Part shown: positions 1-64,000 of the stretch, piece after piece
How the letters are laid out: each line of letters opens with the position of its first letter
Numbering within the stretch: position 1 is the first letter of the stretch
Source: an uncultured Actinomycetes bacterium
GTDB taxonomy: Bacteria; Actinomycetota; Actinomycetes; S36-B12; UBA10799
Reading direction: 5' to 3'
Length of the DNA: 64,000 bases
NCBI GenBank assembly: GCA_946803585.1
Contig: CAMPEQ010000007.1
Span: forward strand, 156,451 to 220,450
Made by a program: the position numbers and the translations under genes
Notes under the pieces: generated by a model
What the model saw: only the letters and a program-made list of their open reading frames with translations
What the model was told of the DNA's origin: nothing
Database searches by the model: none

Positions 1-209
1 TGCTGTTGGGCCACTACGCCAGGCACCAACGGGTCGCCAAGGAGCTCGACCTTCCTATTCCGGTGGCCGGTGAGATCGTGAGCATAAGAGTCGCGCGATA
101 TGTCCCGAAGGACGCTAGCGCTGTGAGAACTGAGATCGATGGCCAGAGTTGGCGGCTTTGGCGCGCGGGCGACCCAGTCATACCGGCCCCGGAGTTACCC
201 CATCGATGA
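1..209 (+). CDS. C-terminal end of an unrecognised protein (5' partial)
   Basis: An open frame enters from the left edge and stops with TGA at 207-209, giving about 68 visible residues. A TTG at position 6 could be read as a start, but the frame stays open to the edge, so the gene probably begins outside the window. The visible part is soluble and basic, with no motif I recognise. It runs convergently into the flippase-like gene and overlaps its end by about 15 bases, a tight arrangement seen elsewhere in this window. It could also be a spurious open frame, but its codon use resembles its neighbours. No function is assigned. Confidence 0.5.
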   Translation, partial: LLGHYARHQRVAKELDLPIPVAGEIVSIRVARYVPKDASAVRTEIDGQSWRLWRAGDPVIPAPELPHR

Positions 210-1280
210 GCGCTCCTTGCGCCATCGATTCCGCATTGCTAGCACCCATCCCCAACCCGCAACTCCCGCCGGGATTTCGATGAGGTACGTGTAGAAGTGC
301 AAGACGAGGACGGCGGCCGCAGCAACCGCCGGCGGGGTACCAAAGAGCACCAATAGCCCCGCAGTCCCCGCCTCTGAGACGCCCACCCCAGATGGCGTCA
401 CTACAACCGACGTGAGAACACGTGAGAGCGCAAACGCCGCCGTAGTCTCGGCAACTCCCAGGTCTGCCCCTAGTGCATCGAGTGCCCAAAGGAAGAGGGC
501 GAGCTCACTGGCGTAGTACGCAACCATGCCAAAGGTGATGGACGGCCAGCCGCGTCTGAGAACAACGGATGCCTTGGCTTGCAGTTCTTGGGCGGCATCA
601 GCAAGCCGATTCGGCCGCGCGCTACGCCGAAAGACCCTAGCCACAACTGCAAGCAGCCGATCACCCAATGTGCCGAGCCATCGCGCGAACCTCGGACTCA
701 CCAGCATTGCGAGCACCGCGATAGCCGCTACAACCAGTACCGCAAGTGTTGATAGCAACACGCCACTGGCTGCATCGGGTAGGGACGCACTGCTGCCCAC
801 TAGGGCTAGCAACCCGATGACGGGTAGGGCGATACGGATCAACAAATTTGCTAGACCGCTCACAAGCACCATCAGCGAAGTGCGGATTCCAGAGAAGCCC
901 CAGGCGAAGGTCAAGCCATAGGTATTTGCAACTCCTGCTGCTCCGCCGAATGGCAGCAGGTTCGACACCAAGGACCCCGTCAGATTCAAGGTAAGTGCCT
1001 GGCTATGAGTAATTCCAGGCATGCTGCCGGTGTAGACGAATGTGTAGAGCCATAGCCCGAGCGCCCACAAGGCCGTCATGACAGCAATATCGAGCCATGA
1101 CAACTGAGTGAGTACGTCCCATGCCTCCGCCCACCCCGTACCCGCGGCGCGAGGAAGTAAGAGCCCCAACAACACAACGGCCAGCGCAAGTGATGCGAGC
1201 GAGGCGGCAATTTGGAACCCTGATGGCCGCCACCCCTTGGGGGGCTGCGGGGCTGACTCAGAATTCTCGTTCGTGCTCAC
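195..1280 (-). CDS. Flippase-like integral membrane protein (LPG_synthase_TM / UPF0104 family)
   Basis: A 361-residue, strongly hydrophobic protein with a short polar N-terminus and seven or eight predicted membrane segments. The late motif TPSGVGVSEAG and the following hydrophobic hairpin are typical of the lysylphosphatidylglycerol-synthase transmembrane (flippase-like) domain. Members usually flip or move lipid-linked sugars or modified lipids across the cytoplasmic membrane; the substrate here is unknown. Its start overlaps the stop of the PIG-L deacetylase gene by 4 bases, so the two are translationally coupled. A divergent GT4 glycosyltransferase lies next door. The set suggests glycolipid or cell-envelope sugar metabolism (inference). 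No aminoacyl-transfer domain is present, so it is not a full MprF. Confidence 0.8.
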   Translation of the reverse strand: MSTNENSESAPQPPKGWRPSGFQIAASLASLALAVVLLGLLLPRAAGTGWAEAWDVLTQLSWLDIAVMTALWALGLWLYTFVYTGSMPGITHSQALTLNLTGSLVSNLLPFGGAAGVANTYGLTFAWGFSGIRTSLMVLVSGLANLLIRIALPVIGLLALVGSSASLPDAASGVLLSTLAVLVVAAIAVLAMLVSPRFARWLGTLGDRLLAVVARVFRRSARPNRLADAAQELQAKASVVLRRGWPSITFGMVAYYASELALFLWALDALGADLGVAETTAAFALSRVLTSVVVTPSGVGVSEAGTAGLLVLFGTPPAVAAAAVLVLHFYTYLIEIPAGVAGWGWVLAMRNRWRKERSSMG

Positions 1281-2161
1281 GTACCACCTTGCTCGCAGTG
1301 ATCGGCCGATTCCTCGCTTGATCCGGGCTGGTAGCCCGGTGCTGACCTGAAGACGTCTCGAAGGCTATCGGACATAAGTGCTCGGCCTGGCGAACCACGA
1401 GCGATTCCAAAGAACTCTGTGCCTAGCAGCTTGTTGAATGCTGGTCGCGGAAGCTTCAGCAGCACTCCAACCGTGCGGGGACCTTCACCGCCAGATGTTT
1501 GAGAAGTGTGAGCGGCAAGCGCGGCTCTTTTCTGTTGCCAGACGCTGCGAACATTCACGCGGTACGCGATATCTCGCCGAGGAGTGAACGCGCTGCTCCA
1601 AGTCTGTGGATCCAACCCTGCCAAACTCGGTATGAGCCATCGAAACGCTCGCACTCCGGCGATGACCTTCGTCAGCGGTTCGCGAGGTAGCGTCGCTTCT
1701 AAGACGAGCACCGCATTATCTGCGACCGCGATTTGGGTTGCGACCTCATTTACTTTGACGTGGTCAGGGTGGCCGTATCCCCCAGCTGCGTCATATCCGA
1801 CGAGGACGTCTGCTTGCACCGTCCGCAGAATCTCTCCTACTCGCTCAACGATCGCCGTGACGTCCGCATCAGCGAATCGTTGGCAATCCCCTACTGGCGC
1901 ATGCCCATCTAGTCCAGAGTCCGCGTACCCCAGGGAGAACCGTTGAGCGACGCCCAGGACTCGACAGGACTGAGCGAGTTCTGCGTCCCGCACGTGTGCG
2001 ACATCGGGCCGAGCAGTGCTGTCCGACACCAAACCGGCAGCGCCGTCGGTTGCTGTAATCAGTACTACTCGGACACCATCTGCAGCAAGCCTTGCCATGG
2101 TTCCACCCGTGAACAGCGCCTCATCGTCAGGATGGGCATGAAGGAACACCACGGTGGACAC
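1277..2161 (-). CDS. PIG-L/LmbE family N-acetylglucosaminyl-type deacetylase
   Basis: A 294-residue protein with the zinc-binding signature AHPDDE at residues 9-14 and a second metal motif HPDH at 131-134. Both are hallmarks of the PIG-L/LmbE fold, which removes N-acetyl groups from amino sugars (MshB, Bca and GlcNAc-PI deacetylases). It starts with GTG. It is coupled by a 4-base overlap to the downstream flippase-like gene and is divergent from a GT4 glycosyltransferase, so deacetylation of a lipid- or metabolite-linked amino sugar is likely. A role in mycothiol (MshB) is possible, but the neighbours are not mycothiol genes. Family assignment is firm; substrate is unknown. Confidence 0.87.
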   Translation of the reverse strand: MSTVVFLHAHPDDEALFTGGTMARLAADGVRVVLITATDGAAGLVSDSTARPDVAHVRDAELAQSCRVLGVAQRFSLGYADSGLDGHAPVGDCQRFADADVTAIVERVGEILRTVQADVLVGYDAAGGYGHPDHVKVNEVATQIAVADNAVLVLEATLPREPLTKVIAGVRAFRWLIPSLAGLDPQTWSSAFTPRRDIAYRVNVRSVWQQKRAALAAHTSQTSGGEGPRTVGVLLKLPRPAFNKLLGTEFFGIARGSPGRALMSDSLRDVFRSAPGYQPGSSEESADHCEQGGT

Positions 2162-2219
2162 GGAAAGAAGTGTGACCTAGAAGCATCCCTTTTAGCGTCA
2201 AGAGTGAGAAGGTGGACCA

Positions 2220-3359
2220 GTGCGAGTCGCCCATGTCAGCGATTGCTACCTCCCACGAACCGGTGGCATCGAACTACAAGTACGGGGCCTTAGCCAGGCT
2301 CAGCATGCGGCTGGCGAGTCCCCTTCGATCATCACCGCGACCCCCGCAGCCCGTGGTCGAGCAGTAATCGATCATGAGACAGACAACGGGGTACCCATCC
2401 ATCGGCTCGCGTTAGATCTTCCCGGCGGGCTGCCAATTAGCCCCTACCTCGGGAACCGACTGCGTAACCTACTAGTCGACACAGCCGACGTCGTGCACGT
2501 TCACGGCGGGCTTGTGTCGGTGTTCGCTTGGCCGGCGTTGCGAACAGCCGTCCGGGCCGGGCTGCCAGTTGTAGTGTCGGTTCACTCGGTATGGAGCGGA
2601 TGGTCGGGCTCCTTTTCCGCAGCTCATGCAGTCTCTGGATGGCGAAACTGGCCGGTTGTCTGGACGACCGTAAGCGAAGTTGCTGCTGGCCCGCTTAGAG
2701 CCGCGCTTAAGGACAAACAGGAAGTCCAGGTACTTCACAACGGGATCGATCTCGGCGGCTGGCAACCACCGACCCCAGATACAGCCCCAAACTCGACCCG
2801 CGAAGCCTGCTCAGAAATCGTGATTGTTGCCGTTGCTCGCTTAGCCGTGCGAAAGCGTGGAATGGCCCTAGTAGACATTCTTGAACGGGCACGCCAAGCC
2901 ATTCCTGAGCGACATAAGGTCTCCGCCATCCTCATCGGGGACGGCCCGGACCGCGGGCGAATCGAACGGAGTTTGGCTAGGCGAAATATGTCGTGGGTTC
3001 GTTGTGTGGGCTGGCAGGACCATCATCAGATTCGTGAGCACTACGCCAAGTCCGACATCTTTATCAGTCCATCACGGCTCGAGTCCTTCGGTATCGCGGC
3101 ACTTGAGGCCCGGACATTTGGGCTCCCCGTCGTCGCGCTCGCGAGCTCGGGAGTCAATGAGTTCATCACCGATCATGTGGAGGGCCTGCTAGTTGATGAT
3201 GACGACGGCCTTGTGCACGCGCTAGCTGAATTGACAACAAACACGCCGCTGCGAGAGAAGATCACAGAACACAACCGCACGGTCAAACCACCATTTGGCT
3301 GGGACGCGATTGTGGACAAGGCGGACGCCTGCTATCAGGATGCCATCGCGTTGCACTAG
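2220..3359 (+). CDS. GT4-family glycosyltransferase
   Basis: A 379-residue GT-B glycosyltransferase. The N-terminal Rossmann half carries a glycine-rich acceptor loop (PRTGGIE, about residues 13-19). The C-terminal half carries the nucleotide-sugar motif ESFGIAALEA near residue 288, with the E-x7-E spacing of retaining GT4 enzymes. The GTG start follows a GAAGG ribosome site by a suitable distance. It probably transfers a sugar from a nucleotide donor to a lipid or glycoside acceptor at the cytoplasmic face. It is divergent from the PIG-L/flippase pair, and the three may act on one glycoconjugate (inference). It lacks the N-terminal sequence expected of MshA. Confidence 0.85.
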   Translation: MRVAHVSDCYLPRTGGIELQVRGLSQAQHAAGESPSIITATPAARGRAVIDHETDNGVPIHRLALDLPGGLPISPYLGNRLRNLLVDTADVVHVHGGLVSVFAWPALRTAVRAGLPVVVSVHSVWSGWSGSFSAAHAVSGWRNWPVVWTTVSEVAAGPLRAALKDKQEVQVLHNGIDLGGWQPPTPDTAPNSTREACSEIVIVAVARLAVRKRGMALVDILERARQAIPERHKVSAILIGDGPDRGRIERSLARRNMSWVRCVGWQDHHQIREHYAKSDIFISPSRLESFGIAALEARTFGLPVVALASSGVNEFITDHVEGLLVDDDDGLVHALAELTTNTPLREKITEHNRTVKPPFGWDAIVDKADACYQDAIALH

Positions 3360-3483
3360 CAGCGGGAGCAGAACTGCGCTGGGCAGTCACGAGTGAACCA
3401 ACCAATCAGAGGTAGCACTTCTGTACCTACCAGGGCGCAGGGCGCGGGTCATCTGTTGCGTGGGTCGCACTAAATCGCCATTA

Positions 3484-3514
3484 TCGGGAATGCGGGACAC
3501 CGCACGTTTCCCGA
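3484..3514 (+). promoter_or_regulatory. Leader stem-loop just before the DMT transporter start
   Basis: A 7-base arm TCGGGAA (3484-3490) pairs perfectly with TTCCCGA (3508-3514). Inside it, TGCG (3491-3494) pairs with CGCA (3501-3504). The structure ends against the AAAGAG ribosome site and lies within 20 bases of the start codon, so it could control translation initiation. A terminator of read-through from the upstream glycosyltransferase gene is an alternative, but no T-run follows. I do not recognise a known riboswitch. Confidence 0.4.
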
Positions 3515-3530
3515 AAAGAGAATGGCGCTG

Positions 3531-4382
3531 ATGAACAACACCGCACTTGCAGTAATCATCATGTTGATTTCGTGCGCAATGTACGGGCTCAGCTACGTCC
3601 TTCAGCACAAGGGGACCCAAGAAGCAATCGGTGAAGGGGTAGAGAACCCGGGTCCCGCAGCGCTTATTCGAAACAAGATCTGGTTGATCGGCATCGTCCT
3701 CTTTGGACTCTCTTTCATCGTGCACTTGCTGGCCCTGGCATTTGGATCTGTCGGAATCGTTCAGCCGTTGATCGTCACCGAGCTGATCTTCATCCCGCCC
3801 TTCGCCGCGCTAATCAGCCATGCCCGGATCACCAAACGCGACTGGCTAGCAATCATCACGGTCTCGATTGGTCTCGCCGTCTTTCTCATTGCATCTTCTC
3901 CGACGGAAGGATCCGACGAGCCGAGCTTCTTGGGCTGGACGATCACGATCCTGGTTTTCTATGCACTTTGCGGGTTGCTGCTACTCATCGGCAGCCGACT
4001 GCCAGTCAGCCCGCGCGCCGCGCTTTACGGAGTCGCAGCTGGCCTTATCAATGCGCTCTTAGCGCTAACGGCAAAGGGTGCATTCGAGGCATCTGGCTCA
4101 CTGCTAGCGAGCCCGCTGACGTACATCACCATCGTGGTCGCGCTCTCGACAATCGCCCTGACTGCCGTTGCATTCAGAGCTGGGCCAATCACAACGTCCT
4201 CACCTGCCATGATCGCGACCAACCCCATCGTGTCCACAATCGCCGCGATCATCATCTTCGGAGAAACAATCAACACTAGCCTCGTTGCGATCGCGTTGAT
4301 CATCGTTTGCTTGGCCGCTGTGGCATGGGGGGTCATGGCTCTCGTGAATTCTGAGGTCGTTCATTCTGCCTTCGACGAGTAG
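3531..4382 (+). CDS. DMT-superfamily (EamA/NIPA-like) membrane transporter
   Basis: About 283 residues with nine or ten closely spaced hydrophobic segments and a short polar C-terminus. It has the internal two-fold character of drug/metabolite transporters. The pattern, with YVLQHKGTQEA in the first loop, resembles actinobacterial DMT proteins related to NIPA magnesium carriers. It sits in the cytoplasmic membrane; the substrate is unknown. Two in-frame ATGs exist, at 3522 and 3531. I prefer 3531 because the AAAGAGA ribosome site is only about 2 bases from 3522 but about 9 from 3531. A strong stem-loop overlaps the leader. The gene appears monocistronic. Confidence 0.75.
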   Translation: MNNTALAVIIMLISCAMYGLSYVLQHKGTQEAIGEGVENPGPAALIRNKIWLIGIVLFGLSFIVHLLALAFGSVGIVQPLIVTELIFIPPFAALISHARITKRDWLAIITVSIGLAVFLIASSPTEGSDEPSFLGWTITILVFYALCGLLLLIGSRLPVSPRAALYGVAAGLINALLALTAKGAFEASGSLLASPLTYITIVVALSTIALTAVAFRAGPITTSSPAMIATNPIVSTIAAIIIFGETINTSLVAIALIIVCLAAVAWGVMALVNSEVVHSAFDE

Positions 4383-4448
4383 TTTCGGCGAACACGCGGC
4401 CGATATCGCCGTCAGCGGACAAACCCTCAGGCAGTATTCTCACTCCGG

Positions 4449-4474
4449 GTTTTCCTAGGGATTCCTAGGAAAAC
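4449..4474. promoter_or_regulatory. 11-bp inverted repeat upstream of the helicase gene
   Basis: GTTTTCCTAGG (4449-4459) and CCTAGGAAAAC (4464-4474) form a perfect 11-base inverted repeat around a 4-base gap. It lies 44 bases before the GTG of the SF2 helicase. The symmetry and position suit an operator. As RNA it would form a hairpin with a GATT loop, but no T-run follows, so a terminator for the upstream transporter gene is less likely. Confidence 0.45.
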
Positions 4475-4501
4475 GCCAAGGCATCAATGCTGGCCTGCGG
4501 A

Positions 4502-4513
4502 TTGAACGTTCAA
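4502..4513. promoter_or_regulatory. Perfect 12-bp palindrome next to the helicase start
   Basis: TTGAACGTTCAA is a perfect palindrome ending 4 bases before the GTG at 4518. It contains GAAC/GTTC half-sites like those of actinobacterial LexA boxes, but without the usual 4-base spacer. It is therefore not a standard SOS box. A dimeric repressor bound here would block initiation. Confidence 0.35.
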
Positions 4514-4517
4514 AGCG

Positions 4518-6257
4518 GTGGATCGGAGTACTGTGGCTCGACGATCAGGACTACGGCAGTGGCAGGCTCAGGCCCGCGATGCCTTCTGGTCGAGCGACGG
4601 CCCAGATTTCCAAGTAACAGCTACCCCAGGTGCTGGTAAGACCCGGTTCGCCTTAACGATCGCGGCGGACGCATTTAGTCGAGGTCTTGTCGAGCAGGTC
4701 ATCATCGTCGCCCCGACAGACCACCTGCGCACACAGTGGGCGCAGGCTGCTCTCGAGCAAGAAATACCAATCGACCCGACTCTGTCGAACTCGGTCCCCG
4801 GCCTTCGCAATGGTTTCGTCGGCTATTCGACCACCTACGCCCAAGTGGCTGCCGCGCCGCAAACCCATCGGGCCAGGGTTGGGCGCAAGCCAACGCTGGT
4901 CATTCTCGACGAGATCCACCACGCAGCCGATGGGCTGACCTGGGGTGAGGCGATCCAGGAGTCATTTAGCGACGCCACCCGTCGGTTGACCATGTCAGGG
5001 ACTCCATTTCGCACGAGACCCGGCGAGACAATCCCGTTCGTTCGGTACACCAAGGACGGTGATGTGCTGACGAGTACTGCCGACTACAGCTACGGGTACG
5101 CGGCTGCCTTGGCTGATCAGGTTGTGCGCCCCGTTGTGTTCGCCGCCTATACCGGCCAGGCCCGCTGGATCAACAACGCAGGTGAGGTGGTCTCGGCCAG
5201 TCTTAGCGGAGAAGACGGCACAGGAAAGAACCCTCGGTCCAAAGAGCTGCTCGCGTGGCGAACCGCGCTCAATCCCAAGGGTGAGTGGGTCCCCCACGTC
5301 ATCGCTGCCATGGATGAGCGGATCAATTACCAACGAACTCACGGCATTCCAGACGCCGCCGGTCTAGTTCTTGCAAGTGACCAGGCCAGCGCCCGCGCCT
5401 ATGCCGAGATCGTGCGAAGCGTGACCGGCGATGAGCCCGTCGTTGTCCTATCCGATGATCCCGACGCCTCCGCCAAGATCAGCCGATTCCGCAACTCGAC
5501 CGACAAGTATGCAGTGTGCGTTCGGATGATCTCGGAAGGTTGCGATATCCCCCGAGCGACCACAATCGCCTACATGACCAGTTACCGCACCTCACTCTTC
5601 TTCGCTCAAGCGATCGGCCGCGTCGTACGCGCCCGAACGCCAACCGAGACCGCCACAGTATTCCTCCCTGCCGTGCGACCACTACTTGAGTTGGCCGCGG
5701 CAATCGAGTCCGAGCGCAACCATGTGGTGGCTATTCCAGCGGATGCTGCCGAAGACGAACTTGACGTGTTGGCACCCGTAGAAGCCGATGAAGAACTAGC
5801 AAATGACTGGCAGCCGTTAGACGCACAGGCTGAGTTCGCCCACGTCCTGCACTCCGGGCGCGCCGTAACCGCAGAGCCGATGCGGGCAAGCGAAGACGAG
5901 GACGAGGATGACTTTTTGGGTCTCCCCGGACTCCTCACTCCTGAGCAGACCGCAACGGTCCTGGCAAAGCGAGACGACGAGATTCGTCGAAGGACTGCCT
6001 CTACCCGTCGAACCGCCGCGAACGAGCCAACGGCTCCCGCCCCTTGGGAAGAGCTTGGGAACCTGCGCCGGGAGGTAAACGCCGCGGTGGCCGCCGTCGC
6101 TGCATCAACCGGAGAACCTCACGCCGCCGTTCACATTTGGGCGCGGAGTAAAGTTGCTGGACCCGTCTCAAGTGCTGCCGACGCCGATATCCTTCGTAAG
6201 CGGTTAAGCGCGCTTCGCGGGCGACTAGTCAAGAAGCACTCCCGACTCTCGGGATAG
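4518..6257 (+). CDS. SF2 DEAH-type helicase (restriction-subunit-like fold)
   Basis: A 579-residue protein with helicase motif I TPGAGKT (36-42), motif II DEIHH (131-135), motif III SGTPFR (160-165) and motif VI QAIGRVVR (364-371). It is an ATP-dependent nucleic-acid translocase of the ResIII/DEAD-like superfamily 2 type. The last 180 residues are acidic then polar, with no nuclease or methylase motif, so it is not a restriction subunit by itself. GTG start. It is followed at 31 bases by the HelD-like gene and then a UvrD-like gene on the same strand, so co-transcription is likely. Two palindromes precede it. Its biological role is unknown. Confidence 0.82.
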   Translation: MDRSTVARRSGLRQWQAQARDAFWSSDGPDFQVTATPGAGKTRFALTIAADAFSRGLVEQVIIVAPTDHLRTQWAQAALEQEIPIDPTLSNSVPGLRNGFVGYSTTYAQVAAAPQTHRARVGRKPTLVILDEIHHAADGLTWGEAIQESFSDATRRLTMSGTPFRTRPGETIPFVRYTKDGDVLTSTADYSYGYAAALADQVVRPVVFAAYTGQARWINNAGEVVSASLSGEDGTGKNPRSKELLAWRTALNPKGEWVPHVIAAMDERINYQRTHGIPDAAGLVLASDQASARAYAEIVRSVTGDEPVVVLSDDPDASAKISRFRNSTDKYAVCVRMISEGCDIPRATTIAYMTSYRTSLFFAQAIGRVVRARTPTETATVFLPAVRPLLELAAAIESERNHVVAIPADAAEDELDVLAPVEADEELANDWQPLDAQAEFAHVLHSGRAVTAEPMRASEDEDEDDFLGLPGLLTPEQTATVLAKRDDEIRRRTASTRRTAANEPTAPAPWEELGNLRREVNAAVAAVAASTGEPHAAVHIWARSKVAGPVSSAADADILRKRLSALRGRLVKKHSRLSG

Positions 6258-6288
6258 CCGCCACCTCTCTCGAGACTGGACCAAATAG

Positions 6289-8544
6289 ATGGCAAATGCG
6301 GAAGACCACGGAGAGGTAGCCGCGCGCCAAGTCTCCCTAGAACAGAAGCATATCGATCTGCTCTACGGTCGCCTTGACGAAGTTCGCGACCATGTCGCCT
6401 ACCGACTACAACGGGCGATAGGTGACCCCATTGCAGGCACTCCTGGCAGTTTCACTGAGCGAGACGCCATGGTCGCGGCCCAAATGAACCGCCTCACCGA
6501 ACTCAATGGGGTTGATGAGCGACTGTGTTTTGGGCGCCTTGACCTCCTCGGCGGCGAGAAGGCCTATGTCGGGCGGATCGGACTCTCCGACGACAAACAG
6601 GAATCGCTGATGATGGATTGGCGAGCAGATGCGTCCGCCCCGTTCTACCAGGCAACTGCGGCCGCACCTGCTGGGGTGATCCGCCGTCGCAATATTGCCA
6701 CCGCAGCACGGCGAGTCACGGCAGTCGATGACGATGTCCTGATCTTGGATGCGCTTTCTGATGAGACTCGTGAATCCGTCACTGGCAACGACTCGTTAAT
6801 CACTGCACTGGACTCTGCACGCACTGGCCAGATGCGCGACATCGTCGCCACGATCCAAGCCGAGCAGGACATCATTATTCGCTCGGATGCTAAAGGCGTG
6901 CTCGTCGTCGAGGGTGGACCTGGAACAGGTAAGACGGTCGTGGCTTTACATCGCGTTGCCTATCTTCTCTATGCCCACCGAGATCGCATTTCGCGTAGCG
7001 GTGCGCTGATCATTGGACCCAATCCCGCATTCCTGCACTACATCGACCAGGTACTACCGGCCCTGGGGGAAACCGGGGTCGTTCTGGCCACGCTTGGTGA
7101 GCTGTACCCGGGGGTGAGGACGACCGAACGAGACGCACCGCCCGTCGCTGCGCTGAAGGGTGACCCCAGGTTCTCCGAGATCATCGCGTTCGCCGTTCGC
7201 AATCGTTCGAGGATCCCCGCGTCGGATCTCGCCCTCAAAGTCGATGGCACGAACCTCTCACTTACCAGGAATGAGGTGCGCGCAGCCATTAAGCGTGCGC
7301 GAGATAGCCGACGTCCTTACAACCAGGCGCGCAATATCTTCGTCAAGGATCTGTTGAACCGACTTGCGACAAAACTGGGTGAAGCACTGAGTCTGAATAT
7401 TGATCAAGAGACACTCAGTGGCTTGATCTCTGACTTACGGCACTCCCCCGATGTACGTCGCGAACTGAATCTTTGCTGGATGCCCCAGAGTCCGGAACAA
7501 CTACTCACTGATTTGTTCTCTAACCCGGACCGGTTGAGGGCCGCGACGCCCATGCTCACGGCTGCCGAACGTGGACTGCTGGTCCGCGACCGAGCCAGTC
7601 GCTGGACGATCAGCGACGTCCCCTTGCTGGATGAGGCCGCCGAGCTACTTGGTGAGCCAGATACTGGAAAGCCTGCTCGAAATGCAGACGACCAAGCACA
7701 GCGCGAACGTGAAGTTGCCTATGCCCGCGACGCGCTGAGTTCCAGTGGAATGGCTGCCTCGATGATCACGGCCGAACAATACGTCGACAGGTTCGCGACT
7801 GCCGATGCCCTCAGTCCGCTGGCAGACAGAGCAGCTGCTGATAGAACGTGGGCCTACGGTCACGTGGTCGTCGACGAGGCCCAAGAGCTCACAGCGATGC
7901 AATGGCGGATGGTGATGCGACGGAGTCCCTCGAAATCAATGACCATCGTGGGTGACCCGGCGCAGGCCTCTGCTCCCGGCGCCATCGCGGATTGGACACT
8001 CGCACTTGCCCCGGCAGTCCAGGATCGGTGGCGCAAGACGGTCTTGACCATCAACTACCGCACACCACAAGCAATTATGGACGTAGCAGCCTCACTACTT
8101 CGGGTCGCCGATATTGGTGCGTCAGCGCCCCGCTCAGTTCGTAAGGGTAAGTGGCCAGTCCAACTCCGTCTTGGGGCTGATGCAGCAGATATTGGTGAAT
8201 TGATAAAGACCGAAGTCGACATTATCCGCTACGGGACAATCGGGGTCGTCGTGAGTCGCGAGCGGTTGACGGCAATGCGAAGACTGATCGCTGAACTTGC
8301 CGAGCAAGGCGAACTGGCCCCGGGATCTGATGTCAGCGTTGACGTCTTCGAGATCGGAAGCGTGAAGGGCCTTGAGTTTGACACTGTCATTCTGATCGAC
8401 CCCGCGGCATTCCTTACGGCGTCGGTGAACCCAGCGCACGATCTCTACGTCGGGCTAACTAGACCTACCCAGCGGCTAGTAATCGTCAGTGAGCAAGCGC
8501 TACCGATCCTGCTGACTCAAGCTATCGAGGCCGACAGCTTGTAG
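6289..8544 (+). CDS. HelD/HelR-like SF1 ATPase, RNA polymerase recycling motor
   Basis: A 751-residue UvrD-type superfamily 1 protein whose N-terminal 200 residues match the HelD layout. A helical N-terminal arm comes first, then a conserved block with GRLDLL and WRADASAPFY (111-120), then motif I GGPGTGKT (209-216). Later motifs include VVDEAQELTAMQW and the C-terminal KGLEFDTVIL and VGLTRPTQR. HelD proteins are not classical helicases: they pry stalled RNA polymerase off DNA, and the actinobacterial HelR type can displace rifampicin. It lies between two other helicases and starts 31 bases after the first. The family call is good; the HelR subtype is inference. Confidence 0.85.
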   Translation: MANAEDHGEVAARQVSLEQKHIDLLYGRLDEVRDHVAYRLQRAIGDPIAGTPGSFTERDAMVAAQMNRLTELNGVDERLCFGRLDLLGGEKAYVGRIGLSDDKQESLMMDWRADASAPFYQATAAAPAGVIRRRNIATAARRVTAVDDDVLILDALSDETRESVTGNDSLITALDSARTGQMRDIVATIQAEQDIIIRSDAKGVLVVEGGPGTGKTVVALHRVAYLLYAHRDRISRSGALIIGPNPAFLHYIDQVLPALGETGVVLATLGELYPGVRTTERDAPPVAALKGDPRFSEIIAFAVRNRSRIPASDLALKVDGTNLSLTRNEVRAAIKRARDSRRPYNQARNIFVKDLLNRLATKLGEALSLNIDQETLSGLISDLRHSPDVRRELNLCWMPQSPEQLLTDLFSNPDRLRAATPMLTAAERGLLVRDRASRWTISDVPLLDEAAELLGEPDTGKPARNADDQAQREREVAYARDALSSSGMAASMITAEQYVDRFATADALSPLADRAAADRTWAYGHVVVDEAQELTAMQWRMVMRRSPSKSMTIVGDPAQASAPGAIADWTLALAPAVQDRWRKTVLTINYRTPQAIMDVAASLLRVADIGASAPRSVRKGKWPVQLRLGADAADIGELIKTEVDIIRYGTIGVVVSRERLTAMRRLIAELAEQGELAPGSDVSVDVFEIGSVKGLEFDTVILIDPAAFLTASVNPAHDLYVGLTRPTQRLVIVSEQALPILLTQAIEADSL

Positions 8545-8603
8545 GGCCGGCGATGCAACGCCCTGTGCCGTCATGGTCTAGCTGGAATGTCCGACCTACG
8601 AGC

Positions 8604-8609
8604 TAGCTT
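8604..8609 (+). promoter_or_regulatory. TANNNT -10 box, leaderless arrangement (UvrD-like gene)
   Basis: TAGCTT lies exactly 6 bases before the GTG at 8616, with no ribosome site between. This puts the expected transcription start on or next to the start codon. The gene may thus have its own promoter within the helicase run. Confidence 0.5.
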
Positions 8610-8615
8610 TCGCTC

Positions 8616-10769
8616 GTGACCAACCCGCTGAGCGACCTCGATCCGCAACAACGCAGTGCCATCGCCTCAGACGCGCGCTTTCTACGTATCCTGGCTGGCG
8701 CTGGGACGGGTAAGACAACCACACTGACCCGCCGCGTCGCACATACAATTTCTGCTCATGAGCTGCGCCCCGATCGCGCACTTCTTCTCACCTTCACACG
8801 GCGTGCCGCCCGGGAGATGGTTCATCGAGTGGAGTTACTTCTGGATAGAAATGAGAACGTAGAGCGTGGCGCTGACGATGCGGTAACCAGCCGGTACGCG
8901 CGAACAACCCCCCGGAATCGGATCGCAGGCGGAACGTTCCACTCCATGGCACACCGAATACTGCGGCAGAACGCGGCTGCCGTTGGGCTCTCTCAAGGTT
9001 TCGGAGTTCTTGATCCATCGGACTCCGCTGACCTATTCGATCTCATAAGAGATGACCACGCATCGACAGCGGTTATGAGACGCCGGATCCCGCGTAAATC
9101 GACGCTGGTAGACATCTACAGTCGCGCAGTCAACACATCTGAGACAGTCTCCGAGGTCCTTGGATCGATCGCTCCGTGGGCTCGTGAGGACAGCGAGATG
9201 ATCGCCGACATCTGCCGCAACTATGTCGAACGCAAAGGTGCACTTGGGGTATTGGATTTCGATGATCTCCTGCTCTACTGGCTGCAACTACTGCGCGACG
9301 AGCGGTTCCGTGCCACCATCGCAGGCAGATTTGATCATGTATTCGTCGACGAGTACCAAGACGTCAACTCACTACAAGTTCGATTATTGAAAGCGATGAC
9401 CCAAGACCACCAACACCTGACAGTCGTCGGGGACGATGCGCAGGCCATCTATTCCTTTCGTGGAGCTAGTCCACGTCATATTCTCGACTTCGAGTCCGAC
9501 TTCTCTGGAGCACAAACGACAGTGCTCGAACATAACTACCGATCCACTCAGCACATCCTCAACGTCGCCAACGCGATTGGGGAGCCAGCGCCTCGCGGCT
9601 TCACCACAAAGCTAGTCGCCCAACCTACGGCTTCGGACGCAACAACCCCACCGCATATCGTGCGATGCGCCGACGAGGACGGCCAGTCCGACGCTGTCTG
9701 CGAGCGCATCCTCGAGCTCCGTGAACACGGAGTCGCACTCAAGGAACAGGTAGTTCTCGTTCGTGCCGCACACCACAGTTCACGTTTGGAACTCGAGCTC
9801 TCGGCCCGCGGTATTCCCTTTGTGAAGTATGGCGGCCTCAAGTACTTGGACACCGCGCATGTGAAGGACCTGCTAGCCGCATTCCGGCTCGCAGACAACG
9901 CAAACGACGAGTTGGCATGGTTCCGGGTTCTTCAGCTTCTACCTGGAGTCGGCCCGGCTACAGCACGTAGAGCCGCTAAAGCCCTTGGGGTAGCGCAGTT
10001 TGTACCGGAGCAACCGTCGGCCGCTAGAAGGAAGGAAGGGAGCCGAGCCGAGAAAAATGCGCAGTTCGAGGTGCTTCAGCTATGGCCTGCAGCCCGTAAG
10101 CAACTACCGCTTGCAGTGCGTGGTCCTGCTGACGAGGTAGTGGCAAGTTTAGTCCGCGAGCCGGAAGAGACCCTCGCGGCTCATGGTGACCGAATCCGCC
10201 GCAGCATCGCACCGCTAGTTGAGCAGAAGTATGACGATGGCACCTCGCGAATTCACGACCTCACCGCATTGGTTGATGCGACGGCATCGGCAAGTCGGCT
10301 CTCAGAAGTGGCGACCGACTTCGCTCTGGACCCACCAAGCTCGACTGGTGATCTCGCTGGCCCTCCCGTCGTAGATGAGGATTGGCTCGTCATATCCACG
10401 ATCCACAGCGCGAAGGGCCTCGAGTTCGACGCAACGCATCTAATCCACGCTGCCGATGGCAACATTCCGCTCGACATGTCCCTGAAAGATCCCGATGGTC
10501 TTGAGGAAGAACGACGGTTGTTCTATGTCGCAGCCACACGGGCGCGCTCATACTTGGCCGTGTACGTTCCACTGCGATTCCACGTCAATCGTCACGCTCA
10601 CGACGATCGACACATTTGGGCACAGCCCTCGCGTTTTCTCTCCGGATCCGTCGCCCAGACCTTTGATGAGATCACCCATTTGCGGCCACAAGACATGGGA
10701 GTAATCGATCTACCCGTAATCGACGCGCCGGGTGCAGTTGGTGCGGAATTACAGGACCTCTGGCGATAG
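8616..10769 (+). CDS. UvrD/PcrA-like SF1 DNA helicase
   Basis: A 717-residue helicase with motif I AGAGTGKT (27-34), a Q-motif-like LDPQQRSAI just before it, motif II VDEYQDVN near residue 245, VVGDDAQAIYSFRGA shortly after, and STIHSAKGLEFD in the C-terminal part. This is the 3'-to-5' UvrD/Rep/PcrA architecture used in excision repair, fork restart and removal of bound proteins. There is no HRDC or nuclease domain. The GTG start has a TANNNT box 6 bases upstream and no Shine-Dalgarno, so it may be leaderless. It is the third helicase in a row. Whether it is UvrD1, a UvrD2 relative or an extra paralogue cannot be decided here. Confidence 0.87.
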   Translation: MTNPLSDLDPQQRSAIASDARFLRILAGAGTGKTTTLTRRVAHTISAHELRPDRALLLTFTRRAAREMVHRVELLLDRNENVERGADDAVTSRYARTTPRNRIAGGTFHSMAHRILRQNAAAVGLSQGFGVLDPSDSADLFDLIRDDHASTAVMRRRIPRKSTLVDIYSRAVNTSETVSEVLGSIAPWAREDSEMIADICRNYVERKGALGVLDFDDLLLYWLQLLRDERFRATIAGRFDHVFVDEYQDVNSLQVRLLKAMTQDHQHLTVVGDDAQAIYSFRGASPRHILDFESDFSGAQTTVLEHNYRSTQHILNVANAIGEPAPRGFTTKLVAQPTASDATTPPHIVRCADEDGQSDAVCERILELREHGVALKEQVVLVRAAHHSSRLELELSARGIPFVKYGGLKYLDTAHVKDLLAAFRLADNANDELAWFRVLQLLPGVGPATARRAAKALGVAQFVPEQPSAARRKEGSRAEKNAQFEVLQLWPAARKQLPLAVRGPADEVVASLVREPEETLAAHGDRIRRSIAPLVEQKYDDGTSRIHDLTALVDATASASRLSEVATDFALDPPSSTGDLAGPPVVDEDWLVISTIHSAKGLEFDATHLIHAADGNIPLDMSLKDPDGLEEERRLFYVAATRARSYLAVYVPLRFHVNRHAHDDRHIWAQPSRFLSGSVAQTFDEITHLRPQDMGVIDLPVIDAPGAVGAELQDLWR

Positions 10770-10795
10770 CAGTTCTTGTTCCAACTGTTGATCGC

Positions 10796-10811
10796 CTCAC
10801 GACTCCGTGAG
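10796..10811 (+). terminator. Possible hairpin terminator after the UvrD-like gene
   Basis: CTCACG (10796-10801) and CGTGAG (10806-10811) form a perfect 6-base stem with an ACTC loop. It lies 27 bases after the helicase stop and is followed by the palindrome TCGGCCGGCCGA. There is no T-run, so this is a weak call. Confidence 0.3.
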
Positions 10812-10912
10812 CTCGGCCGGCCGAATGGCTCTCGATCGCCGAGCAATCGGTGCCCCTAACAGGCAAGGATGGCGGCAACACCGTCCAATCCTCTAGTCAT
10901 CAAGGCGGATAC

Positions 10913-11923
10913 ATGAGTACTCACGAGTCAATTGACCGCAACGGAACCGATATTGGTATCGAAGCTGTTATGGACCTTTCCGACATTATCGCGAGTCTGC
11001 AGGATCTCTCCGATGATGAGTTGAAGCTCAAGGGAATGGCCGTTGAGGGCACTCTTGATGAGATGGACGATCCAGTACTACTCGGGCCTGATGGCACCCC
11101 AGTGAATACGTGGAAAGAGGACTACCCATACCAGGAGCGGATGGGTCGCCACGAGTACGAAGTCACCAAACGACTTCTACAGATTGAGTTGCTCAAAGTC
11201 CAAAGTTGGGTCAATGAGACCGGCAAGCGGATAGTCATGGTTTTTGAAGGACGCGACGCAGCCGGCAAGGGTGGCACCATCAAGCGATTCATGGAGCACA
11301 TGAACCCTCGTGGCGCCCGAGTGGTCGCGCTGAATAAGCCCACCAAGGAAGAAAGCACCCAGTGGTACTTCCAGCGCTATATCAAGCACCTGCCAAGCGC
11401 TAGCGAGATCGTGCTCTTCGATAGATCTTGGTACAACCGAGCGGGTGTGGAACGCGTCATGGGTTTCTGCTCCGATCAGGAGTATCAGGAGTTCATGGAG
11501 CAAACTCCCGAGTTCGAGAAGATGCTGACCAGTAGCGGGGTGATTCTCTTCAAGTTCTGGTTCTCCGTCGGCCGCAAGGAACAACTAACCCGATTCACCA
11601 TCCGACGGATCGACCCAGTTCGTCAGTGGAAGCTCAGCCCCATGGACTTGGCGTCGCTGGACTTGTGGGACGACTACTCAAAAGCGAAGTCAGAAATGAT
11701 CGCTTACACCGATACCGAGAATGCGCCGTGGACCGTCGTGCGAAGTAACGACAAGAAGCGGGGACGAGTCGAGGCAATGCGCTGGGTCCTTTACAACTTG
11801 GACTACCCCGGCAAGGACGAGAGCGTCATTGGTACCCCCGATCCCTACATTGTCGGTCCACCAGAGGTGGTCTACGAACATGAGGAATCTCCAGAGCCAC
11901 CCATCGAGTTCGTCGAGGGATAG
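10913..11923 (+). CDS. ppk2: Polyphosphate kinase 2 (PPK2)
   Basis: A 336-residue PPK2-family kinase, which uses polyphosphate to phosphorylate nucleotides or works in reverse. Motif I GRDAAGKGG (113-121) is the phosphate-binding loop, and DRSWYNR (169-175) belongs to the catalytic core and lid. The open frame runs further upstream, but the ATG at 10913 is preceded by AAGGCGG at proper spacing and is preferred over 10850. The N-terminal 75 residues before the kinase core are acidic, as in actinobacterial members. It stands just before the phospholipid acyltransferase operon. Whether it uses GDP/ADP or AMP cannot be told; the single-domain layout fits class I or III. Confidence 0.9.
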   Translation: MSTHESIDRNGTDIGIEAVMDLSDIIASLQDLSDDELKLKGMAVEGTLDEMDDPVLLGPDGTPVNTWKEDYPYQERMGRHEYEVTKRLLQIELLKVQSWVNETGKRIVMVFEGRDAAGKGGTIKRFMEHMNPRGARVVALNKPTKEESTQWYFQRYIKHLPSASEIVLFDRSWYNRAGVERVMGFCSDQEYQEFMEQTPEFEKMLTSSGVILFKFWFSVGRKEQLTRFTIRRIDPVRQWKLSPMDLASLDLWDDYSKAKSEMIAYTDTENAPWTVVRSNDKKRGRVEAMRWVLYNLDYPGKDESVIGTPDPYIVGPPEVVYEHEESPEPPIEFVEG

Positions 11924-12034
11924 CACACGAGATCTACCACCTAGAGCAACGGTGCTCGGGTGAACTAATCAGCTAAACACCCCTTCTACTGGCTAGGGTT
12001 GCGCCGGTAAGGACGACTGACTGGAGGACTCATC

Positions 12035-13852
12035 GTGCCCACCCACGTTGATCGGCGCGGTATTCACCACACCGATTTCTCGGACGAGATTATGGACTCG
12101 GAGAAGTTTCAGCGCACTATGGCTGAGCTCGCGACCGCGACAGATCGCTCGATCGCCGATATTGAGAGCGAGTGCAAGGAAGACTTCGAAGAGATCGCAT
12201 CCACTCAGCGGGATTGGGCTGTCAGCACGTGGGACAAGCTTTCTCGTTGGCTAGGCCGGGCGTACAAGCTCGATGTCGATGACGAGCAGATCGCCAGGAT
12301 TGCCGAACTCAACGAGAACTCGACGTTGGTGTTTCTGCCGAATCACCGGTCCTACCTGGATCCGCTTATCCTGCGCTCCGCCTTGGAAAAGCATGGCTTC
12401 CCGCCGAATCACGTCCTTGGTGGCGTCAACCTCTCCTTCTTCCCGATGGGTTCAATCGCTCGCCGCAACGGAACCGTCTTTATTCGTCGCGAGTTCAAGG
12501 ATGACGATGTCTACAAGGCCTGTCTGAAGGCCTACATGGGCTACCTCGTCGACGAAGAGCAGAACATGGAGTGGTACATCGAAGGTGGCCGTACCCGCAC
12601 CGGAAAGCTCCGTCCACCGCGCATGGGAATCCTGAGCTACCTGCTAGACGCGTTCGACAAGGACGCTGGCAAGGATGTGTTAATCGTCCCGGTGTTCGTC
12701 GGTTACGACCAGCAGTACGAGGTCGGCGCGATCTCCGCTGAGGAGCAGGGCGCCAAGAAGTCCCCGGAGAGCATCAGCTGGCTTATCAAGTTCGCTCGCG
12801 CGCAGACAGTCCGGCGTGGCCGCGCGCATCTGCGTTTTGGTGAGCCACTCTCCGTCTCGGACGCCCTTGCCGAGACCAGGGAATCGACTGACTCTGACGA
12901 TGCGCGCCTGGCTGTCCCGAAGATCGCTTTCGAGGTTATGCACCGCATCAATCAGGTCACTCCCATTATGCCGTCGGCACTGGTGACCTTTGGTCTACTC
13001 GACAACGAAGACCGGGCAATGACTGCCGATGAGGGTCGTCGCGTTATCGAGCCGCTTCTGCGCTACATCGAAGCCAGAGGTTTGGATCTTAGTGAAGATA
13101 TCGACCTGGCAGACTACGGCGGACTCTACGACGCGCTGCGGACCCTAGAACGTGAAGGCGTGATTCGTCGTTACACCGGCGGCGTCGAAGACGTTTACTG
13201 GATCGCGGAGAACCGCGCACATGAGGCTGCCTTCTACCGAAACACGCTCATTCACCATCTAATCAACCGAGCAATCGTTGAGGTGGCCCTCGTCAGGGTC
13301 TCGCAAGAGAAGCCAGCCGACATCGTTGAGGCCTCGTGGGAAGAGGCCGTACGCCTTCGCGACGTCTTGAAGTACGAGTTCTTCTTCCCTCGGACTCGGG
13401 AATACGCCGGCGAGATCGCGGCCGAGGTCGAACTCGAACTGCCGGGTTGGGAAGACGAGACATTCAGTGCAGATGATGTCATCCCGACGCTGAAACGAAG
13501 CCGGCTCTATGTGGCTCACCGGGTAATCGGCCCCTTCCTCGAGGCCTACGGAGTCTTGGCAGATCGACTTGAGCTTCGCGCCGACTCAGAAGAGATCGAC
13601 CGGGAAGAGATGATCCTGGAGTGCATCGGCGTGGCCCAGGCCCGCTGGTACCAGAAGGAACTCCACAGCCCGGAATCAATCTCACGTGATCTATTCAGTG
13701 GTGCCCTACAGCTCGCTGACAACCGGGGCCTGCTGACCCCTGGTGCTCCGAACCTAAAGGAGCGCCGAGAAGAATTTGCCCAAGAGTTCCGCGACGCCAT
13801 CTGCCGAGTTGACGTCATTAGGGCCTTTGCAGTCGAGGAGGAAGAAATCTGA
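12035..13852 (+). CDS. plsB: Glycerol-3-phosphate acyltransferase, PlsB-type
   Basis: A 605-residue acyltransferase that would put the first acyl chain on glycerol-3-phosphate (or dihydroxyacetone phosphate). The catalytic motif NHRSYLD (103-109, with His104 and Asp109) and the phosphate-binding block EGGRTRTGK (183-191) are intact. The size is shorter than E. coli PlsB but close to actinobacterial PlsB/DHAPAT-like enzymes. The GTG start follows a GGAGGA ribosome site. A TAGGGT box at 11994-11999 may be its promoter. Its stop overlaps the start of the HAD-PlsC gene by one base, making a two-step phosphatidate operon. Confidence 0.9.
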   Translation: MPTHVDRRGIHHTDFSDEIMDSEKFQRTMAELATATDRSIADIESECKEDFEEIASTQRDWAVSTWDKLSRWLGRAYKLDVDDEQIARIAELNENSTLVFLPNHRSYLDPLILRSALEKHGFPPNHVLGGVNLSFFPMGSIARRNGTVFIRREFKDDDVYKACLKAYMGYLVDEEQNMEWYIEGGRTRTGKLRPPRMGILSYLLDAFDKDAGKDVLIVPVFVGYDQQYEVGAISAEEQGAKKSPESISWLIKFARAQTVRRGRAHLRFGEPLSVSDALAETRESTDSDDARLAVPKIAFEVMHRINQVTPIMPSALVTFGLLDNEDRAMTADEGRRVIEPLLRYIEARGLDLSEDIDLADYGGLYDALRTLEREGVIRRYTGGVEDVYWIAENRAHEAAFYRNTLIHHLINRAIVEVALVRVSQEKPADIVEASWEEAVRLRDVLKYEFFFPRTREYAGEIAAEVELELPGWEDETFSADDVIPTLKRSRLYVAHRVIGPFLEAYGVLADRLELRADSEEIDREEMILECIGVAQARWYQKELHSPESISRDLFSGALQLADNRGLLTPGAPNLKERREEFAQEFRDAICRVDVIRAFAVEEEEI

Positions 13853-15288
13853 TGGCCGATATCAGTTGGATGATTGATGAGATTGAACGTGGCCCGCAGG
13901 GTCCCGAGGTTGGTGCATTCTTCGACTTCGATGGCACCCTCATCAACGGGTTCTCCGCCGCTCCCTACTTCCGCGCCAGAATCAAGGCACGCGATATCGA
14001 CGCCAAAGAGGTCATGCAGACCCTCATTGAGTCGGTGAACATCGAACGGCGGGGACATGACATCTCCCAGTTGATGGAGATCGCCGCGAACTCGCAAATG
14101 GGAAAGAGCGTCGACGATCTCCAAGACTTCGGCCGTCGACTTTTCACTAACAAGATCGCGGATATGGTCTACCCCGATTCACGCACGCTCATCGAAGCGC
14201 ACAAGAACGCCGGGCACACGGTCGTCATCGCGTCCTCGGCTACCTTGCCGCAGATCGAGGCGACTGCCGACGATCTAGGCGTTGACGACATTCTCTGCAC
14301 CGAGCTAGAGGTGGACGGCGAAGACCGCTACACCGGAAAGATCGGCGGACCGATTCGGTGGGGCGATGGTAAAGCTCAAGCAGTTATTGACTTCTCCGAA
14401 GAGCAGGGCATCAAGCTTAAGAACAGCTACTGCTACAGCAATGGCGCCGAAGATGTCCCGTTCCTTGAGACGGCCGGTTACCCCCGACCACTCAACCCCG
14501 ACGACGACCTAGTGAAGATTGCCAAAAAGAACGGGTGGCCCATCGCCCGCTTCCGTATGCCGCACCGACATAACCCCATCACGCTGGCCCGCAGTGCGGC
14601 GGCCGTTGGGTCCCTTGGTCTCGGTGTCGCTGCCGGTACCGCAACGGGACTATTGAACAACGATCGTCGAGTGGGTATGGGTGTCGCTGCGTCGGTCGGA
14701 TCTGATCTAGCCCTAGCAATGGCTGGGGTGAAGCTGAATGTTGTCGGTGAGGCGAATCTCTGGTCAGACCGACCATGCGTCTTCACTTTCAATCACCAGA
14801 GCCAGCTAGACATGCTGCTGCTGGGCGCGCTTCTACGCCGGGACTTCACCGCAGTAGCAAAGAAGCAGCTAGAGACTGATCCAATCTTTGCGCCTATCGG
14901 ATACCTGGCCGATGTTGCCTACGTAGATCGAGCGAACAGCACAGCTGCCAGAGAAGCCCTCGTCCCAGTTGTCGAGGCGCTGAAAGAAGGCCGTTCAATA
15001 GCGATCGCTCCGGAAGGCACCCGGTCACCAACTCCTCGCCTCCTACCCTTCAAGAAGGGCGCGTTCCACATGGCGATGCAAGCGGGTGTTCCGGTCGTTC
15101 CCATCGTGATGCGCAACGCTGGTGACCTAATGCGTCCGCATTCACTGGTTATCTCCGATGGCATTGTCGATGTCGCTGTCCTCAAACCAATCAGCTCAAA
15201 GACCTGGACACCGAAGAACATCGGTCGCCAAGCTGAGAAGGTTCGCGATCTCTATCTACAGACGATGGCGCACTGGCCGAGCAACTAG
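13852..15288 (+). CDS. plsC: HAD-IB phosphatase / 1-acyl-glycerol-3-phosphate acyltransferase fusion
   Basis: A 478-residue two-domain protein. The N-terminal half is a SerB-like HAD-IB phosphatase with DFDGT at 25-29. The C-terminal half is a PlsC acyltransferase with NHQSQLD near residue 314 and the EGTRSP block near 388. The two are joined by a hydrophobic stretch near residues 240-290 that may contact the membrane. The same fusion occurs in mycobacteria. The acyltransferase would make phosphatidate from the PlsB product; the phosphatase substrate is unsettled, lysophosphatidate or phosphatidate being natural candidates. Its ATG overlaps the plsB stop, so translation is coupled. Its stop overlaps a possible 38-codon gene. 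Confidence 0.9.
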   Translation: MADISWMIDEIERGPQGPEVGAFFDFDGTLINGFSAAPYFRARIKARDIDAKEVMQTLIESVNIERRGHDISQLMEIAANSQMGKSVDDLQDFGRRLFTNKIADMVYPDSRTLIEAHKNAGHTVVIASSATLPQIEATADDLGVDDILCTELEVDGEDRYTGKIGGPIRWGDGKAQAVIDFSEEQGIKLKNSYCYSNGAEDVPFLETAGYPRPLNPDDDLVKIAKKNGWPIARFRMPHRHNPITLARSAAAVGSLGLGVAAGTATGLLNNDRRVGMGVAASVGSDLALAMAGVKLNVVGEANLWSDRPCVFTFNHQSQLDMLLLGALLRRDFTAVAKKQLETDPIFAPIGYLADVAYVDRANSTAAREALVPVVEALKEGRSIAIAPEGTRSPTPRLLPFKKGAFHMAMQAGVPVVPIVMRNAGDLMRPHSLVISDGIVDVAVLKPISSKTWTPKNIGRQAEKVRDLYLQTMAHWPSN

Positions 15289-15404
15289 TGCCAGCCCACG
15301 AGGACGTTCTTGCTAGCGGTGTGTGGAACCGTTCGGAACACAACTCCGATGGCATGCGCCGAACACTGGAAGCGATGAGACATGACCTAGAAGAGGACAA
15401 GTAG
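15288..15404 (+). CDS. Possible 38-residue small protein coupled to plsC
   Basis: A GTG at 15288 shares its G with the plsC stop (TAGTG). It opens 38 codons ending in TAG at 15402-15404, just before the convergent acyltransferase gene. The product would be hydrophilic, with an acidic helix-like C-terminus (MRHDLEEDK). The stop/start overlap is the same coupling used between plsB and plsC, and the frame fills the gap almost exactly. No homologue is recognised; it may be chance. Confidence 0.3.
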   Translation: MPAHEDVLASGVWNRSEHNSDGMRRTLEAMRHDLEEDK

Positions 15405-15405
15405 C

Positions 15406-16200
15406 CTAGGTAGGACGCTGATCCGCCTCAGCTTGAGCTTTCTTCTCGGCCCGTCGAGCTCGGCGCGCCTCATCCGCAGCATCGTCCTCAGCCTTGGCCT
15501 GCTCCAGTGTCGGAGCGGTTCCACCAAGCTTCGCGGGCATCCACCACCGATCTTCGTCGCTTTCTGGCTTGTCGGGATAGCGGGCGATCGTCTGGGCCAA
15601 CAGGTCCTCAAGAGCACGACGAAGTGCAGCAGTTACCTCTACGGGATCGTCGTCAGGAGTCGGGTGCATCGGCTCACCAATGGTGATTGCGATCCGCGTC
15701 TTGCGCCGCGCAGACCGCGGTGTGCCTTTGCTCATCATCCGCTGCCCGCCCCACACAACCATCGGGATGAGCGGAACGTCCGCGTCTTGAGCAAGCCGAG
15801 CCGCCCCAGATTTCAGGTCCTTGATCTCGAAGGCACGACTGATCGTCGCCTCCGGGAACACCCCAATGACCTCGCCACTTCGAAGGGCACCGAGGGCGTC
15901 ATCGAACGATTGCGCACCAGCGGAGCGATCAACGGGAATGTGGTGCATCCCGCGCATCAGTGGTCCGGCCACTTTGTTGGTGAAAACGGAGTCCTTGGCC
16001 ATGAATCGAACGAGGCGTTTTGACTCATCGGCACCCAAGCCAACGAAGATGAAGTCCAGATATGACACGTGGTTGCTCGCCAAGACAGCGCCTCCGGTTG
16101 CGGGAACATTCTCGGCCCCCACGATGTCGAACTTCAACCCAAGAAGTTTGAAGGCGACTCTTGCGCTCGCGATGACTGGTGGATACACAACTTCTGCCAT
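15406..16200 (-). CDS. 1-acyl-sn-glycerol-3-phosphate acyltransferase (PlsC family)
   Basis: About 264 residues. The motif NHVSYLD (His44, Asp49) and the later FPEATISR block, which replaces the common EGTRS, define a PlsC-like lysophospholipid acyltransferase. The last 35 residues are rich in Lys, Ala and Glu and probably form a helix. An in-frame ATG at 16266 would add 22 residues, but the conserved part begins at the ATG at 16200 and neither start has a good ribosome site. It is convergent with the plsB-plsC operon, so this locus holds two PlsC-type enzymes. They may differ in acyl or head-group preference. Confidence 0.85.
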   Translation of the reverse strand: MAEVVYPPVIASARVAFKLLGLKFDIVGAENVPATGGAVLASNHVSYLDFIFVGLGADESKRLVRFMAKDSVFTNKVAGPLMRGMHHIPVDRSAGAQSFDDALGALRSGEVIGVFPEATISRAFEIKDLKSGAARLAQDADVPLIPMVVWGGQRMMSKGTPRSARRKTRIAITIGEPMHPTPDDDPVEVTAALRRALEDLLAQTIARYPDKPESDEDRWWMPAKLGGTAPTLEQAKAEDDAADEARRARRAEKKAQAEADQRPT

Positions 16201-16284
16201 CTGTTCACCATATTCCCCACGCCGAGCGCCGCGCAATTCCCAGGTTCCGGTGGCAATGACCGACATTGGTGCTAACTAACGCCC

Positions 16285-16290
16285 TACACT
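16285..16290 (+). promoter_or_regulatory. TANNNT -10 box, near-leaderless (small membrane protein)
   Basis: TACACT lies 7 bases before the GTG at 16298, and no ribosome site is seen between. Transcription would begin at or just before the start codon. Confidence 0.4.
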
Positions 16291-16297
16291 CTGATTC

Positions 16298-16564
16298 GTG
16301 CCTTGTTTTGTAGCTCTCTTCGCGCTCATTTCCCCACGACTCGCACTTGCGCTGCTCTTTCTGTTTACGGATCGAATGACGCTGGCGTTCCAATCCGGCT
16401 GGATCGGAATCATTGGATTCCTCTTCTTGCCGTGGACCGCTCTCGCTTGGGTAATCTGCTATGCGCCGATCTTCGGCGTTTCCGGCTTCGGTTGGTTCAT
16501 CGTTGCCTTGGGCTTCATCGCTGATATCGGCTCGTATGCCAGTAGCAAGACCGCTCGCTCGTAA
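16298..16564 (+). CDS. Small membrane protein of unknown function
   Basis: An 88-residue hydrophobic protein with two or three membrane segments separated by a short polar loop (FTDRMTLAFQSG) and a polar C-terminus ending in basic residues. It starts with GTG and has a TANNNT box 7 bases upstream, suggesting a leaderless transcript. It is divergent from the PlsC-like gene and convergent with the SDR-DUF2867 gene. I do not recognise the family. Confidence 0.6.
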   Translation: MPCFVALFALISPRLALALLFLFTDRMTLAFQSGWIGIIGFLFLPWTALAWVICYAPIFGVSGFGWFIVALGFIADIGSYASSKTARS

Positions 16565-16570
16565 GAGCAC

Positions 16571-18217
16571 CTAGGCAGTTCGGCCACTGGAGGACCCTGG
16601 ATCGTCAGGGGAACTACCTCCACGAAAGCGACGCATCTCCTCGCGTGTTCCCTCATCCTGTCGTCGCGACACTAATTCGGCGGGAACGTGGTTTGCGACG
16701 TTCGCCATATTCTTGATCATGTTTCCGAATACGACGCCATGAAACGGCAACACCGCATACCAATAGAGGTGACCGGCGAGGCCTCGCGGGTAGAACGTCG
16801 CCCGTTGCCCAAGGATCGTCGTTCCGTCACCGCTTGGGTCCACCGTGAAATCCAACCAGGCTAGTCCTGGGATCCTCATCTCTGCCCGCAGACGCAGAAG
16901 TCTCTGCGGGTCAACCTCTTCCACTCGCCAGAAGTCGACTGTCTCCCCCACCATCAGCTGATGTGGATCTCGGCGCCCTCTGCGCAAGCCAACACCGCCG
17001 ACTCCCCTGTCGAGCCACCCTCGAACCTTCCACGCTAGCTTGAATGAGTACCAGCCGTTCTCTCCCCCAATGCCCTCAATGACCCGCCATACCTGCCCGA
17101 CACTTGCCTGAGTCTCGACCTCACGCACGTCCTTGTAGAGACTGCCCCCTGCCCAAGCAGGATCAGACGGAAGCGGCTCGGCAGGAGCTCCGGGGATCGA
17201 AGCCGACGACCAGCGCGTCGTGACATCCGCATCCTTGATTCGCTTGAGTGCAAGCGAGATCGCTGTATCGAGTCCAAGCAGACCTTCAGGCGGGTCAGGG
17301 ACTAGCTCCCGAATATCGCTCTCTGCACACACGACTTCGTGCCGCAACGACTCAACTAGCGGGCGAGCGATACTTGCCGGAACCGGTGTGATGACGCCAA
17401 CCCAATGGCTCGACAGGTTTGGCGTGAGAACTCGGACCGGCACAATCACCCGCCTACGCAACCCTGCGACGGCCGCGTATCGCTGCATCATCTCCGAGTA
17501 CGTGAGTACCTCGGGACCACCGATGTCGAACTTTCGATTGACGTCACTAGGCAAATCCGCGCACGCAACCAAGTAGCGCAATACGTCGCGGATCGCGATC
17601 GGTTGGATGTGGTTATGAACCCACTTGGGGGTCACCATGGCCGGAAGTCGCTCTGTTAAGTAGCGCAACATCTCGAAGCTGGCCGATCCAGATCCGAGAA
17701 TCACAGCTGCCCGAAGTTCAACTGTCGGGACTCCGCTGTGGCGAAGGATCTCTCCAACTTCAGATCTAGACCGAAGATGTTCGGACAGATCGAGAGAGCT
17801 ACCTTCTGGCACAATTCCACCGAGATAGACGATCCTGGACACATCTGCGCGCTTTGCCTCGATCGAGAAGCTTGTTGCCATGGAGCGCTCAGCAGCTGAG
17901 AACCCACCGCGGACCGTTAGCGAGTGCAATAGGAAGTAGGCAACATCGACGCCAGCCAGTGCGGTCCGGACCGCGACCGCATCATGGGCATCACCTGAGA
18001 CGATCTCAACATCGTTGTACCAGGGAACATCGCGCAGGCGTTCCGGGTGGCGAGCAAACACGCGTACTCGCTTACCGGCGCCAAGAAGTTGCGGAACCAG
18101 TCGCCCACCTATGTAACCAGTAGGGCCGGTCACCAGGCATAGCTGTGAGTCCTCTAGTTTCGCAGCGTCGACAGCTTCGGGGCCCATTCGCTGATCCCTA
18201 CCGTGAGTTCCAGCCAT
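16571..18217 (-). CDS. NAD(P)-binding SDR with C-terminal DUF2867-type domain
   Basis: A 548-residue protein. An atypical or extended SDR Rossmann domain with TGPTGYIGG (30-38) occupies roughly the first 300 residues. A second domain of about 160 residues matches DUF2867 (SRPBCC-like, ligand-binding). The tail is basic. Family members are NAD(P)H-binding proteins with unproven substrates, often in lipid or cofactor contexts. A TAGGGT box lies 5 bases before the ATG at 18217, supporting a leaderless start there. The ATG at 18187 has an AGGGA ribosome site and is the alternative. It lies downstream of fadD on the same strand but apparently has its own promoter. Confidence 0.8.
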   Translation of the reverse strand: MAGTHGRDQRMGPEAVDAAKLEDSQLCLVTGPTGYIGGRLVPQLLGAGKRVRVFARHPERLRDVPWYNDVEIVSGDAHDAVAVRTALAGVDVAYFLLHSLTVRGGFSAAERSMATSFSIEAKRADVSRIVYLGGIVPEGSSLDLSEHLRSRSEVGEILRHSGVPTVELRAAVILGSGSASFEMLRYLTERLPAMVTPKWVHNHIQPIAIRDVLRYLVACADLPSDVNRKFDIGGPEVLTYSEMMQRYAAVAGLRRRVIVPVRVLTPNLSSHWVGVITPVPASIARPLVESLRHEVVCAESDIRELVPDPPEGLLGLDTAISLALKRIKDADVTTRWSSASIPGAPAEPLPSDPAWAGGSLYKDVREVETQASVGQVWRVIEGIGGENGWYSFKLAWKVRGWLDRGVGGVGLRRGRRDPHQLMVGETVDFWRVEEVDPQRLLRLRAEMRIPGLAWLDFTVDPSGDGTTILGQRATFYPRGLAGHLYWYAVLPFHGVVFGNMIKNMANVANHVPAELVSRRQDEGTREEMRRFRGGSSPDDPGSSSGRTA

Positions 18218-18222
18218 ACCTA

Positions 18223-18228
18223 ACCCTA
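18223..18228 (-). promoter_or_regulatory. TAGGGT -10 box, leaderless arrangement (SDR-DUF2867 gene)
   Basis: On the minus strand TAGGGT ends 5 bases before the ATG at 18217, placing the expected transcription start at the start codon. Confidence 0.4.
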
Positions 18229-18283
18229 CTGCCGTGACCGCCGCTGCCCTATTACGCGCGGTATGCGCCGCCCCAACCGTGTT

Positions 18284-20110
18284 CTACGCGTACAACCCGT
18301 CGAGGAGTTCTTGGTTATGCGCTTCCACGACGCGACGCTTTACCTTTAAACTCGGAGTCAGTTCGCCTGATTCAATCGAGAGGTCGCGGTCCAGAATGAC
18401 GAACCGCTTGACTTGCTCCCAGCTGTTTAGGCCCTCGTTGAGGCTGTCGATGGAACTCTGCACGGTCTCTATCAGCTCAGCATCCTGAGATAGCGTCGCG
18501 AAGTCCCCGTCTTTGCCCCGCGCCGCAGCCCAAGCGGTAAGGCTGTCGGGATCAAGCGTGACGATAGCGCTGACGAACTTGCGGTTGTTAGCGTGCACAA
18601 CCATATTGCTTGCAACTCCACACAGCGCCTTAAACCGGCTCTCGATAGCGGAAGGCGCTACGTACTTTCCTCCCGAGGTCTTGAACAGATCCTTCTTGCG
18701 GTCAGTGATCTTCAGTCGATTGAATTCATCAAACTCGCCGATATCACCGGTCGCGAACCAACCATCCGCTAGCAACACCTCGGCGCTGGCTTCAGGCTGA
18801 TTGCGATAGCCGCGCATGACCGCTGGGCTGCGGACCAGGATCTCCCCATCCTCAGCAATCATGATTTCGGTTCCAGGTTGCGGCTCGCCGACGTATCCTG
18901 CCCGTCGAGTATTTGGTCGACAGATCGTTGCCAGCGCTGATGTCTCGGTCAGGCCATAGCCTTCATAGATCGGCATCCCACTTGCCGCGAAGAACTCGGC
19001 AATGTCGGCAAACAGTGGCGCCGAGCCGGAGATGAAGAAGCGCATCCTGCCACCAAGCAGTGCGCGAATGTTCTTCAGGGCTGCCTCGTCGGCCTTCGCG
19101 TAGTCAGCCTTGAGTTGCTCATCAGGCTCTACCCCATCGGCAAGCGCCTGGTGGTATCGACGTCCGGTGTCAACTGCCCACGCAAAACCGGCTTCTTGTT
19201 CCGGTCCGCCACTCTTAGCCATAGCGCCGATGGCTGCATGGACCTTCTCAAAAATGCGCGGCACCGCACCCATGAACGTTGGCTTGACTGCCGCAAGATT
19301 CTCCATGATCTTCGGGACACGTCCATCGATCGCGGTCGGGAAGCCCATCTCGACGGCAACCGCCATCAGCACTGTTCCAAACACATGGGCCATGGGCAGC
19401 CATAGGAACTGAAGGTCGTCGTCGCGAATGACATCAGTCTCACGCAGGGCTGCCCCGACGTAACCCCAGCTTGCTTGGGTGATCTCCACACCCTTGGGAC
19501 GTCCCGTCGTTCCCGAGGTGTAGATGAGGGTGGCGAGTTCCTCGCCGGTGACAGCTGCAGAACGGTTCGATACAACCTGCGGGTCCTCGCGCAAAACGTC
19601 GCGACCTAGTGCCTTGAAGTCCTCCCACGAGATTGCCCAGTCCGATCCCCCGGTCGACCCGGAGAACAGCACCACCTTCCGCAGTTCAGGCAATTGATCG
19701 CGCTGCGAGAGCACTTTGGCCAGTTGTTCCTCGTCGTCGGCAAAGAGGACTTGGCTATTTGAATCGGTGAGAATGAACCGTTCATCGTCTGCGCCAGTCG
19801 AGGCATACACCGTGGTGACTGCTGCGCCAGCGAGGGCGATCCCGAACTGCGCAAGGATCCACTTCATCGAGGTGTTGGCAGCAATGGCAACGCGCTGCTC
19901 GGGCTCCACACCCAGCGAGATCAACCCGGCGGCCAGCTCGGCTGCCTCGTTGCCGGTTTCTTCCCACGTGAGCTCTTGCCACTGCTCATCCTTGTCTGGA
20001 TATGAGAAGGCATGGGCATCGGGCGTTCGGCCAATCCGATTGCGCAGCATCGCCGTGAAGGATTCCTGCGGCGTAGGGACGGTTTCCAGTGCACGATAGA
20101 TCGTCGCCAT
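18284..20110 (-). CDS. fadD: Long-chain fatty-acid CoA ligase (AMP-forming)
   Basis: A 608-residue ANL-superfamily enzyme with the AMP-binding loop YTSGTTGRPKG (197-207) and YEGYGLTETSA later on. The length and the LWLPMAHVFG stretch fit long-chain acyl-CoA synthetases of the FadD15 type. It would activate fatty acids with ATP and CoA for the acyltransferases and WS/DGATs nearby. The start is firm: GAGGAG lies upstream of the ATG at normal spacing. The conserved SDRK-like lysine region near ITDRKKDLFKTSGGK is present, so the enzyme should be active. Confidence 0.92.
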   Translation of the reverse strand: MATIYRALETVPTPQESFTAMLRNRIGRTPDAHAFSYPDKDEQWQELTWEETGNEAAELAAGLISLGVEPEQRVAIAANTSMKWILAQFGIALAGAAVTTVYASTGADDERFILTDSNSQVLFADDEEQLAKVLSQRDQLPELRKVVLFSGSTGGSDWAISWEDFKALGRDVLREDPQVVSNRSAAVTGEELATLIYTSGTTGRPKGVEITQASWGYVGAALRETDVIRDDDLQFLWLPMAHVFGTVLMAVAVEMGFPTAIDGRVPKIMENLAAVKPTFMGAVPRIFEKVHAAIGAMAKSGGPEQEAGFAWAVDTGRRYHQALADGVEPDEQLKADYAKADEAALKNIRALLGGRMRFFISGSAPLFADIAEFFAASGMPIYEGYGLTETSALATICRPNTRRAGYVGEPQPGTEIMIAEDGEILVRSPAVMRGYRNQPEASAEVLLADGWFATGDIGEFDEFNRLKITDRKKDLFKTSGGKYVAPSAIESRFKALCGVASNMVVHANNRKFVSAIVTLDPDSLTAWAAARGKDGDFATLSQDAELIETVQSSIDSLNEGLNSWEQVKRFVILDRDLSIESGELTPSLKVKRRVVEAHNQELLDGLYA

Positions 20111-20210
20111 TTGCTTATTTTCTCCTCTAGAACTAAATGAATAGGCCGGGTATCCGGTGGGAAATGCTGCGGGGAATTCTTGGGAAAGAGTGCGGGAAGC
20201 TAGCGCTGCA

Positions 20211-21218
20211 CTAGACCCCTACTTTGTCGGTAACTCTTGCGTCTTCCGCGAGCGTCTGTGTCGCGAGGCCGACTGGGTGGCGCTGGCGGAAATTCGAGCG
20301 ACTCCTACTCGTGGCTAACCGATAGCCAACGATCATGACGACACCCAATGCTCCGCCAACGAACAGTCCGGTATTAGATCCCAGCAGCACCAACGCGAAG
20401 CCGGTAACTACTAGCCATAGGAGAGGCAAGAGCGCCCTCACCGCAAAACCTCTCTTTTCTGAGAGCCGGCTGGGCTTGGTCGGTTCCCACAGCTCATCCT
20501 CGAACAGTTCATCTTGCACGACTGGATCTGCTGACTCATCGGGGGTGCTCTGCTCGTGGTCTGAAGGGGTTGTTACCGCTCCAACCGGCGCCACCTCGTT
20601 GACACCTTGTTCTGGTTCGATCCGCGCCGGGTCGTCGGCAGTAGGTGCACTATCAGCCCGTGCACCATCTACTGGTGCTTCGTCTACCCGTGCTTCGATG
20701 AGAGCCGACTCGGTTGGCTCCGTCAGGGCTGGTGCAGGGAGCACTATCGGGGTGCTCACTACTGGCTGCGCTGTCAGCTTCCTTGCCGTAGCGGCCTTCC
20801 TCACCGGCCGTTGCTCAGTCGTATCCTGAGCGGGCAAGGTACCGGTAGGCGCGGTCCGCTCAATCTCCTTAGTCCGTGCCAGGACAAGGTCCGTCTTGGC
20901 AGGAGCACTCACTTTCTGCGCGACTCGTTGTTTGGGAATCTCGGCTATCGGCGCTGACTTCTCGGTGACCAGCTGGTAGTAACCACGGCGAGGACGCTCA
21001 ACTCTGCCCTGGTCTTGTAGTGACCTAAGTCCTCGCGTGAGCCGACCCTCTGGAAACGATTCAACAGCTAGCTCTGCAGTGACGAACTCTCGGACATCCT
21101 TGAGGCGCACGGCATCGCCACTAGCGAGCGCATTCTTGATCGAGGCCTCAACCTCGCTTTGCCCGCTCTTGGCCGCGTTGAATCGGCGCTTCTTCTCCGT
21201 GATCACACTGTTCGCCAT
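20211..21218 (-). CDS. Membrane-anchored protein with winged-helix-like N-terminus
   Basis: A 335-residue protein in three parts. Residues 20-85 look like a winged-helix/replication-initiator-like fold: helices, then RGLRSLQDQGRVERPRRGYY resembling a recognition helix and basic wing. Residues 90-250 are a disordered linker rich in Pro, Ala, Thr and acidic residues. Residues 262-301 form two membrane segments with a short loop, followed by a basic tail. It could tie DNA to the membrane or sense a membrane signal. The ATG has GAGG upstream, and a TAGGGT box lies at 21247-21252. I recognise no named family. Confidence 0.6.
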   Translation of the reverse strand: MANSVITEKKRRFNAAKSGQSEVEASIKNALASGDAVRLKDVREFVTAELAVESFPEGRLTRGLRSLQDQGRVERPRRGYYQLVTEKSAPIAEIPKQRVAQKVSAPAKTDLVLARTKEIERTAPTGTLPAQDTTEQRPVRKAATARKLTAQPVVSTPIVLPAPALTEPTESALIEARVDEAPVDGARADSAPTADDPARIEPEQGVNEVAPVGAVTTPSDHEQSTPDESADPVVQDELFEDELWEPTKPSRLSEKRGFAVRALLPLLWLVVTGFALVLLGSNTGLFVGGALGVVMIVGYRLATSRSRSNFRQRHPVGLATQTLAEDARVTDKVGV

Positions 21219-21387
21219 CGATTACCTCGCGCATTTCTGGTCGATTACCCTAGCTAACCCCTATTCGGAGCAGCTAGCGATTCCGACCCACAGAGGTATC
21301 ACCCGATCGGCTTAGCTGGGCGCTAAACCGAATTCCACGGCCCAACAAATCCGACATCGTCGGCAGGCATCGTGGGAAGCTCTAGAA

Positions 21388-22422
21388 ATGGCCGATCGAA
21401 TCCGGGTTCCTGGACCTGGCCCCGGGCCGGGCACCGACGGCATCGGAATTACCAAACCCCTTCAGCTTGCGCACCTACTCCCTAAACCCGTGGTATTTGT
21501 CATGGCAGGGGGTGGTGCCCACGGCTGCGTGCAATGGGGCTTACTACAAGCCCTTTACGAGACGGATATCCGCCCGGATGCGTTGATTGGAACGTCCGCC
21601 GGTGCGTTGACATGCGCCGTCGTGGCGGAGGATCCCATTTCAGCCATCAGCCGACTCACGTACGTGTGGAGTCAGCTAGACCTCGATGTACTTGTCGGTG
21701 ACTCTTGGCTGGCGATGATCACGGCGGCAACCAAGCGGAAGGACTCCATCGCTGACAGCGCCGCCGAACGTGACGCGATAGAGGCGATCTTGGCCGCCCG
21801 GGACTTCTCCGATCTTGCGCTACCTATGGCGGCAGTTGCCACCGACCTGGCGACTGGTGAAGCGACAGCATTCGATGCTGGACCGCTGGTTCCTGCCCTG
21901 CTTGCGTCATCGGCGATTCCTGGAGTTCTACCACCTGTCACGATCGACGGAAGGCGCTACGTCGACGGTCTAGCAAGTGCAAACCTTCCAGCAAAGCTCG
22001 CCGTTGATCGCGGAGCCGGATCAATCATCGTCCTTGGCACAGGGTCTCGAACTCGTGGTCCAGCAGCTACGTCGGCACCCAAGGTCGTCGCACGAGTAAA
22101 CGCAATTCTCAATGCCAGCCAGCGGCAAGGGCAGCTCATCTCGGCAGCAGGTGAAGTCCCAGTGCTACTCCTTCCCACACCAACTAACATGGGCGCAGCG
22201 CTGGACTTCCGAGAGACATTGAGCGCCGCGAGCGCTTCTTACGAGCTCGGCCGCAACTTCCTATTCGACCTCCCTCAAATCGCCGGAAAGCGAAAGCTCA
22301 CGCGAGGGATCTATTCCCGAACTGAGGACATCGGCGGCGATGTCGAGCTTGAGAAGCTAGCAATCGATGTTCCGCGTTTTGAGGCACTGGATAACAGATC
22401 GACCACTGAGGTAAGGGTATGA
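21388..22422 (+). CDS. Patatin-like phospholipase/lipid hydrolase (first of a pair)
   Basis: A 344-residue patatin-domain protein. The oxyanion glycine loop GGGAHG (41-46), nucleophile elbow GTSAG (Ser70) and catalytic Asp in YVDGLA near residue 193 are all present, so it should hydrolyse acyl esters of phospholipids or neutral lipids. There is a short Gly-Pro repeat near the N-terminus (residues 8-15). No signal peptide is seen, so it should be cytoplasmic. Its stop overlaps the start of a second patatin by 4 bases. With two WS/DGATs in the region, a role in storage-lipid turnover is plausible but not shown. Confidence 0.85.
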   Translation: MADRIRVPGPGPGPGTDGIGITKPLQLAHLLPKPVVFVMAGGGAHGCVQWGLLQALYETDIRPDALIGTSAGALTCAVVAEDPISAISRLTYVWSQLDLDVLVGDSWLAMITAATKRKDSIADSAAERDAIEAILAARDFSDLALPMAAVATDLATGEATAFDAGPLVPALLASSAIPGVLPPVTIDGRRYVDGLASANLPAKLAVDRGAGSIIVLGTGSRTRGPAATSAPKVVARVNAILNASQRQGQLISAAGEVPVLLLPTPTNMGAALDFRETLSAASASYELGRNFLFDLPQIAGKRKLTRGIYSRTEDIGGDVELEKLAIDVPRFEALDNRSTTEVRV

Positions 22423-23321
22423 GTCCCCGGCATACCGGTGCGAGGTTTCGACTACCGGAACCCATCGCGTATACCTTCAGCGGAGGTCTCGCACGAACAG
22501 CAGCGCAGATCGGAATGGCTCCTGCACTATGCCATGCGGGGATCGAACCCAATCTGGTTGTCGGCACATCCGCCGGAGCCGTAAACGCCGCGCTGTTCGC
22601 TACCGATCCGAATGATTTCGAACTCGCCGCGACCGAGCTTTGGGCGGGAGTATCCAAGGACAAGGCGCTGACCTCGATTCGGCGATCAACTGTTCGAGGT
22701 CTTGCCAGCTCACAAGCTTCCCGTACCCGCAACATGCTGCGCAAACACTTAGACAGGGCATTCGGGACCCTCACCTTCGATCAGCTTTCACTTCCATTAA
22801 GCGTGACCGCAACAGCCCTGGAAAGTGGCCGACCCGTACTTATCGACGACGGCTCAGTAGTCGATGCGCTGCTAGCGACAATGGCATTCCCTGCGGTGAT
22901 GCCTCCGAGTACGCTCACCGATGGTCGACTCGTAGTCGACGGAAGTATGGTTGCTGATGTTCCCGTCGGCCAAGCAATCACGGCCGGAGCCAACAGCGCT
23001 GTCGTACTGGACGCGGGGAGTTCCGTGGTAGATGAATCATCGGTCATCGACATCGGCTGGTATCACGTCATGGCGCTTTCTGCGACACATATGCTGCGCA
23101 GCCAAGCGCAGCACCAGGTTGCGATGGCCGCTGCCAAGATTCCCGTCGTGGTAGTCAGTATCGCGACGGGCAATCCCTTCGACCTACGAAATGCCTTGGA
23201 CTCGGTCCCGAATGGGACTGCGGCGGCTGATCGCGTCGTTGCTGAGATCAACTCACACATCGGGACCCGACGCCGCACCCTGCGCCCCGGCCAGCACGGC
23301 GATCAACTCATTTCCCGCTAG
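22419..23321 (+). CDS. Patatin-like hydrolase (second of a pair, altered glycine loop)
   Basis: A 300-residue patatin paralogue, coupled to the first by a 4-base overlap. The nucleophile GTSAG (Ser51) and the Asp in VVDGSM (about residue 173) are kept. The oxyanion loop reads SGGLAR instead of the usual GGGxRG, so the active site may be altered. The two proteins are similar in length and motif order, as expected after tandem duplication, and may form a heterodimer with one catalytic and one modified subunit (inference). Confidence 0.82.
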   Translation: MSPRHTGARFRLPEPIAYTFSGGLARTAAQIGMAPALCHAGIEPNLVVGTSAGAVNAALFATDPNDFELAATELWAGVSKDKALTSIRRSTVRGLASSQASRTRNMLRKHLDRAFGTLTFDQLSLPLSVTATALESGRPVLIDDGSVVDALLATMAFPAVMPPSTLTDGRLVVDGSMVADVPVGQAITAGANSAVVLDAGSSVVDESSVIDIGWYHVMALSATHMLRSQAQHQVAMAAAKIPVVVVSIATGNPFDLRNALDSVPNGTAAADRVVAEINSHIGTRRRTLRPGQHGDQLISR

Positions 23322-23494
23322 CTCAGAGTGACGTTCGTCCAAACAGCGCGGGAACTTTGACCTTCTGAACTGATCCAACAGCACTCACCTAGACAGCCGA
23401 ATCGGAGGCTGACATCGACTGGTGAGCGGAGTACGTTGGGCCCCAGAAGGTCAGGTCTTAGGAATGCGCCGCTATCGGAAAGGGCCCGAAACAC

Positions 23495-25894
23495 ATGTCA
23501 AGTACTGAGGTAGACGAGCTCGCGGCCGTTACGACCAGACTTGCTAACCCCAGCATGGCGGAGGTCCAAAGCGTTGATGCGTGGTGGCGGGCCGCGAACT
23601 ATCTAACGATCGGCCAGATCTACCTTCGGGAGAATCCACTCGTTGAGAGGGACCTCTCCCCCGCCGACATTAAGCCGCGATTGCTGGGCCACTGGGGAAC
23701 AAGTCCAGGCCTGTCGTTTGTCTACGCCCACACCTCGCGACTCATCCGCGAGACTGGTCAGTCAACGATCTACATGGCTGGACCCGGTCATGGAGGTCCC
23801 GCGCTAGTGGCGGCCTCGTGGCTGGAGGGCACCTACACCGAGTCGTTTCCTGACATCACGCGCGACAAGCACGGAATGCTCAAGCTATTCCGGCAGTTCT
23901 CGGCTCCCGGTGGAATCCCGAGCCACGCCTCCGTTACGACACCGGGATCGATCCACGAAGGTGGCGAACTCGGCTACGTACTCGTCCACGCCTTTGGCTC
24001 GGTTATGGATAACCCTGAGCTTCTGACCATTGCAATGGTCGGTGACGGTGAGGCGGAGACTGCCACTCTCGAGGGATCGTGGAAGGGCATCTCCTTCATT
24101 AATCCCGAACACGATGGCGCAGTCTTGCCGATCATCCACCTCAATGGCTACAAGATCGCTGGGCCGACAGTACTGGCCCGTAAGGATCCAGAACTTCTCC
24201 GTCAACTATTCGAGGGTCACGGCTACGAGGTACTCGAGGTCGGTGGCGATGATTTGCCCGGCATGCACGAGCGGTTCGCGGCGACTCTCGCATATGCCTA
24301 CGAGAAGATCCGACGAATCCAAATCAAGGCCCGTGCGAATCCTGGCGAAGTTCATCAGGCCCGGTGGCCACTCATCGTCATGCGCACCCCGAAGGGATGG
24401 ACCGGCCCAGACATTGTCGATGGTGTGCAGGTAGCGGGAACGTGGCGCGCACACCAAGTGCCGCTATCCGGAGTTCGGGACAACCCGGCTCACCTACAGC
24501 TGCTTCAGGACTGGCTGGAGTCCTACGGACCGCACGACTTGTTCTCCGCTGACGGTGTTCCCTGCCAAGATGTACTTTCGGCTAACCCCGCCGGCGAGTT
24601 GCGGATGAGCGGAAACCCGAACGCTAACGGCGGGCTCCTTACCCGCGAGCTGCGAATCCCCGACTTCCGGCAGTTCGCCGTGGACGTACCCGAGCCCGCA
24701 ACGGTGCGCGCCGAATCTACTCGATCCCTCGGCGAGATGATGCAAGTGATCTACGAGCAGAACCCGACCAACTTCCGGCTGTTCTGTCCAGATGAGACCA
24801 ATAGCAACCGACTCGGCGCTGTCTTCAACGTCACCGATCGCGCCTTCATGGAAGAGGTCTACGACGGCGATACCGCTCTGTCGTCAAAGGGCCGAGTTAT
24901 GGAGGTGCTAAGCGAGAATAACTGTCAAGGCTGGCTAGAGGGATATACCTTGACCGGCCGCTACGGACTGTTTGCCACGTACGAGGCATTCGCGATGGTG
25001 AGCGCTTCACAGACAATCCAACACGCAAAGTGGCTCGAGGAGGCGAATCATCTCTCGTGGCGCGCCAAGGTTCCGAGCTTGAACATCTTGCTCACCTCGA
25101 CAGCGTGGCGCAATGACCATAACGGCTTCTCACACCAAGGTCCTGGCCTACTCTCGACCGCTTTGACCGCCCGTGGAGACGTCGCGCGGATCTACCTTCC
25201 ACCGGACGCGAACTGCCTGCTCTCGGTTGCCGACCACTGCTTCCGCTCGAAGTCCTATGTGAACCTGATTGTGATTGATAAGCAACCACAGTTGCAGTGG
25301 CTGACCATGGAGGAGGCCGTCGAGCACTGCACGCGCGGTGCGGGGATCTGGCACTGGGCAGGTACCGACGATGGTGAGTCCGATCCCGATATCGTCCTCG
25401 CTGGCGCCGGAGATGTCGTGACTCAGGAAGTCATCGCGGCGGCCGACATCCTCAAGCAGAGACTGCCGAAGATGAAGACTCGCGTGGTCAACGTCGTGGA
25501 TCTCATGGCGTTGCATCGACCAAAGGACCACCCCCACGGTATGGACGAACTTATGTTCCGTGAGCTCTTTACCGACACCGTCGATGTCATCTTCGCCTTC
25601 CACGGCTACCCAGAGGCGGTGCATGGACTGGTTCACGGCCGCCCGGATCAAGACCGGTTCCGCGCTCGGGGGTTCATCGAACAGGGAACGACAACCACGC
25701 CATTTGACATGGTGGTGCGCAACAAGGTGTCTCGTTACCACATCGTCATGGATGCACTGAACAACGCTAGCCGCGCGGTCACGGGAGCCGACGACCTTAT
25801 GCGGTGGTGTCAGGCCGAACTCGATCGCCACGAGGAGTACGTCGTGGAGCACTTGGAGGACATGCCGGAAGTGACCGACTGGTCGCTGGCCTGA
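23495..25894 (+). CDS. xfp: Xylulose-5-phosphate/fructose-6-phosphate phosphoketolase
   Basis: A 799-residue thiamine-diphosphate enzyme that splits xylulose-5-phosphate or fructose-6-phosphate with phosphate into acetyl phosphate and a shorter sugar phosphate. Full family length. Visible motifs are GPGHGGPA near residue 90, the TPP/Mg motif GDGEAETATLEG near 183, and HLNGYKI after it. The acetate kinase gene follows 11 bases later, so acetyl phosphate can be turned directly into ATP and acetate. The 173-base leader contains a distant inverted repeat and two GGGCCC sites. The ATG has AAGGG upstream. Confidence 0.95.
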   Translation: MSSTEVDELAAVTTRLANPSMAEVQSVDAWWRAANYLTIGQIYLRENPLVERDLSPADIKPRLLGHWGTSPGLSFVYAHTSRLIRETGQSTIYMAGPGHGGPALVAASWLEGTYTESFPDITRDKHGMLKLFRQFSAPGGIPSHASVTTPGSIHEGGELGYVLVHAFGSVMDNPELLTIAMVGDGEAETATLEGSWKGISFINPEHDGAVLPIIHLNGYKIAGPTVLARKDPELLRQLFEGHGYEVLEVGGDDLPGMHERFAATLAYAYEKIRRIQIKARANPGEVHQARWPLIVMRTPKGWTGPDIVDGVQVAGTWRAHQVPLSGVRDNPAHLQLLQDWLESYGPHDLFSADGVPCQDVLSANPAGELRMSGNPNANGGLLTRELRIPDFRQFAVDVPEPATVRAESTRSLGEMMQVIYEQNPTNFRLFCPDETNSNRLGAVFNVTDRAFMEEVYDGDTALSSKGRVMEVLSENNCQGWLEGYTLTGRYGLFATYEAFAMVSASQTIQHAKWLEEANHLSWRAKVPSLNILLTSTAWRNDHNGFSHQGPGLLSTALTARGDVARIYLPPDANCLLSVADHCFRSKSYVNLIVIDKQPQLQWLTMEEAVEHCTRGAGIWHWAGTDDGESDPDIVLAGAGDVVTQEVIAAADILKQRLPKMKTRVVNVVDLMALHRPKDHPHGMDELMFRELFTDTVDVIFAFHGYPEAVHGLVHGRPDQDRFRARGFIEQGTTTTPFDMVVRNKVSRYHIVMDALNNASRAVTGADDLMRWCQAELDRHEEYVVEHLEDMPEVTDWSLA

Positions 25895-25905
25895 GTGCGA
25901 CTGAT

Positions 25906-27000
25906 ATGCGCGTACTCGTCGTTAACGCTGGATCGAGCAGCCTAAAGCTTCAGATCCTCGATGATCACCAACTAGTTGTCGATCTTAACCTTCAACGCTG
26001 GTCTCCAGCAGACGGATTCGAGCCGATACGTTCGGCACTTGCTGGCCATGAGCACATCGACGCGGTCGGGCACCGGGTAGTTCACGGCGGCCAGATGTAC
26101 GTCGAATCGACAGTCATCACCGACGAGGTCATCACGAACCTGGAGTCCATTCAGGACCTAGCACCGTTGCACTTGCCACCCGCTTTAGCAGCGATCGAAG
26201 CAGCGCGACAGCTACTGCCAGACCTCACCCATGTTGCCTGCTTCGATACCGCATTCCATCGCAGCATTCCCGCAGCTGCGGCTACCTACGCGCTACCCCG
26301 AGAATGGAACAAGAAGTGGGGGCTTCGCAGGTACGGCTTCCACGGGCTCTCTCACGCCTACGCTTGCGCGAAGGGCGCCGAACTATTAGATCGACCGCTC
26401 AGTGAACTGCGAATCGTGACAGCTCATCTAGGTGCCGGAGCTTCCCTAACCGCGATAGATGGCGGGCAATCGGTAGACACCACGATGGGGTTCACGCCCC
26501 TTGAGGGCCTCGTGATGGCAACTCGCAGCGGCAGCGTCGACCCAGGACTGGTTCTGTGGCTACAACGCAATGCTCACTACAGCCTCGATGAGATCACCGA
26601 TCGGCTAGAACATGGCTCTGGTCTTGCCGGGTTATCTGGGACTTCCGGTGATCTGCGCGATGTGGTGGCCCTCGCCGAAGCCGGTGAGCCCGACGCTGTG
26701 CTTGCACTCGCGGTGTATCACCACCGGTTGGCGACGCTCACGGGATCGATGATCACTTCCATGGGCGGCATTGACATGGTTGTCTTCACTGGGGGCATTG
26801 GCGAGCACTCCGAACTTGTCCGTCGCTCCCTCGCCAAGTCACTGCAATTCCTCGGCGCAAACATCGACGAGTTATCGAACACGGCCAATGGCACGGATCG
26901 ACTTGTGAGTACGACGGAGTCAACGGTCGCACTTGCCGTCGTGCAAGCCCGCGAAGACATCCAAATCGCCGACGAGGTCGCACAACTACTCGCGGCCTAG
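25906..27000 (+). CDS. ackA: Acetate kinase
   Basis: A 364-residue acetokinase. NAGSSSLKLQ at residues 7-16 (phosphate 1 region), GHRVVHGG, FDTAFH, YGFHGLSH and GLSGTSGDLRD are all present. It makes ATP and acetate from acetyl phosphate, the product of the phosphoketolase immediately upstream. The open frame extends to 25804 inside xfp, but the family N-terminus begins at the ATG at 25906. It is somewhat shorter than the usual 400 residues, mainly through a compact N-terminal region. No phosphotransacetylase gene is adjacent. Confidence 0.95.
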   Translation: MRVLVVNAGSSSLKLQILDDHQLVVDLNLQRWSPADGFEPIRSALAGHEHIDAVGHRVVHGGQMYVESTVITDEVITNLESIQDLAPLHLPPALAAIEAARQLLPDLTHVACFDTAFHRSIPAAAATYALPREWNKKWGLRRYGFHGLSHAYACAKGAELLDRPLSELRIVTAHLGAGASLTAIDGGQSVDTTMGFTPLEGLVMATRSGSVDPGLVLWLQRNAHYSLDEITDRLEHGSGLAGLSGTSGDLRDVVALAEAGEPDAVLALAVYHHRLATLTGSMITSMGGIDMVVFTGGIGEHSELVRRSLAKSLQFLGANIDELSNTANGTDRLVSTTESTVALAVVQAREDIQIADEVAQLLAA

Positions 27001-27025
27001 CCGACCGCAATGAGTAGCGCTATGG

Positions 27026-28807
27026 CTATGACTTCTTCGATCCCGTCGCAGCCGTCTTTGCTGGCGCCTTCTTGGCCGGAGCCTTCTTAGCCGGAGCCTT
27101 CTTAGCCGCAGCCTTCTTAGCCGGAGCCTTCTTGGCTGGTGCCTTCTTCGTTGCCGCCTTCTTGGCAGCGGACTGCTGGGTCCCGGTCGCCGCTGTCCTC
27201 TTTTCCGGAGCCTTCTTTGCCGGAGCCTTCTTTACCGGAGCGGACTTCTTGACAGCAGCCTTCTTCGCCGCCGACCTTCTCGTGGGAGCCTTCTTCGCCG
27301 CACGGGATGGCCGCTGCGCAGCCCGCTTTGAACCAGAATCCTCACTCGTACCTTCTACATCGACCGCCGTCAGCGGATTTGCATCTGAGACAGGCTTACC
27401 GACCACATCGGCGAACCCGTCACGTAGGCATGACATCAGCAGATCACGATCGGTAATCGCAGCGTCATCCATGGCAACACCAATAGTGGCGGTACCCGCG
27501 TAGGTTAATAGCGCCACAAAGACTGCCGCACCGATTGGGGGTGGTAGCGGCACCATGGCCTCTACTTTTGCCCCTGCTAGGTAGACGGGAATAGGTGGAC
27601 CCGGAACGTTAGACGCAGTTACATCGCTGGCCTGTGCCGCGACGGTTAGTAGCTCGCGAGGAATGAACCGACTGATCTCGCCGAGTTGGTTTGTGTAATC
27701 GACTGCAGGCTCGGCCCTCATCCGCTTAACCGATGCCTGCAACTGATTCATCAGGGCGGAGATATCTGAGACATTCGTTGGCAACTCAAAACGCGCGATG
27801 GTGACGGCATTCTGTGCTTCCTTGCCCTTCTTCCGCGTGCTGATCGGCATGTTGATATTCAGCTCATCCACCGGCGCACCCAGCGAGGTGTGGTACTCAC
27901 TCATTCCCATCGATACGGCAGCAAGGAACGCGTCGTTGATCGTATTTCCGCGAGACTTCGCCGCTGTATGGAGATCAGAGAACGGCAAGTCAAACGTTCC
28001 AAAGTGATAGTTAATACTGCGCTTGCGCATGAGCGGCGACAGTGGGGATGTGGGTGTATCCATCATGCGAGCGAGAGAGGAGACGGTCTCGCTAATGCGC
28101 TCGACAGTCTCGTGTGGAGACGTAAGCGCGTCGAGCAATGCGGGCACCGCACCCTTGACGATGTGGGCAGCCGTATCGATCACCCACTCGGCATTGTCCT
28201 GAACCATGATCTCGGCGAATCCGCGAGGAGTAAGGGCAACTGGCTCTGGCGCATCCGGCATCGGTCCAAGGTCCGGTTGCTCGGCAGTGATATCCACGAT
28301 CGCAGCTCCAAGCTGCATGGCGCCTTGTCCATCAGCAATTGCATGGTGCAGTTTCGAGATTAGCGCCGATCGTCCACCAGGTAGTCCTTCTAGCAGGGTG
28401 ACCCGCCAAAGCGGCCTGTCGTTGTCAAAGTCCGTCATACTCTGTCGACGACACTCATCAAGCACGTCTTGCCACGCAGTCCCCTCCGTCACTCGGAAGC
28501 GGCGCAAATGGAAGCTCAGGTCGAAGTTCGGATCGACGACGAGACGGGGGTTCGCGATTCCTACCGGGCCTTCAACAATCCGCTGGCGCAGAATCGGCAC
28601 GATACGACTCGCGCGTTCGTAGCGCGCGACCAATGTCTGCCAATCCGGGGCCTTATCCAGAATCAGCAGTCCGATCATCGTCGAGCGCATGATCGGGTCT
28701 TCCGAAGCAGACCTCCACGTTGCATAGTCCCAACCAGAAAGTCGCTCGGTCGTCGGCACAAGTTCTCCTGTTGTCTCGTTGTCTGAATCGCGTGGATACT
28801 TCGGCAA
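27026..28807 (-). CDS. Wax ester synthase/diacylglycerol acyltransferase with histone-like tail
   Basis: A 593-residue WS/DGAT enzyme that would acylate fatty alcohols or diacylglycerol from acyl-CoA to make storage wax esters or triacylglycerol. The catalytic motif HHAIADG is at 154-160. The usual domain ends near residue 480. After it come about 100 residues (493-593) made almost wholly of Lys, Ala and Pro, with repeats such as KKAPAKKAPAKK; about a third of this tail is basic. Such tails occur in histone-H1-like proteins and in the PHA-granule protein PhaF, where they bind DNA. The start is TTG, with a TAGTTT box 6 bases upstream (leaderless pattern). Core assignment is firm; tail function is inference. 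Confidence 0.9.
   Translation of the reverse strand: MPKYPRDSDNETTGELVPTTERLSGWDYATWRSASEDPIMRSTMIGLLILDKAPDWQTLVARYERASRIVPILRQRIVEGPVGIANPRLVVDPNFDLSFHLRRFRVTEGTAWQDVLDECRRQSMTDFDNDRPLWRVTLLEGLPGGRSALISKLHHAIADGQGAMQLGAAIVDITAEQPDLGPMPDAPEPVALTPRGFAEIMVQDNAEWVIDTAAHIVKGAVPALLDALTSPHETVERISETVSSLARMMDTPTSPLSPLMRKRSINYHFGTFDLPFSDLHTAAKSRGNTINDAFLAAVSMGMSEYHTSLGAPVDELNINMPISTRKKGKEAQNAVTIARFELPTNVSDISALMNQLQASVKRMRAEPAVDYTNQLGEISRFIPRELLTVAAQASDVTASNVPGPPIPVYLAGAKVEAMVPLPPPIGAAVFVALLTYAGTATIGVAMDDAAITDRDLLMSCLRDGFADVVGKPVSDANPLTAVDVEGTSEDSGSKRAAQRPSRAAKKAPTRRSAAKKAAVKKSAPVKKAPAKKAPEKRTAATGTQQSAAKKAATKKAPAKKAPAKKAAAKKAPAKKAPAKKAPAKTAATGSKKS
27060..27300 (-). repeat. Imperfect tandem repeats encoding the KKAPAKKA tail
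   Basis: Units of about 15 bases, seen on the plus strand as variants of GCCGGAGCCTTCTTA, recur through this stretch and encode Lys-Lys-Ala-Pro-Ala-type units. They lie within the WS/DGAT reading frame. Such repeats can expand or contract by slippage, so tail length may differ between strains. Confidence 0.75.
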
Positions 28808-28813
28808 GTAGCT

Positions 28814-28819
28814 AAACTA
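28814..28819 (-). promoter_or_regulatory. TANNNT -10 box, leaderless arrangement (WS/DGAT gene)
   Basis: On the minus strand TAGTTT ends exactly 6 bases before the TTG start codon at 28807. There is no ribosome site, which suggests a leaderless mRNA starting at the TTG. Confidence 0.45.
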
Positions 28820-28948
28820 TCCGGGTTCACTGGCGCTGCGCTCGTCAGCGAACGCCGACCATCGCTGAAATAGCCCTGATCGATCATGGTTGACAGGGGC
28901 ATCCGGCCCATAATGCTGACAAGAACTACCGTGAAATAGTCGGGACCT

Positions 28949-29497
28949 ATGCAGACAGAGTTCACCGTTCGACCAGCGATAGCCGGGGACATCGAACAGA
29001 TTCGCGATGTGGAAGTTGCCGCCGGGCAACTCTTTAAGGATGTCGGGCTACCCGCGGTCGCTGATGATCCGCCACCGGCGCGCCGATTGCTCCGACACGC
29101 CCTACGAGATGAGCTGCTCTGGGTTGCCGTCGCGACGTCGACTCCAGGCAACCCTGTTAACACCCCAGGACCTGTCATTGGATACGGCTTCGGCAGCGTG
29201 CTCGATGAACATCTCCATCTCGAGCAGATCTCAGTCCGACCGCAGTACTCTCGACGCGGGATCGGGGCCAACATATTCCGAGCGATGGAGGATTACGGCC
29301 TCAACCAGGATCTCGCGATGGCGACGCTGTTCACTTTCGGCGACATTCCCTGGAATGCCCCGTACTACCGGCGGCTGAACTACCTCGACCTCGAGAAGCA
29401 GAAGATGGGACCGCAGCTTCGCCGAGCATTCGAACTCGAACGAATCGCTGATGGGAACGGACCACCCAGGATTGCCATGTTCAAGGCACTCGGGTAG
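28949..29497 (+). CDS. GNAT-family N-acetyltransferase
   Basis: A 182-residue acetyltransferase. The acetyl-CoA pyrophosphate-binding motif A appears as QYSRRGIGANIF near residues 108-119, after the beta-strand LEQISVRP. The target (small amine, amino acid or protein N-terminus) cannot be predicted. It stands alone between the WS/DGAT gene (divergent) and an alpha/beta hydrolase (convergent). Confidence 0.8.
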   Translation: MQTEFTVRPAIAGDIEQIRDVEVAAGQLFKDVGLPAVADDPPPARRLLRHALRDELLWVAVATSTPGNPVNTPGPVIGYGFGSVLDEHLHLEQISVRPQYSRRGIGANIFRAMEDYGLNQDLAMATLFTFGDIPWNAPYYRRLNYLDLEKQKMGPQLRRAFELERIADGNGPPRIAMFKALG

Positions 29498-29534
29498 CTC
29501 CCAGCACTCGTCGAAGCTAAATGGGAAAACTGCC

Positions 29535-30488
29535 CTAGACGATTACCTCGTCTTGGTCGGGAAGCGTGTCATAGATCGGGCTATTTGCCCGTTTGAGCGC
29601 CCTGTCCCACACCTGTGGGTTGAACTGGGCGGGGTCAGTCGAGTCAAAGAACTCGATCAGGGCCTGCGCTACCGCATCCGGCACCTCCGCCTGCGGGAAG
29701 TGCCCGGCTCCAGGAAGGACGTCGACCTTCGCATGACACAGAACTTCGCGGGCAATTTGCGCATGTGAGACAGGGATAACGGTGTCTTCCTCACCCCATA
29801 GGACCATCGTTGGTATGAACTCGGTTAGGTAGGCACGATCCTTCATCGTCACGATTTGACCTCGCCAATCGATGATTGCCCGAATGACGTGACTAAACGC
29901 CTGGCGAGCATCAACTGCACCCATGTCGTCGTAAACGATGGCGAGTTGGGCAAGGTCGGCCGTCAGCGGCAAGCGAGTACGGTGCAGCCCGTGTAGCAGT
30001 GGGACGCCAATACGCCGAACGGGTGCGACAGCGAGAGCAGAAAGTGCCAGTCCGGCGCCGGGAAGCGTGCATAACGGAATAATCGGATTGACCTCCGGAC
30101 CCAATCCGCCGGTGCCAATCAGTACGATCCTCTCGGTTCGTTGTGGGAACTGATACGCAAATTGCATCGCAATACCGCCGCCGAGGCTGTGGCCGACGAC
30201 GGACACTCGATCAATCCCGAGATACGTCAGGAGGTCGCGCAGGCCGTTGGCATAACCGCCGATGCTGTAGTCAGCACGAGGCTTTGCGGATCGCCCATGG
30301 CCCAACAGATCAGGAGCGATCACGGTGTGGTTCTTCGCCAACTCCTGGACAATAGGCAGCCAGGTCTCGTGACGGGAACCGATACCGTGCACAAGCAAGA
30401 CTGCGGGGCCCGAGCCGGTCTTCAGGTACGCCCGATCGTGCCCGTGCAACGTCACGGAGTGGACGTCACAGGGATCGATGGGCGGCAC
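29535..30488 (-). CDS. Alpha/beta-fold hydrolase
   Basis: A 317-residue hydrolase. The oxyanion region is HGIGSRHETW near residue 34, the nucleophile is in GHSLGG (Ser101), the acid lies in LWGEEDTVIP and the histidine in GAGHFPQ. The triad is complete. It resembles the epoxide-hydrolase / meta-cleavage hydrolase branch common in actinobacteria, where esters or lipids are typical substrates. The GTG start has GGAG 6 bases upstream. It is divergent from the polysaccharide deacetylase gene. Confidence 0.85.
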   Translation of the reverse strand: MPPIDPCDVHSVTLHGHDRAYLKTGSGPAVLLVHGIGSRHETWLPIVQELAKNHTVIAPDLLGHGRSAKPRADYSIGGYANGLRDLLTYLGIDRVSVVGHSLGGGIAMQFAYQFPQRTERIVLIGTGGLGPEVNPIIPLCTLPGAGLALSALAVAPVRRIGVPLLHGLHRTRLPLTADLAQLAIVYDDMGAVDARQAFSHVIRAIIDWRGQIVTMKDRAYLTEFIPTMVLWGEEDTVIPVSHAQIAREVLCHAKVDVLPGAGHFPQAEVPDAVAQALIEFFDSTDPAQFNPQVWDRALKRANSPIYDTLPDQDEVIV

Positions 30489-30635
30489 TGCGATCTCCGA
30501 TCGTTTGCGTGGAGCATTCTGAGTCTTCGCGATAAACTACGGCCTAAGCCTGCCCGTAACTCATTGCGAACGCATTTCGGACACGTCAAGAGCGCACGTC
30601 AGATCGCTCACAAACGAGGGGTGAAGGAATCGATC

Positions 30636-31520
30636 GTGGCAATACGTAGGTTCCCCTCCGATCACATGATCCCGCAAGGACGGGTCCGGAACTTTGCCCT
30701 GGTTGTTGCCGCCCTATCGCTGGCTGCGACCGCGTGTGGGACTCCACCGGCACCGACCGGGCCGGACTCCCCTGCTACGACCGAGACCGCGGCGCAGGCT
30801 CCGCCATCTCAGGCAGCGTCACCGACGAGTTCGACCAACGAGCTAGCTCGGCAGGCGATCGAGTCCGTGGACTGGGGCGATGGTCGCAATACACGAGGGA
30901 TGTCGATCGGCATACCTAATCCACCCGGTTGGTACACCGCCGCGTTTGGTGCGCGAACAACCGACAAGGTCATCTACCTCACGTATGACGACGGGCCGTG
31001 GCCTCCTTACACAGATCAAATTTTGTCACTGCTCGCGGACAACAACGCGAAGGCGACGTTCTTCGTCACTGGGAGCCAAGCCGATCAGCACCCGGAGTAT
31101 TTGCGGCGAATCGCCGCTGCGGGTCACGCGCTCGGCGATCACACCATGACGCACGCTGACCTCGTCGGGCTCGACAAACAGCAGATTCGCCGCGAACTAG
31201 CCGGGGTTAAGCGAATTGTGGGACCGATACTGGGCCCGTGTGTGCGCCCGCCTTACGGATTGATTGACGAGAAAGTTGCGTCGGTTTCAGCCGACCTCAA
31301 TCTCATGCCAATCTTGTGGACCGCACATGCCCAGGATTGGAATCCAGGTTCAATCAACCAAATGGTGAGGATGCTGAAGAAGGGCACGGAGCCAGGTGCC
31401 GTCGTCCTGCTCCATGACAGTGCGGGCAAGGAGAAGAGCATCGAGGCGACGCGGGTGATGCTTGCGTGGTGGAAGTCGCAGGGCTACCGACTCGAATCTG
31501 TACCTGCTTGCCGGGTATAG
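30636..31520 (+). CDS. Polysaccharide deacetylase lipoprotein (NodB/CE4 family)
   Basis: About 294 residues. The start chosen is the GTG at 30636, preceded by GAAGGA at 7 bases. The much longer open frame upstream covers another gene's promoter. A basic N-terminus, a hydrophobic stretch and a lipobox ending at Cys34 (LAATAC) mark a lipoprotein. A Ser/Thr/Pro/Ala-rich linker follows. The CE4 domain has the metal motifs TYDDGPW, GDHTMTHADL and RPPYG, and the HDS near the end. It would deacetylate a cell-wall sugar polymer such as peptidoglycan on the outer face of the membrane. A perfect terminator hairpin follows. Confidence 0.88.
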   Translation: MAIRRFPSDHMIPQGRVRNFALVVAALSLAATACGTPPAPTGPDSPATTETAAQAPPSQAASPTSSTNELARQAIESVDWGDGRNTRGMSIGIPNPPGWYTAAFGARTTDKVIYLTYDDGPWPPYTDQILSLLADNNAKATFFVTGSQADQHPEYLRRIAAAGHALGDHTMTHADLVGLDKQQIRRELAGVKRIVGPILGPCVRPPYGLIDEKVASVSADLNLMPILWTAHAQDWNPGSINQMVRMLKKGTEPGAVVLLHDSAGKEKSIEATRVMLAWWKSQGYRLESVPACRV

Positions 31521-31566
31521 GAGGGGGTGCGACGAGCCCCGAGCGATGGCGCCGGTCATCGTCAAC

Positions 31567-31608
31567 GCGAAAGTCCCCCGGAACCGTAGGGCTCCGGGGG
31601 ACTTTCGC
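31567..31608. terminator. Strong bidirectional hairpin terminator
   Basis: A perfect 16-base stem (31567-31582 with 31593-31608) encloses a 10-base loop between the converging polysaccharide deacetylase and cold-shock genes. The symmetric stem can serve both strands. T-runs are short (TT on the plus side), as is common in actinobacteria. Confidence 0.85.
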
Positions 31609-31675
31609 TTGAATCACTAAAGTTCTGAAATCACATCAAGCGAGATCGAACTAGCAGTTTCAAAAGGGAGTGCAG

Positions 31676-31879
31676 TTAGACGGCGCGAACCTGGTCTGCC
31701 TGCGGGCCCTTCTGACCCTGGGTGATCTCAAACTCGACGCGCTGTCCTTCATCTAGCGTACGGAAGCCGTCGCTTGAAATTGCGGAGTAGTGGACGAATA
31801 CGTCCGCGCCGCCGCCATCTTGCTCAATGAATCCGAAACCTTTTTCGGAGTTGAACCACTTAACTGTGCCTTGTGCCAT
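31676..31879 (-). CDS. cspA: Cold-shock protein
   Basis: A 67-residue single cold-shock domain with the RNA-binding motifs KGFGFI (RNP1) and VFVHY (RNP2). It binds single-stranded RNA and DNA and acts as an RNA chaperone in the cytoplasm. The ATG has a strong AAGGAG ribosome site. The 229-base gap upstream leaves room for a long leader, and two small hairpins (ATGCC/GGCAT and TGGC/GCCA) precede the ribosome site, which fits temperature-sensitive translation known for csp genes. That regulation is inference here. Confidence 0.95.
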
Positions 31880-32108
31880 TTTGATTAGTTCTCCTTATTT
31901 GTGGCGAAATGCCAATGCCTAGTCTGGCATGGATTGTTCGACTTCTCCGCATGAGGTAGGCAAATGTTGCGGATCTATTCGCCTGGGGTGGTAAGAACCC
32001 GACAAGATCCCTCAGGGAATCGCGCCTCGGCGCCCTAGAGTGTGACCGGAATAACCTGGGGACTTTCGATCAGGCATCGGGGCTCGGATCCCGCTAAGTT
32101 CGCGAGCT

Positions 32109-32864
32109 ATGGATGTTAGCAACACTACGATCTTCGTTTCCGAGTTCATCGGAACCTCCCTTTTGCTCCTTCTTGGTATCGGAGTCGGGTGCAACCAGAC
32201 CCTCAAGAAATCCTTCGGATTCGGGCCAAACTGGCTGCTGACCGCATTCGGATGGGGCTTCGCGGTCTTTGTCGGCGCGAGCGTGTCGTGGCAGAGTGGC
32301 GCCCAGCTCAACCCTGCGGTAACTGTGGGGCTGGCAATCGCTGACAACGACCCCCTTACGTGGAAGCACGTGCCGATCTACATCATCGCCCAGGTACTTG
32401 GGGCGATGTTCGGCGCAGTGCTGGCCTATCTGCTCTACAAGAAGCAGTTCGACACCCACGATGACCCCAAGAACACGGGTGGGCTGTTCTTCACATCCCC
32501 GTCGGTCCCGAGCATTCCGTGGAACATCCTCACCGAGACGATCGCGACCTTTGTCCTTGTCTATTGGGTCCTTTCCAGTTCCCCATTCATTGCTGGAACG
32601 GGAGATAGCGCTCCCCAGTTCGGAAATGCTGCCCTGGGGTACGCCGGCGTTGCGTTTGTCGTCATCGCAATCGGTGCCTCTCTTGGTGGACCCACTGGCT
32701 ATGCCGTGAACCCGGCGCGAGACTTCGGACCTCGAGTTATCTACTCGATCCTTCCGATCAAGGGGAAGGGCAGCTCCAACTGGGGCTATGCCTGGATCGC
32801 ATCAACTGGTCCGATCATCGGTGCCGTGATTGCAGCAGTCGTGTTCAACCTCGTGTTCCAGTAG
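32109..32864 (+). CDS. glpF: MIP-family channel, probably aquaglyceroporin
   Basis: A 251-residue channel with six membrane segments and both half-helix signatures, LNPAV in the first half and VNPARDFGPR in the second. The Asp after the second NPAR is the mark of glycerol facilitators rather than strict water channels. It would let glycerol diffuse across the cytoplasmic membrane, supplying the acyltransferase and storage-lipid genes nearby. No glycerol kinase lies adjacent. A TAAGTT box 8 bases before the ATG suggests a leaderless or near-leaderless transcript. Confidence 0.88.
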   Translation: MDVSNTTIFVSEFIGTSLLLLLGIGVGCNQTLKKSFGFGPNWLLTAFGWGFAVFVGASVSWQSGAQLNPAVTVGLAIADNDPLTWKHVPIYIIAQVLGAMFGAVLAYLLYKKQFDTHDDPKNTGGLFFTSPSVPSIPWNILTETIATFVLVYWVLSSSPFIAGTGDSAPQFGNAALGYAGVAFVVIAIGASLGGPTGYAVNPARDFGPRVIYSILPIKGKGSSNWGYAWIASTGPIIGAVIAAVVFNLVFQ

Positions 32865-32882
32865 ATCTGCCATCATGAATCT

Positions 32883-33695
32883 ATGACTACGTTAGATCTC
32901 ACAGGCAAGTCCGCACTCGTTACTGGCGGCGCTGCCGGAATCGGTGAGGGGGTCGCTCGACGCCTCGCTGGGCTTGGTGCATCGGTCACGGTCGCAGACG
33001 TCGACGAAGAACGTGGTCGATCGGTCGCAGCAGATATCGACGGCCAGTTTATTTCCACCGATGTTGCTGACTACCCGGCGAATCTGGCCATGGTCCAGGC
33101 TGTTCTCGCAGCGTATGGGGCGCTAGATATCGCTGTACTCAACGCGGGGATCATCAGCAGCGTCGCAATGGGTGCGGACTTCGACCCGGTCCAGTATCGC
33201 CGGGCGATGGGGATCAACCTCGATGGAGTTGTGTTCGGAATCAATGCGGTTCTGCCTGCCCTACGGGAATCCGGCGGTGGCGACATCGTGGTCACCGCGA
33301 GTATGGCCGGGATCGCTCCCACTCCCCTAGATCCGGTATATGCGGCAAATAAGACCGGCGTTGTCGGGCTAGTTCGCTCATTCGGCCTTGCGTCAGTTCA
33401 CGAGGGAATACGAACGAATGTGGTCTGCCCCGCCTTCGCAGACACCCAACTCGTCGCGCCAATTCGCGCCGGCCTAGAGGATGCTGGTGTCCCGCTGCTC
33501 TCAGTCGCGACCGTCGTTGACACCTACCTCGCTGTCCTCGAATCGAGTAGTTCAGGTGAGTGCTGGTTCGTGCAGCCTGGTCGCCCAAGTGAGCCGTTCG
33601 CGTTTCGACGGGCCCCCGGACCCCGGACCGCCGATGGGAGCAGCGCCGCGGCCGCAGATCCTGCGACCCAGCGCCGAATCGTAGAGAACGGCTAA
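32883..33695 (+). CDS. Classical SDR-family oxidoreductase
   Basis: A 270-residue short-chain dehydrogenase with the cofactor loop TGGAAGIG (18-25), LNAGI, the catalytic serine strand VVTASMAG and YAANK as the YxxxK active site. The DVDEE at the end of the second strand suggests NAD rather than NADP. The substrate is unknown. It lies 18 bases after the aquaglyceroporin gene and may be co-transcribed with it and with the GH15 gene. The C-terminal 40 residues are Ala/Pro-rich and look disordered. Confidence 0.85.
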   Translation: MTTLDLTGKSALVTGGAAGIGEGVARRLAGLGASVTVADVDEERGRSVAADIDGQFISTDVADYPANLAMVQAVLAAYGALDIAVLNAGIISSVAMGADFDPVQYRRAMGINLDGVVFGINAVLPALRESGGGDIVVTASMAGIAPTPLDPVYAANKTGVVGLVRSFGLASVHEGIRTNVVCPAFADTQLVAPIRAGLEDAGVPLLSVATVVDTYLAVLESSSSGECWFVQPGRPSEPFAFRRAPGPRTADGSSAAAADPATQRRIVENG

Positions 33696-33742
33696 CGACT
33701 TACCTGCACGTCGCGTGGCATCCCCCAAGGAGTTAGGCCACG

Positions 33743-35566
33743 ATGCTCTACATGAGTAGACCAATTGAAAGCTATGCCGTCATTGGAGATCTCCATACCG
33801 TCGCGCTGGTATCGAGACTGGGGTCCATCGACTGGCTGTGTCTGCCTCGATTCGATTCCAGTGCTTGTTTTGCCTCGATCCTAGGCGACGAATCAAACGG
33901 CCATTGGACCATCGCACCGACGAACAAGATCGAGCTCGTCACGCGAACGTATCGACCAGAATCACTAGTCCTCGAGACCGAGATGGCCTGTGAGACGGGC
34001 ACCATCCGCATCACGGACTTCATGCCGATTCGGGAGACTACCGACCGCCAAACGCCGGAAATTATTCGAACCGTCGAGTGTCTAGAGGGGTCGGTCCCAA
34101 TCCGATCAGAACTTTGTCTGCGGTTTGACTATGGGCGCGGCAAACCATTCGTGAGACACACCAAGGACGGTATTCACGCTGTCGCCGGACCAGATGGGGT
34201 GCTCATCGCCGGAACGACAGAGATTGACTTCGACGGGCACGATGCCGTCACAGAATGCGTTGTTAACTCCGGGGACTCTCACACGTACCAAATCAAGTGG
34301 CATCAATCCTGGGAAGCCGTTCCCGAGATGTCAGACCCGGTTGAAGCGCTAGAGGCAACCTCGAGCTATTGGCGCCACTGGAGTGAGCAATGCACCTACC
34401 AAGGGCGCGATCGCGATGCCGTTCTGCGCTCACTAATCACCCTCAAGTCACTGACGTACCGACCCTCCGGTGGAATCGTCGCCGCCCCCACCACCTCATT
34501 GCCGGAGCAAATCGGCGGCGAAAGGAACTGGGACTACCGTTACACCTGGCTTCGGGACTCATCGGTGACCCTGGCCGCACTGAATCGTTGCGGGTTCGCC
34601 GACGAAGCCAGCGCGTTCCGAGACTGGCTCATCAGAGCCGTTGCTGGCGATCCATCGCAGATGCAGATCATGTACGGCATCAACGGCGAACGGCGCCTCT
34701 TAGAGACGGAACTGTCCTGGCTGCCCGGATATATGAACTCCTCACCAGTTCGAATCGGAAATGCCGCATCGGATCAGTTCCAGCTCGACGTCTACGGTGA
34801 ACTGCTCGGCTCGCAGCAATACAGCCGTCAGCAAGGAGTTGCAGGATCTGAGGAAGCCTGGGAACTGCAGGTTCGTCTCGCTGAGTTTGTGGAAGCACAC
34901 TGGCAGGACCCCGACGACGGAATCTGGGAGGTCCGGGGAGGTCGCAAACACTTCACGCACTCGAAAGTGATGGCCTGGGTAGCCGCCGACAGTATCCGCA
35001 AGGGAATCGTCGACGAGGGTTTACCCGGGGACGCCAAGCGGTGGGAGAAGCTTGCCAACGCTATCCGTGCTGATGTGCTGGAGAAGGCGATCGATCCAGA
35101 TCGTAACTGCTTCACGCAATCGTACGGCTCAAAAAACATGGACGCGAGCCTGCTCGTTATCCCGATGGTGCGGTTTCTCCCACCCGATGACGAGCGGATC
35201 ATCAACACCGTCCACGAGGTCGAGAAGGAGCTCACCCTCAACGGCCTCGTTCTGCGCTACCTCCAGACAGACACCGACGACGGGCTATCAGGCGATGAAG
35301 GCACCTTCATCATGTGTTCCTTCTGGCTCGTGCAGTGTTTAGCGTTGATCGGTGAAGTGCAGAAGGCGCGTATTCTGTTTGACCGCTTGCTCGATATTCG
35401 AAACGATGTTGGTTTGATGGCGGAGGAGTACGACACCATCAATCATCGAATGCTCGGTAACACCCCGCAGGCCTTCTCTCACGTGGGCCTGATAAACGCG
35501 GCCCTGTATCTGCGTGATGTCGGCGCCGGGGATTCCCCTGACCAGAATGACCAGAGCGCGCAATAG
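33743..35566 (+). CDS. Glycoside hydrolase family 15 (trehalase/glucoamylase type)
   Basis: A 607-residue GH15 enzyme. The N-terminal beta-rich domain starts with IGDLHTVALVSRLGSIDWLC. The (alpha/alpha)6 barrel has NWDYRYTWLRDSS near residue 262 and a late GDEGTFIMCSFW block bearing a catalytic glutamate. No signal peptide, so it is cytoplasmic. Related mycobacterial enzymes are trehalases, while other members release glucose from alpha-glucans. Trehalase activity is my first guess, uncertain without comparison. The ATG at 33743 has AAGGAG at 10 bases. Confidence 0.88.
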   Translation: MLYMSRPIESYAVIGDLHTVALVSRLGSIDWLCLPRFDSSACFASILGDESNGHWTIAPTNKIELVTRTYRPESLVLETEMACETGTIRITDFMPIRETTDRQTPEIIRTVECLEGSVPIRSELCLRFDYGRGKPFVRHTKDGIHAVAGPDGVLIAGTTEIDFDGHDAVTECVVNSGDSHTYQIKWHQSWEAVPEMSDPVEALEATSSYWRHWSEQCTYQGRDRDAVLRSLITLKSLTYRPSGGIVAAPTTSLPEQIGGERNWDYRYTWLRDSSVTLAALNRCGFADEASAFRDWLIRAVAGDPSQMQIMYGINGERRLLETELSWLPGYMNSSPVRIGNAASDQFQLDVYGELLGSQQYSRQQGVAGSEEAWELQVRLAEFVEAHWQDPDDGIWEVRGGRKHFTHSKVMAWVAADSIRKGIVDEGLPGDAKRWEKLANAIRADVLEKAIDPDRNCFTQSYGSKNMDASLLVIPMVRFLPPDDERIINTVHEVEKELTLNGLVLRYLQTDTDDGLSGDEGTFIMCSFWLVQCLALIGEVQKARILFDRLLDIRNDVGLMAEEYDTINHRMLGNTPQAFSHVGLINAALYLRDVGAGDSPDQNDQSAQ

Positions 35567-35672
35567 CGCCTCTATGGTCGTATTCGGATTTGAGTTGTCC
35601 TGGGTGTTCATTAGTTACCTGCAGGAGTAGACGGTTCCTTCTAGCAGGTAGGCGAAGGCAACATATTGACGC

Positions 35673-35678
35673 TAGTTT
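35673..35678 (+). promoter_or_regulatory. TANNNT -10 box, leaderless arrangement (DUF962 gene)
   Basis: TAGTTT ends 6 bases before the ATG at 35685, with no ribosome site between. Confidence 0.5.
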
Positions 35679-35684
35679 TGGGAC

Positions 35685-36068
35685 ATGCCAGAAAACCCAG
35701 AGTTCGAGTCATTTGAAGAGTTCTATCCGTTCTACCTCAGCCAGCACTCCAAGCCGGCGACCCGCGCGCTGCACGCGGCTGGGAGCGGGTTAGCACTGCT
35801 GAACCTAGCCAAGAGCCTCACGGTTGGCCCAAAACGGCAAGCTATTGCCTCCCCCGTCATCGGGTACGGATTCGCCTGGTTCGCCCACTTCGTTATTGAG
35901 GGGAACAAGCCTGCCACATTCGGCCACCCGTTCTATTCGCTCAGGGGTGACTTCACCATGCTGATAGATATGGCTCGCGGCCGCAACGCCGAACTGCAGG
36001 CATTGGCTGATGACTATCTTGCGATGCAAGAAGCGAAAGAGTTTGCGATCGCGACAGCGCAGGGCTAA
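35685..36068 (+). CDS. DUF962 / Mpo1-like membrane protein
   Basis: A 127-residue protein with the DUF962 pattern: FYPFYLSQHSKPATRALH at the start, then two membrane segments, AHFVIEGNKPATFGHPFYSLRGDF and a helical tail. The conserved histidines match those of yeast Mpo1, an iron-dependent dioxygenase of 2-hydroxy fatty acids. Activity of bacterial members is mostly unproven. Membrane location and a lipid substrate suit the lipid-rich neighbourhood. It appears leaderless and monocistronic. Confidence 0.8.
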   Translation: MPENPEFESFEEFYPFYLSQHSKPATRALHAAGSGLALLNLAKSLTVGPKRQAIASPVIGYGFAWFAHFVIEGNKPATFGHPFYSLRGDFTMLIDMARGRNAELQALADDYLAMQEAKEFAIATAQG

Positions 36069-36127
36069 CACCGCGGGGTGCTCGCCTTCCAAACTGGCCC
36101 CCGTCGTCGTTCGTTTCTGCGAGCGGA

Positions 36128-36412
36128 CTACTCGACTCCGGTAGCTCTTGACCCATCGTCATCGAACTCAACCGCGTACCGGTCGGTTTTTCCCTCGTGG
36201 CTGGTGCGAATCGCAGCCTTCACCGCAACGTATGCACCAGCAACTGCGGCTACCGCGCCGAACCCGGCGGCGACCGCCCCTAGGACAGACGCAGTGGCAA
36301 GGCCCCACGAGGCAACTTTGACCGGCCGATAGTCGATATTAGATTCGATTCGGTGCAGTGACTCGGCTAGTCGGACATCGATGGCTTCCGCGATTGGATG
36401 GTTCATACCCAT
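36128..36412 (-). CDS. Small membrane protein of unknown function
   Basis: A 94-residue protein. An amphipathic N-terminal helix (about residues 5-28) precedes an Ala/Gly-rich membrane stretch (about 32-66), which may be one long or two short segments. An acidic tail ends it. Two ATGs (36412 and 36406) are possible starts. It is divergent from sbcD. No family recognised. Confidence 0.6.
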   Translation of the reverse strand: MGMNHPIAEAIDVRLAESLHRIESNIDYRPVKVASWGLATASVLGAVAAGFGAVAAVAGAYVAVKAAIRTSHEGKTDRYAVEFDDDGSRATGVE

Positions 36413-36453
36413 ACGTTACGGCGCGGGACGGTCGAAATGTCGGACGAGGCATC

Positions 36454-36459
36454 TAGCTT
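36454..36459 (+). promoter_or_regulatory. TANNNT -10 box, leaderless arrangement (sbcD)
   Basis: TAGCTT ends 6 bases before the ATG at 36466. The identical hexamer at the same distance precedes the UvrD-like gene. Confidence 0.5.
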
Positions 36460-36465
36460 TTCCGT

Positions 36466-37656
36466 ATGCGCATCCTCCATACCAGTGACTGGCACCTCGG
36501 TAGAACTCTGCATGGGGTGGATCTGCGTGATTCGCAGGCGGCTGTGATGGCCCAGATCGAAGCAATTGTTATCGCGGAATCCGTCGATTGCGTCATCGTT
36601 GCAGGTGATGTCTTTGATCGAGCCGTTCCACCCGTGGAGTCCGTGACCCTCTTCAACGAGACGATTTCACGGCTGGCGGCGCAGGCCACAGTTGTGGTGA
36701 CCGCTGGTAATCATGACTCGGCAATTCGGCTCGGCCACGGCTCCAAACTGCTGCGGGACGGTATTCATATCGTCACCGATCTCGCTGATGTCGGCCAAGG
36801 GATCGAGATCATGACGCGCGATAAGACACAGAGTTTGGTCTTCTACCCACTCCCGTACCTCGATCCCGACCACGCCCGTTTCGCGCTACGGGAATGCGTC
36901 GACGATGAGCCCTTAGATCGTTCACACCAAGCAGTTATGGCGGCCGCGTTGCAGAAGGTCACTTGCGACCTACGACGTCGCAATAGGCCCCAGTCCGAGG
37001 CCGTCGTCATCGCTCACGCATTCGTTACCGGCGGGGTAGGTAGCGAGAGTGAACGAGATATCGCCGTCGGCGGAGTAGACAGCGTGAGCGTTGAGCTCTT
37101 TACCGAGTTCGCCTTCACGGCGCTTGGGCACCTACATGGACCGCAGGAGATCGGTGGAAGGCGGGGAAACTCACATCGTTCTACTGTGGCCTACAGCGGC
37201 TCACCTCTTCGCTACTCGTTCTCCGAGGCCAGCCAGCGCAAGGGAGTAGCGCTCGTCGATATTGACGCAGATGGGCGGTACGAGCGAGCGTTCGTGGCGC
37301 TAGATCAACCACGCGCCATGGCCGAACTCACCGGCGAGATAAAGGACATCCTGACCGAGGAATCCATCTCGCGTCACTGCAATGACTGGGTACGAGTCAC
37401 CGTCACAGATCCCTCGCGACCAGCGGAACTCGGTCAACGGATACGGGAGCACTTTCCACATGCCCTTTCAGTCGTTCACGAGCCCGCTGGGGGATCACGA
37501 TCATTTGGGAGTTCTCAAGCGGTCATTGATCTCACCGATCCGGTAGAGATCTCCAGAAAGTTCGTCGTCGATGTCACGGCTGCGGAGACGACGACTCGAG
37601 ACGACGCGGTTCTGCGCGCCGCCTACGAGGCGGCGCGGCACGGCGGTGATCGTTAG
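36466..37656 (+). CDS. sbcD: Exonuclease SbcCD subunit D (Mre11-like nuclease)
   Basis: A 396-residue Mre11-type nuclease. Metal-binding motifs DWHLGR (8-13), GDVFD, GNHDS and AHAF are in place, followed by a GHLHGPQ motif. With SbcC it cleaves DNA hairpins and protein-blocked ends during repair. The SbcC gene starts on the last base of its stop codon, so the complex is made from one mRNA. The start appears leaderless. Confidence 0.94.
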   Translation: MRILHTSDWHLGRTLHGVDLRDSQAAVMAQIEAIVIAESVDCVIVAGDVFDRAVPPVESVTLFNETISRLAAQATVVVTAGNHDSAIRLGHGSKLLRDGIHIVTDLADVGQGIEIMTRDKTQSLVFYPLPYLDPDHARFALRECVDDEPLDRSHQAVMAAALQKVTCDLRRRNRPQSEAVVIAHAFVTGGVGSESERDIAVGGVDSVSVELFTEFAFTALGHLHGPQEIGGRRGNSHRSTVAYSGSPLRYSFSEASQRKGVALVDIDADGRYERAFVALDQPRAMAELTGEIKDILTEESISRHCNDWVRVTVTDPSRPAELGQRIREHFPHALSVVHEPAGGSRSFGSSQAVIDLTDPVEISRKFVVDVTAAETTTRDDAVLRAAYEAARHGGDR

Positions 37657-40652
37657 TGTTCTTTCATCAACTTGAGATGACAAACGTTGGTCCGTTCGCC
37701 GGCGCGGTGAACATTGACCTCGCGGCCGTCGCCCAGTCAGGTCTCTTCCTTTTAGAAGGACCAACTGGGTCGGGGAAGTCAACAATTCTCGACGCGATCG
37801 TTTTCGCGCTCTACGGCGATGTTGGGGTACCTCATGCCAATACCGACCGCATGCGATCGTCGTTCGCTACTGCAAGTGAAGCCTCCGAGGTTGCGCTCGT
37901 TTTCGAGACAAACGCGGGAGTGTTTCGGATCCAACGCACTCCGGCCTACGATCGAGCTAAGAAGTCTGGACTTGGGACAACTCGACAGAACTCCACCGTC
38001 AAGTTGTGGCGGCTGTCTAACCCGGAAGCCGATCCAGTCGATGCTCCGCTGAGCACCCGCCACGGAGAGGCAGAAGCAGAAATCCTGCGCATAGTTGGAC
38101 TCAATCGCGCCCAGTTCGTCCAGACGATACTGCTGCCGCAAGGAGAGTTCGCGAACTTCCTTCGTTCCAAACCCGAGAACCGCAGGGAACTATTGCAGAA
38201 GATTTTTGGCACCGACCTGTACGACCGGATCGCATCTGAACTAGACGGACAACGTCGCCAAGCACAGAGCGAACGCGCAAAGGCACAAGAGCGGGTTGGT
38301 CACATGCTGACCGCATTCATTGCAACAGTTGATGCGTCGGCGGAGCAGGCTGACGTCTTGCGCGAGGCCAACCCCAGCGATCTACCTGGACTCGTATCGA
38401 AGCTGGCCGAGCAGTACGCGGTGGAAGCAACAGCAGCGGAAGCTCTCGTCGGGGAGTGCCAGACGGCCTACCTTCGAGCTGAGGCCGAGCTAGGGCGAGG
38501 CGAGGCACTGCTAGAAAGACGCCGCAGAGAAGATGAGCTAGAGGCGCGCCGCGATGCACTCAATACGAACAGAGCCGTCGAGTTAGCCAAACGGAACCTC
38601 CTTCATGACTTAGTTGAGGTGGCAGCAGTCTCACCGATTCACCACACAATGACCGAAGCTGTCGAGGCTGCCGAGGCTGCAATGGCGGCGTACACCGCGA
38701 GGATCCGGGAGTTTGAGGCAGAGAACCAGACGGCAATTACCGATCCGTCTGGGCAGGCCCAGCATCTGCGTTTGGAGATCCAATCTCTAGCCGAACCACT
38801 ACTTCATGAGTCGCAGCTCCCAGAGGTCTCTTCACGACTCGAGGACGAGCAACGCGAACTAGACCGGCTTACAGCCCAGCAGGCCGAGCTGCAAAACCAA
38901 GCTGTAGAACTACCGGGCAGGATCTCCAAACTCTTAGTTGAGCGAGACTCGATCAGGTCTTTAGCCGCACAGGTACCGCTACTGCGCGCAAGCCACGAGG
39001 ATGCTGCACGAAGGGTTGCTGCAGCAAGAGAGGTCGCACAACTCACCGCTGAGGTGACGCAACGATCACTACAAGTAGCCGATGCAGAACTCCGTGCCAA
39101 GGCAGCTAGTGCCGAGCACAATCAACTACAACAAGACCGTATTAACGGCATCGCAGGCGAGCTAGCGACAGGACTTGTTGATGGAGCACCATGCGTGGTC
39201 TGCGGTTCCCTTGAACACCCGCAACCCAACCGTGGAGTTGGAACGGTAGACCTGCAACTACTCGAATACTCTGCAAAGAAGGTAGAGGCGTGTGTGGCTG
39301 AGCTTGAGGATGAGGTTGCGGGCCGCAACCTCGTGGACAACGCGCTAGCGGCTGCCATCGCGCAAGCAGGCGAGCGATCCGTCAGCGAACTCGATGCAGA
39401 CCTCGCAGGTGCTCACCTAGCACTCACCCGCGCTATGAACGCTCAGGACCGGCTCGAGGGAGTCGAGGGCGACCTCTCCACCGCCGAGCATGGACTTGCT
39501 GGAACCACCTCCGCACTTGAGGCTGCGAGGTCGAGCATTAGTACTCAAACTCGCTCCGTCGATGCCCTCACAACTCAAGTCGAGGCGCTACGCGGAGCTC
39601 TCGAGAAGGCGCGGGCGGGGGCAGACTCGGTGGCAGCCAGAGTAGCCGATCTGACTATCCTCGCCGAGGAGCTTGAGGACCTCGCCAGGTCTGCGGAGTC
39701 CTTGCGAGTCCAGAAATCGACGGCCGAGACGTGTCGCGCTAGTTGGCGTCGAGCTCGGCAGTCAATCCGGATCTCCGATGGGGCTTCGGTCGACGAGCTG
39801 CTTTCACGATCGGCAGAGATCGAGCCCCTACGGGAGGAGCTAGCCGACCTGGATCGGGAGCATGCCGTCGTCGACGCTGGCCTCGCTGAGATCGCCGCGT
39901 TGGACCGGTTAGACGCTTCAGCAGAGTTGAGCGAGCTCCCCGCAATCGAGGAGCTTCGCGCTCGATCGTCATCGGCCCTTGAGGCCCGCGATCGTTCCCG
40001 CACGAACTTCGAGGCGATCCGAAGCCTTGTAGGACGAACGCAGTCCTGTGTTGACGACCTTCGAACCGCGATCGTGACGCTGGAGGGCGTCATCGTGTCA
40101 ACCGCGGAGATCATCCGCCTGTCAGAGATCGCGAACGCGACGAGTCTCGCTAACGCGCCAAGGATTTCTCTGCCAACCTACGTCCTGATGTCCCGCTTCC
40201 AGGATGTCATTTCTGCCGCCAACAGCCGTCTGCAAACGATGTCAGATGGTCGATACACCCTGGTCCACAGTTTCGAGAAAGAGACCCAGGGTAAGAAGTC
40301 CGGTCTCGGCATCGTGGTACGTGATCACCACGCGGAATGTGATCGTTCACCTGGCAATCTCTCCGGCGGCGAGACGTTCTACACCTCGCTAGCGCTCGCG
40401 CTTGGCCTGGCAGACGTTGTGACGGCTGAGGCTGGCGGAGTTGATCTGGGCACTCTGTTCATCGATGAAGGCTTCGGTGCGCTCGATCCGGAAACCCTAG
40501 ATTCAGTACTAGCGGAGATCGCGCGGCTACGGCAGGCTGGCAGAGTCGTGGGCGTGGTCAGCCATGTCGACGAGCTGAAACTACGAATTCCTGACCGCAT
40601 TGAGGTTCGACGGCTTCCCAGCGGCCGAAGCACTATCAAGATCGTGGCGTAA
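37656..40652 (+). CDS. sbcC: Exonuclease SbcCD subunit C (Rad50-like ATPase)
   Basis: A 998-residue SMC-like ATPase. Walker A GPTGSGKST lies near residue 35. Two long coiled-coil arms flank the zinc hook Cys513-Val-Val-Cys516. The C-terminal ATPase half carries the signature NLSGGETF and Walker B LFIDEGFGALD. The hooks join two SbcC molecules, and ATP binding controls the SbcD nuclease. GTG start, coupled to sbcD by a 1-base overlap. The 3' end overlaps the convergent PAP2 gene by 17 bases. Confidence 0.95.
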   Translation: MFFHQLEMTNVGPFAGAVNIDLAAVAQSGLFLLEGPTGSGKSTILDAIVFALYGDVGVPHANTDRMRSSFATASEASEVALVFETNAGVFRIQRTPAYDRAKKSGLGTTRQNSTVKLWRLSNPEADPVDAPLSTRHGEAEAEILRIVGLNRAQFVQTILLPQGEFANFLRSKPENRRELLQKIFGTDLYDRIASELDGQRRQAQSERAKAQERVGHMLTAFIATVDASAEQADVLREANPSDLPGLVSKLAEQYAVEATAAEALVGECQTAYLRAEAELGRGEALLERRRREDELEARRDALNTNRAVELAKRNLLHDLVEVAAVSPIHHTMTEAVEAAEAAMAAYTARIREFEAENQTAITDPSGQAQHLRLEIQSLAEPLLHESQLPEVSSRLEDEQRELDRLTAQQAELQNQAVELPGRISKLLVERDSIRSLAAQVPLLRASHEDAARRVAAAREVAQLTAEVTQRSLQVADAELRAKAASAEHNQLQQDRINGIAGELATGLVDGAPCVVCGSLEHPQPNRGVGTVDLQLLEYSAKKVEACVAELEDEVAGRNLVDNALAAAIAQAGERSVSELDADLAGAHLALTRAMNAQDRLEGVEGDLSTAEHGLAGTTSALEAARSSISTQTRSVDALTTQVEALRGALEKARAGADSVAARVADLTILAEELEDLARSAESLRVQKSTAETCRASWRRARQSIRISDGASVDELLSRSAEIEPLREELADLDREHAVVDAGLAEIAALDRLDASAELSELPAIEELRARSSSALEARDRSRTNFEAIRSLVGRTQSCVDDLRTAIVTLEGVIVSTAEIIRLSEIANATSLANAPRISLPTYVLMSRFQDVISAANSRLQTMSDGRYTLVHSFEKETQGKKSGLGIVVRDHHAECDRSPGNLSGGETFYTSLALALGLADVVTAEAGGVDLGTLFIDEGFGALDPETLDSVLAEIARLRQAGRVVGVVSHVDELKLRIPDRIEVRRLPSGRSTIKIVA

Positions 40653-41553
40653 CGCCAACAGAGCTGGTCCAGTCAGTGCCCCTCAAGCTGTCGCCAAACC
40701 ATGCGGTGACGCTGAATGCTGCAGCGACTACCGGCAACATCGTCAGGTGAAAAGCCAGGTCCGCGTCCGGGTATTCGTAAGAACTGCGTGCGGCCAAGAC
40801 CCACAGGGCGAGGTACACACAGCAGGCGGCGATCAAGCTGCCAACCAGTGGTCGCGCTCTTCTGTCATTTGTCGGGTTTGGACTGTGTTCACGTTGCAAT
40901 CGCAGCGAGACCACCGCAGCTAGGCCCATGACTAGCCCTGCCCAGCAAACGCCTCCGAAGGCATCCGACGGTCGGTGCCAGCCCCCGATTACGACGGCTG
41001 TTGCCAGGGTCGCACTTACCATCCCAGCTGCGACCGCTCCCCACGGACGCCAACGTGCTGGAATAACGAGGAGCACTGCCAGTGCAACGGAGGTCCCGAT
41101 GGTTGCATGTCCGCTCGGGTACGTCTCTGCTCGCAGGCCTGCCCCGAGCGAAGCATCCGACGCGACTAGCTCACTCCACGGCAGTACTCGCTTGAGAACC
41201 TCCGCTCCGGCTACTGCCGCCACCACGCCGACAACCGCAACGATCCCAACTAATAGACGCCGCCGAAGTAGCGCGAATCCGAGAAGTATCAGCAGCCCAC
41301 AACCTAACGTCAATCGGGTTATGTGATCGAGTATCTCGCGGTCCGCCTTCACCACTCGATGAGTTGACTCCCCTGCCCCGAAGTAGGCGTCATTATCCAG
41401 TGTGTGGCCAAGTGCAGTACTGACCCAAAGGAAGTAGCCAGCCACCAGCAGCACGGCCAGCACGAGAATCCCGATCGCGAGTTGGCGGCCATCGCGGCGC
41501 TGCCGAATCAGCTCGATCATGACCCGGTATGGGGAGCTCGGTTTGTGATCCAT
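40636..41553 (-). CDS. PAP2-family membrane phosphatase
   Basis: A 305-residue integral membrane protein with the acid-phosphatase motifs PSGHAT and GGWHRPSDAFGG (the conserved His and Arg-x-x-Asp) between membrane segments. The N-terminal segments and the outward-facing active site fit a lipid phosphate phosphatase, acting on phosphatidate or undecaprenyl pyrophosphate. Phosphatidate phosphatase would feed diacylglycerol to the WS/DGATs, which is attractive but unproven. Its start lies inside the end of the upstream same-strand gene by 37 bases, so it may be co-transcribed with the ATPase cassette. Confidence 0.83.
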   Translation of the reverse strand: MDHKPSSPYRVMIELIRQRRDGRQLAIGILVLAVLLVAGYFLWVSTALGHTLDNDAYFGAGESTHRVVKADREILDHITRLTLGCGLLILLGFALLRRRLLVGIVAVVGVVAAVAGAEVLKRVLPWSELVASDASLGAGLRAETYPSGHATIGTSVALAVLLVIPARWRPWGAVAAGMVSATLATAVVIGGWHRPSDAFGGVCWAGLVMGLAAVVSLRLQREHSPNPTNDRRARPLVGSLIAACCVYLALWVLAARSSYEYPDADLAFHLTMLPVVAAAFSVTAWFGDSLRGTDWTSSVGVTPRS

Positions 41554-42611
41554 CCGGTAGTAGGTGGTCGGATCTGATGGCGTTCACTCCCGCGCTCGCG
41601 GTCCCGCGCATCGGAGATCGGTAGCCGCGCAACCGTTATTGTCTCCTCTGCACGCTGCGAGGCGAACACCTGCAAACCTGGCCCAAGCGCCAGCGCAACC
41701 CGTTCACCGAAACGCAGGTGACGATCGTGGCCGAAGCGTTGAGCGCCATCGGGAATAATGACGACGTCGAGCTGAACCTTCGCCTCACCCATTGCCCATC
41801 GCAGTTGCTGGAGCCCATCGGCGATGACTTCTGGGCCCATCGCACGACCACCCTCTTCCTCCATCGCAGCTGTAATGAGCCGGACACGCTTTCCGCCCAT
41901 CTGCGCAACTTTGGCTAGTAGCCAGGTCAACCCGTCTCTACTTCGCAGGTTGTAGACGTACCGTCGAGCGGCATGAGCACCGGCGTACCTGTCGTAGACG
42001 ACCATGGATTTGGTGACTGCCACTAGCGGCGCCAAACGCTCCCGCCAGATGTCCTCTCGGTTATCGCCCGCCCTAATCGGTGCAGCCAACAGCTCTCGGG
42101 CACGGACTAGCGCATGGGTACGAGTTGCGGTCGAGAGTCGGCCCAACTCAGGGCGACCACCCGGTGCCAAGACGCTAAAGGCCTCCGGTGGAACCCCGAG
42201 CAGCTCGGCGTGCTCTCGCTCGAGTAGGACCAGATCAACGCGAGAAGCCAGTCGATCGGCGATCTCCTGAACGTCGAGAGTCTGGGCGAGTCCGGGTTCG
42301 ACCGGGGGATCCAAGATTTCCAACCGAATACGACCTGAGGCGATGAGCGCCTCCCACAGCTTCGCGACTCCGCTCGGTAGCGTTTTGATCTGCTCGATGA
42401 ACGAGTCGCGGTCCTGCTGCGAAGTGAATACCACCCGGCCGTTGAGAGTCAGCGCCTCTAGTAGTTCCTCGTGGACAGATCGGGCGAGCGCTGGATCGAT
42501 GATCGCGATCGGTTCAGCGATCGCGGATGGATCGATACCCACTCCGACCACGACTCCGGTGGCATCCTGGTCCTGCGTACTTACTCGCGAGTTCGGCGAC
42601 TGCTTACTCAC
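41517..42611 (-). CDS. Unknown partner of the DUF3696 ATPase (possible PLD/MIT_C-like domain)
   Basis: A 364-residue protein with no assured family. Residues 40-135 predict a helical N-terminal domain. Residues 185-330 contain WRERLAPLVAVTKSMVVYDRYAG (186-211 region), a strand-helix pattern with RVRLITAAM, and HDRHLRFG (295-302) followed by GLQVF (312-316). The HDR plus GLxxF pattern recalls the phospholipase-D-like MIT_C domain, where the fold binds ligands rather than hydrolysing lipid. This resemblance is from memory and unverified. Its start overlaps the ATPase stop by 4 bases, so the two proteins are made together and probably form a complex. Confidence 0.55.
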   Translation of the reverse strand: MSKQSPNSRVSTQDQDATGVVVGVGIDPSAIAEPIAIIDPALARSVHEELLEALTLNGRVVFTSQQDRDSFIEQIKTLPSGVAKLWEALIASGRIRLEILDPPVEPGLAQTLDVQEIADRLASRVDLVLLEREHAELLGVPPEAFSVLAPGGRPELGRLSTATRTHALVRARELLAAPIRAGDNREDIWRERLAPLVAVTKSMVVYDRYAGAHAARRYVYNLRSRDGLTWLLAKVAQMGGKRVRLITAAMEEEGGRAMGPEVIADGLQQLRWAMGEAKVQLDVVIIPDGAQRFGHDRHLRFGERVALALGPGLQVFASQRAEETITVARLPISDARDRERGSERHQIRPPTTGWITNRAPHTGS

Positions 42612-44023
42612 CAGCGTTGACCCAACACTTCTTCTAACCGCTCATCAAAGAACCCACCCGGCCAGCCGTCAATGAGCTCGCCATCTGCGTCAACATCGAG
42701 ACGGCGCACATGTGCGGCACCGTCAGCTAGCAAGTCGACGTAGAGAATCGAGACGTCCTCGGGGGCAAGCTCCCCTTCCCTGATTCGACGGAGAATTCGG
42801 AGTACGAGGTGTTCGGAATGCGTCTCGACCAGTACCTGATTGCGACGTTCCTTGACGGTATGGATCAGTAGGTCCGCCACCTGCGCTTGTAACCGCGGGT
42901 GGATGTGAACCTCCGGTTGCTCGATCAGCAACATGCCATCTTGACTCAGCAGAGCCTGTACGACGATCGGAGTGATCTGACTGATGCCGTAGCCAACTGC
43001 GCGAGATGAGACCAAACTAGGCGGATCTTCACGCACATCGATGAGGCCGAGCACGGCAAAATCGCCGGCGGTGACTGACACCTCGTCTGAGGTCGGGGTA
43101 ACGATCCGAATCTGGTATCCGATCCCAAGTCGCTCAAACCACGCGTTCACAGATTCCACCAGCCCGGGATTGTCAACCAGGACTTCGGTGGTGTACTCCC
43201 CCTCAGGTCCGACGTAGTGGTAGGCGGTTGTACTCAGAGACGCCGATCGCTCCGGCCGTGCCCTAATGGGTCCCAAATAGGCAATCCGCGACAACACATC
43301 AGTCATCTCCGAGCGCAGCTGAACACCTAGGCCCAGGCGCGCGCCAGCCACCGGATCGCCACTACCGAGCGCTCCCATTGGGTTCGCATCATCGGCGAGG
43401 CGCAGGATGGGCGAATCAGGAATCGGGACCACCGGGTTGAGGACCTGACGCGCAATAGCAAGACTCGCCAGGAAGTCGTCCCACTCTGGGTCGGGCTCAC
43501 TGCCAGGCACAACGACGCCATCGGCATCGACCTGCATCTCGGTGCCAATCCCGTCTAAGTCGATCCCAACAACAGTGTTCCCAGGGCGTTCGGCCGCTTC
43601 GTCCCAACTGAAGCCAAACGACATCTCCCGAACTACCGACGGTGCCAGCCAACTCGCAGCAGTGGGTCGCGGCGCCGGAAATCCGATACCTAAGGTGATC
43701 CGGGTGGCTGGCTCGTGTTGATGCACCGCTAGCCGAAACGAACCGACATCCACCAGGTCACCACGGGTGCGTAGCTGAAATGGCTTATCCGATACGACGG
43801 TCTGTCGAAGGAGCGTCAGGGTCGACAGGAGTGAGGACTTGCCCGCCGAGTTCGGGCCAAACACGAGAGTTAGCGGCGCCAACTCGACCTTCTCCGGGTC
43901 CGGCCCATAAGACTTCAGCCCACCGATTACGAGGTGATCGATCAAGCGTGCGCTCGGCTCGGAGTCCCCGGCTGGATCTGAAGTCTCTTCCGGTCCTGCT
44001 GATTTGGCCGCCATTCCTGACAT
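42608..44023 (-). CDS. ABC-type AAA ATPase with C-terminal DUF3696 domain
   Basis: A 471-residue SMC/OLD-like ATPase. Walker A GPNSAGKS is at 56-63, a signature-like GYGISQ at 344-349, Walker B LLIEQPE with HIHP at 365-376, and the switch histidine at 402. The C-terminal block VDADGELIDGWPGGFF (445-460 region) is the DUF3696 motif found in stand-alone predicted ATPases, many in mobile or defence-related operons. There is no TOPRIM or nuclease domain, so the activity would come from its partner, encoded next with a 4-base overlap. Base composition looks like that of the neighbours. Confidence 0.85.
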   Translation of the reverse strand: MSGMAAKSAGPEETSDPAGDSEPSARLIDHLVIGGLKSYGPDPEKVELAPLTLVFGPNSAGKSSLLSTLTLLRQTVVSDKPFQLRTRGDLVDVGSFRLAVHQHEPATRITLGIGFPAPRPTAASWLAPSVVREMSFGFSWDEAAERPGNTVVGIDLDGIGTEMQVDADGVVVPGSEPDPEWDDFLASLAIARQVLNPVVPIPDSPILRLADDANPMGALGSGDPVAGARLGLGVQLRSEMTDVLSRIAYLGPIRARPERSASLSTTAYHYVGPEGEYTTEVLVDNPGLVESVNAWFERLGIGYQIRIVTPTSDEVSVTAGDFAVLGLIDVREDPPSLVSSRAVGYGISQITPIVVQALLSQDGMLLIEQPEVHIHPRLQAQVADLLIHTVKERRNQVLVETHSEHLVLRILRRIREGELAPEDVSILYVDLLADGAAHVRRLDVDADGELIDGWPGGFFDERLEEVLGQRW

Positions 44024-44117
44024 CTTGCCAGCACATCACTCATCAAGTGAGGTAATCGACGGCTGATCGAAGGACCTTGGCTCGCGTCAGCCGATGGAAT
44101 CCTAGAGACTAAGCCGC

Positions 44118-45521
44118 GTGACTACCATTGATCCCCGTATGGGCGCTTTTGACGCAGTGATGTTCGGAGTCGAGGGAGACCCACTCCTGCGGTCTGTTAT
44201 TACTCTCGTGGCAACGCTTGATTGTGAGCCCGACCCCGCGATCGTGCAAGACCGCATCGAGCGCATGTCGTTGGCAACCCCTAAGTTGCGCCAGCGCGCA
44301 ATCGGCAATCCGCTATCGCTAGTTCCACCTCGCTGGGAAACCGATCCCAACTTCGACATGACATACCACCTCCGGTGGGAGCGCGCGTCGGCCAAAGCCG
44401 CCGGGCTCTCCGAGGTTCTTGAGCTAGCCGAGACGATTAGTGAGCAGGACTTCGACCGTTCGCGGCCGTTGTGGGAAGTGCACATGGTGACCGGGTTGGA
44501 GGGCGGCAAAGCTGCCTTCATCATCAAGATCCACCATGCGATCACTGATGGTATGGGCGGGCTCGCGATGGCCGCTGCACTCTTTGATTTGGAACGCGAA
44601 CCAACTACGGAACTCCCGCCTAAACCGGACGCACCAGTCGGGCACACCCTGGACGCCAAAGACCGTATCGAGCAGGGGATTCAGGTCGAGATCAAGTCGA
44701 CTTTCTCCGACGTCAAGACAACAACGAAGACGCTGGCTGACCTGGCGAAGCGAGGCGTCACCGATCCCGTGACATCTGCCGTGGATGCCCAGGAGTTCGC
44801 CGCGTCCGCGGGTCGCCTTCTAGCCCCGGCATCAGAGCCCCTGTCTGGAATTTGGACGAACCGCTCTCTCTCTGTTGCGTTCTCCGTCATTGAAGTCAAC
44901 CTTGACGATCTGAAAAAGGCTGCCAAGTCTGTCGGCGGAACGCTCAACGACGCGTTCATGGCGGCCGTTACCGGTGGCCTGGCCGCCTACCACGAACTGC
45001 ACGGCGAGAACCCGGGTTCGCTTCGGGTGAACATGCCAATCAACGTCCGTAGCGCCAACGACACTGGCGCTAGTGGCAACCAATGGGTTCCTGCCAGATT
45101 CACGGTGCCGACGAACATCGCTGATGCCGCGGCTCGCATGCGCCAACTCCACCCGATCCTCACCCAGGCCCGAATGGAGCCAGCGCTACCGGTATCGCAG
45201 GTCGTCTACAAAGCACTAGCGCTACTCCCCCGGCCACTCACCACTTCGATCGCCGGTGGACTGATGAAGGGTACTGACTTCGCAGCCACCAACGTGCCCG
45301 GTCCGCCGATTCCGGTATACATGGCTGGGTCCAAAGTGGAATCGATGGTGCCATTTGCGCCGAAGGCCGGTGCGGCCCTCAATATCGGACTCATGTCCTA
45401 CGACGGCAAGGTATTCCTCGGCATCAATATCGACCGAGCAGCTGTCGGTTCTCCGGAGGAGCTGACCGATCTACTCGCCGAGTCCCTCGAATCAGTCGTT
45501 GCCGTCGGGTTCGATAAGTAG
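44118..45521 (+). CDS. Wax ester synthase/diacylglycerol acyltransferase (second copy)
   Basis: A 467-residue WS/DGAT of normal length with the catalytic motif HHAITDG at 139-145 and the late ATNVPGPPIPVYMAG block, nearly the same as in the first copy. It lacks the Lys/Ala/Pro tail of the first. It would make wax ester or triacylglycerol from acyl-CoA at the cytoplasmic membrane or droplet surface. GTG start without a clear ribosome site. It ends exactly where the convergent GTPase gene ends (45521/45522). Confidence 0.92.
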   Translation: MTTIDPRMGAFDAVMFGVEGDPLLRSVITLVATLDCEPDPAIVQDRIERMSLATPKLRQRAIGNPLSLVPPRWETDPNFDMTYHLRWERASAKAAGLSEVLELAETISEQDFDRSRPLWEVHMVTGLEGGKAAFIIKIHHAITDGMGGLAMAAALFDLEREPTTELPPKPDAPVGHTLDAKDRIEQGIQVEIKSTFSDVKTTTKTLADLAKRGVTDPVTSAVDAQEFAASAGRLLAPASEPLSGIWTNRSLSVAFSVIEVNLDDLKKAAKSVGGTLNDAFMAAVTGGLAAYHELHGENPGSLRVNMPINVRSANDTGASGNQWVPARFTVPTNIADAAARMRQLHPILTQARMEPALPVSQVVYKALALLPRPLTTSIAGGLMKGTDFAATNVPGPPIPVYMAGSKVESMVPFAPKAGAALNIGLMSYDGKVFLGINIDRAAVGSPEELTDLLAESLESVVAVGFDK

Positions 45522-46673
45522 CTAGCTCTCGACGTTCTTGCCGAGTTTGATTCGTTGCCGAAATTCAGCGCGAAACAGCTCCTGCATTGCGTTGGAATCT
45601 AGGGAATCACCATCTGCGTCGCGGTCGAGCATCCGCTCGCATACTTCGATCCACGCGCGCCCAACTGCACTGGTCAGGGTCGCCGCGACGGTTCCAGATA
45701 TTGCCGCCGCTGGGATCTGACCTCCTGGAGCAAACCGCAACGCAGAACTCACTATCCAGCGCCCCGCCGTCGTTGCCCCGCTCGACAACATGAGCGAGCC
45801 CACTAGTGCCGCCAGCTTGGATGTAGGAACGGTCAACCCGTAGGCGGCAGTAACCCGAGCAATCATTGCGATCTGAATCGGGACCAGAATGGCAGCGTCA
45901 GAGAACGGAATCGGGGTGAGCCCAGTCGTTAGCGCCGACGCCGACGCAGCTTTGACAATCTGCTTCGCAGCGCGCCTTTTACGCTCCTTATCGACAAGCT
46001 GCGCGGCAACAAGCGCCCGCCGGCTCGCCTCGGGAGCTGTGGCAAAGGTCGCGTCTAGTAAGCGATCCAATCCAAAGACAACCGTTCGAAGAAACTCATC
46101 GGGTAGGGCATTGGTCATGACCACTGAGTTCTGCGGCGATAGCGGCAGATTGAGGCTCTCGATGTACTGTGCGAAGGCAAGAGCATCACCGTGCACCCGG
46201 CCGTCAGACGTCATCGGCACCTGGCTCATCACGAAGATAACCGGGACCAGTTGCGCTACTCGTTGAACGAATACCGCCTGCGCGTCCTCGAATCGCCGGT
46301 CACTCCACCTCACCAGATACCAAGCGGCATGGATCTGACGCTCGACCGGCTCTGAACGGCTTGCGGTTACGATCTGCTCCAGACCTGCCAGAACCGCATC
46401 GCCGCCATGACCCGTCTCAAATCCTTGCGAGTCGTAGAGGCCGAGGATCCCGTCTGGGTGTTCGTGATACTGCAACCCGGCCGTAATCGGGGGCCCGGTC
46501 CCGGTCGCGGCAACCTCGTGCCCAAATACTGAGTTGATGAGGGTGGATTTCCCTGCACCCGTCTTGCCGAACACCGCCAGATTGAAGCGCCCCAGATCAC
46601 GGACCGCCTCCGCGTGGCGTTCAGTGAATAGCCGGCCGAGGTCGCTAGCCCCGAAGTCTGGTGTCTTGGCCAT
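45522..46673 (-). CDS. Membrane-associated GTPase with DUF697-like C-terminus
   Basis: A 383-residue TRAFAC-type GTPase. The P-loop GKTGAGKS is at 36-43 and the DxxG switch is seen as DSQG. The G4 specificity motif is not the usual NKxD or TKxD: the expected strand reads VIFVMSQVP. The C-terminal third has hydrophobic helices, as in DUF697/YcjF-type proteins, so it probably inserts into or binds the membrane. It follows the Abhydrolase_9 gene by 2 bases and is surely co-transcribed with it. Function unknown; membrane remodelling or stress are the usual guesses. Confidence 0.75.
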   Translation of the reverse strand: MAKTPDFGASDLGRLFTERHAEAVRDLGRFNLAVFGKTGAGKSTLINSVFGHEVAATGTGPPITAGLQYHEHPDGILGLYDSQGFETGHGGDAVLAGLEQIVTASRSEPVERQIHAAWYLVRWSDRRFEDAQAVFVQRVAQLVPVIFVMSQVPMTSDGRVHGDALAFAQYIESLNLPLSPQNSVVMTNALPDEFLRTVVFGLDRLLDATFATAPEASRRALVAAQLVDKERKRRAAKQIVKAASASALTTGLTPIPFSDAAILVPIQIAMIARVTAAYGLTVPTSKLAALVGSLMLSSGATTAGRWIVSSALRFAPGGQIPAAAISGTVAATLTSAVGRAWIEVCERMLDRDADGDSLDSNAMQELFRAEFRQRIKLGKNVES

Positions 46674-46675
46674 CC

Positions 46676-48673
46676 TTAGGATCCACTCCCACTCGAGAGG
46701 GTCCCCAACCCAGCCAAGCCTGCCGGTAGTTCATCTGCGCTCACTCCCCAAGAGTTCATCGTCCGCGCAATCGACTCCTTGGTTTGAGCAATCGTCTCCT
46801 GGGCTAACCGCTGCTCAGCCCAGCGGAACTCTCGGGCGCGCAACGCTTCCTCGATCGCCGCAATCTCGTCGTCAGTTGCTGGTAGTTCAAACGCAACTGC
46901 GGTGAAACGCGCTAAGTCTGCACGGTAGTCGTGGCCGAGTGCCTCGAACTTACCGGGAATCACGTTTGTGGCGTTCTTCATGTCAACGGCAGTCAGAATG
47001 AACGTTGTAAACGGTCGCCATTCGACTCCCGCAGGAATCGCTGGAGTCCTCGTCGAGCCATGATCAAGCCAACGTGGCGCCTGCACAGCCAGCGCAGGTG
47101 AGAACTTGGTGATTGGATCCTCATGGTGGCTAAGCAAGATGTAGCGCGCAGTCGCACGCACCTCCACCGGCAGATCACACCACTCCTGATAGCTAGCAAC
47201 TTCGACGACTTCGTCGTTGGGGTCAAACCTTGTCGGATCCAACCTCCACTGTTCCGCCCACTTGCTTTCAGCCGGCGTCCCGATGAATAGCGCGTTCGAC
47301 ACCCCAGCCCTAACCAACCCACTTGTTCCTTCATGTAAGAAGGCGTCCTGAAGGGTGAACGCTCCCAGGCTCTCGCCAAGCGCGACCAGTCGCGGACGCC
47401 GGTGCTCGGGGATTCCCATAAGTCGTCCGCCAATGGCGTGCAATAGCGCGCGGTTCTGCTCGCGCCCAATCTTGACCTTGTCCAACGATAAGAAGGAGGG
47501 CCGCAACGAGTATTGGATCGCAAGAGTTGCGCAGTCACCGCGGGTCAGATACTCCAGCGACTCGGTCGCAACATAGTTGACGTAGCCGGTCCCAGTTGGT
47601 GAACATAGGCAGATCACCGAACGCTCAAAAGCTCCGAGTCGTTCGAGCTCATTCATCATCAGCCACACCCGGGAGTCAACCGTGTCCGCACTGTCTAAAC
47701 CAACAAACGCACGAATCGGCGCGATCCCCTCCTTACCCGTGACCGCCTCTATCTCGCCGGTAGTCAACGCCATGTTGACGAACCTGCGTCCCTCACGACT
47801 CAATGTCTCCCACGCAACACTCGAGTCACTGCCGCCGCTGACAAATCCCGAGTCGGTTGGCTCACTGTAGGCAGCCTCCACTGCCGCGCCACCTTGCTCT
47901 GCCTGCCGATTTACTACCTCGACTCCGGCGGCGACTCCGGCCGCGAGCAGTCCAAGCCCAACCGCATGTCCAATTGGCTCGGCCAGCAATGCCAAACCGG
48001 GAGTTGACTTCCGGACTATTCCGGCGATCGCCCCCGCCAGCCGTGCCTCGCCGTACCCAACCGCGCTTACACCGGCCATGACGACAACACCTTGAGCTAA
48101 CGAGTTCGCAACAGCAGCCGACCGATCCTCGTGGCGTCGAAACCAGAAGACCTCAGCGCCAGAAACCAGGGTTCCCGCGATGAAGCCAACCGGAAGGACA
48201 GCGGGGGGCAGAGTTCCGCCTCTACGTCGGGCAACCTCTTCCAAACTTCCGGCGGTCGCGGTGATTCCGAGACCGGCGAAACCGCTAGCGGTCATCTCCC
48301 ATCCGAGGGTTCGAACTGCCGCGCGCTTTACCGGCTCGCCGTGCTTTGCCGCAAACAAACGCTGCATTCCGATTCCGCCGACGATCGCAGTGACGTTTGC
48401 GATCGTATTCAGGTACTTGCGGCTCTCGGTTGGCGCACGATCACGCCCTGGCGCAATCCGCCGCGACATCCCATCAATGAATGACTGCGTGAGGTTAGCG
48501 ATGCCATAGGAGATACTCGCCGAGAGGCCCGTCGCAATAGCTTGATCGAGTGGCTTTCTCGCTAGCAAGTTCGGGGCAAAAGTCGCACCAACGTTCGCAG
48601 CTGCCGCGAAGGTCGCGGTTTTTGCCGCCAGATCGCGATGACTCAACGCATTAATAGCCCACCCTGTACGCAC
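46676..48673 (-). CDS. Integral membrane alpha/beta-hydrolase (Abhydrolase_9 family)
   Basis: A 665-residue protein. The N-terminal part, to about residue 255, is Ala/Gly-rich with several membrane segments (Abhydrolase_9_N). The C-terminal catalytic domain has RVWLMMNELERLGAFERS near 335-352 and the nucleophile GESLGAF (Ser435). Similar proteins occur across actinobacteria and proteobacteria with no proven substrate; a membrane lipid or ester is likely. GTG start with GAGGAG upstream and a TAGGGT box at 48715-48720. The C-terminal 60 residues are helical and follow the catalytic domain. Paired with the GTPase gene. Confidence 0.8.
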   Translation of the reverse strand: MRTGWAINALSHRDLAAKTATFAAAANVGATFAPNLLARKPLDQAIATGLSASISYGIANLTQSFIDGMSRRIAPGRDRAPTESRKYLNTIANVTAIVGGIGMQRLFAAKHGEPVKRAAVRTLGWEMTASGFAGLGITATAGSLEEVARRRGGTLPPAVLPVGFIAGTLVSGAEVFWFRRHEDRSAAVANSLAQGVVVMAGVSAVGYGEARLAGAIAGIVRKSTPGLALLAEPIGHAVGLGLLAAGVAAGVEVVNRQAEQGGAAVEAAYSEPTDSGFVSGGSDSSVAWETLSREGRRFVNMALTTGEIEAVTGKEGIAPIRAFVGLDSADTVDSRVWLMMNELERLGAFERSVICLCSPTGTGYVNYVATESLEYLTRGDCATLAIQYSLRPSFLSLDKVKIGREQNRALLHAIGGRLMGIPEHRRPRLVALGESLGAFTLQDAFLHEGTSGLVRAGVSNALFIGTPAESKWAEQWRLDPTRFDPNDEVVEVASYQEWCDLPVEVRATARYILLSHHEDPITKFSPALAVQAPRWLDHGSTRTPAIPAGVEWRPFTTFILTAVDMKNATNVIPGKFEALGHDYRADLARFTAVAFELPATDDEIAAIEEALRAREFRWAEQRLAQETIAQTKESIARTMNSWGVSADELPAGLAGLGTLSSGSGS

Positions 48674-48779
48674 AACGCTTCTCCTCAGAACAACCAGCCC
48701 ACGTCAGTGGCCCTACCCTAGCGGCTACCACTGAGCGCTACCGGAATTCCTATGGCGAGCAACATCACGTTGATCCGCG

Positions 48780-48785
48780 TACCGT
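48780..48785 (+). promoter_or_regulatory. TANNNT -10 box, leaderless arrangement (POT transporter)
   Basis: TACCGT ends exactly 6 bases before the ATG at 48792, with no ribosome site. Confidence 0.45.
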
Positions 48786-48791
48786 TCCGCT

Positions 48792-50282
48792 ATGGCTAGC
48801 ACACTGCGGGTGCCTCCGGCACAGGACAAGCGATTCCTTGGGCAACCAGTCGGCCTTGCAACGCTGTTCACCACCGAGATGTGGGAGCGCTTTAGCTACT
48901 ACGGAATGCGCGCCATTCTGGTGCTCTACTTAGTCGACTCCGTAGCCGATGGTGGACTCGGGATGTCCACCCCCCAAGCCGTCGGTATCTACGCCGTTTA
49001 CAGCTCGATGGTCTGGCTGTTGGCAGTTCCCGGAGGTTGGCTCTCTGACCGCCTTTGGGGCCCGCGCAAAACGGTGTTCATCGGCGCCTTCATCATCGCT
49101 GCCGGGCACTACATCATGGCCGTTCCGGTTGACTGGGCAATCTGGCCCGGCCTGGCTGCAATTGCTTTGGGAACTGGATTCCTCAAGCCAAACATCTCGG
49201 CAATGGTCGGCGGACTCTACGACGGCGACAGCGATCAGGGAGAACGGCGCGACGCCGGATTCTCGATCTACTACATGGGTATCAATATTGGCGGGTTCGT
49301 AGCCCCGTTCGTGTGCGGCTTCCTCGCTACTGGCATTGGCTGGCACGCCGGGTTTGCCGCTGCCGGTGTGGGTATGACGATCGCGCTCGTGGTCTACATC
49401 GCGTTGGCTCCCCGAACACTGGGACCAATCGGGAAGAAGGTTCCCAACCCGGCAACCCAAGCGCTGTTGCGCAAGGTATTCACGATCGTGGCCCTGTTCT
49501 TCGCTGGGGCATTCGTGCTCTTCGGGATCGATATCGCGATGGGAACCTTCGAATCCGATCACGTGATTTGGTTCCTTACCGCGGTCACCCTGGTCACACC
49601 GTTCATATACTTCACCCGGATTTTCAAGAATCCCAACCTCGACACCACCGAACGATCCCGAATGCGTGCCTACATCTGGATTTTTGTCGGTGCCGTGATG
49701 TTCTGGATGATTTTCGATCAAGGTGGTTCGCTACTCAACATCTTCGCCGAGGACAACACCAGTCGATTCGTCGGCAGCTACGAGTTCCCAGCGAGTTGGC
49801 TGCAATCAGTTGACCCACTCGGAATCATCATTTTCGCACCGCTCTTTGCCCTCCTTTGGATGAAACTCGGGAGCCGCGCCCCCTCACTGCCAGCCAAGTT
49901 CGCGCTCGCTGTCTTCATCATCGGCCTGTCATTCATTTTGATGTCTGGGTTGGGCTACCTAGCCGATAAGAACGGCACGGTCCAATGGGAATGGCTTGTG
50001 CTGGTCTTCCTCATCCAGGTCATGGCAGAACTCCTACTAAGTCCCACCGGGCTCTCGGCCTCGACACAACTCGCACCGAGGGGAATGGAAAGCCAGGTTC
50101 TCGCACTCTGGTTCTTGGCTACAGCCGTCGGCGATTCCATCGGTGGAGTGCTGGCAGGGCTGCAACCGGTACTGGGGAACGCCGGCTACTTCTTTGCCCT
50201 TGGAAGTCTGGCAATCCTCATGGCGGTTCTGCTTACGACCCAGATCAAGCGCCTTCGCGGACTGATGGTAGGCGTGCACTAA
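48792..50282 (+). CDS. Proton-dependent oligopeptide transporter (POT/PTR family)
   Basis: A 496-residue MFS-fold carrier with about 12 to 14 membrane segments. The ExxER proton-coupling motif appears in TEMWERFSYYGMRA (about residues 28-41), and the PTR signature region follows. It imports di- and tripeptides with protons across the cytoplasmic membrane. A short leaderless-type promoter precedes it. It supports growth on peptides, in keeping with a heterotrophic lifestyle. Confidence 0.92.
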   Translation: MASTLRVPPAQDKRFLGQPVGLATLFTTEMWERFSYYGMRAILVLYLVDSVADGGLGMSTPQAVGIYAVYSSMVWLLAVPGGWLSDRLWGPRKTVFIGAFIIAAGHYIMAVPVDWAIWPGLAAIALGTGFLKPNISAMVGGLYDGDSDQGERRDAGFSIYYMGINIGGFVAPFVCGFLATGIGWHAGFAAAGVGMTIALVVYIALAPRTLGPIGKKVPNPATQALLRKVFTIVALFFAGAFVLFGIDIAMGTFESDHVIWFLTAVTLVTPFIYFTRIFKNPNLDTTERSRMRAYIWIFVGAVMFWMIFDQGGSLLNIFAEDNTSRFVGSYEFPASWLQSVDPLGIIIFAPLFALLWMKLGSRAPSLPAKFALAVFIIGLSFILMSGLGYLADKNGTVQWEWLVLVFLIQVMAELLLSPTGLSASTQLAPRGMESQVLALWFLATAVGDSIGGVLAGLQPVLGNAGYFFALGSLAILMAVLLTTQIKRLRGLMVGVH

Positions 50283-50423
50283 TCCTCGGGAGTATCTCCC
50301 GTGATCATTCAGCGCGCACACGCCAGGCAAGTGCGGATAAGCTCCCGCTGGACCTAGCGCACTAAGGCCAAGCTTGCGCCCGCATCAGCCGATGGCCACA
50401 CCACCTAGCAGAGGATAAGTCTC

Positions 50424-50945
50424 ATGGACGGCAACGCAAGAACGATCAAATTCCTGTGGGTAGCTATTGCCATCCTGGCTGCCGCCGCGATCGGTTTAGC
50501 GATCTGGGCCTTCAGTGCGCAATCGCAAGTCAACACCCTTGCAACCGAGAACGCGTCCAATGAGCAGGTGATCAGTCAAGACCAGGATACGATTGATAAG
50601 GCTGGTACTTCACTCTCCGGTTTAGAACAACAGCAAGGCGCGCTCAAGGCCGAGTACGAGCAAGCTCAACAGGAGCTCAACGTCGAGCAGAAGACGGCCT
50701 CACAGCGAGAGCAGACAATTAGTCAACTGCACCAACAAGTGGCAAAAGAGCAAGCGGAAGACACGACGCTAAAGGGTCAGCTCAAAGTTTCACAGACGAA
50801 GGAGAAGCTGGCTACCGCGTGTGCCTCGCTACTGGAGCACGGTCTCAACCAGATCTACAACGCTCCTACGGATGCCGCCACGTACAAAGAGGTCACCAAG
50901 CTGATCGCCAAGTCAGCAACCAAGTGCGCCAACTACGTTCAGTAG
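50424..50945 (+). CDS. Membrane-anchored coiled-coil protein of unknown function
   Basis: A 173-residue protein. One N-terminal membrane anchor (about residues 9-31) is followed by a Gln/Glu-rich coiled coil (about 36-125). A short folded tail has two cysteines, in ATACASLLEHGL and ATKCANYVQ, which might form a disulfide outside the membrane. The N-terminus has few basic residues, so topology is probably N-in with the coil outside. GAGGA precedes the ATG. No family recognised. Confidence 0.65.
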   Translation: MDGNARTIKFLWVAIAILAAAAIGLAIWAFSAQSQVNTLATENASNEQVISQDQDTIDKAGTSLSGLEQQQGALKAEYEQAQQELNVEQKTASQREQTISQLHQQVAKEQAEDTTLKGQLKVSQTKEKLATACASLLEHGLNQIYNAPTDAATYKEVTKLIAKSATKCANYVQ

Positions 50946-50964
50946 GTCGCTGACGCGTGAGTGT

Positions 50965-50998
50965 CTGGCTACGGGTCGAGCAATCGAGTCGTAGCCAG
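50965..50998. terminator. Bidirectional hairpin between converging genes
   Basis: CTGGCTACG (50965-50973) pairs with CGTAGCCAG (50990-50998). After a 2-base interruption, TCGA pairs with TCGA around a GCAA loop. It lies between the coiled-coil gene and the phosphatase gene that ends at 51001. No T-run, but position and symmetry fit a terminator. Confidence 0.65.
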
Positions 50999-51000
50999 CT

Positions 51001-51594
51001 CTACTCAGGCGTCTGATTCCACCCGGTCACAACGTGTTGAACCCGCTCGAACCCTAGCGAGGAAAGCGCGCCAGCCTCCAGCAAGAACAAACGTCCGCTA
51101 TCGGATGACAGATCCAGCCAAGTCGCGGTGAATATCCGCAGCAGGTGCCCGTGGGCTATGAGTGCGCAGTCGCGGCCCTCGTCTAAGACCGGCAGGCAGC
51201 GCTGGATTACCTTCCGGCAACGATCTGCGACCTCGTCGGTTGATTCTCCAGGGGTGTTACCTGGTGGAATCGGGTGATCCCAAATAACCCAGTTTGGGTC
51301 GCCTAACTCCACTCGGATATCGGGGGTTGTCCGGCCTTCCCAGGCGCCGTAGTCCCATTCCAACAAGTTCTCGTCAATAGCGTCGGGGGTCAGTCCAGCG
51401 AGCTTGGCCGTGTCGCGGGCGCGTTCCATCGGAGAGGACAAGGTCAACCCGAATGCTCGGTGTCGCAGCATCGGTTCTAGTGCGGCCGCACCCTTGCGCC
51501 CGTTGCGGGTCAGGGGGATGTCGGTACGTCCGGTGTGTTGTCCGGACTTACTCCACTCGGTTTCGCCATGTCGGATTAAAACGATCTCAGCCAT
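51001..51594 (-). CDS. Histidine phosphatase (phosphoglycerate-mutase-like)
   Basis: About 197 residues with LIRHGETEWSKSGQHTGRTD at the N-terminus, the phosphohistidine motif of the branch-1 family, and AHGHLLR later for the second histidine. It is closer to acid phosphatase / CobC-type enzymes than to glycolytic GpmA. The ATG at 51594 is preferred over 51603 because an AGGA lies about 9 bases before it. It follows the TrmH-like gene on the same strand with an 18-base gap. Substrate unknown. Confidence 0.85.
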   Translation of the reverse strand: MAEIVLIRHGETEWSKSGQHTGRTDIPLTRNGRKGAAALEPMLRHRAFGLTLSSPMERARDTAKLAGLTPDAIDENLLEWDYGAWEGRTTPDIRVELGDPNWVIWDHPIPPGNTPGESTDEVADRCRKVIQRCLPVLDEGRDCALIAHGHLLRIFTATWLDLSSDSGRLFLLEAGALSSLGFERVQHVVTGWNQTPE

Positions 51595-51612
51595 AGGGCT
51601 CATCCTGGCAGG

Positions 51613-52425
51613 TCAGGACGTCCCGTTGCCCGAGGCCAACACGAAACACGCCACGGCTGCAGTAGCCGCCACGTTGAGGGAGTCCACCTTGTCCGTCATT
51701 GGGATACGAAGCGAGGTATCAACTCTGCTCAAGACATCGTGAGACAGTCCCGGTCCTTCACTGCCAAGGATGAGCGCGATCTTTTGATCATCATGGGACC
51801 AATCACGCAAGCTGGTCGCAGATTGCGCAGGGGTCAACGCCAAACGAAGGAACCCTTGTTCGGCAAGATCATCGAGAACCCACGGCCAGGGCTGCGCTCG
51901 GGTCCAGGGAACCGTGAACACCGCACCCATCGAGACCTTGACGCTGCGACGGTACAGCGGATCAGCACATTGCGGACTCACGAGGACGGCATCGGCCCCT
52001 AGTGCAGCCACGCTGCGAAAGATAAGCCCGACGTTCGTGTGGTCAACCAGACCTTCTAGGACCACGATTCGTCGCGCATTGGAGATCACCGACTCGACAC
52101 TCGGCAGTGGGGTTCGCTGAAAACAAGCCAGTGCGCCGCGGTGCAGGCGAAAGCCCGTCACTGACTTGAGTAGGTCTTCATCACCAATAAAGACATCGCA
52201 ATCGTGCGAATCGAGTACGGGTGCAAGTCCGGCTAGCCATTTCCGTTCCATCAGCGCACTCACCGGAACGAACCCCGACGCGAGCGCTCGCTCGATGACC
52301 TTCTGGCCCTCGGCTAGGAATATCCCCTCGGCTGGTTCCTTTCGGAGCCGGAGTTGCATATCTGTGAGACGGGTATACGGGTCCAGCCGCGGGTCATCTG
52401 CGCGGTCGACGGCAAGTTCTTGCAC
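51613..52425 (-). CDS. TrmH/SpoU-family RNA methyltransferase
   Basis: A 270-residue SPOUT methyltransferase with an N-terminal substrate-binding domain and the knotted C-terminal domain. The motifs VDHTNVGLIFRSVAALGADA, LILGSEGPGLS and IPMTDKVDSLNVAATAAV are characteristic. It would methylate a ribose 2'-OH in rRNA or tRNA using S-adenosylmethionine. The GTG start has a TAGTGT box 6 bases upstream. Exact target is unknown. Confidence 0.9.
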   Translation of the reverse strand: MQELAVDRADDPRLDPYTRLTDMQLRLRKEPAEGIFLAEGQKVIERALASGFVPVSALMERKWLAGLAPVLDSHDCDVFIGDEDLLKSVTGFRLHRGALACFQRTPLPSVESVISNARRIVVLEGLVDHTNVGLIFRSVAALGADAVLVSPQCADPLYRRSVKVSMGAVFTVPWTRAQPWPWVLDDLAEQGFLRLALTPAQSATSLRDWSHDDQKIALILGSEGPGLSHDVLSRVDTSLRIPMTDKVDSLNVAATAAVACFVLASGNGTS

Positions 52426-52431
52426 GGGCAG

Positions 52432-52437
52432 ACACTA
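52432..52437 (-). promoter_or_regulatory. TANNNT -10 box, leaderless arrangement (TrmH-like gene)
   Basis: On the minus strand TAGTGT ends exactly 6 bases before the GTG at 52425. Only 45 bases separate this gene from the divergent one at 52471, so the two promoters must overlap. Confidence 0.45.
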
Positions 52438-52470
52438 CCTCGGACGCTACGACGTTATCCTTGACGTCTC

Positions 52471-53274
52471 ATGAACGAGCCCTCGCTGTCGCGGCCTGCG
52501 ACCCAATCGGTACTGGCCCAGCCAGTGCCTGTTAGTGCGCTGCTGGCGCTTTGGGTGAATGCCTGGTGCGCTGGGGACGTCAGCGGTGATTCCGTCGTGG
52601 ACGCGCTGTCCAGTGCCGGTGTGAATCGTGTCGCTGGCGTTGACTCCGACCAAACCGACACTCCCGCAACAGCTGGTCTGATCACCGGACTTGCCGCACT
52701 CGGCATCAGCCCCAAGTCTGCCCAGCGTCCACTCATTCGCGTAGCACTGCCAAGACCCGGCGATGCCCGCGGACTGCCTGGGCCACCGAAACTGAATGTT
52801 CACGCCGTCACTGCCGGCCAACTAGCTATCGTCGATTCCCTACATCTCGCCCTACTCCCGGCGAATTCAGGCGATCCCTCGCTCATCATTTGGCAACCGC
52901 TACAAACGGCCCGCGATTTGCCGTCCGTTCACGCGGTACGACCGGAGGGAGCACCAAGTTCCATCCGCGCTGCGCTCAACGACGCCATGACCGCGCTTAC
53001 TGCGCTGGACGTCGTGACCTCGGGCACGGAGGTCACGGACCAGATGAAGTCCCTTTCGCGGGCATTGTCTCGAACCCCACTACCACCGACTCTCAGCGGC
53101 CAGGATCGTCACACGATTCATACCGCGGCCACCATTGTGGGGATCTGTGAGCTGGCACTCGGTGACGTCCCGGCGCAATCAACTGCCACCAGCGAGCGAG
53201 AACGCCACCGCGTTCTCACCGAACTTTCAACAGTCGCGCGCCAAAGTCTGGCCGCAACCTGCAGCGCGCGGTAG
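52471..53274 (+). CDS. Conserved-type hypothetical protein
   Basis: A 267-residue soluble protein. Residues 15-75 and 90-150 form alternating strands and helices around LPRPGDARGLPGPPK; the rest is helical. The layout resembles actinobacterial proteins of unknown function often found near serB, but I cannot name a family. It ends 12 bases before serB and may be co-transcribed with it. Confidence 0.65.
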   Translation: MNEPSLSRPATQSVLAQPVPVSALLALWVNAWCAGDVSGDSVVDALSSAGVNRVAGVDSDQTDTPATAGLITGLAALGISPKSAQRPLIRVALPRPGDARGLPGPPKLNVHAVTAGQLAIVDSLHLALLPANSGDPSLIIWQPLQTARDLPSVHAVRPEGAPSSIRAALNDAMTALTALDVVTSGTEVTDQMKSLSRALSRTPLPPTLSGQDRHTIHTAATIVGICELALGDVPAQSTATSERERHRVLTELSTVARQSLAATCSAR

Positions 53275-53286
53275 GTTAGCAGCGAT

Positions 53287-54474
53287 ATGACCGACACTTT
53301 GCTCATCACCATCACCGGGCAGGATCGTCCCGGCGTAACCACGGCTCTACTTGAAGCCCTCGCGCCCTCCGGCTTCGCGGTTCTCGATATCGAACAGGTC
53401 GTTATTCGGGGACATCTCGTCCTTGGTCTACTCCTGTCCACCCAAGATCGAAGTGATCAAGAACGCCAGGTAGCGATGGATGCAGTGTGCGCTGCCGCCG
53501 GGTCCCTCGACCTTCACTGCCAGATTCAGCCCGGGGCGCTTGAGGACGACGGCCGGCGCCACGGCCGACTCCTGGTAACGGTTATCGGCAATCCCCTTTG
53601 TCCTGCCGGCCTCGGGTCAGTTGCAGCAGCCATAGCGAATCGTGGCGGCAATATCGACCGCATCGTCCGAGTCGCCTCGAAGCCGGTGACTGCCCTCGAG
53701 CTTGAGGTTTCCGGCGCTGACCACGAGCCGCTGCGACAGGCACTGGCTTCGGTTGCAGCGGAAAGCGGTGTCGATCTGGCTGTCCAACACTCCGGCCTCG
53801 GTCGACGCGGTTCGCGTCTCGTCGTCATGGATGTGGACTCAACCCTCATCCAAGACGAAGTCATCGAGTTGATTGCCGTTCATGCCGGATGTGAGGCTCA
53901 GGTAGCCGAAGTAACCCAACGGGCAATGCGCGGCGAACTCGACTTCGCCGAGTCGCTGCGTGAACGCGTCGCCTTGCTGGCAGGAACCCCTGTTGAGAGT
54001 CTCGCTCAGGTCCGTGAGCAGGTCCGACTTACGCCCGGCGCTAGGACACTTTGTCGGACTCTGCACCAACTAGGTAACCAGGTTGCTTTGGTCAGTGGCG
54101 GATTCCATGAGGTGGTGGACTCCATCGCCAGCGAAATTGGCGTTAGCGACGTCAGAGCGAATCGACTCGAGGTCGCCGACGGCGTCCTGACTGGACGTAC
54201 GCTCGGGCCGGTCATTGACCGAGCCGCCAAGGCAAGCGCCTTACGCGAGTTCGCGGCAGCGTACGAGGTGCCAATCGATCGGACGGTCGCCATCGGAGAC
54301 GGAGCAAATGACTTAGACATGTTGGCCGCCGCCGGACTCGGCATCGCATTCAACGCAAAACCACTGGTACGTCAACAGGCTCACACGGCTGTGAATGTTC
54401 CCTACCTGGACACGGTTCTATACCTACTTGGAATCACCCGAGAAGAGATAGAGCGCGCACAGCTTTGCCCCTAG
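53287..54474 (+). CDS. serB: Phosphoserine phosphatase with N-terminal ACT domains
   Basis: A 395-residue SerB. The first 165 residues hold two ACT-like domains (TLLITITGQDRPGVTTAL at the start), used to sense serine. The HAD domain has MDVDSTLIQDE near residue 181, SGGFHEVV and GDGANDLDML. It dephosphorylates phosphoserine in the last step of serine synthesis. TAGGTT lies 9 bases upstream of the ATG. A hairpin follows the gene. Confidence 0.94.
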   Translation: MTDTLLITITGQDRPGVTTALLEALAPSGFAVLDIEQVVIRGHLVLGLLLSTQDRSDQERQVAMDAVCAAAGSLDLHCQIQPGALEDDGRRHGRLLVTVIGNPLCPAGLGSVAAAIANRGGNIDRIVRVASKPVTALELEVSGADHEPLRQALASVAAESGVDLAVQHSGLGRRGSRLVVMDVDSTLIQDEVIELIAVHAGCEAQVAEVTQRAMRGELDFAESLRERVALLAGTPVESLAQVREQVRLTPGARTLCRTLHQLGNQVALVSGGFHEVVDSIASEIGVSDVRANRLEVADGVLTGRTLGPVIDRAAKASALREFAAAYEVPIDRTVAIGDGANDLDMLAAAGLGIAFNAKPLVRQQAHTAVNVPYLDTVLYLLGITREEIERAQLCP

Positions 54475-54481
54475 ACCAATA

Positions 54482-54520
54482 AGCCATCGCCTGGCTCCCC
54501 TGCGCCGGGGACCAATGGCT
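54482..54520. terminator. Hairpin between serB and the SixA-like gene
   Basis: AGCCAT (54482-54487) pairs with ATGGCT (54515-54520), and inner TCCCC (54496-54500) pairs with GGGGA (54507-54511). It lies between converging genes and could stop transcription from both sides. No T-run. Confidence 0.5.
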
Positions 54521-55052
54521 AGCCACGCGAACCTCGAGGAGTCCTGAATAGCTGAAGACTGGCCTGGTTCGAACCCCATTCAGACCACCGCTGTGCTGAT
54601 TGCAGAACCGCGAGCGCGCCCGTCGGGAACTTGGTTCGCAGCCCAGCAAGTGCGCTCGGATCACTATCCGGACCAGCTAGCTCGATGGCTAGATCTTCAA
54701 GACAAGGGTTGTGTCCCACCACGAGAAGGCGACGAGTGGAGGAGGGCACCTCCCTGACCACATCAAGTACATCCCACCAAGTCGCGTCATAGAGTCTTGG
54801 CTCGACTTGGGGCTCAACAGCCATGGCTGCCGAGGAAACAACGAGGTCGATGGTGTGCTGCGCGCGCTGGGCAGGGGAGGTCAAGATGACATCTGGGGTA
54901 AGCGAATTACCCTCTTCCGATTGCTGCCCAAACCACCCGCCTAGCCGCGACGCATTCTCAATACCTCGCCTGGCCAGCGGTCGATTAGCATCAGTAACCC
55001 CGAACGGCCATGCTGACTTGGCGTGACGCAGCAGCAACAACTCGAATCGCAT
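54519..55052 (-). CDS. SixA-like histidine phosphatase
   Basis: About 177 residues. LLLLRHAKSAW at the N-terminus and VVGHNPCLEDL later are the marks of SixA-type phosphohistidine phosphatases. The open frame extends to 55133, but the family starts at the ATG at 55052. SixA removes phosphate from histidine phosphotransfer domains or PTS proteins in E. coli; actinobacterial members have unsettled targets. It is divergent from the TMEM175 gene, with 26 bases between. Confidence 0.85.
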   Translation of the reverse strand: MRFELLLLRHAKSAWPFGVTDANRPLARRGIENASRLGGWFGQQSEEGNSLTPDVILTSPAQRAQHTIDLVVSSAAMAVEPQVEPRLYDATWWDVLDVVREVPSSTRRLLVVGHNPCLEDLAIELAGPDSDPSALAGLRTKFPTGALAVLQSAQRWSEWGSNQASLQLFRTPRGSRG

Positions 55053-55078
55053 AGCGTGAGCCTGCCAGGATACCGACC

Positions 55079-55762
55079 ATGAAGAAAGCGCAAAAGGCAG
55101 TCGACTCGCTCGACCCAGCGCGAACGATCGCATTTAGTGATGGTGTCGTCGCAATTGCCATCACGATTCTGATCTTGCCACTCATCGCGATCGAGTTGCC
55201 GACCTCAGCGGATGAGACAAGTCCCTTGGGATATGTGTGGCAACAGAACAGCGCGCTCATTACGAGCTTCCTCGTCACCTGGGCAGTGATCGTGACCTTT
55301 TGGATGACTCACCATCGGGTGTTCCACAACTTCCAAGGAATCAACCAGGCCGTCTTTGGTTGGAATATCCTCTGGGTCTTCGCGATCATCATCCTGCCGT
55401 TTCCGATGAATCTGCTGTACCAGGTCGAGAACACCAACTCGATACTTGAAGCTGACCGCCAAGTTGTGACCTTCTATATCGCCACCATGGCAGTCATCAG
55501 CTTCTCCATGTCGATGATCAACCGCCAGGCTCGACGCAACCCAGAGCTACTAACGGAGGAAGCAGGGGGACGTGAGCTGGGTACAGCATCCGCGATTGGC
55601 TGGGCCTTCACCATCTATCTGGCGGCACTATCGGTTGTGGCGATGTTCTTGCCAAACGTGGCCCTGATCGGGCTCTTCGGACTGTGGCCGCTACCGAAGA
55701 TCGTCGAGACGATTGCGGAGCGGCGTCAGCAATCCAATACTACTGAACATCTTCCATCCTGA
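55079..55762 (+). CDS. TMEM175-family potassium channel
   Basis: A 227-residue membrane protein with six segments. The FSDG motif (residues 19-22, in RTIAFSDGVVAIAIT) is the signature of TMEM175 channels, whose pore helices carry the hydrophobic filter. It would pass potassium across the cytoplasmic membrane. Bacterial members have a single six-helix repeat, as here, and form tetramers. Its end overlaps the convergent dodecin gene by 23 bases. Confidence 0.88.
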   Translation: MKKAQKAVDSLDPARTIAFSDGVVAIAITILILPLIAIELPTSADETSPLGYVWQQNSALITSFLVTWAVIVTFWMTHHRVFHNFQGINQAVFGWNILWVFAIIILPFPMNLLYQVENTNSILEADRQVVTFYIATMAVISFSMSMINRQARRNPELLTEEAGGRELGTASAIGWAFTIYLAALSVVAMFLPNVALIGLFGLWPLPKIVETIAERRQQSNTTEHLPS

Positions 55763-55955
55763 ATCCCAGCTTCATCGTCACTTGGAAATGGTGCACATCT
55801 CCATCTGCGATGTAACCCCGTACTTGTGTGACCTCGAACCAATCAAGGTGACGCATCGATTCCGATGCGCGCGCGACCCCGTTGCGGATTGCGGCGTCGA
55901 CCCCATCCGTTGAGGTGCCCACGATCTCAGTAAGCCCGTACGTCCGATCAGCCAT
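55740..55955 (-). CDS. Dodecin (flavin-binding protein)
   Basis: A 71-residue dodecin. The pattern YGLTEIVGTSTDGVDAAI with WFEVTQVRGYI and the Gln in HFQVTMKLGF fits these small dodecameric proteins that store or sequester flavins or CoA. The ATG has GAGGAG upstream. A TAGGGC box is seen further upstream. The gene overlaps the convergent TMEM175 gene by 23 bases. Confidence 0.9.
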   Translation of the reverse strand: MADRTYGLTEIVGTSTDGVDAAIRNGVARASESMRHLDWFEVTQVRGYIADGDVHHFQVTMKLGFRMEDVQ

Positions 55956-56048
55956 TTCTACTCCTCGTAGTCACACTGCCCTAGCCAGTTTTCATAAGGC
56001 TAACGGACTTATGTCCCACCTGGGCTAGCCATCGAGGCTAAGCCGGCA

Positions 56049-56054
56049 TAACGT
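56049..56054 (+). promoter_or_regulatory. TANNNT -10 box, leaderless arrangement (DUF3099 gene)
   Basis: TAACGT ends exactly 6 bases before the ATG at 56061, with no ribosome site. Confidence 0.45.
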
Positions 56055-56060
56055 GTCGGT

Positions 56061-56375
56061 ATGGCACGACGTGATGATGTGTACAACATCACCGAGGCTG
56101 ACGTCTCGGCTGCGGACGACCGTGACAACCGCACGCGCAGATACCTAATATCGATGGGTATTCGAACCACCTGCTTCATTGCCGCGCTACTGGTGGAGGG
56201 CTGGTTGACGTGGGTACTGTTCGCCGCTGCCGTAGTTCTGCCCTACGTCGCCGTCGTGTTGGCGAACCAGGTGACGCAGAAGTCATCCCACGATGTCCTC
56301 TCGCCCTTCAACCTGAACGAGACCGCCCAGCTGCCACCGGGACATCCTGAACGAATCGATACCGCTGGGGCGTAA
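56061..56375 (+). CDS. DUF3099 membrane protein
   Basis: A 104-residue protein with a polar N-terminus (YNITEADVSAADDRDNR), two membrane segments and a polar tail ending in PPGHPERID. This matches the actinobacterial DUF3099 family, usually located beside SURF1 or respiratory genes. Function unknown. It ends 9 bases before the SURF1 gene, so the two are likely co-transcribed. Confidence 0.85.
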   Translation: MARRDDVYNITEADVSAADDRDNRTRRYLISMGIRTTCFIAALLVEGWLTWVLFAAAVVLPYVAVVLANQVTQKSSHDVLSPFNLNETAQLPPGHPERIDTAGA

Positions 56376-56384
56376 GCTGATCCC

Positions 56385-57188
56385 GTGTTGCGATTCCTGC
56401 GAGAGCCACGCTGGATAGCCCTCATCATTGCAGTCCCCATTGGGGTCTTCATCTGCTTGCAGCTATCTGATTGGCAGTGGAACAGATACGAGGGCCGCAA
56501 GGACGCCAACCAGATTCAAATTCAGAACGAATCGCTGCCCACAGTTCCGGTCGCAGAGGCGATGAGCCCCGGCGGGACGGTTGATGACTCGAATCAATGG
56601 CGCGTGGTAACCCAAACGGGAGTTTACGACACCGATAATCAAGTGCTCGTCCGGCGAAAGCCGATGGGCGGCAGTATGGGGTTTTGGGTGGCAACCCCGC
56701 TGAGAGCACCAAACGGTGACGTGCTGATCGTCAACCGCGGGTGGATCGCAGCGAGCGCAGGCGCCACGACAACCCCTAGTGTGCCAGCACCGCCCACCGG
56801 AAATGTCACAGTAACTGGACGGATCCTGCCCGACGTCCCCGCTAGTTCGGCCCGCGCCGCCGATATGCCAACCGGGCAGGTGAGCTCGATGGACGTCACA
56901 GCTATCGCGGCACCGAGTGGTGGCCAGGTGTACCCCGGGTACGTCGAACTTATGGCGTCGAGCCCGCCACAGGCAGCTGGCCTCACTCCCCTCCCCACAC
57001 CACATGTCTCAGAAGGTTCCCACCTGTCCTACTCCCTACAGTGGATCGTCTTCGCTCTGATGTTTGTGATTGGCCTCGCTATTCTGGTCCGGCGTGAAGT
57101 GAAACTCCGCAAGGAGGAAGCCCTTCTGGCGCAGGATCAAACCCTGCCGGGCGAACGCAGCCCGCTTCCATATGACTCACACCGGTGA
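56385..57188 (+). CDS. SURF1-family cytochrome oxidase assembly protein
   Basis: A 267-residue protein with one membrane segment at each end and a large loop between. FICLQLSDWQWNRYEGRK near the N-terminus is the family signature. SURF1 helps insert heme a into subunit I of aa3-type cytochrome c oxidase, pointing to an aerobic organism. GTG start, after DUF3099 by 9 bases. Its stop overlaps the SDR start by 4 bases. Confidence 0.9.
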   Translation: MLRFLREPRWIALIIAVPIGVFICLQLSDWQWNRYEGRKDANQIQIQNESLPTVPVAEAMSPGGTVDDSNQWRVVTQTGVYDTDNQVLVRRKPMGGSMGFWVATPLRAPNGDVLIVNRGWIAASAGATTTPSVPAPPTGNVTVTGRILPDVPASSARAADMPTGQVSSMDVTAIAAPSGGQVYPGYVELMASSPPQAAGLTPLPTPHVSEGSHLSYSLQWIVFALMFVIGLAILVRREVKLRKEEALLAQDQTLPGERSPLPYDSHR

Positions 57189-57994
57189 CAGTTGCCACTA
57201 TTCATGACATGAACCTCGAACTGGTCGACCGCGTATTCTTGGTTACGACCGGATCTAGCGGGCTTGGTTTGGCCACAGCACGTGCGTTGGTCGCCGCGGG
57301 AGCGAAGACGGTGATCGCCTGCCAAGACGAGGACGAACTAGCCCCAGTTGTGGATCACCTAGGTGGGCATGACAGCGCCGTCGCGCTAGCTGCCGACCTT
57401 CGAGACCCAGCAACACCCGAGCGTCTCACTGCCGCGGCAGTTGCCAGATTCGGCCGCCTCGACGGCTGCCTCCTGAGCACCGGAACGCCAGTCAGCGGGC
57501 CGGTTGCGGTCACCGATCAGGACCAATGGCGCGACGCCTTCGATGCAGTCGTGCTCGGGCCAATCAGAGTTGCCCAAGCGGCCGCAATGACCATGGAATC
57601 GGGCCCCGGTCAGCTCACGGGAACCGCCGGGTCCATCGTATTTGTCCTGACACCATCAGCACGTTCTGTGATTCCTGGCGAATCGGTAGCGAACACCCTC
57701 TACCGCGGGTTGGCATCAACCGTCAAAGACCTCGCCGACTCGTTCGGGGCTCGCGGAATCCGAGTCAACGGGATCGTGCCTGGTCGTATTGCAATCCAAG
57801 ACGTCGGGCTCGAATCGGGTCGACGCGGAAGCGCGGAACGGATGCGGATCAGGAACGAGGCGGAGATCCCGCTGAGCCGCTACGGCGAGCCTGACGAGTT
57901 CGCCGCCGCTGCGGGGTTCCTCCTGTCGCCGCTGTCGTCCTACGTGACCGGATCGTTGCTTACGGTCGACGGCGGCGCGAACCGAACGAACTAG
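57185..57994 (+). CDS. Divergent SDR-fold protein lacking the YxxxK motif
   Basis: A 269-residue SDR. The cofactor loop TTGSSGLG (21-28) is kept. NNAG is replaced by LSTGTP, and where YxxxK is expected the sequence reads VANTLYRGLAS with no Tyr-x3-Lys. The C-terminal RVNGIVPGR and YVTGSLLTVDGG stretches are normal. This resembles an actinobacterial FabG-like subfamily with changed active-site residues. It may be catalytically altered or only bind cofactor. Coupled to SURF1 by a GTGA overlap; its end overlaps the ABC exporter gene by 4 bases. Confidence 0.8.
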   Translation: MTVATIHDMNLELVDRVFLVTTGSSGLGLATARALVAAGAKTVIACQDEDELAPVVDHLGGHDSAVALAADLRDPATPERLTAAAVARFGRLDGCLLSTGTPVSGPVAVTDQDQWRDAFDAVVLGPIRVAQAAAMTMESGPGQLTGTAGSIVFVLTPSARSVIPGESVANTLYRGLASTVKDLADSFGARGIRVNGIVPGRIAIQDVGLESGRRGSAERMRIRNEAEIPLSRYGEPDEFAAAAGFLLSPLSSYVTGSLLTVDGGANRTN

Positions 57995-59862
57995 CGAGTC
58001 TCCGGGGCAAACTGAGTCCGGTAGAGGTCGGCGTACTGTCCGCCTTCAGCAAGGAGTTGGGCGTGGCTACCTCGTTGGACGACCGATCCAGCACTTACTA
58101 CCAATATCTCGTCTGCCTCACGGATCGTTGATAGTCGATGGGCTACGACCACGGAAGTACGACCTTCGAGTGCCTTAGCTAAGGCACGCTGAACTGCCGC
58201 TTCACTCTCGCTATCAAGATGCGCTGTCGCCTCATCAAGGACCACCACCTTTGGTGCCTTGAGTAGCAACCTGGCGATCGCGATCCGTTGCTTCTCGCCA
58301 CCGGAGAGACGATGCCCGCGGTCCCCTACGACCGTATCGAGACCTTCGGGCAGGGCCCGGATCAGATCGCCGATATTCGCGTCATCACAAGCCACCATGA
58401 TCTCAGCATCGCTTGCATCTGGCTTCGAATAGAGCAGGTTGACTCGGATGGTGTCGTGGAAGAGGTGTGCGTCCTGGGTTACCGCCCCGACTGTTGCCCG
58501 CACCGATTCAAGCGTTGCGTCGCGGATATCCATATCTCCGAGCCGAACCGATCCAGCACTCGCATCGTAGAGCCGCGCAATTAGCTGGGTGATCGTTGTC
58601 TTTCCGGCGCCACTTGGTCCGACAAGTGCCAGCATCTTTCCTGGCTCGACCGTAAATGAGACGTCATGCAGAACCTCTTCGGAGCGGACAGTTCGATGAC
58701 CCGCGAGGCTCTCTAGCGAGGCCAACGAGACGTCCTTAGCACTCGGGTAGGTGAAGCTCACGTTCTCAAACCGAACGGCGGTGGGGACGTCCGGCAGTGC
58801 CTTCGCATCTGGCTTGTCTTTGATGAGCGGGGTTAAGTCCAATACCTCGAAGACGCGCTCGAAGCTCACGAGGGCGGTCATGACATCGACTCTGACATTA
58901 GACAGCGCGGTCAAAGGACCGTATAGCTGTGCCAGTAGCGCAGCGAGTGCCAGCAAGGTACCGAGCGTCATGACTCCGGAGATCACCAAGTTGCCGCCCA
59001 CCCCGTAAACCATTGCGGTTGCCAGGGCGGCCACTAACGTGAGTGCGGTCAGGAAGTACCTATTCGCCATGGCAATCGTGACCCCGATATCTCGCACACG
59101 ACCTGCCTTGGCGGAGAACCTGTCGTCCTCATCTGCGGGCCTACCGAAGAGCTTGACCAGTAGCGCCCCAGCGACGTTGAAGCGCTCCGTCATCTGAGTA
59201 CCCATCTCGGCATTGACCGTCATCTGCTCGCGAGTCAACGATTGAAGGCGACGACCCATCCACTTCGCGGGAATAATGAATACCGGCAACAGGAGTAGCG
59301 ATGCCAAAGTGATCTGCCACGAGAGGAAGAACATCGTCACAAGGACAACGATGACGCTAATGATGTTCCCGAGCACTCCCGACATCGTTGACGTAAACGC
59401 CTGCTGGGCGCCGATAACGTCGTTGTTCAGGCGCGAGACGAGCGCCCCTGTCTGAGCACGGGTGAAGAACGCGATGGGCTGACGTTGCACGTGGGCAAAT
59501 ACCTCAGTGCGTAGGTCATAGATCAGCCCCTCCCCGATCCGAGCGGACCAGTACCGGCTAATCAAGCCCAATACCGCTGTCAGGACCGCAACCGCAACCA
59601 GCAACAGGGCGGAGGTCGTCACGACGGAAGCATCTGCTGGGGTGATTCCGTCATCGACAATTCGTCGGAAGAGTAGCGGCTGTGCGACCACCAACAGTGC
59701 GTCGATTACCAGCGCGATCAAGAAGAAGAAAATGATCAGCTTGTATGGTCTTGCATACGTCAGGATCCGCCGGACCGTTCCCGGCGCGAGTTTCTGCTCC
59801 GTAACCGATGGATCGCGTGCGTAAGAGCGCAGAGTTGAGTGCGGTCCACCGGTCATCGCCAA
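57991..59862 (-). CDS. ABC exporter (fused permease and ATPase)
   Basis: A 623-residue half-transporter. Six membrane helices occupy about residues 35-330. The ATPase domain follows with GPSGAGKTT, the signature LSGGEKQR, Walker B VVLDEATAHLD and the H-loop VVAHRLS. This is the ABCB/MsbA-type IV exporter fold; it forms a homodimer or pairs with another half. Cargo may be lipid or drug. The TTG at 59862 has GGAG 7 bases upstream; an ATG two codons on is the alternative start. Confidence 0.9.
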   Translation of the reverse strand: MAMTGGPHSTLRSYARDPSVTEQKLAPGTVRRILTYARPYKLIIFFFLIALVIDALLVVAQPLLFRRIVDDGITPADASVVTTSALLLVAVAVLTAVLGLISRYWSARIGEGLIYDLRTEVFAHVQRQPIAFFTRAQTGALVSRLNNDVIGAQQAFTSTMSGVLGNIISVIVVLVTMFFLSWQITLASLLLLPVFIIPAKWMGRRLQSLTREQMTVNAEMGTQMTERFNVAGALLVKLFGRPADEDDRFSAKAGRVRDIGVTIAMANRYFLTALTLVAALATAMVYGVGGNLVISGVMTLGTLLALAALLAQLYGPLTALSNVRVDVMTALVSFERVFEVLDLTPLIKDKPDAKALPDVPTAVRFENVSFTYPSAKDVSLASLESLAGHRTVRSEEVLHDVSFTVEPGKMLALVGPSGAGKTTITQLIARLYDASAGSVRLGDMDIRDATLESVRATVGAVTQDAHLFHDTIRVNLLYSKPDASDAEIMVACDDANIGDLIRALPEGLDTVVGDRGHRLSGGEKQRIAIARLLLKAPKVVVLDEATAHLDSESEAAVQRALAKALEGRTSVVVAHRLSTIREADEILVVSAGSVVQRGSHAQLLAEGGQYADLYRTQFAPETR

Positions 59863-60007
59863 GCTACTTCTCCCCCACTAACTGCCACAGCTAATCGTGT
59901 GTCAGATTTCGATCGTCCTGGCTAGCCAACACTGCCGCTCTCCGCAACATTCCGAGGGGCGCAGTACAAGCACGGACAGGCAAACGAGCGCGATGAACAG
60001 TCCGACG

Positions 60008-60817
60008 CTACTCCGGTGGTGTTTGCGTCATCATCGCTACGAGCTCGCTGATACGGATTCGCTGCATCGCACGTTCGAATGCGTACTGCTCGTTGACCGT
60101 GCGTCCGCTTGCCCCACGCAACAATCTCTTTGTCTCCACGAGAGCTCCGCCAGGTGCGCTTAGGAGCTCACCGACCTTCGAGGCTGTCGCGTCACGCAGA
60201 TCAGCGGCATTCACCTTCGATACAGCAATGCCGCTACCTACGGCCTCGTCTGCGCCGATCCACCGACCAGTCGCGCAAATCTCAAGCGCCCGCGAGTAGC
60301 CAACTGCATCAACTAACGGACCGGTTCCACCGAGGTCTGGGACCAGCCCCAGCTGGGTTTCCTTCATACTTAGCGCAACATCGTCTGCAACGATCATCAT
60401 GTCGGCTGCGAGGGCTAGTTGGAATCCGGCACCAACGGCATGGCCCTGGACTGCCGAGACAACGATCGGATCGATCGATCGCCAGCGGGTAAAGCCCTGC
60501 TGGTACTCCTCGATTACGGCGTCAAACTCCTCGTCTGATCCGCCTGCGAGATCGAGAATCGCAGTCTCTCCGGGAACTCCCCCGGTGAACATCCGTCGAT
60601 CCAGACCAGCCGAAAAAGACTGACCGTCGGCCTGAATGACCACCACCCGCACTGCTGGGTCGAGGTCAGCTGCAATCGCGGCAAGCGCGCGCCATGTTGC
60701 CGGGACCTGAGCGTTTCGGTTCTCAGGCCGGGCGAGAGTGATCGTCAGAAGTGCGTCGTCCTGCTCGACTCGCAGGCCCCCGTCTGCATGTGCTGCAGCA
60801 CTACCTGCTAGTCCCAT
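60008..60817 (-). CDS. Enoyl-CoA hydratase/isomerase family protein
   Basis: About 269 residues of crotonase fold. The oxyanion-hole strands SFSAGLDRRMF and AVGAGFQLALAADM are present, as is the LGLVPDLGGT block. In the expected catalytic position LVPD is seen in place of the glutamates of true hydratases, so it may be an isomerase or another crotonase. The ATG at 60817 is preferred; upstream open frame would overlap the HTH gene. Clusters of ABC-F, HTH and this gene occur in other actinobacteria. Confidence 0.85.
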   Translation of the reverse strand: MGLAGSAAAHADGGLRVEQDDALLTITLARPENRNAQVPATWRALAAIAADLDPAVRVVVIQADGQSFSAGLDRRMFTGGVPGETAILDLAGGSDEEFDAVIEEYQQGFTRWRSIDPIVVSAVQGHAVGAGFQLALAADMMIVADDVALSMKETQLGLVPDLGGTGPLVDAVGYSRALEICATGRWIGADEAVGSGIAVSKVNAADLRDATASKVGELLSAPGGALVETKRLLRGASGRTVNEQYAFERAMQRIRISELVAMMTQTPPE

Positions 60818-60827
60818 GGAGCTGGCC

Positions 60828-61049
60828 CTACTTCTTGTTCTTTGCCTTTTTGCCCCGAGTCGCGCCGCCACGTCCACGTAGCGTTACACCCGACTCAGTA
60901 AGTACCCGGTGAATAAAACCGTACGACCGTCCGGTCGATTCGGCCAGCTCACGAATACTCGCCCCACCGTTGTATTTCTTCTTCAGATCATTGGCGAGCT
61001 TGTCCCGCTCGCCACCTGTTACTCGACGGCCTTTTGCCAGTGTCGCCAC
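60828..61049 (-). CDS. Small helix-turn-helix protein
   Basis: A 73-residue basic protein. RELAESTGRSYGFIHRVL forms the helix-turn-helix, and the tail RGRGGATRGKKAKNKK is very basic and should hold DNA. It belongs to a short HTH family present in nearly all actinobacteria; its regulon is not settled. The GTG start has GGAG upstream. It is followed by the enoyl-CoA hydratase gene 10 bases later. Confidence 0.88.
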   Translation of the reverse strand: MATLAKGRRVTGGERDKLANDLKKKYNGGASIRELAESTGRSYGFIHRVLTESGVTLRGRGGATRGKKAKNKK

Positions 61050-61228
61050 GATGCACTCCCGAAGTTATCTCGAATCTTGAAGCCACCACCCGGAGGTGGA
61101 TCCCCTAACCAGGCATAAACCTGAATAGGAGGATCTTGCCATGGATCCGGCGAGTGATCGCTCTTGGCTCGCGTGAAATCAATCACCCGCCTCCTGATCG
61201 CGTCAAAAAAGTTGATCAGTTCTCAGCG
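61050..61228. other. Intergenic stretch between the HTH and ABC-F genes
   Basis: About 180 bases with no supported gene. It contains a small CCACC/GGTGG inverted repeat, and a plus-strand AAAAAA run at 61204-61210 (a T-run when read from the ABC-F gene) that may help end its transcription. A perfect AGGAGG followed by an 11-codon frame occurs on the plus strand but is not called as a gene. Confidence 0.5.
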
Positions 61229-62827
61229 CTAGGCAAGTGCAACTAGCTCCCGGTAGGTGTCATTCCAGTGATCTTCATCGCCGTCGGGCAGGAGCAGGAC
61301 GCGGTCTGGAGTTAGGGCATCCACTGCGCCCTCGTCATGGGTGACGAGGATGACTGAACCGGGGAAACTGGCTAACGCCGATAGAACCTGGTCGCGACTT
61401 GCGGGATCAAGGTTGTTGGTCGGCTCATCGAGCAACAGCACGTTTGCCCCGCTACACACCAATATCGCGAGTGCGAGGCGAGTCCGCTCCCCACCGGAAA
61501 GCGTGCCAGCTTCTTGGTCGACTCGATCGCCCGAGAAGAGGAACGAACCGAGCAGATCTCGTGCTTGCTGTTCTCCTACGTCAGCGGCAGAACGTTGAAG
61601 GTTCTCCAGCAAACTCGCACTTCGATCGAGTGTCTCGTGCTCTTGAGCGTAATAGCCAACTCGCAACCCATGGCCGGGTTTCACGGCTCCGCTGTCGGGA
61701 GATTCAACCTGCGCCAAGATCCGAAGCAACGTCGTCTTTCCAGCACCGTTAAGGCCAAGGATCACAACCCGAGCTCCCCGGTCAATCGCCAGATCGACGC
61801 CGGTGAATACCTCCAGGGAACCGAAGGACTTTGAAAGCCCCTCAGCAGTCAGCGGGACCCGTCCGCACGGCTGCGGATCGGGGAATCGCAGCCGCGCTAC
61901 CTTCTCGGCTTGTCGGACATCAGGCTGGGAATCGAGGAGTCGATCAGCCCGCTTCAGCATCTGTTGAGCTGCCCGCGCCTTCGTTGCCTTCGCCCGCATC
62001 TTGTCAGCTTGTGCCGTCAACGTGGCGGCCGTTTTCTCAGCGTTCATGCGCTCGCGGCGTCGCCGCTTCTCGTCACCTTCACGGGCCTTCAAGTACGCGC
62101 CCCACCCGACGTTGTACAAATCAAGCACTTGCCGATCTGCGTCTAGGAAAGCCACCTTATTCACCACATCTGCCAGCAGACCCGTGTCGTGACTAATAAT
62201 CACTAACCCGCCCGAATGATTGTGCAGGAAGGTGCGTAGCCAGCCAATGGAATCCGCATCGAGGTGGTTCGTGGGCTCATCGAGAAGAAGGGTCGAACTC
62301 TCCGCAAAAAGCAGTCGGGCAAGTTCGACGCGGCGACGCTGACCGCCAGACATATCGCCGAGACGTGAGCCGAGCATCCGCTCGTCGATCCCCAACCCGC
62401 TCGCGACCGCAGCCGCCTCGGACGTACCGGCGTAACCTCCCGCTGCAACAAACTCTGCTTCCGCCCGGTCATAGCGGCGCATAGCCTTCTCGCGGGTCTC
62501 ATCGTCGGCGCTTGCCATCGATCGTTCCGCAGTGCGCATTCGGCGCTCGATCTCCTCAAGACCGCGGGCAGCCAGAATCCTCGCCCGCACGGTCTGGTCA
62601 GGATCGGCGGCCTCAGGGTCTTGCGCGAGATAACCGATGTCTCCGGTCACGCTAACTTCGCCCGCCGCAGGGAGATTTACTCCAGCGAGGACCTTCATTA
62701 GGGTTGTCTTACCCGCACCATTGCGCCCGACGAGGCCGATCCGGTCGCTATCGCCCACTTGCAGCGAGGCGCCGTCAACCAGTAGCCGAGCACCGGCGCG
62801 CAACTCAATTCCACGGGCGGTAATCAC
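61229..62827 (-). CDS. ABC-F family ATPase
   Basis: A 532-residue soluble protein with two ABC ATPase domains and no membrane part. The first has GRNGAGKTT, SGGQRRRVELA and LLLDEPTNHLD; the second has GLNGAGKTT, SGGERTRLALA and LLLDEPTNNLD. Between them is a charged linker with RRRRERMNAEKTAATL. ABC-F proteins act on the ribosome, as translation factors like EttA or as antibiotic-protection factors. No P-site extension typical of resistance types is evident, so a housekeeping role is likelier. The GTG start has a TAAGCT box 9 bases upstream. Confidence 0.9.
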   Translation of the reverse strand: MITARGIELRAGARLLVDGASLQVGDSDRIGLVGRNGAGKTTLMKVLAGVNLPAAGEVSVTGDIGYLAQDPEAADPDQTVRARILAARGLEEIERRMRTAERSMASADDETREKAMRRYDRAEAEFVAAGGYAGTSEAAAVASGLGIDERMLGSRLGDMSGGQRRRVELARLLFAESSTLLLDEPTNHLDADSIGWLRTFLHNHSGGLVIISHDTGLLADVVNKVAFLDADRQVLDLYNVGWGAYLKAREGDEKRRRRERMNAEKTAATLTAQADKMRAKATKARAAQQMLKRADRLLDSQPDVRQAEKVARLRFPDPQPCGRVPLTAEGLSKSFGSLEVFTGVDLAIDRGARVVILGLNGAGKTTLLRILAQVESPDSGAVKPGHGLRVGYYAQEHETLDRSASLLENLQRSAADVGEQQARDLLGSFLFSGDRVDQEAGTLSGGERTRLALAILVCSGANVLLLDEPTNNLDPASRDQVLSALASFPGSVILVTHDEGAVDALTPDRVLLLPDGDEDHWNDTYRELVALA

Positions 62828-62876
62828 AAGTTGGGTAGCTTACGCGCACTGATCCCGATTGGATTCAGGAGCATGG

Positions 62877-63230
62877 TTAGACGTTGAAGCCCAAGGCTCG
62901 CAGCATCTCTTTACCGTCATCAGTGATCTTGTCCGGGCCCCACGGTGGCATCCATACCCAGTTAATCCGGAAGTCTGCCACAACACCATCGAGGGCTGCC
63001 CTCGTCTGATCTTCGATCTCGTCGGTCAAGGGACAGGCCGCCGAGGTCAAGGTCATATCGATAGTCGCGGTGTTGTCGTTGTCGACAGTCGCCCCATAGA
63101 TCAGCCCTAGATCAACAACATTGATTCCAAGTTCGGGATCAACGACGTCCTTTAGCGCCTCAAAAACCTCGTCTTCTGACACGACCGTTGTGGTTGCGCT
63201 CTCAGTATCCGTCATCTCTACCTCACTCAT
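62877..63230 (-). CDS. sufT: SufT-like Fe-S assembly factor (DUF59/MIP18)
   Basis: A 117-residue protein. The DPELGINVVDLGLIYG block and the cysteine-bearing TSAACPLTDEI are the marks of the DUF59 family, which helps mature iron-sulfur proteins. The N-terminus is an acidic Thr-rich extension. It is coupled to sufU by a 4-base overlap and ends the SUF operon seen here. Confidence 0.9.
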   Translation of the reverse strand: MSEVEMTDTESATTTVVSEDEVFEALKDVVDPELGINVVDLGLIYGATVDNDNTATIDMTLTSAACPLTDEIEDQTRAALDGVVADFRINWVWMPPWGPDKITDDGKEMLRALGFNV

Positions 63231-63679
63231 CTACTTGCCGTTTCTTGTGCTGCTGCATCTTTGAATGCCATCCAGGACAGCAACGCGCACTTGATTCTTG
63301 CTGGGTACTTTGCGACACCCTCGAAGGCGATCGCGTCACCAAGAAGTTCTTCGTCTGGGGTAACCGTCTCGGTCGCTGAACGCATGAGTTCGGAGAAGGC
63401 ATCGACGCTGGCCATCGCTTGAGTCAGCGGCATACCATTCACTTGGTCGAACATGACGCTGGCCGATGCTTGGGATATCGAACAGCCCTGACCATCGAAG
63501 GACACCGATTCAACGACTGGATCGTCACCGGCAGATAGCTTGACTCGCAGAGTGATCTCATCGCCGCACGTCGGGTTGACGTGATGGACCTCTTTATCGT
63601 AGGGATCCTTCAGGCCCTTCCCATGTGGTGCCCGGTAGTGATCCAAAATGACCTCTTGGTACATGTCTTCTAACCGCAT
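63227..63679 (-). CDS. sufU: Fe-S scaffold / sulfur-relay protein SufU
   Basis: A 150-residue SufU with the three conserved cysteines (Cys38 in PTCGDE, Cys66 in GQGCSIS, Cys131 in IKCALLSW) and Asp40. These bind zinc and take sulfur from SufS. The insert between them is typical of SufU and not of IscU. It is joined to sufS by a 1-base overlap and to sufT by 4 bases. Confidence 0.93.
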   Translation of the reverse strand: MRLEDMYQEVILDHYRAPHGKGLKDPYDKEVHHVNPTCGDEITLRVKLSAGDDPVVESVSFDGQGCSISQASASVMFDQVNGMPLTQAMASVDAFSELMRSATETVTPDEELLGDAIAFEGVAKYPARIKCALLSWMAFKDAAAQETASR

Positions 63680-64000
63680 CAGACTCGCACCCCGAAGAAT
63701 CGTTGAGCATCGCGGATCGCGGTAACCATCGTGTCGATATCCCGTTCATCGTTGTAGACCGCCAAAGATGCGCGGACGGTGGAGGAAACCCCGAATCGGC
63801 GGCAGGTTGGTGCAGCGCAGTGGTGCCCGACCCGAACGGCAACACCGTGGTCGTCGAGGACCTGCCCCACGTCGTGGGAGTGAACATCGTCAACGACAAA
63901 CGAGATTGCGCCACCGCGGTCAATATCGTCAGCTGGTCCGATAATGCGAACGCCGGGCAAGTCCAACAGTCGTTCGATGGTGTAGCCCGTGAGGCTGTGC
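63679..64000 (-). CDS. sufS: Cysteine desulfurase SufS, C-terminal part (5' end beyond window)
   Basis: About 107 C-terminal residues of a group II cysteine desulfurase, with RVGHHCAAP carrying the catalytic cysteine, and RASLAVYNDERDID after it. The frame is open to the right edge. The internal TTG at 63966 is not the true start. SufS takes sulfur from cysteine and passes it to SufU, encoded next with a 1-base overlap. The pyridoxal-phosphate site is outside the window. Confidence 0.92.
   Translation of the reverse strand, partial: HSLTGYTIERLLDLPGVRIIGPADDIDRGGAISFVVDDVHSHDVGQVLDDHGVAVRVGHHCAAPTCRRFGVSSTVRASLAVYNDERDIDTMVTAIRDAQRFFGVRV

Follow-up and report, generated by a model that had tools for sequence, protein, structure and literature searches.

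A selectively maintained lysine-rich tail on an actinobacterial wax ester/triacylglycerol synthase that may tether the enzyme to the nucleoid

The window analyzed here, a 64,000-nucleotide stretch of DNA from an uncultured Actinomycetes bacterium, encodes a wax ester/triacylglycerol synthase (WS/DGAT) that ends in a long lysine-rich tail. The positive charge of this tail, lysine above all, is under purifying selection within the clade to which the protein belongs (clade W). By analogy with characterized proteins, the best single account is that in living cells the tail keeps the synthase and its lipid droplets attached to the nucleoid, a reading to which we give an even chance.

Table 1. Features of the two WS/DGATs encoded in the window; residue numbers refer to the clade-W protein.
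Feature	Position	Strand	Remarks
WS/DGAT gene, clade W	27026..28807	-	593 aa; TTG start at 28807, stop 27026-27028
Catalytic body, residues 23-466	27410..28741	-	PF03007 (23-293) and PF06974 (333-466)
HHAIADG active-site motif, residues 154-160	28328..28348	-	HHxxxDG intact
Linker, residues 467-492	27332..27409	-	Ends in acidic stretch DVEGTSEDSG; pLDDT <50 from residue 482
Lys/Ala/Pro tail, residues 493-593	27029..27331	-	Predicted disordered; kept in 9/9 family orthologues
Second WS/DGAT, clade V, 467 aa	44118..45521	+	No tail

Judging by its domains and HHxxxDG motif, the clade-W protein (hereafter W) is an active-type wax ester/triacylglycerol synthase. PF03007 and PF06974 score 139.9 and 70.4 bits against Pfam cut-offs of 23.6 and 20.7, and H155, D159 and G160 are invariant across the six WS/DGATs compared. 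The NCBIfam model TIGR02946 matches at 1e-76 yet falls below its cut-off (258.6 vs 309.95), as it also does for the second copy in the window. Foldseek, queried with a model of W predicted from a six-sequence input, returned two WS/DGATs as its top matches: 6chj (Marinobacter) and 7nxg (Acinetobacter). In domains, motif and fold, W resembles the known members of the family (AtfA/WSD1 of Acinetobacter, Ma2 of Marinobacter and the mycobacterial Tgs), but the two solved WS/DGATs are 455-463 aa long and, judging by chain length, lack a tail. Searches of the body of W against Pfam and NCBIfam matched WS/DGAT families only and found no droplet-binding N-terminus of the MLDS/HBHA/TadA type; a phasin domain was likewise not found with Pfam. 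The net charge of residues 1-480 is about -15.

The coordinates of the gene in the initial annotation are correct, with the gene on the minus strand, and our counts agree with its description of a Lys/Ala/Pro tail of about 100 residues that is absent from the second copy. The actual start codon may be a few codons further downstream than the TTG. A frame check found the plus-strand reading of the same interval riddled with stops. We rejected a 143-aa antisense ORF over the tail (27072-27503, plus strand, LAGAF repeats) as a real gene, since the minus-strand frame runs on from a complete WS/DGAT and is preserved across nine genomes; the ORF is a shadow of AAG/GCN codons.

The tail contains 29 lysines, 34 alanines, 10 prolines and 6 arginines, with a single glutamate as its only acidic residue, and carries a charge of about +33. 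PAKKA occurs five times (at 529, 557, 562, 572 and 577) and AKKA nine times. The predicted model has a pLDDT of ~33 over residues 482-593, as expected for a disordered segment, and the underlying DNA is an imperfect 15-bp tandem repeat. Chance composition can be ruled out as the source of the tail, as its densest 60-aa stretch holds 20 lysines against a maximum of 10 in three shuffled proteomes. Membership of the HC2 histone family (PF07382) was rejected at 29.5 bits against a cut-off of 40; the likeness is compositional only.

To place the tail among its relatives, we collected 79 WS/DGATs, mostly from the same order, and built a tree of 76 from the core alone; many of the relatives come from fragmentary assemblies, and two tails are interrupted by N. 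Clade W is well supported and W belongs within it. The initial annotation had held that a tail missing from close relatives would speak against its reading; we found the tail in all nine clade-W proteins identified in the GTDB family (from the source genome and eight others), with 8-29 lysines each and a core identity among orthologues of 60-76%. Mapping tails onto a WS/DGAT tree, as had been suggested, was carried out mainly within the order: the tail is constant in the family's clade W and comes and goes elsewhere. Several tails in the neighbouring family f3 are built of AKKST repeats, and families f5 and f7 have none within clade W. Lysine-rich tails number about five in clade X, four in Y, two in V, several in Z and none of 11 in U; the clade-V orthologues in genomes G001 and G005 carry them, unlike the clade-V copy of the window. 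Because at least 12 changes of the lysine-tail label are required on the starred branches of the tree, tails were gained or lost repeatedly in other WS/DGAT clades of the order. Tail lengths range from 29 to 135 aa.

Spread outside the order was judged from a Halieaceae MAG, a Halieaceae plasmid and nine annotated plasmid-borne WS/DGATs. A WS/DGAT in the Halieaceae (Gammaproteobacteria) MAG has a lysine-rich tail of the same kind (L041:4881-6560), suggesting a separate origin. The WS/DGAT on a Halioglobus pacificus plasmid has a short basic end, with a frame broken near 2271 (L222:1381-2879). The nine plasmid-borne WS/DGATs (Rhodococcus, Mycobacterium, Tsukamurella, Sphingomonas and Caballeronia) have at most three lysines in their last 60 residues. 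A 531-aa WS/DGAT on a Caballeronia plasmid (L234:314-2475) lies directly after a phasin family gene and has a C-terminal extension that is not lysine-rich.

Gene order around W is partly conserved. A deacetylase, an alpha/beta hydrolase, an acetyltransferase, W and two patatins occur in this order in both the window and the KLAP17 contig (L038), with phosphoketolase and acetate kinase genes (23495-27000) intervening in the window's genome only. The two patatin-like genes adjoin each other at 21388-23321 of the window, and in the KLAP17 contig they keep synteny with the WS/DGAT.

Two lines of evidence, taken together, indicate purifying selection on the positive charge of the tail, lysine in particular, in clade W. 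The tails of the order contain 458 AAG and 71 AAA codons, 2 GAG, 1 GAA, 13 AGG and no stop, and changes of AAG to GAG or AGG are transitions, just as AAG to AAA is. Their lysine-to-arginine ratio is about 8:1, against 0.42 in the proteome of the source genome (K 2.7%, R 6.4%). In a neutral simulation seeded with the repeat of the W gene itself, and with nucleotide change capped at the level of amino-acid change in the core, all nine tails were kept in 0 of 2000 runs and single leaves in 0.2-9% of runs; the simulation ran without slippage, which could rebuild the repeat, and its result is a guide. A lag-5 and lag-10 codon comparison had a mixed outcome, in tails that include non-repeat parts, and the codon tally is the cleaner test.

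We scanned the source genome (2.71 Mb, 60% GC, about 2295 genes) for Lys/Ala tails and found 11 at C-termini: on four WS/DGATs, HU, topoisomerase I (TopA), UvrA, a phasin-like protein, OpcA, a ROK kinase and a 117-aa orphan. Seven WS/DGATs score above the Pfam cut-off in this genome, and besides the four with tails a fifth has a short basic end; the idea that the tail is unique to the W copy among them is thus wrong. The presence of four of the seven among the 11 tailed proteins has a hypergeometric probability of 1e-8, or 1e-6 with the sister paralogues W and X counted once. From this list and the WS/DGAT enrichment it follows that the tail is neither confined to DNA proteins nor randomly scattered in the genome.

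Several of the other tailed proteins merit description. The phasin-like protein (L156, G000:C7:29096-29785, plus strand; 229 aa) has a KKAPAKK tail and scores 21.9 bits for PF05597, under the cut-off of 28.8; together with the PhaC that the genome also encodes, this gives an actinobacterium a PhaF-like arrangement. The tail DNA of this protein is the closest match to that of W (80.7% over 119 nt). UvrA (G000:C7:248316-251330, minus strand) bears a 45-residue AKKAV tail. OpcA (G000:C7:235998-237314) and the ROK kinase (G000:C11:766498-767835) are sugar-metabolism proteins with long Lys/Ala tails, for which neither a granule nor a DNA reading offers an evident reason. Lys/Ala-rich stretches also occur at the N-termini of RpoD and of a 223-aa HBHA-like protein (G000:C3:32087-32758, minus strand). 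The latter, with its coiled-coil-like remainder, looks like HBHA/MLDS reversed, and its body matched no family in Pfam or NCBIfam.

The tail of W resembles those of several characterized proteins. The literature agrees with both analogies drawn in the initial annotation: the AAKP repeats of PhaF bind DNA (PMC5658603), and so does the MLDS C-terminus, with four PAKKA motifs, in which K-to-E replacement abolishes binding (PMC5504291). PhaF puts PHA granules on the nucleoid (PMC13052382), PhaM links PHB granules to it (PMC3556143), and in Rhodococcus MLDS recruits DNA to droplets (PMC5504291). The AKKA domain of HbhA, with five AKKA motifs, is necessary and sufficient for DNA binding; its last 39 residues are enough, and binding shows no sequence preference (PMC10665949). 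Given nine AKKA motifs and a charge of about +33 in W, against the five motifs that suffice in HbhA, we expect with high confidence that the isolated tail would bind DNA in vitro.

The likeness to these proteins has limits. C-terminal AKKA/PAKKA repeats are shared with MLDS, HBHA and TadA of Rhodococcus and Mycobacterium, but the bodies of those proteins are droplet-binding coiled coils, whereas that of W is a lipid-making enzyme; the likeness claimed is confined to the tail. PhaF (Pseudomonas) and PhaM (Ralstonia) join a granule-binding body to a histone-like DNA-binding C-terminus comparable to the tail of W; they serve PHA, and their tether is a protein other than the synthase (PhaM binds PhaC). 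For W the product would be triacylglycerol and the tether would lie within the synthase. AlgP of Pseudomonas has a similar disordered tail of KPAA repeats on which the even spacing of storage granules depends (PMC9239181), but these are polyP granules and AlgP, unlike W, is no granule-synthesis enzyme. Actinobacterial HU (HupB) and TopA carry lysine-rich C-terminal extensions of the same composition, found on HU and TopA of this genome and on Mycolicibacterium HU, but their bodies bind DNA and have no lipid role.

On the tethering account, a WS/DGAT would have gained a disordered polycationic AKKA/PAKKA tail, histone-H1-like in character and kept by selection. By binding DNA without sequence preference, the tail would keep the synthase at the surface of the nucleoid, together with the lipid that the enzyme deposits, and the enzyme would act as its own PhaF/MLDS-like tether. 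Nascent droplets would be spread along the chromosome, from which sharing at division could follow. Nucleoid attachment and droplet placement go beyond DNA binding, itself inferred from the characterized proteins, and sharing at division would be one further step past tethering. Consistent with tethering are the retention of the tail in every family orthologue, its loss in the neutral runs, the codon tally, the WS/DGAT enrichment, the predicted disorder and the number of AKKA motifs, as are the similar tails on HU, TopA, UvrA, the RpoD N-terminus and the phasin-like protein. Against tethering stand the tail-less WS/DGATs in the same cell and the frequent loss or gain in other clades, as well as the tails of OpcA and the ROK kinase, on which DNA tethering would have no obvious point and which mean that a Lys/Ala/Pro tail alone does not imply a granule tether. 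The tether proposed in the initial annotation is thus partly supported, by a conserved tail and by analogies borne out in the literature, but is complicated by OpcA, the ROK kinase and the phosphoinositide binding of HBHA.

That last activity underlies the main rival, in which the tail would anchor W to the membrane or droplet surface through anionic phospholipid head groups, as the lysine-rich repeats of HBHA do, with no role for DNA. HBHA without its C-terminal repeats does not bind phosphoinositides and does not restore lipid inclusions (PMC6176652), so a tail of this kind does not prove a DNA ligand, and anionic lipid would be a fitting ligand for an enzyme that acts at a lipid surface. 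We nevertheless regard this anchor as rather unlikely: lipid binding by HBHA required native lysine methylation, the non-methylated protein failing to bind (PMC6176652), the tails of HBHA and MLDS bind DNA too, and the soluble DNA proteins HU, TopA and UvrA of this genome bear the same tails. The tail could also bind DNA at some times and lipid at others, switched by lysine modification, though this is speculation.

The tails of OpcA and the ROK kinase speak for a general polyanion or solubility tail, which would keep an acidic, lipid-sticky enzyme soluble or bind RNA, ribosomes or polyphosphate without positioning droplets. The tailed AlgP associates with polyP granules (PMC9239181), and the window encodes a putative PPK2-like protein (10850-11923). 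We consider such a general function improbable, as tails are enriched on WS/DGATs and clade U, which shares the fold and has comparably acidic ends, has none, which argues for a clade-specific role. The tandem repeat in the tail DNA, the spread of tail lengths and the many label changes would also suit a functionless by-product of slippage, a 15-bp repeat that grows and shrinks, and is tolerated, at gene ends in a GC-rich genome. Recent slippage does occur, since one f3 tail (L027) has identical codons in every repeat unit, but neutral slippage as a full account is very improbable: codons are diverse while charge is conserved, and the codon tally, the neutral simulation and the unbroken retention in clade W all disfavour it.

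Tethering of W to the nucleoid remains our preferred reading, and what would be new in it is the combination. The parts are already known, but the tethers described so far are proteins in their own right, binding either the granule or its synthase; a limited literature search found no description of a synthase-borne tether and no paper joining wax ester synthase, triacylglycerol and the nucleoid. Little is known of how bacteria position their lipid droplets and divide them among daughter cells. For triacylglycerol droplets, the DNA link known to us is MLDS in Rhodococcus. A 2025 review of bacterial organelle positioning treats granules of PHB and of polyP, and its text contains neither 'lipid droplet' nor 'triacylglycerol' (PMC13052382).

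If the synthase itself binds DNA, the chromosome would set the site of lipid synthesis and not of storage alone, and a single deletion, that of the tail, would part catalysis from placement. The alternation of tailed and tail-less forms among close paralogues and sister species provides natural tail-less controls. More broadly, and more tentatively, the selected tails that evolved repeatedly on several WS/DGAT paralogues may, perhaps together with that of the phasin-like protein, organize triacylglycerol and wax synthesis on the nucleoid. If true, this would amount to a whole-genome strategy in which storage-granule proteins are put on DNA and no dedicated linker protein is needed.
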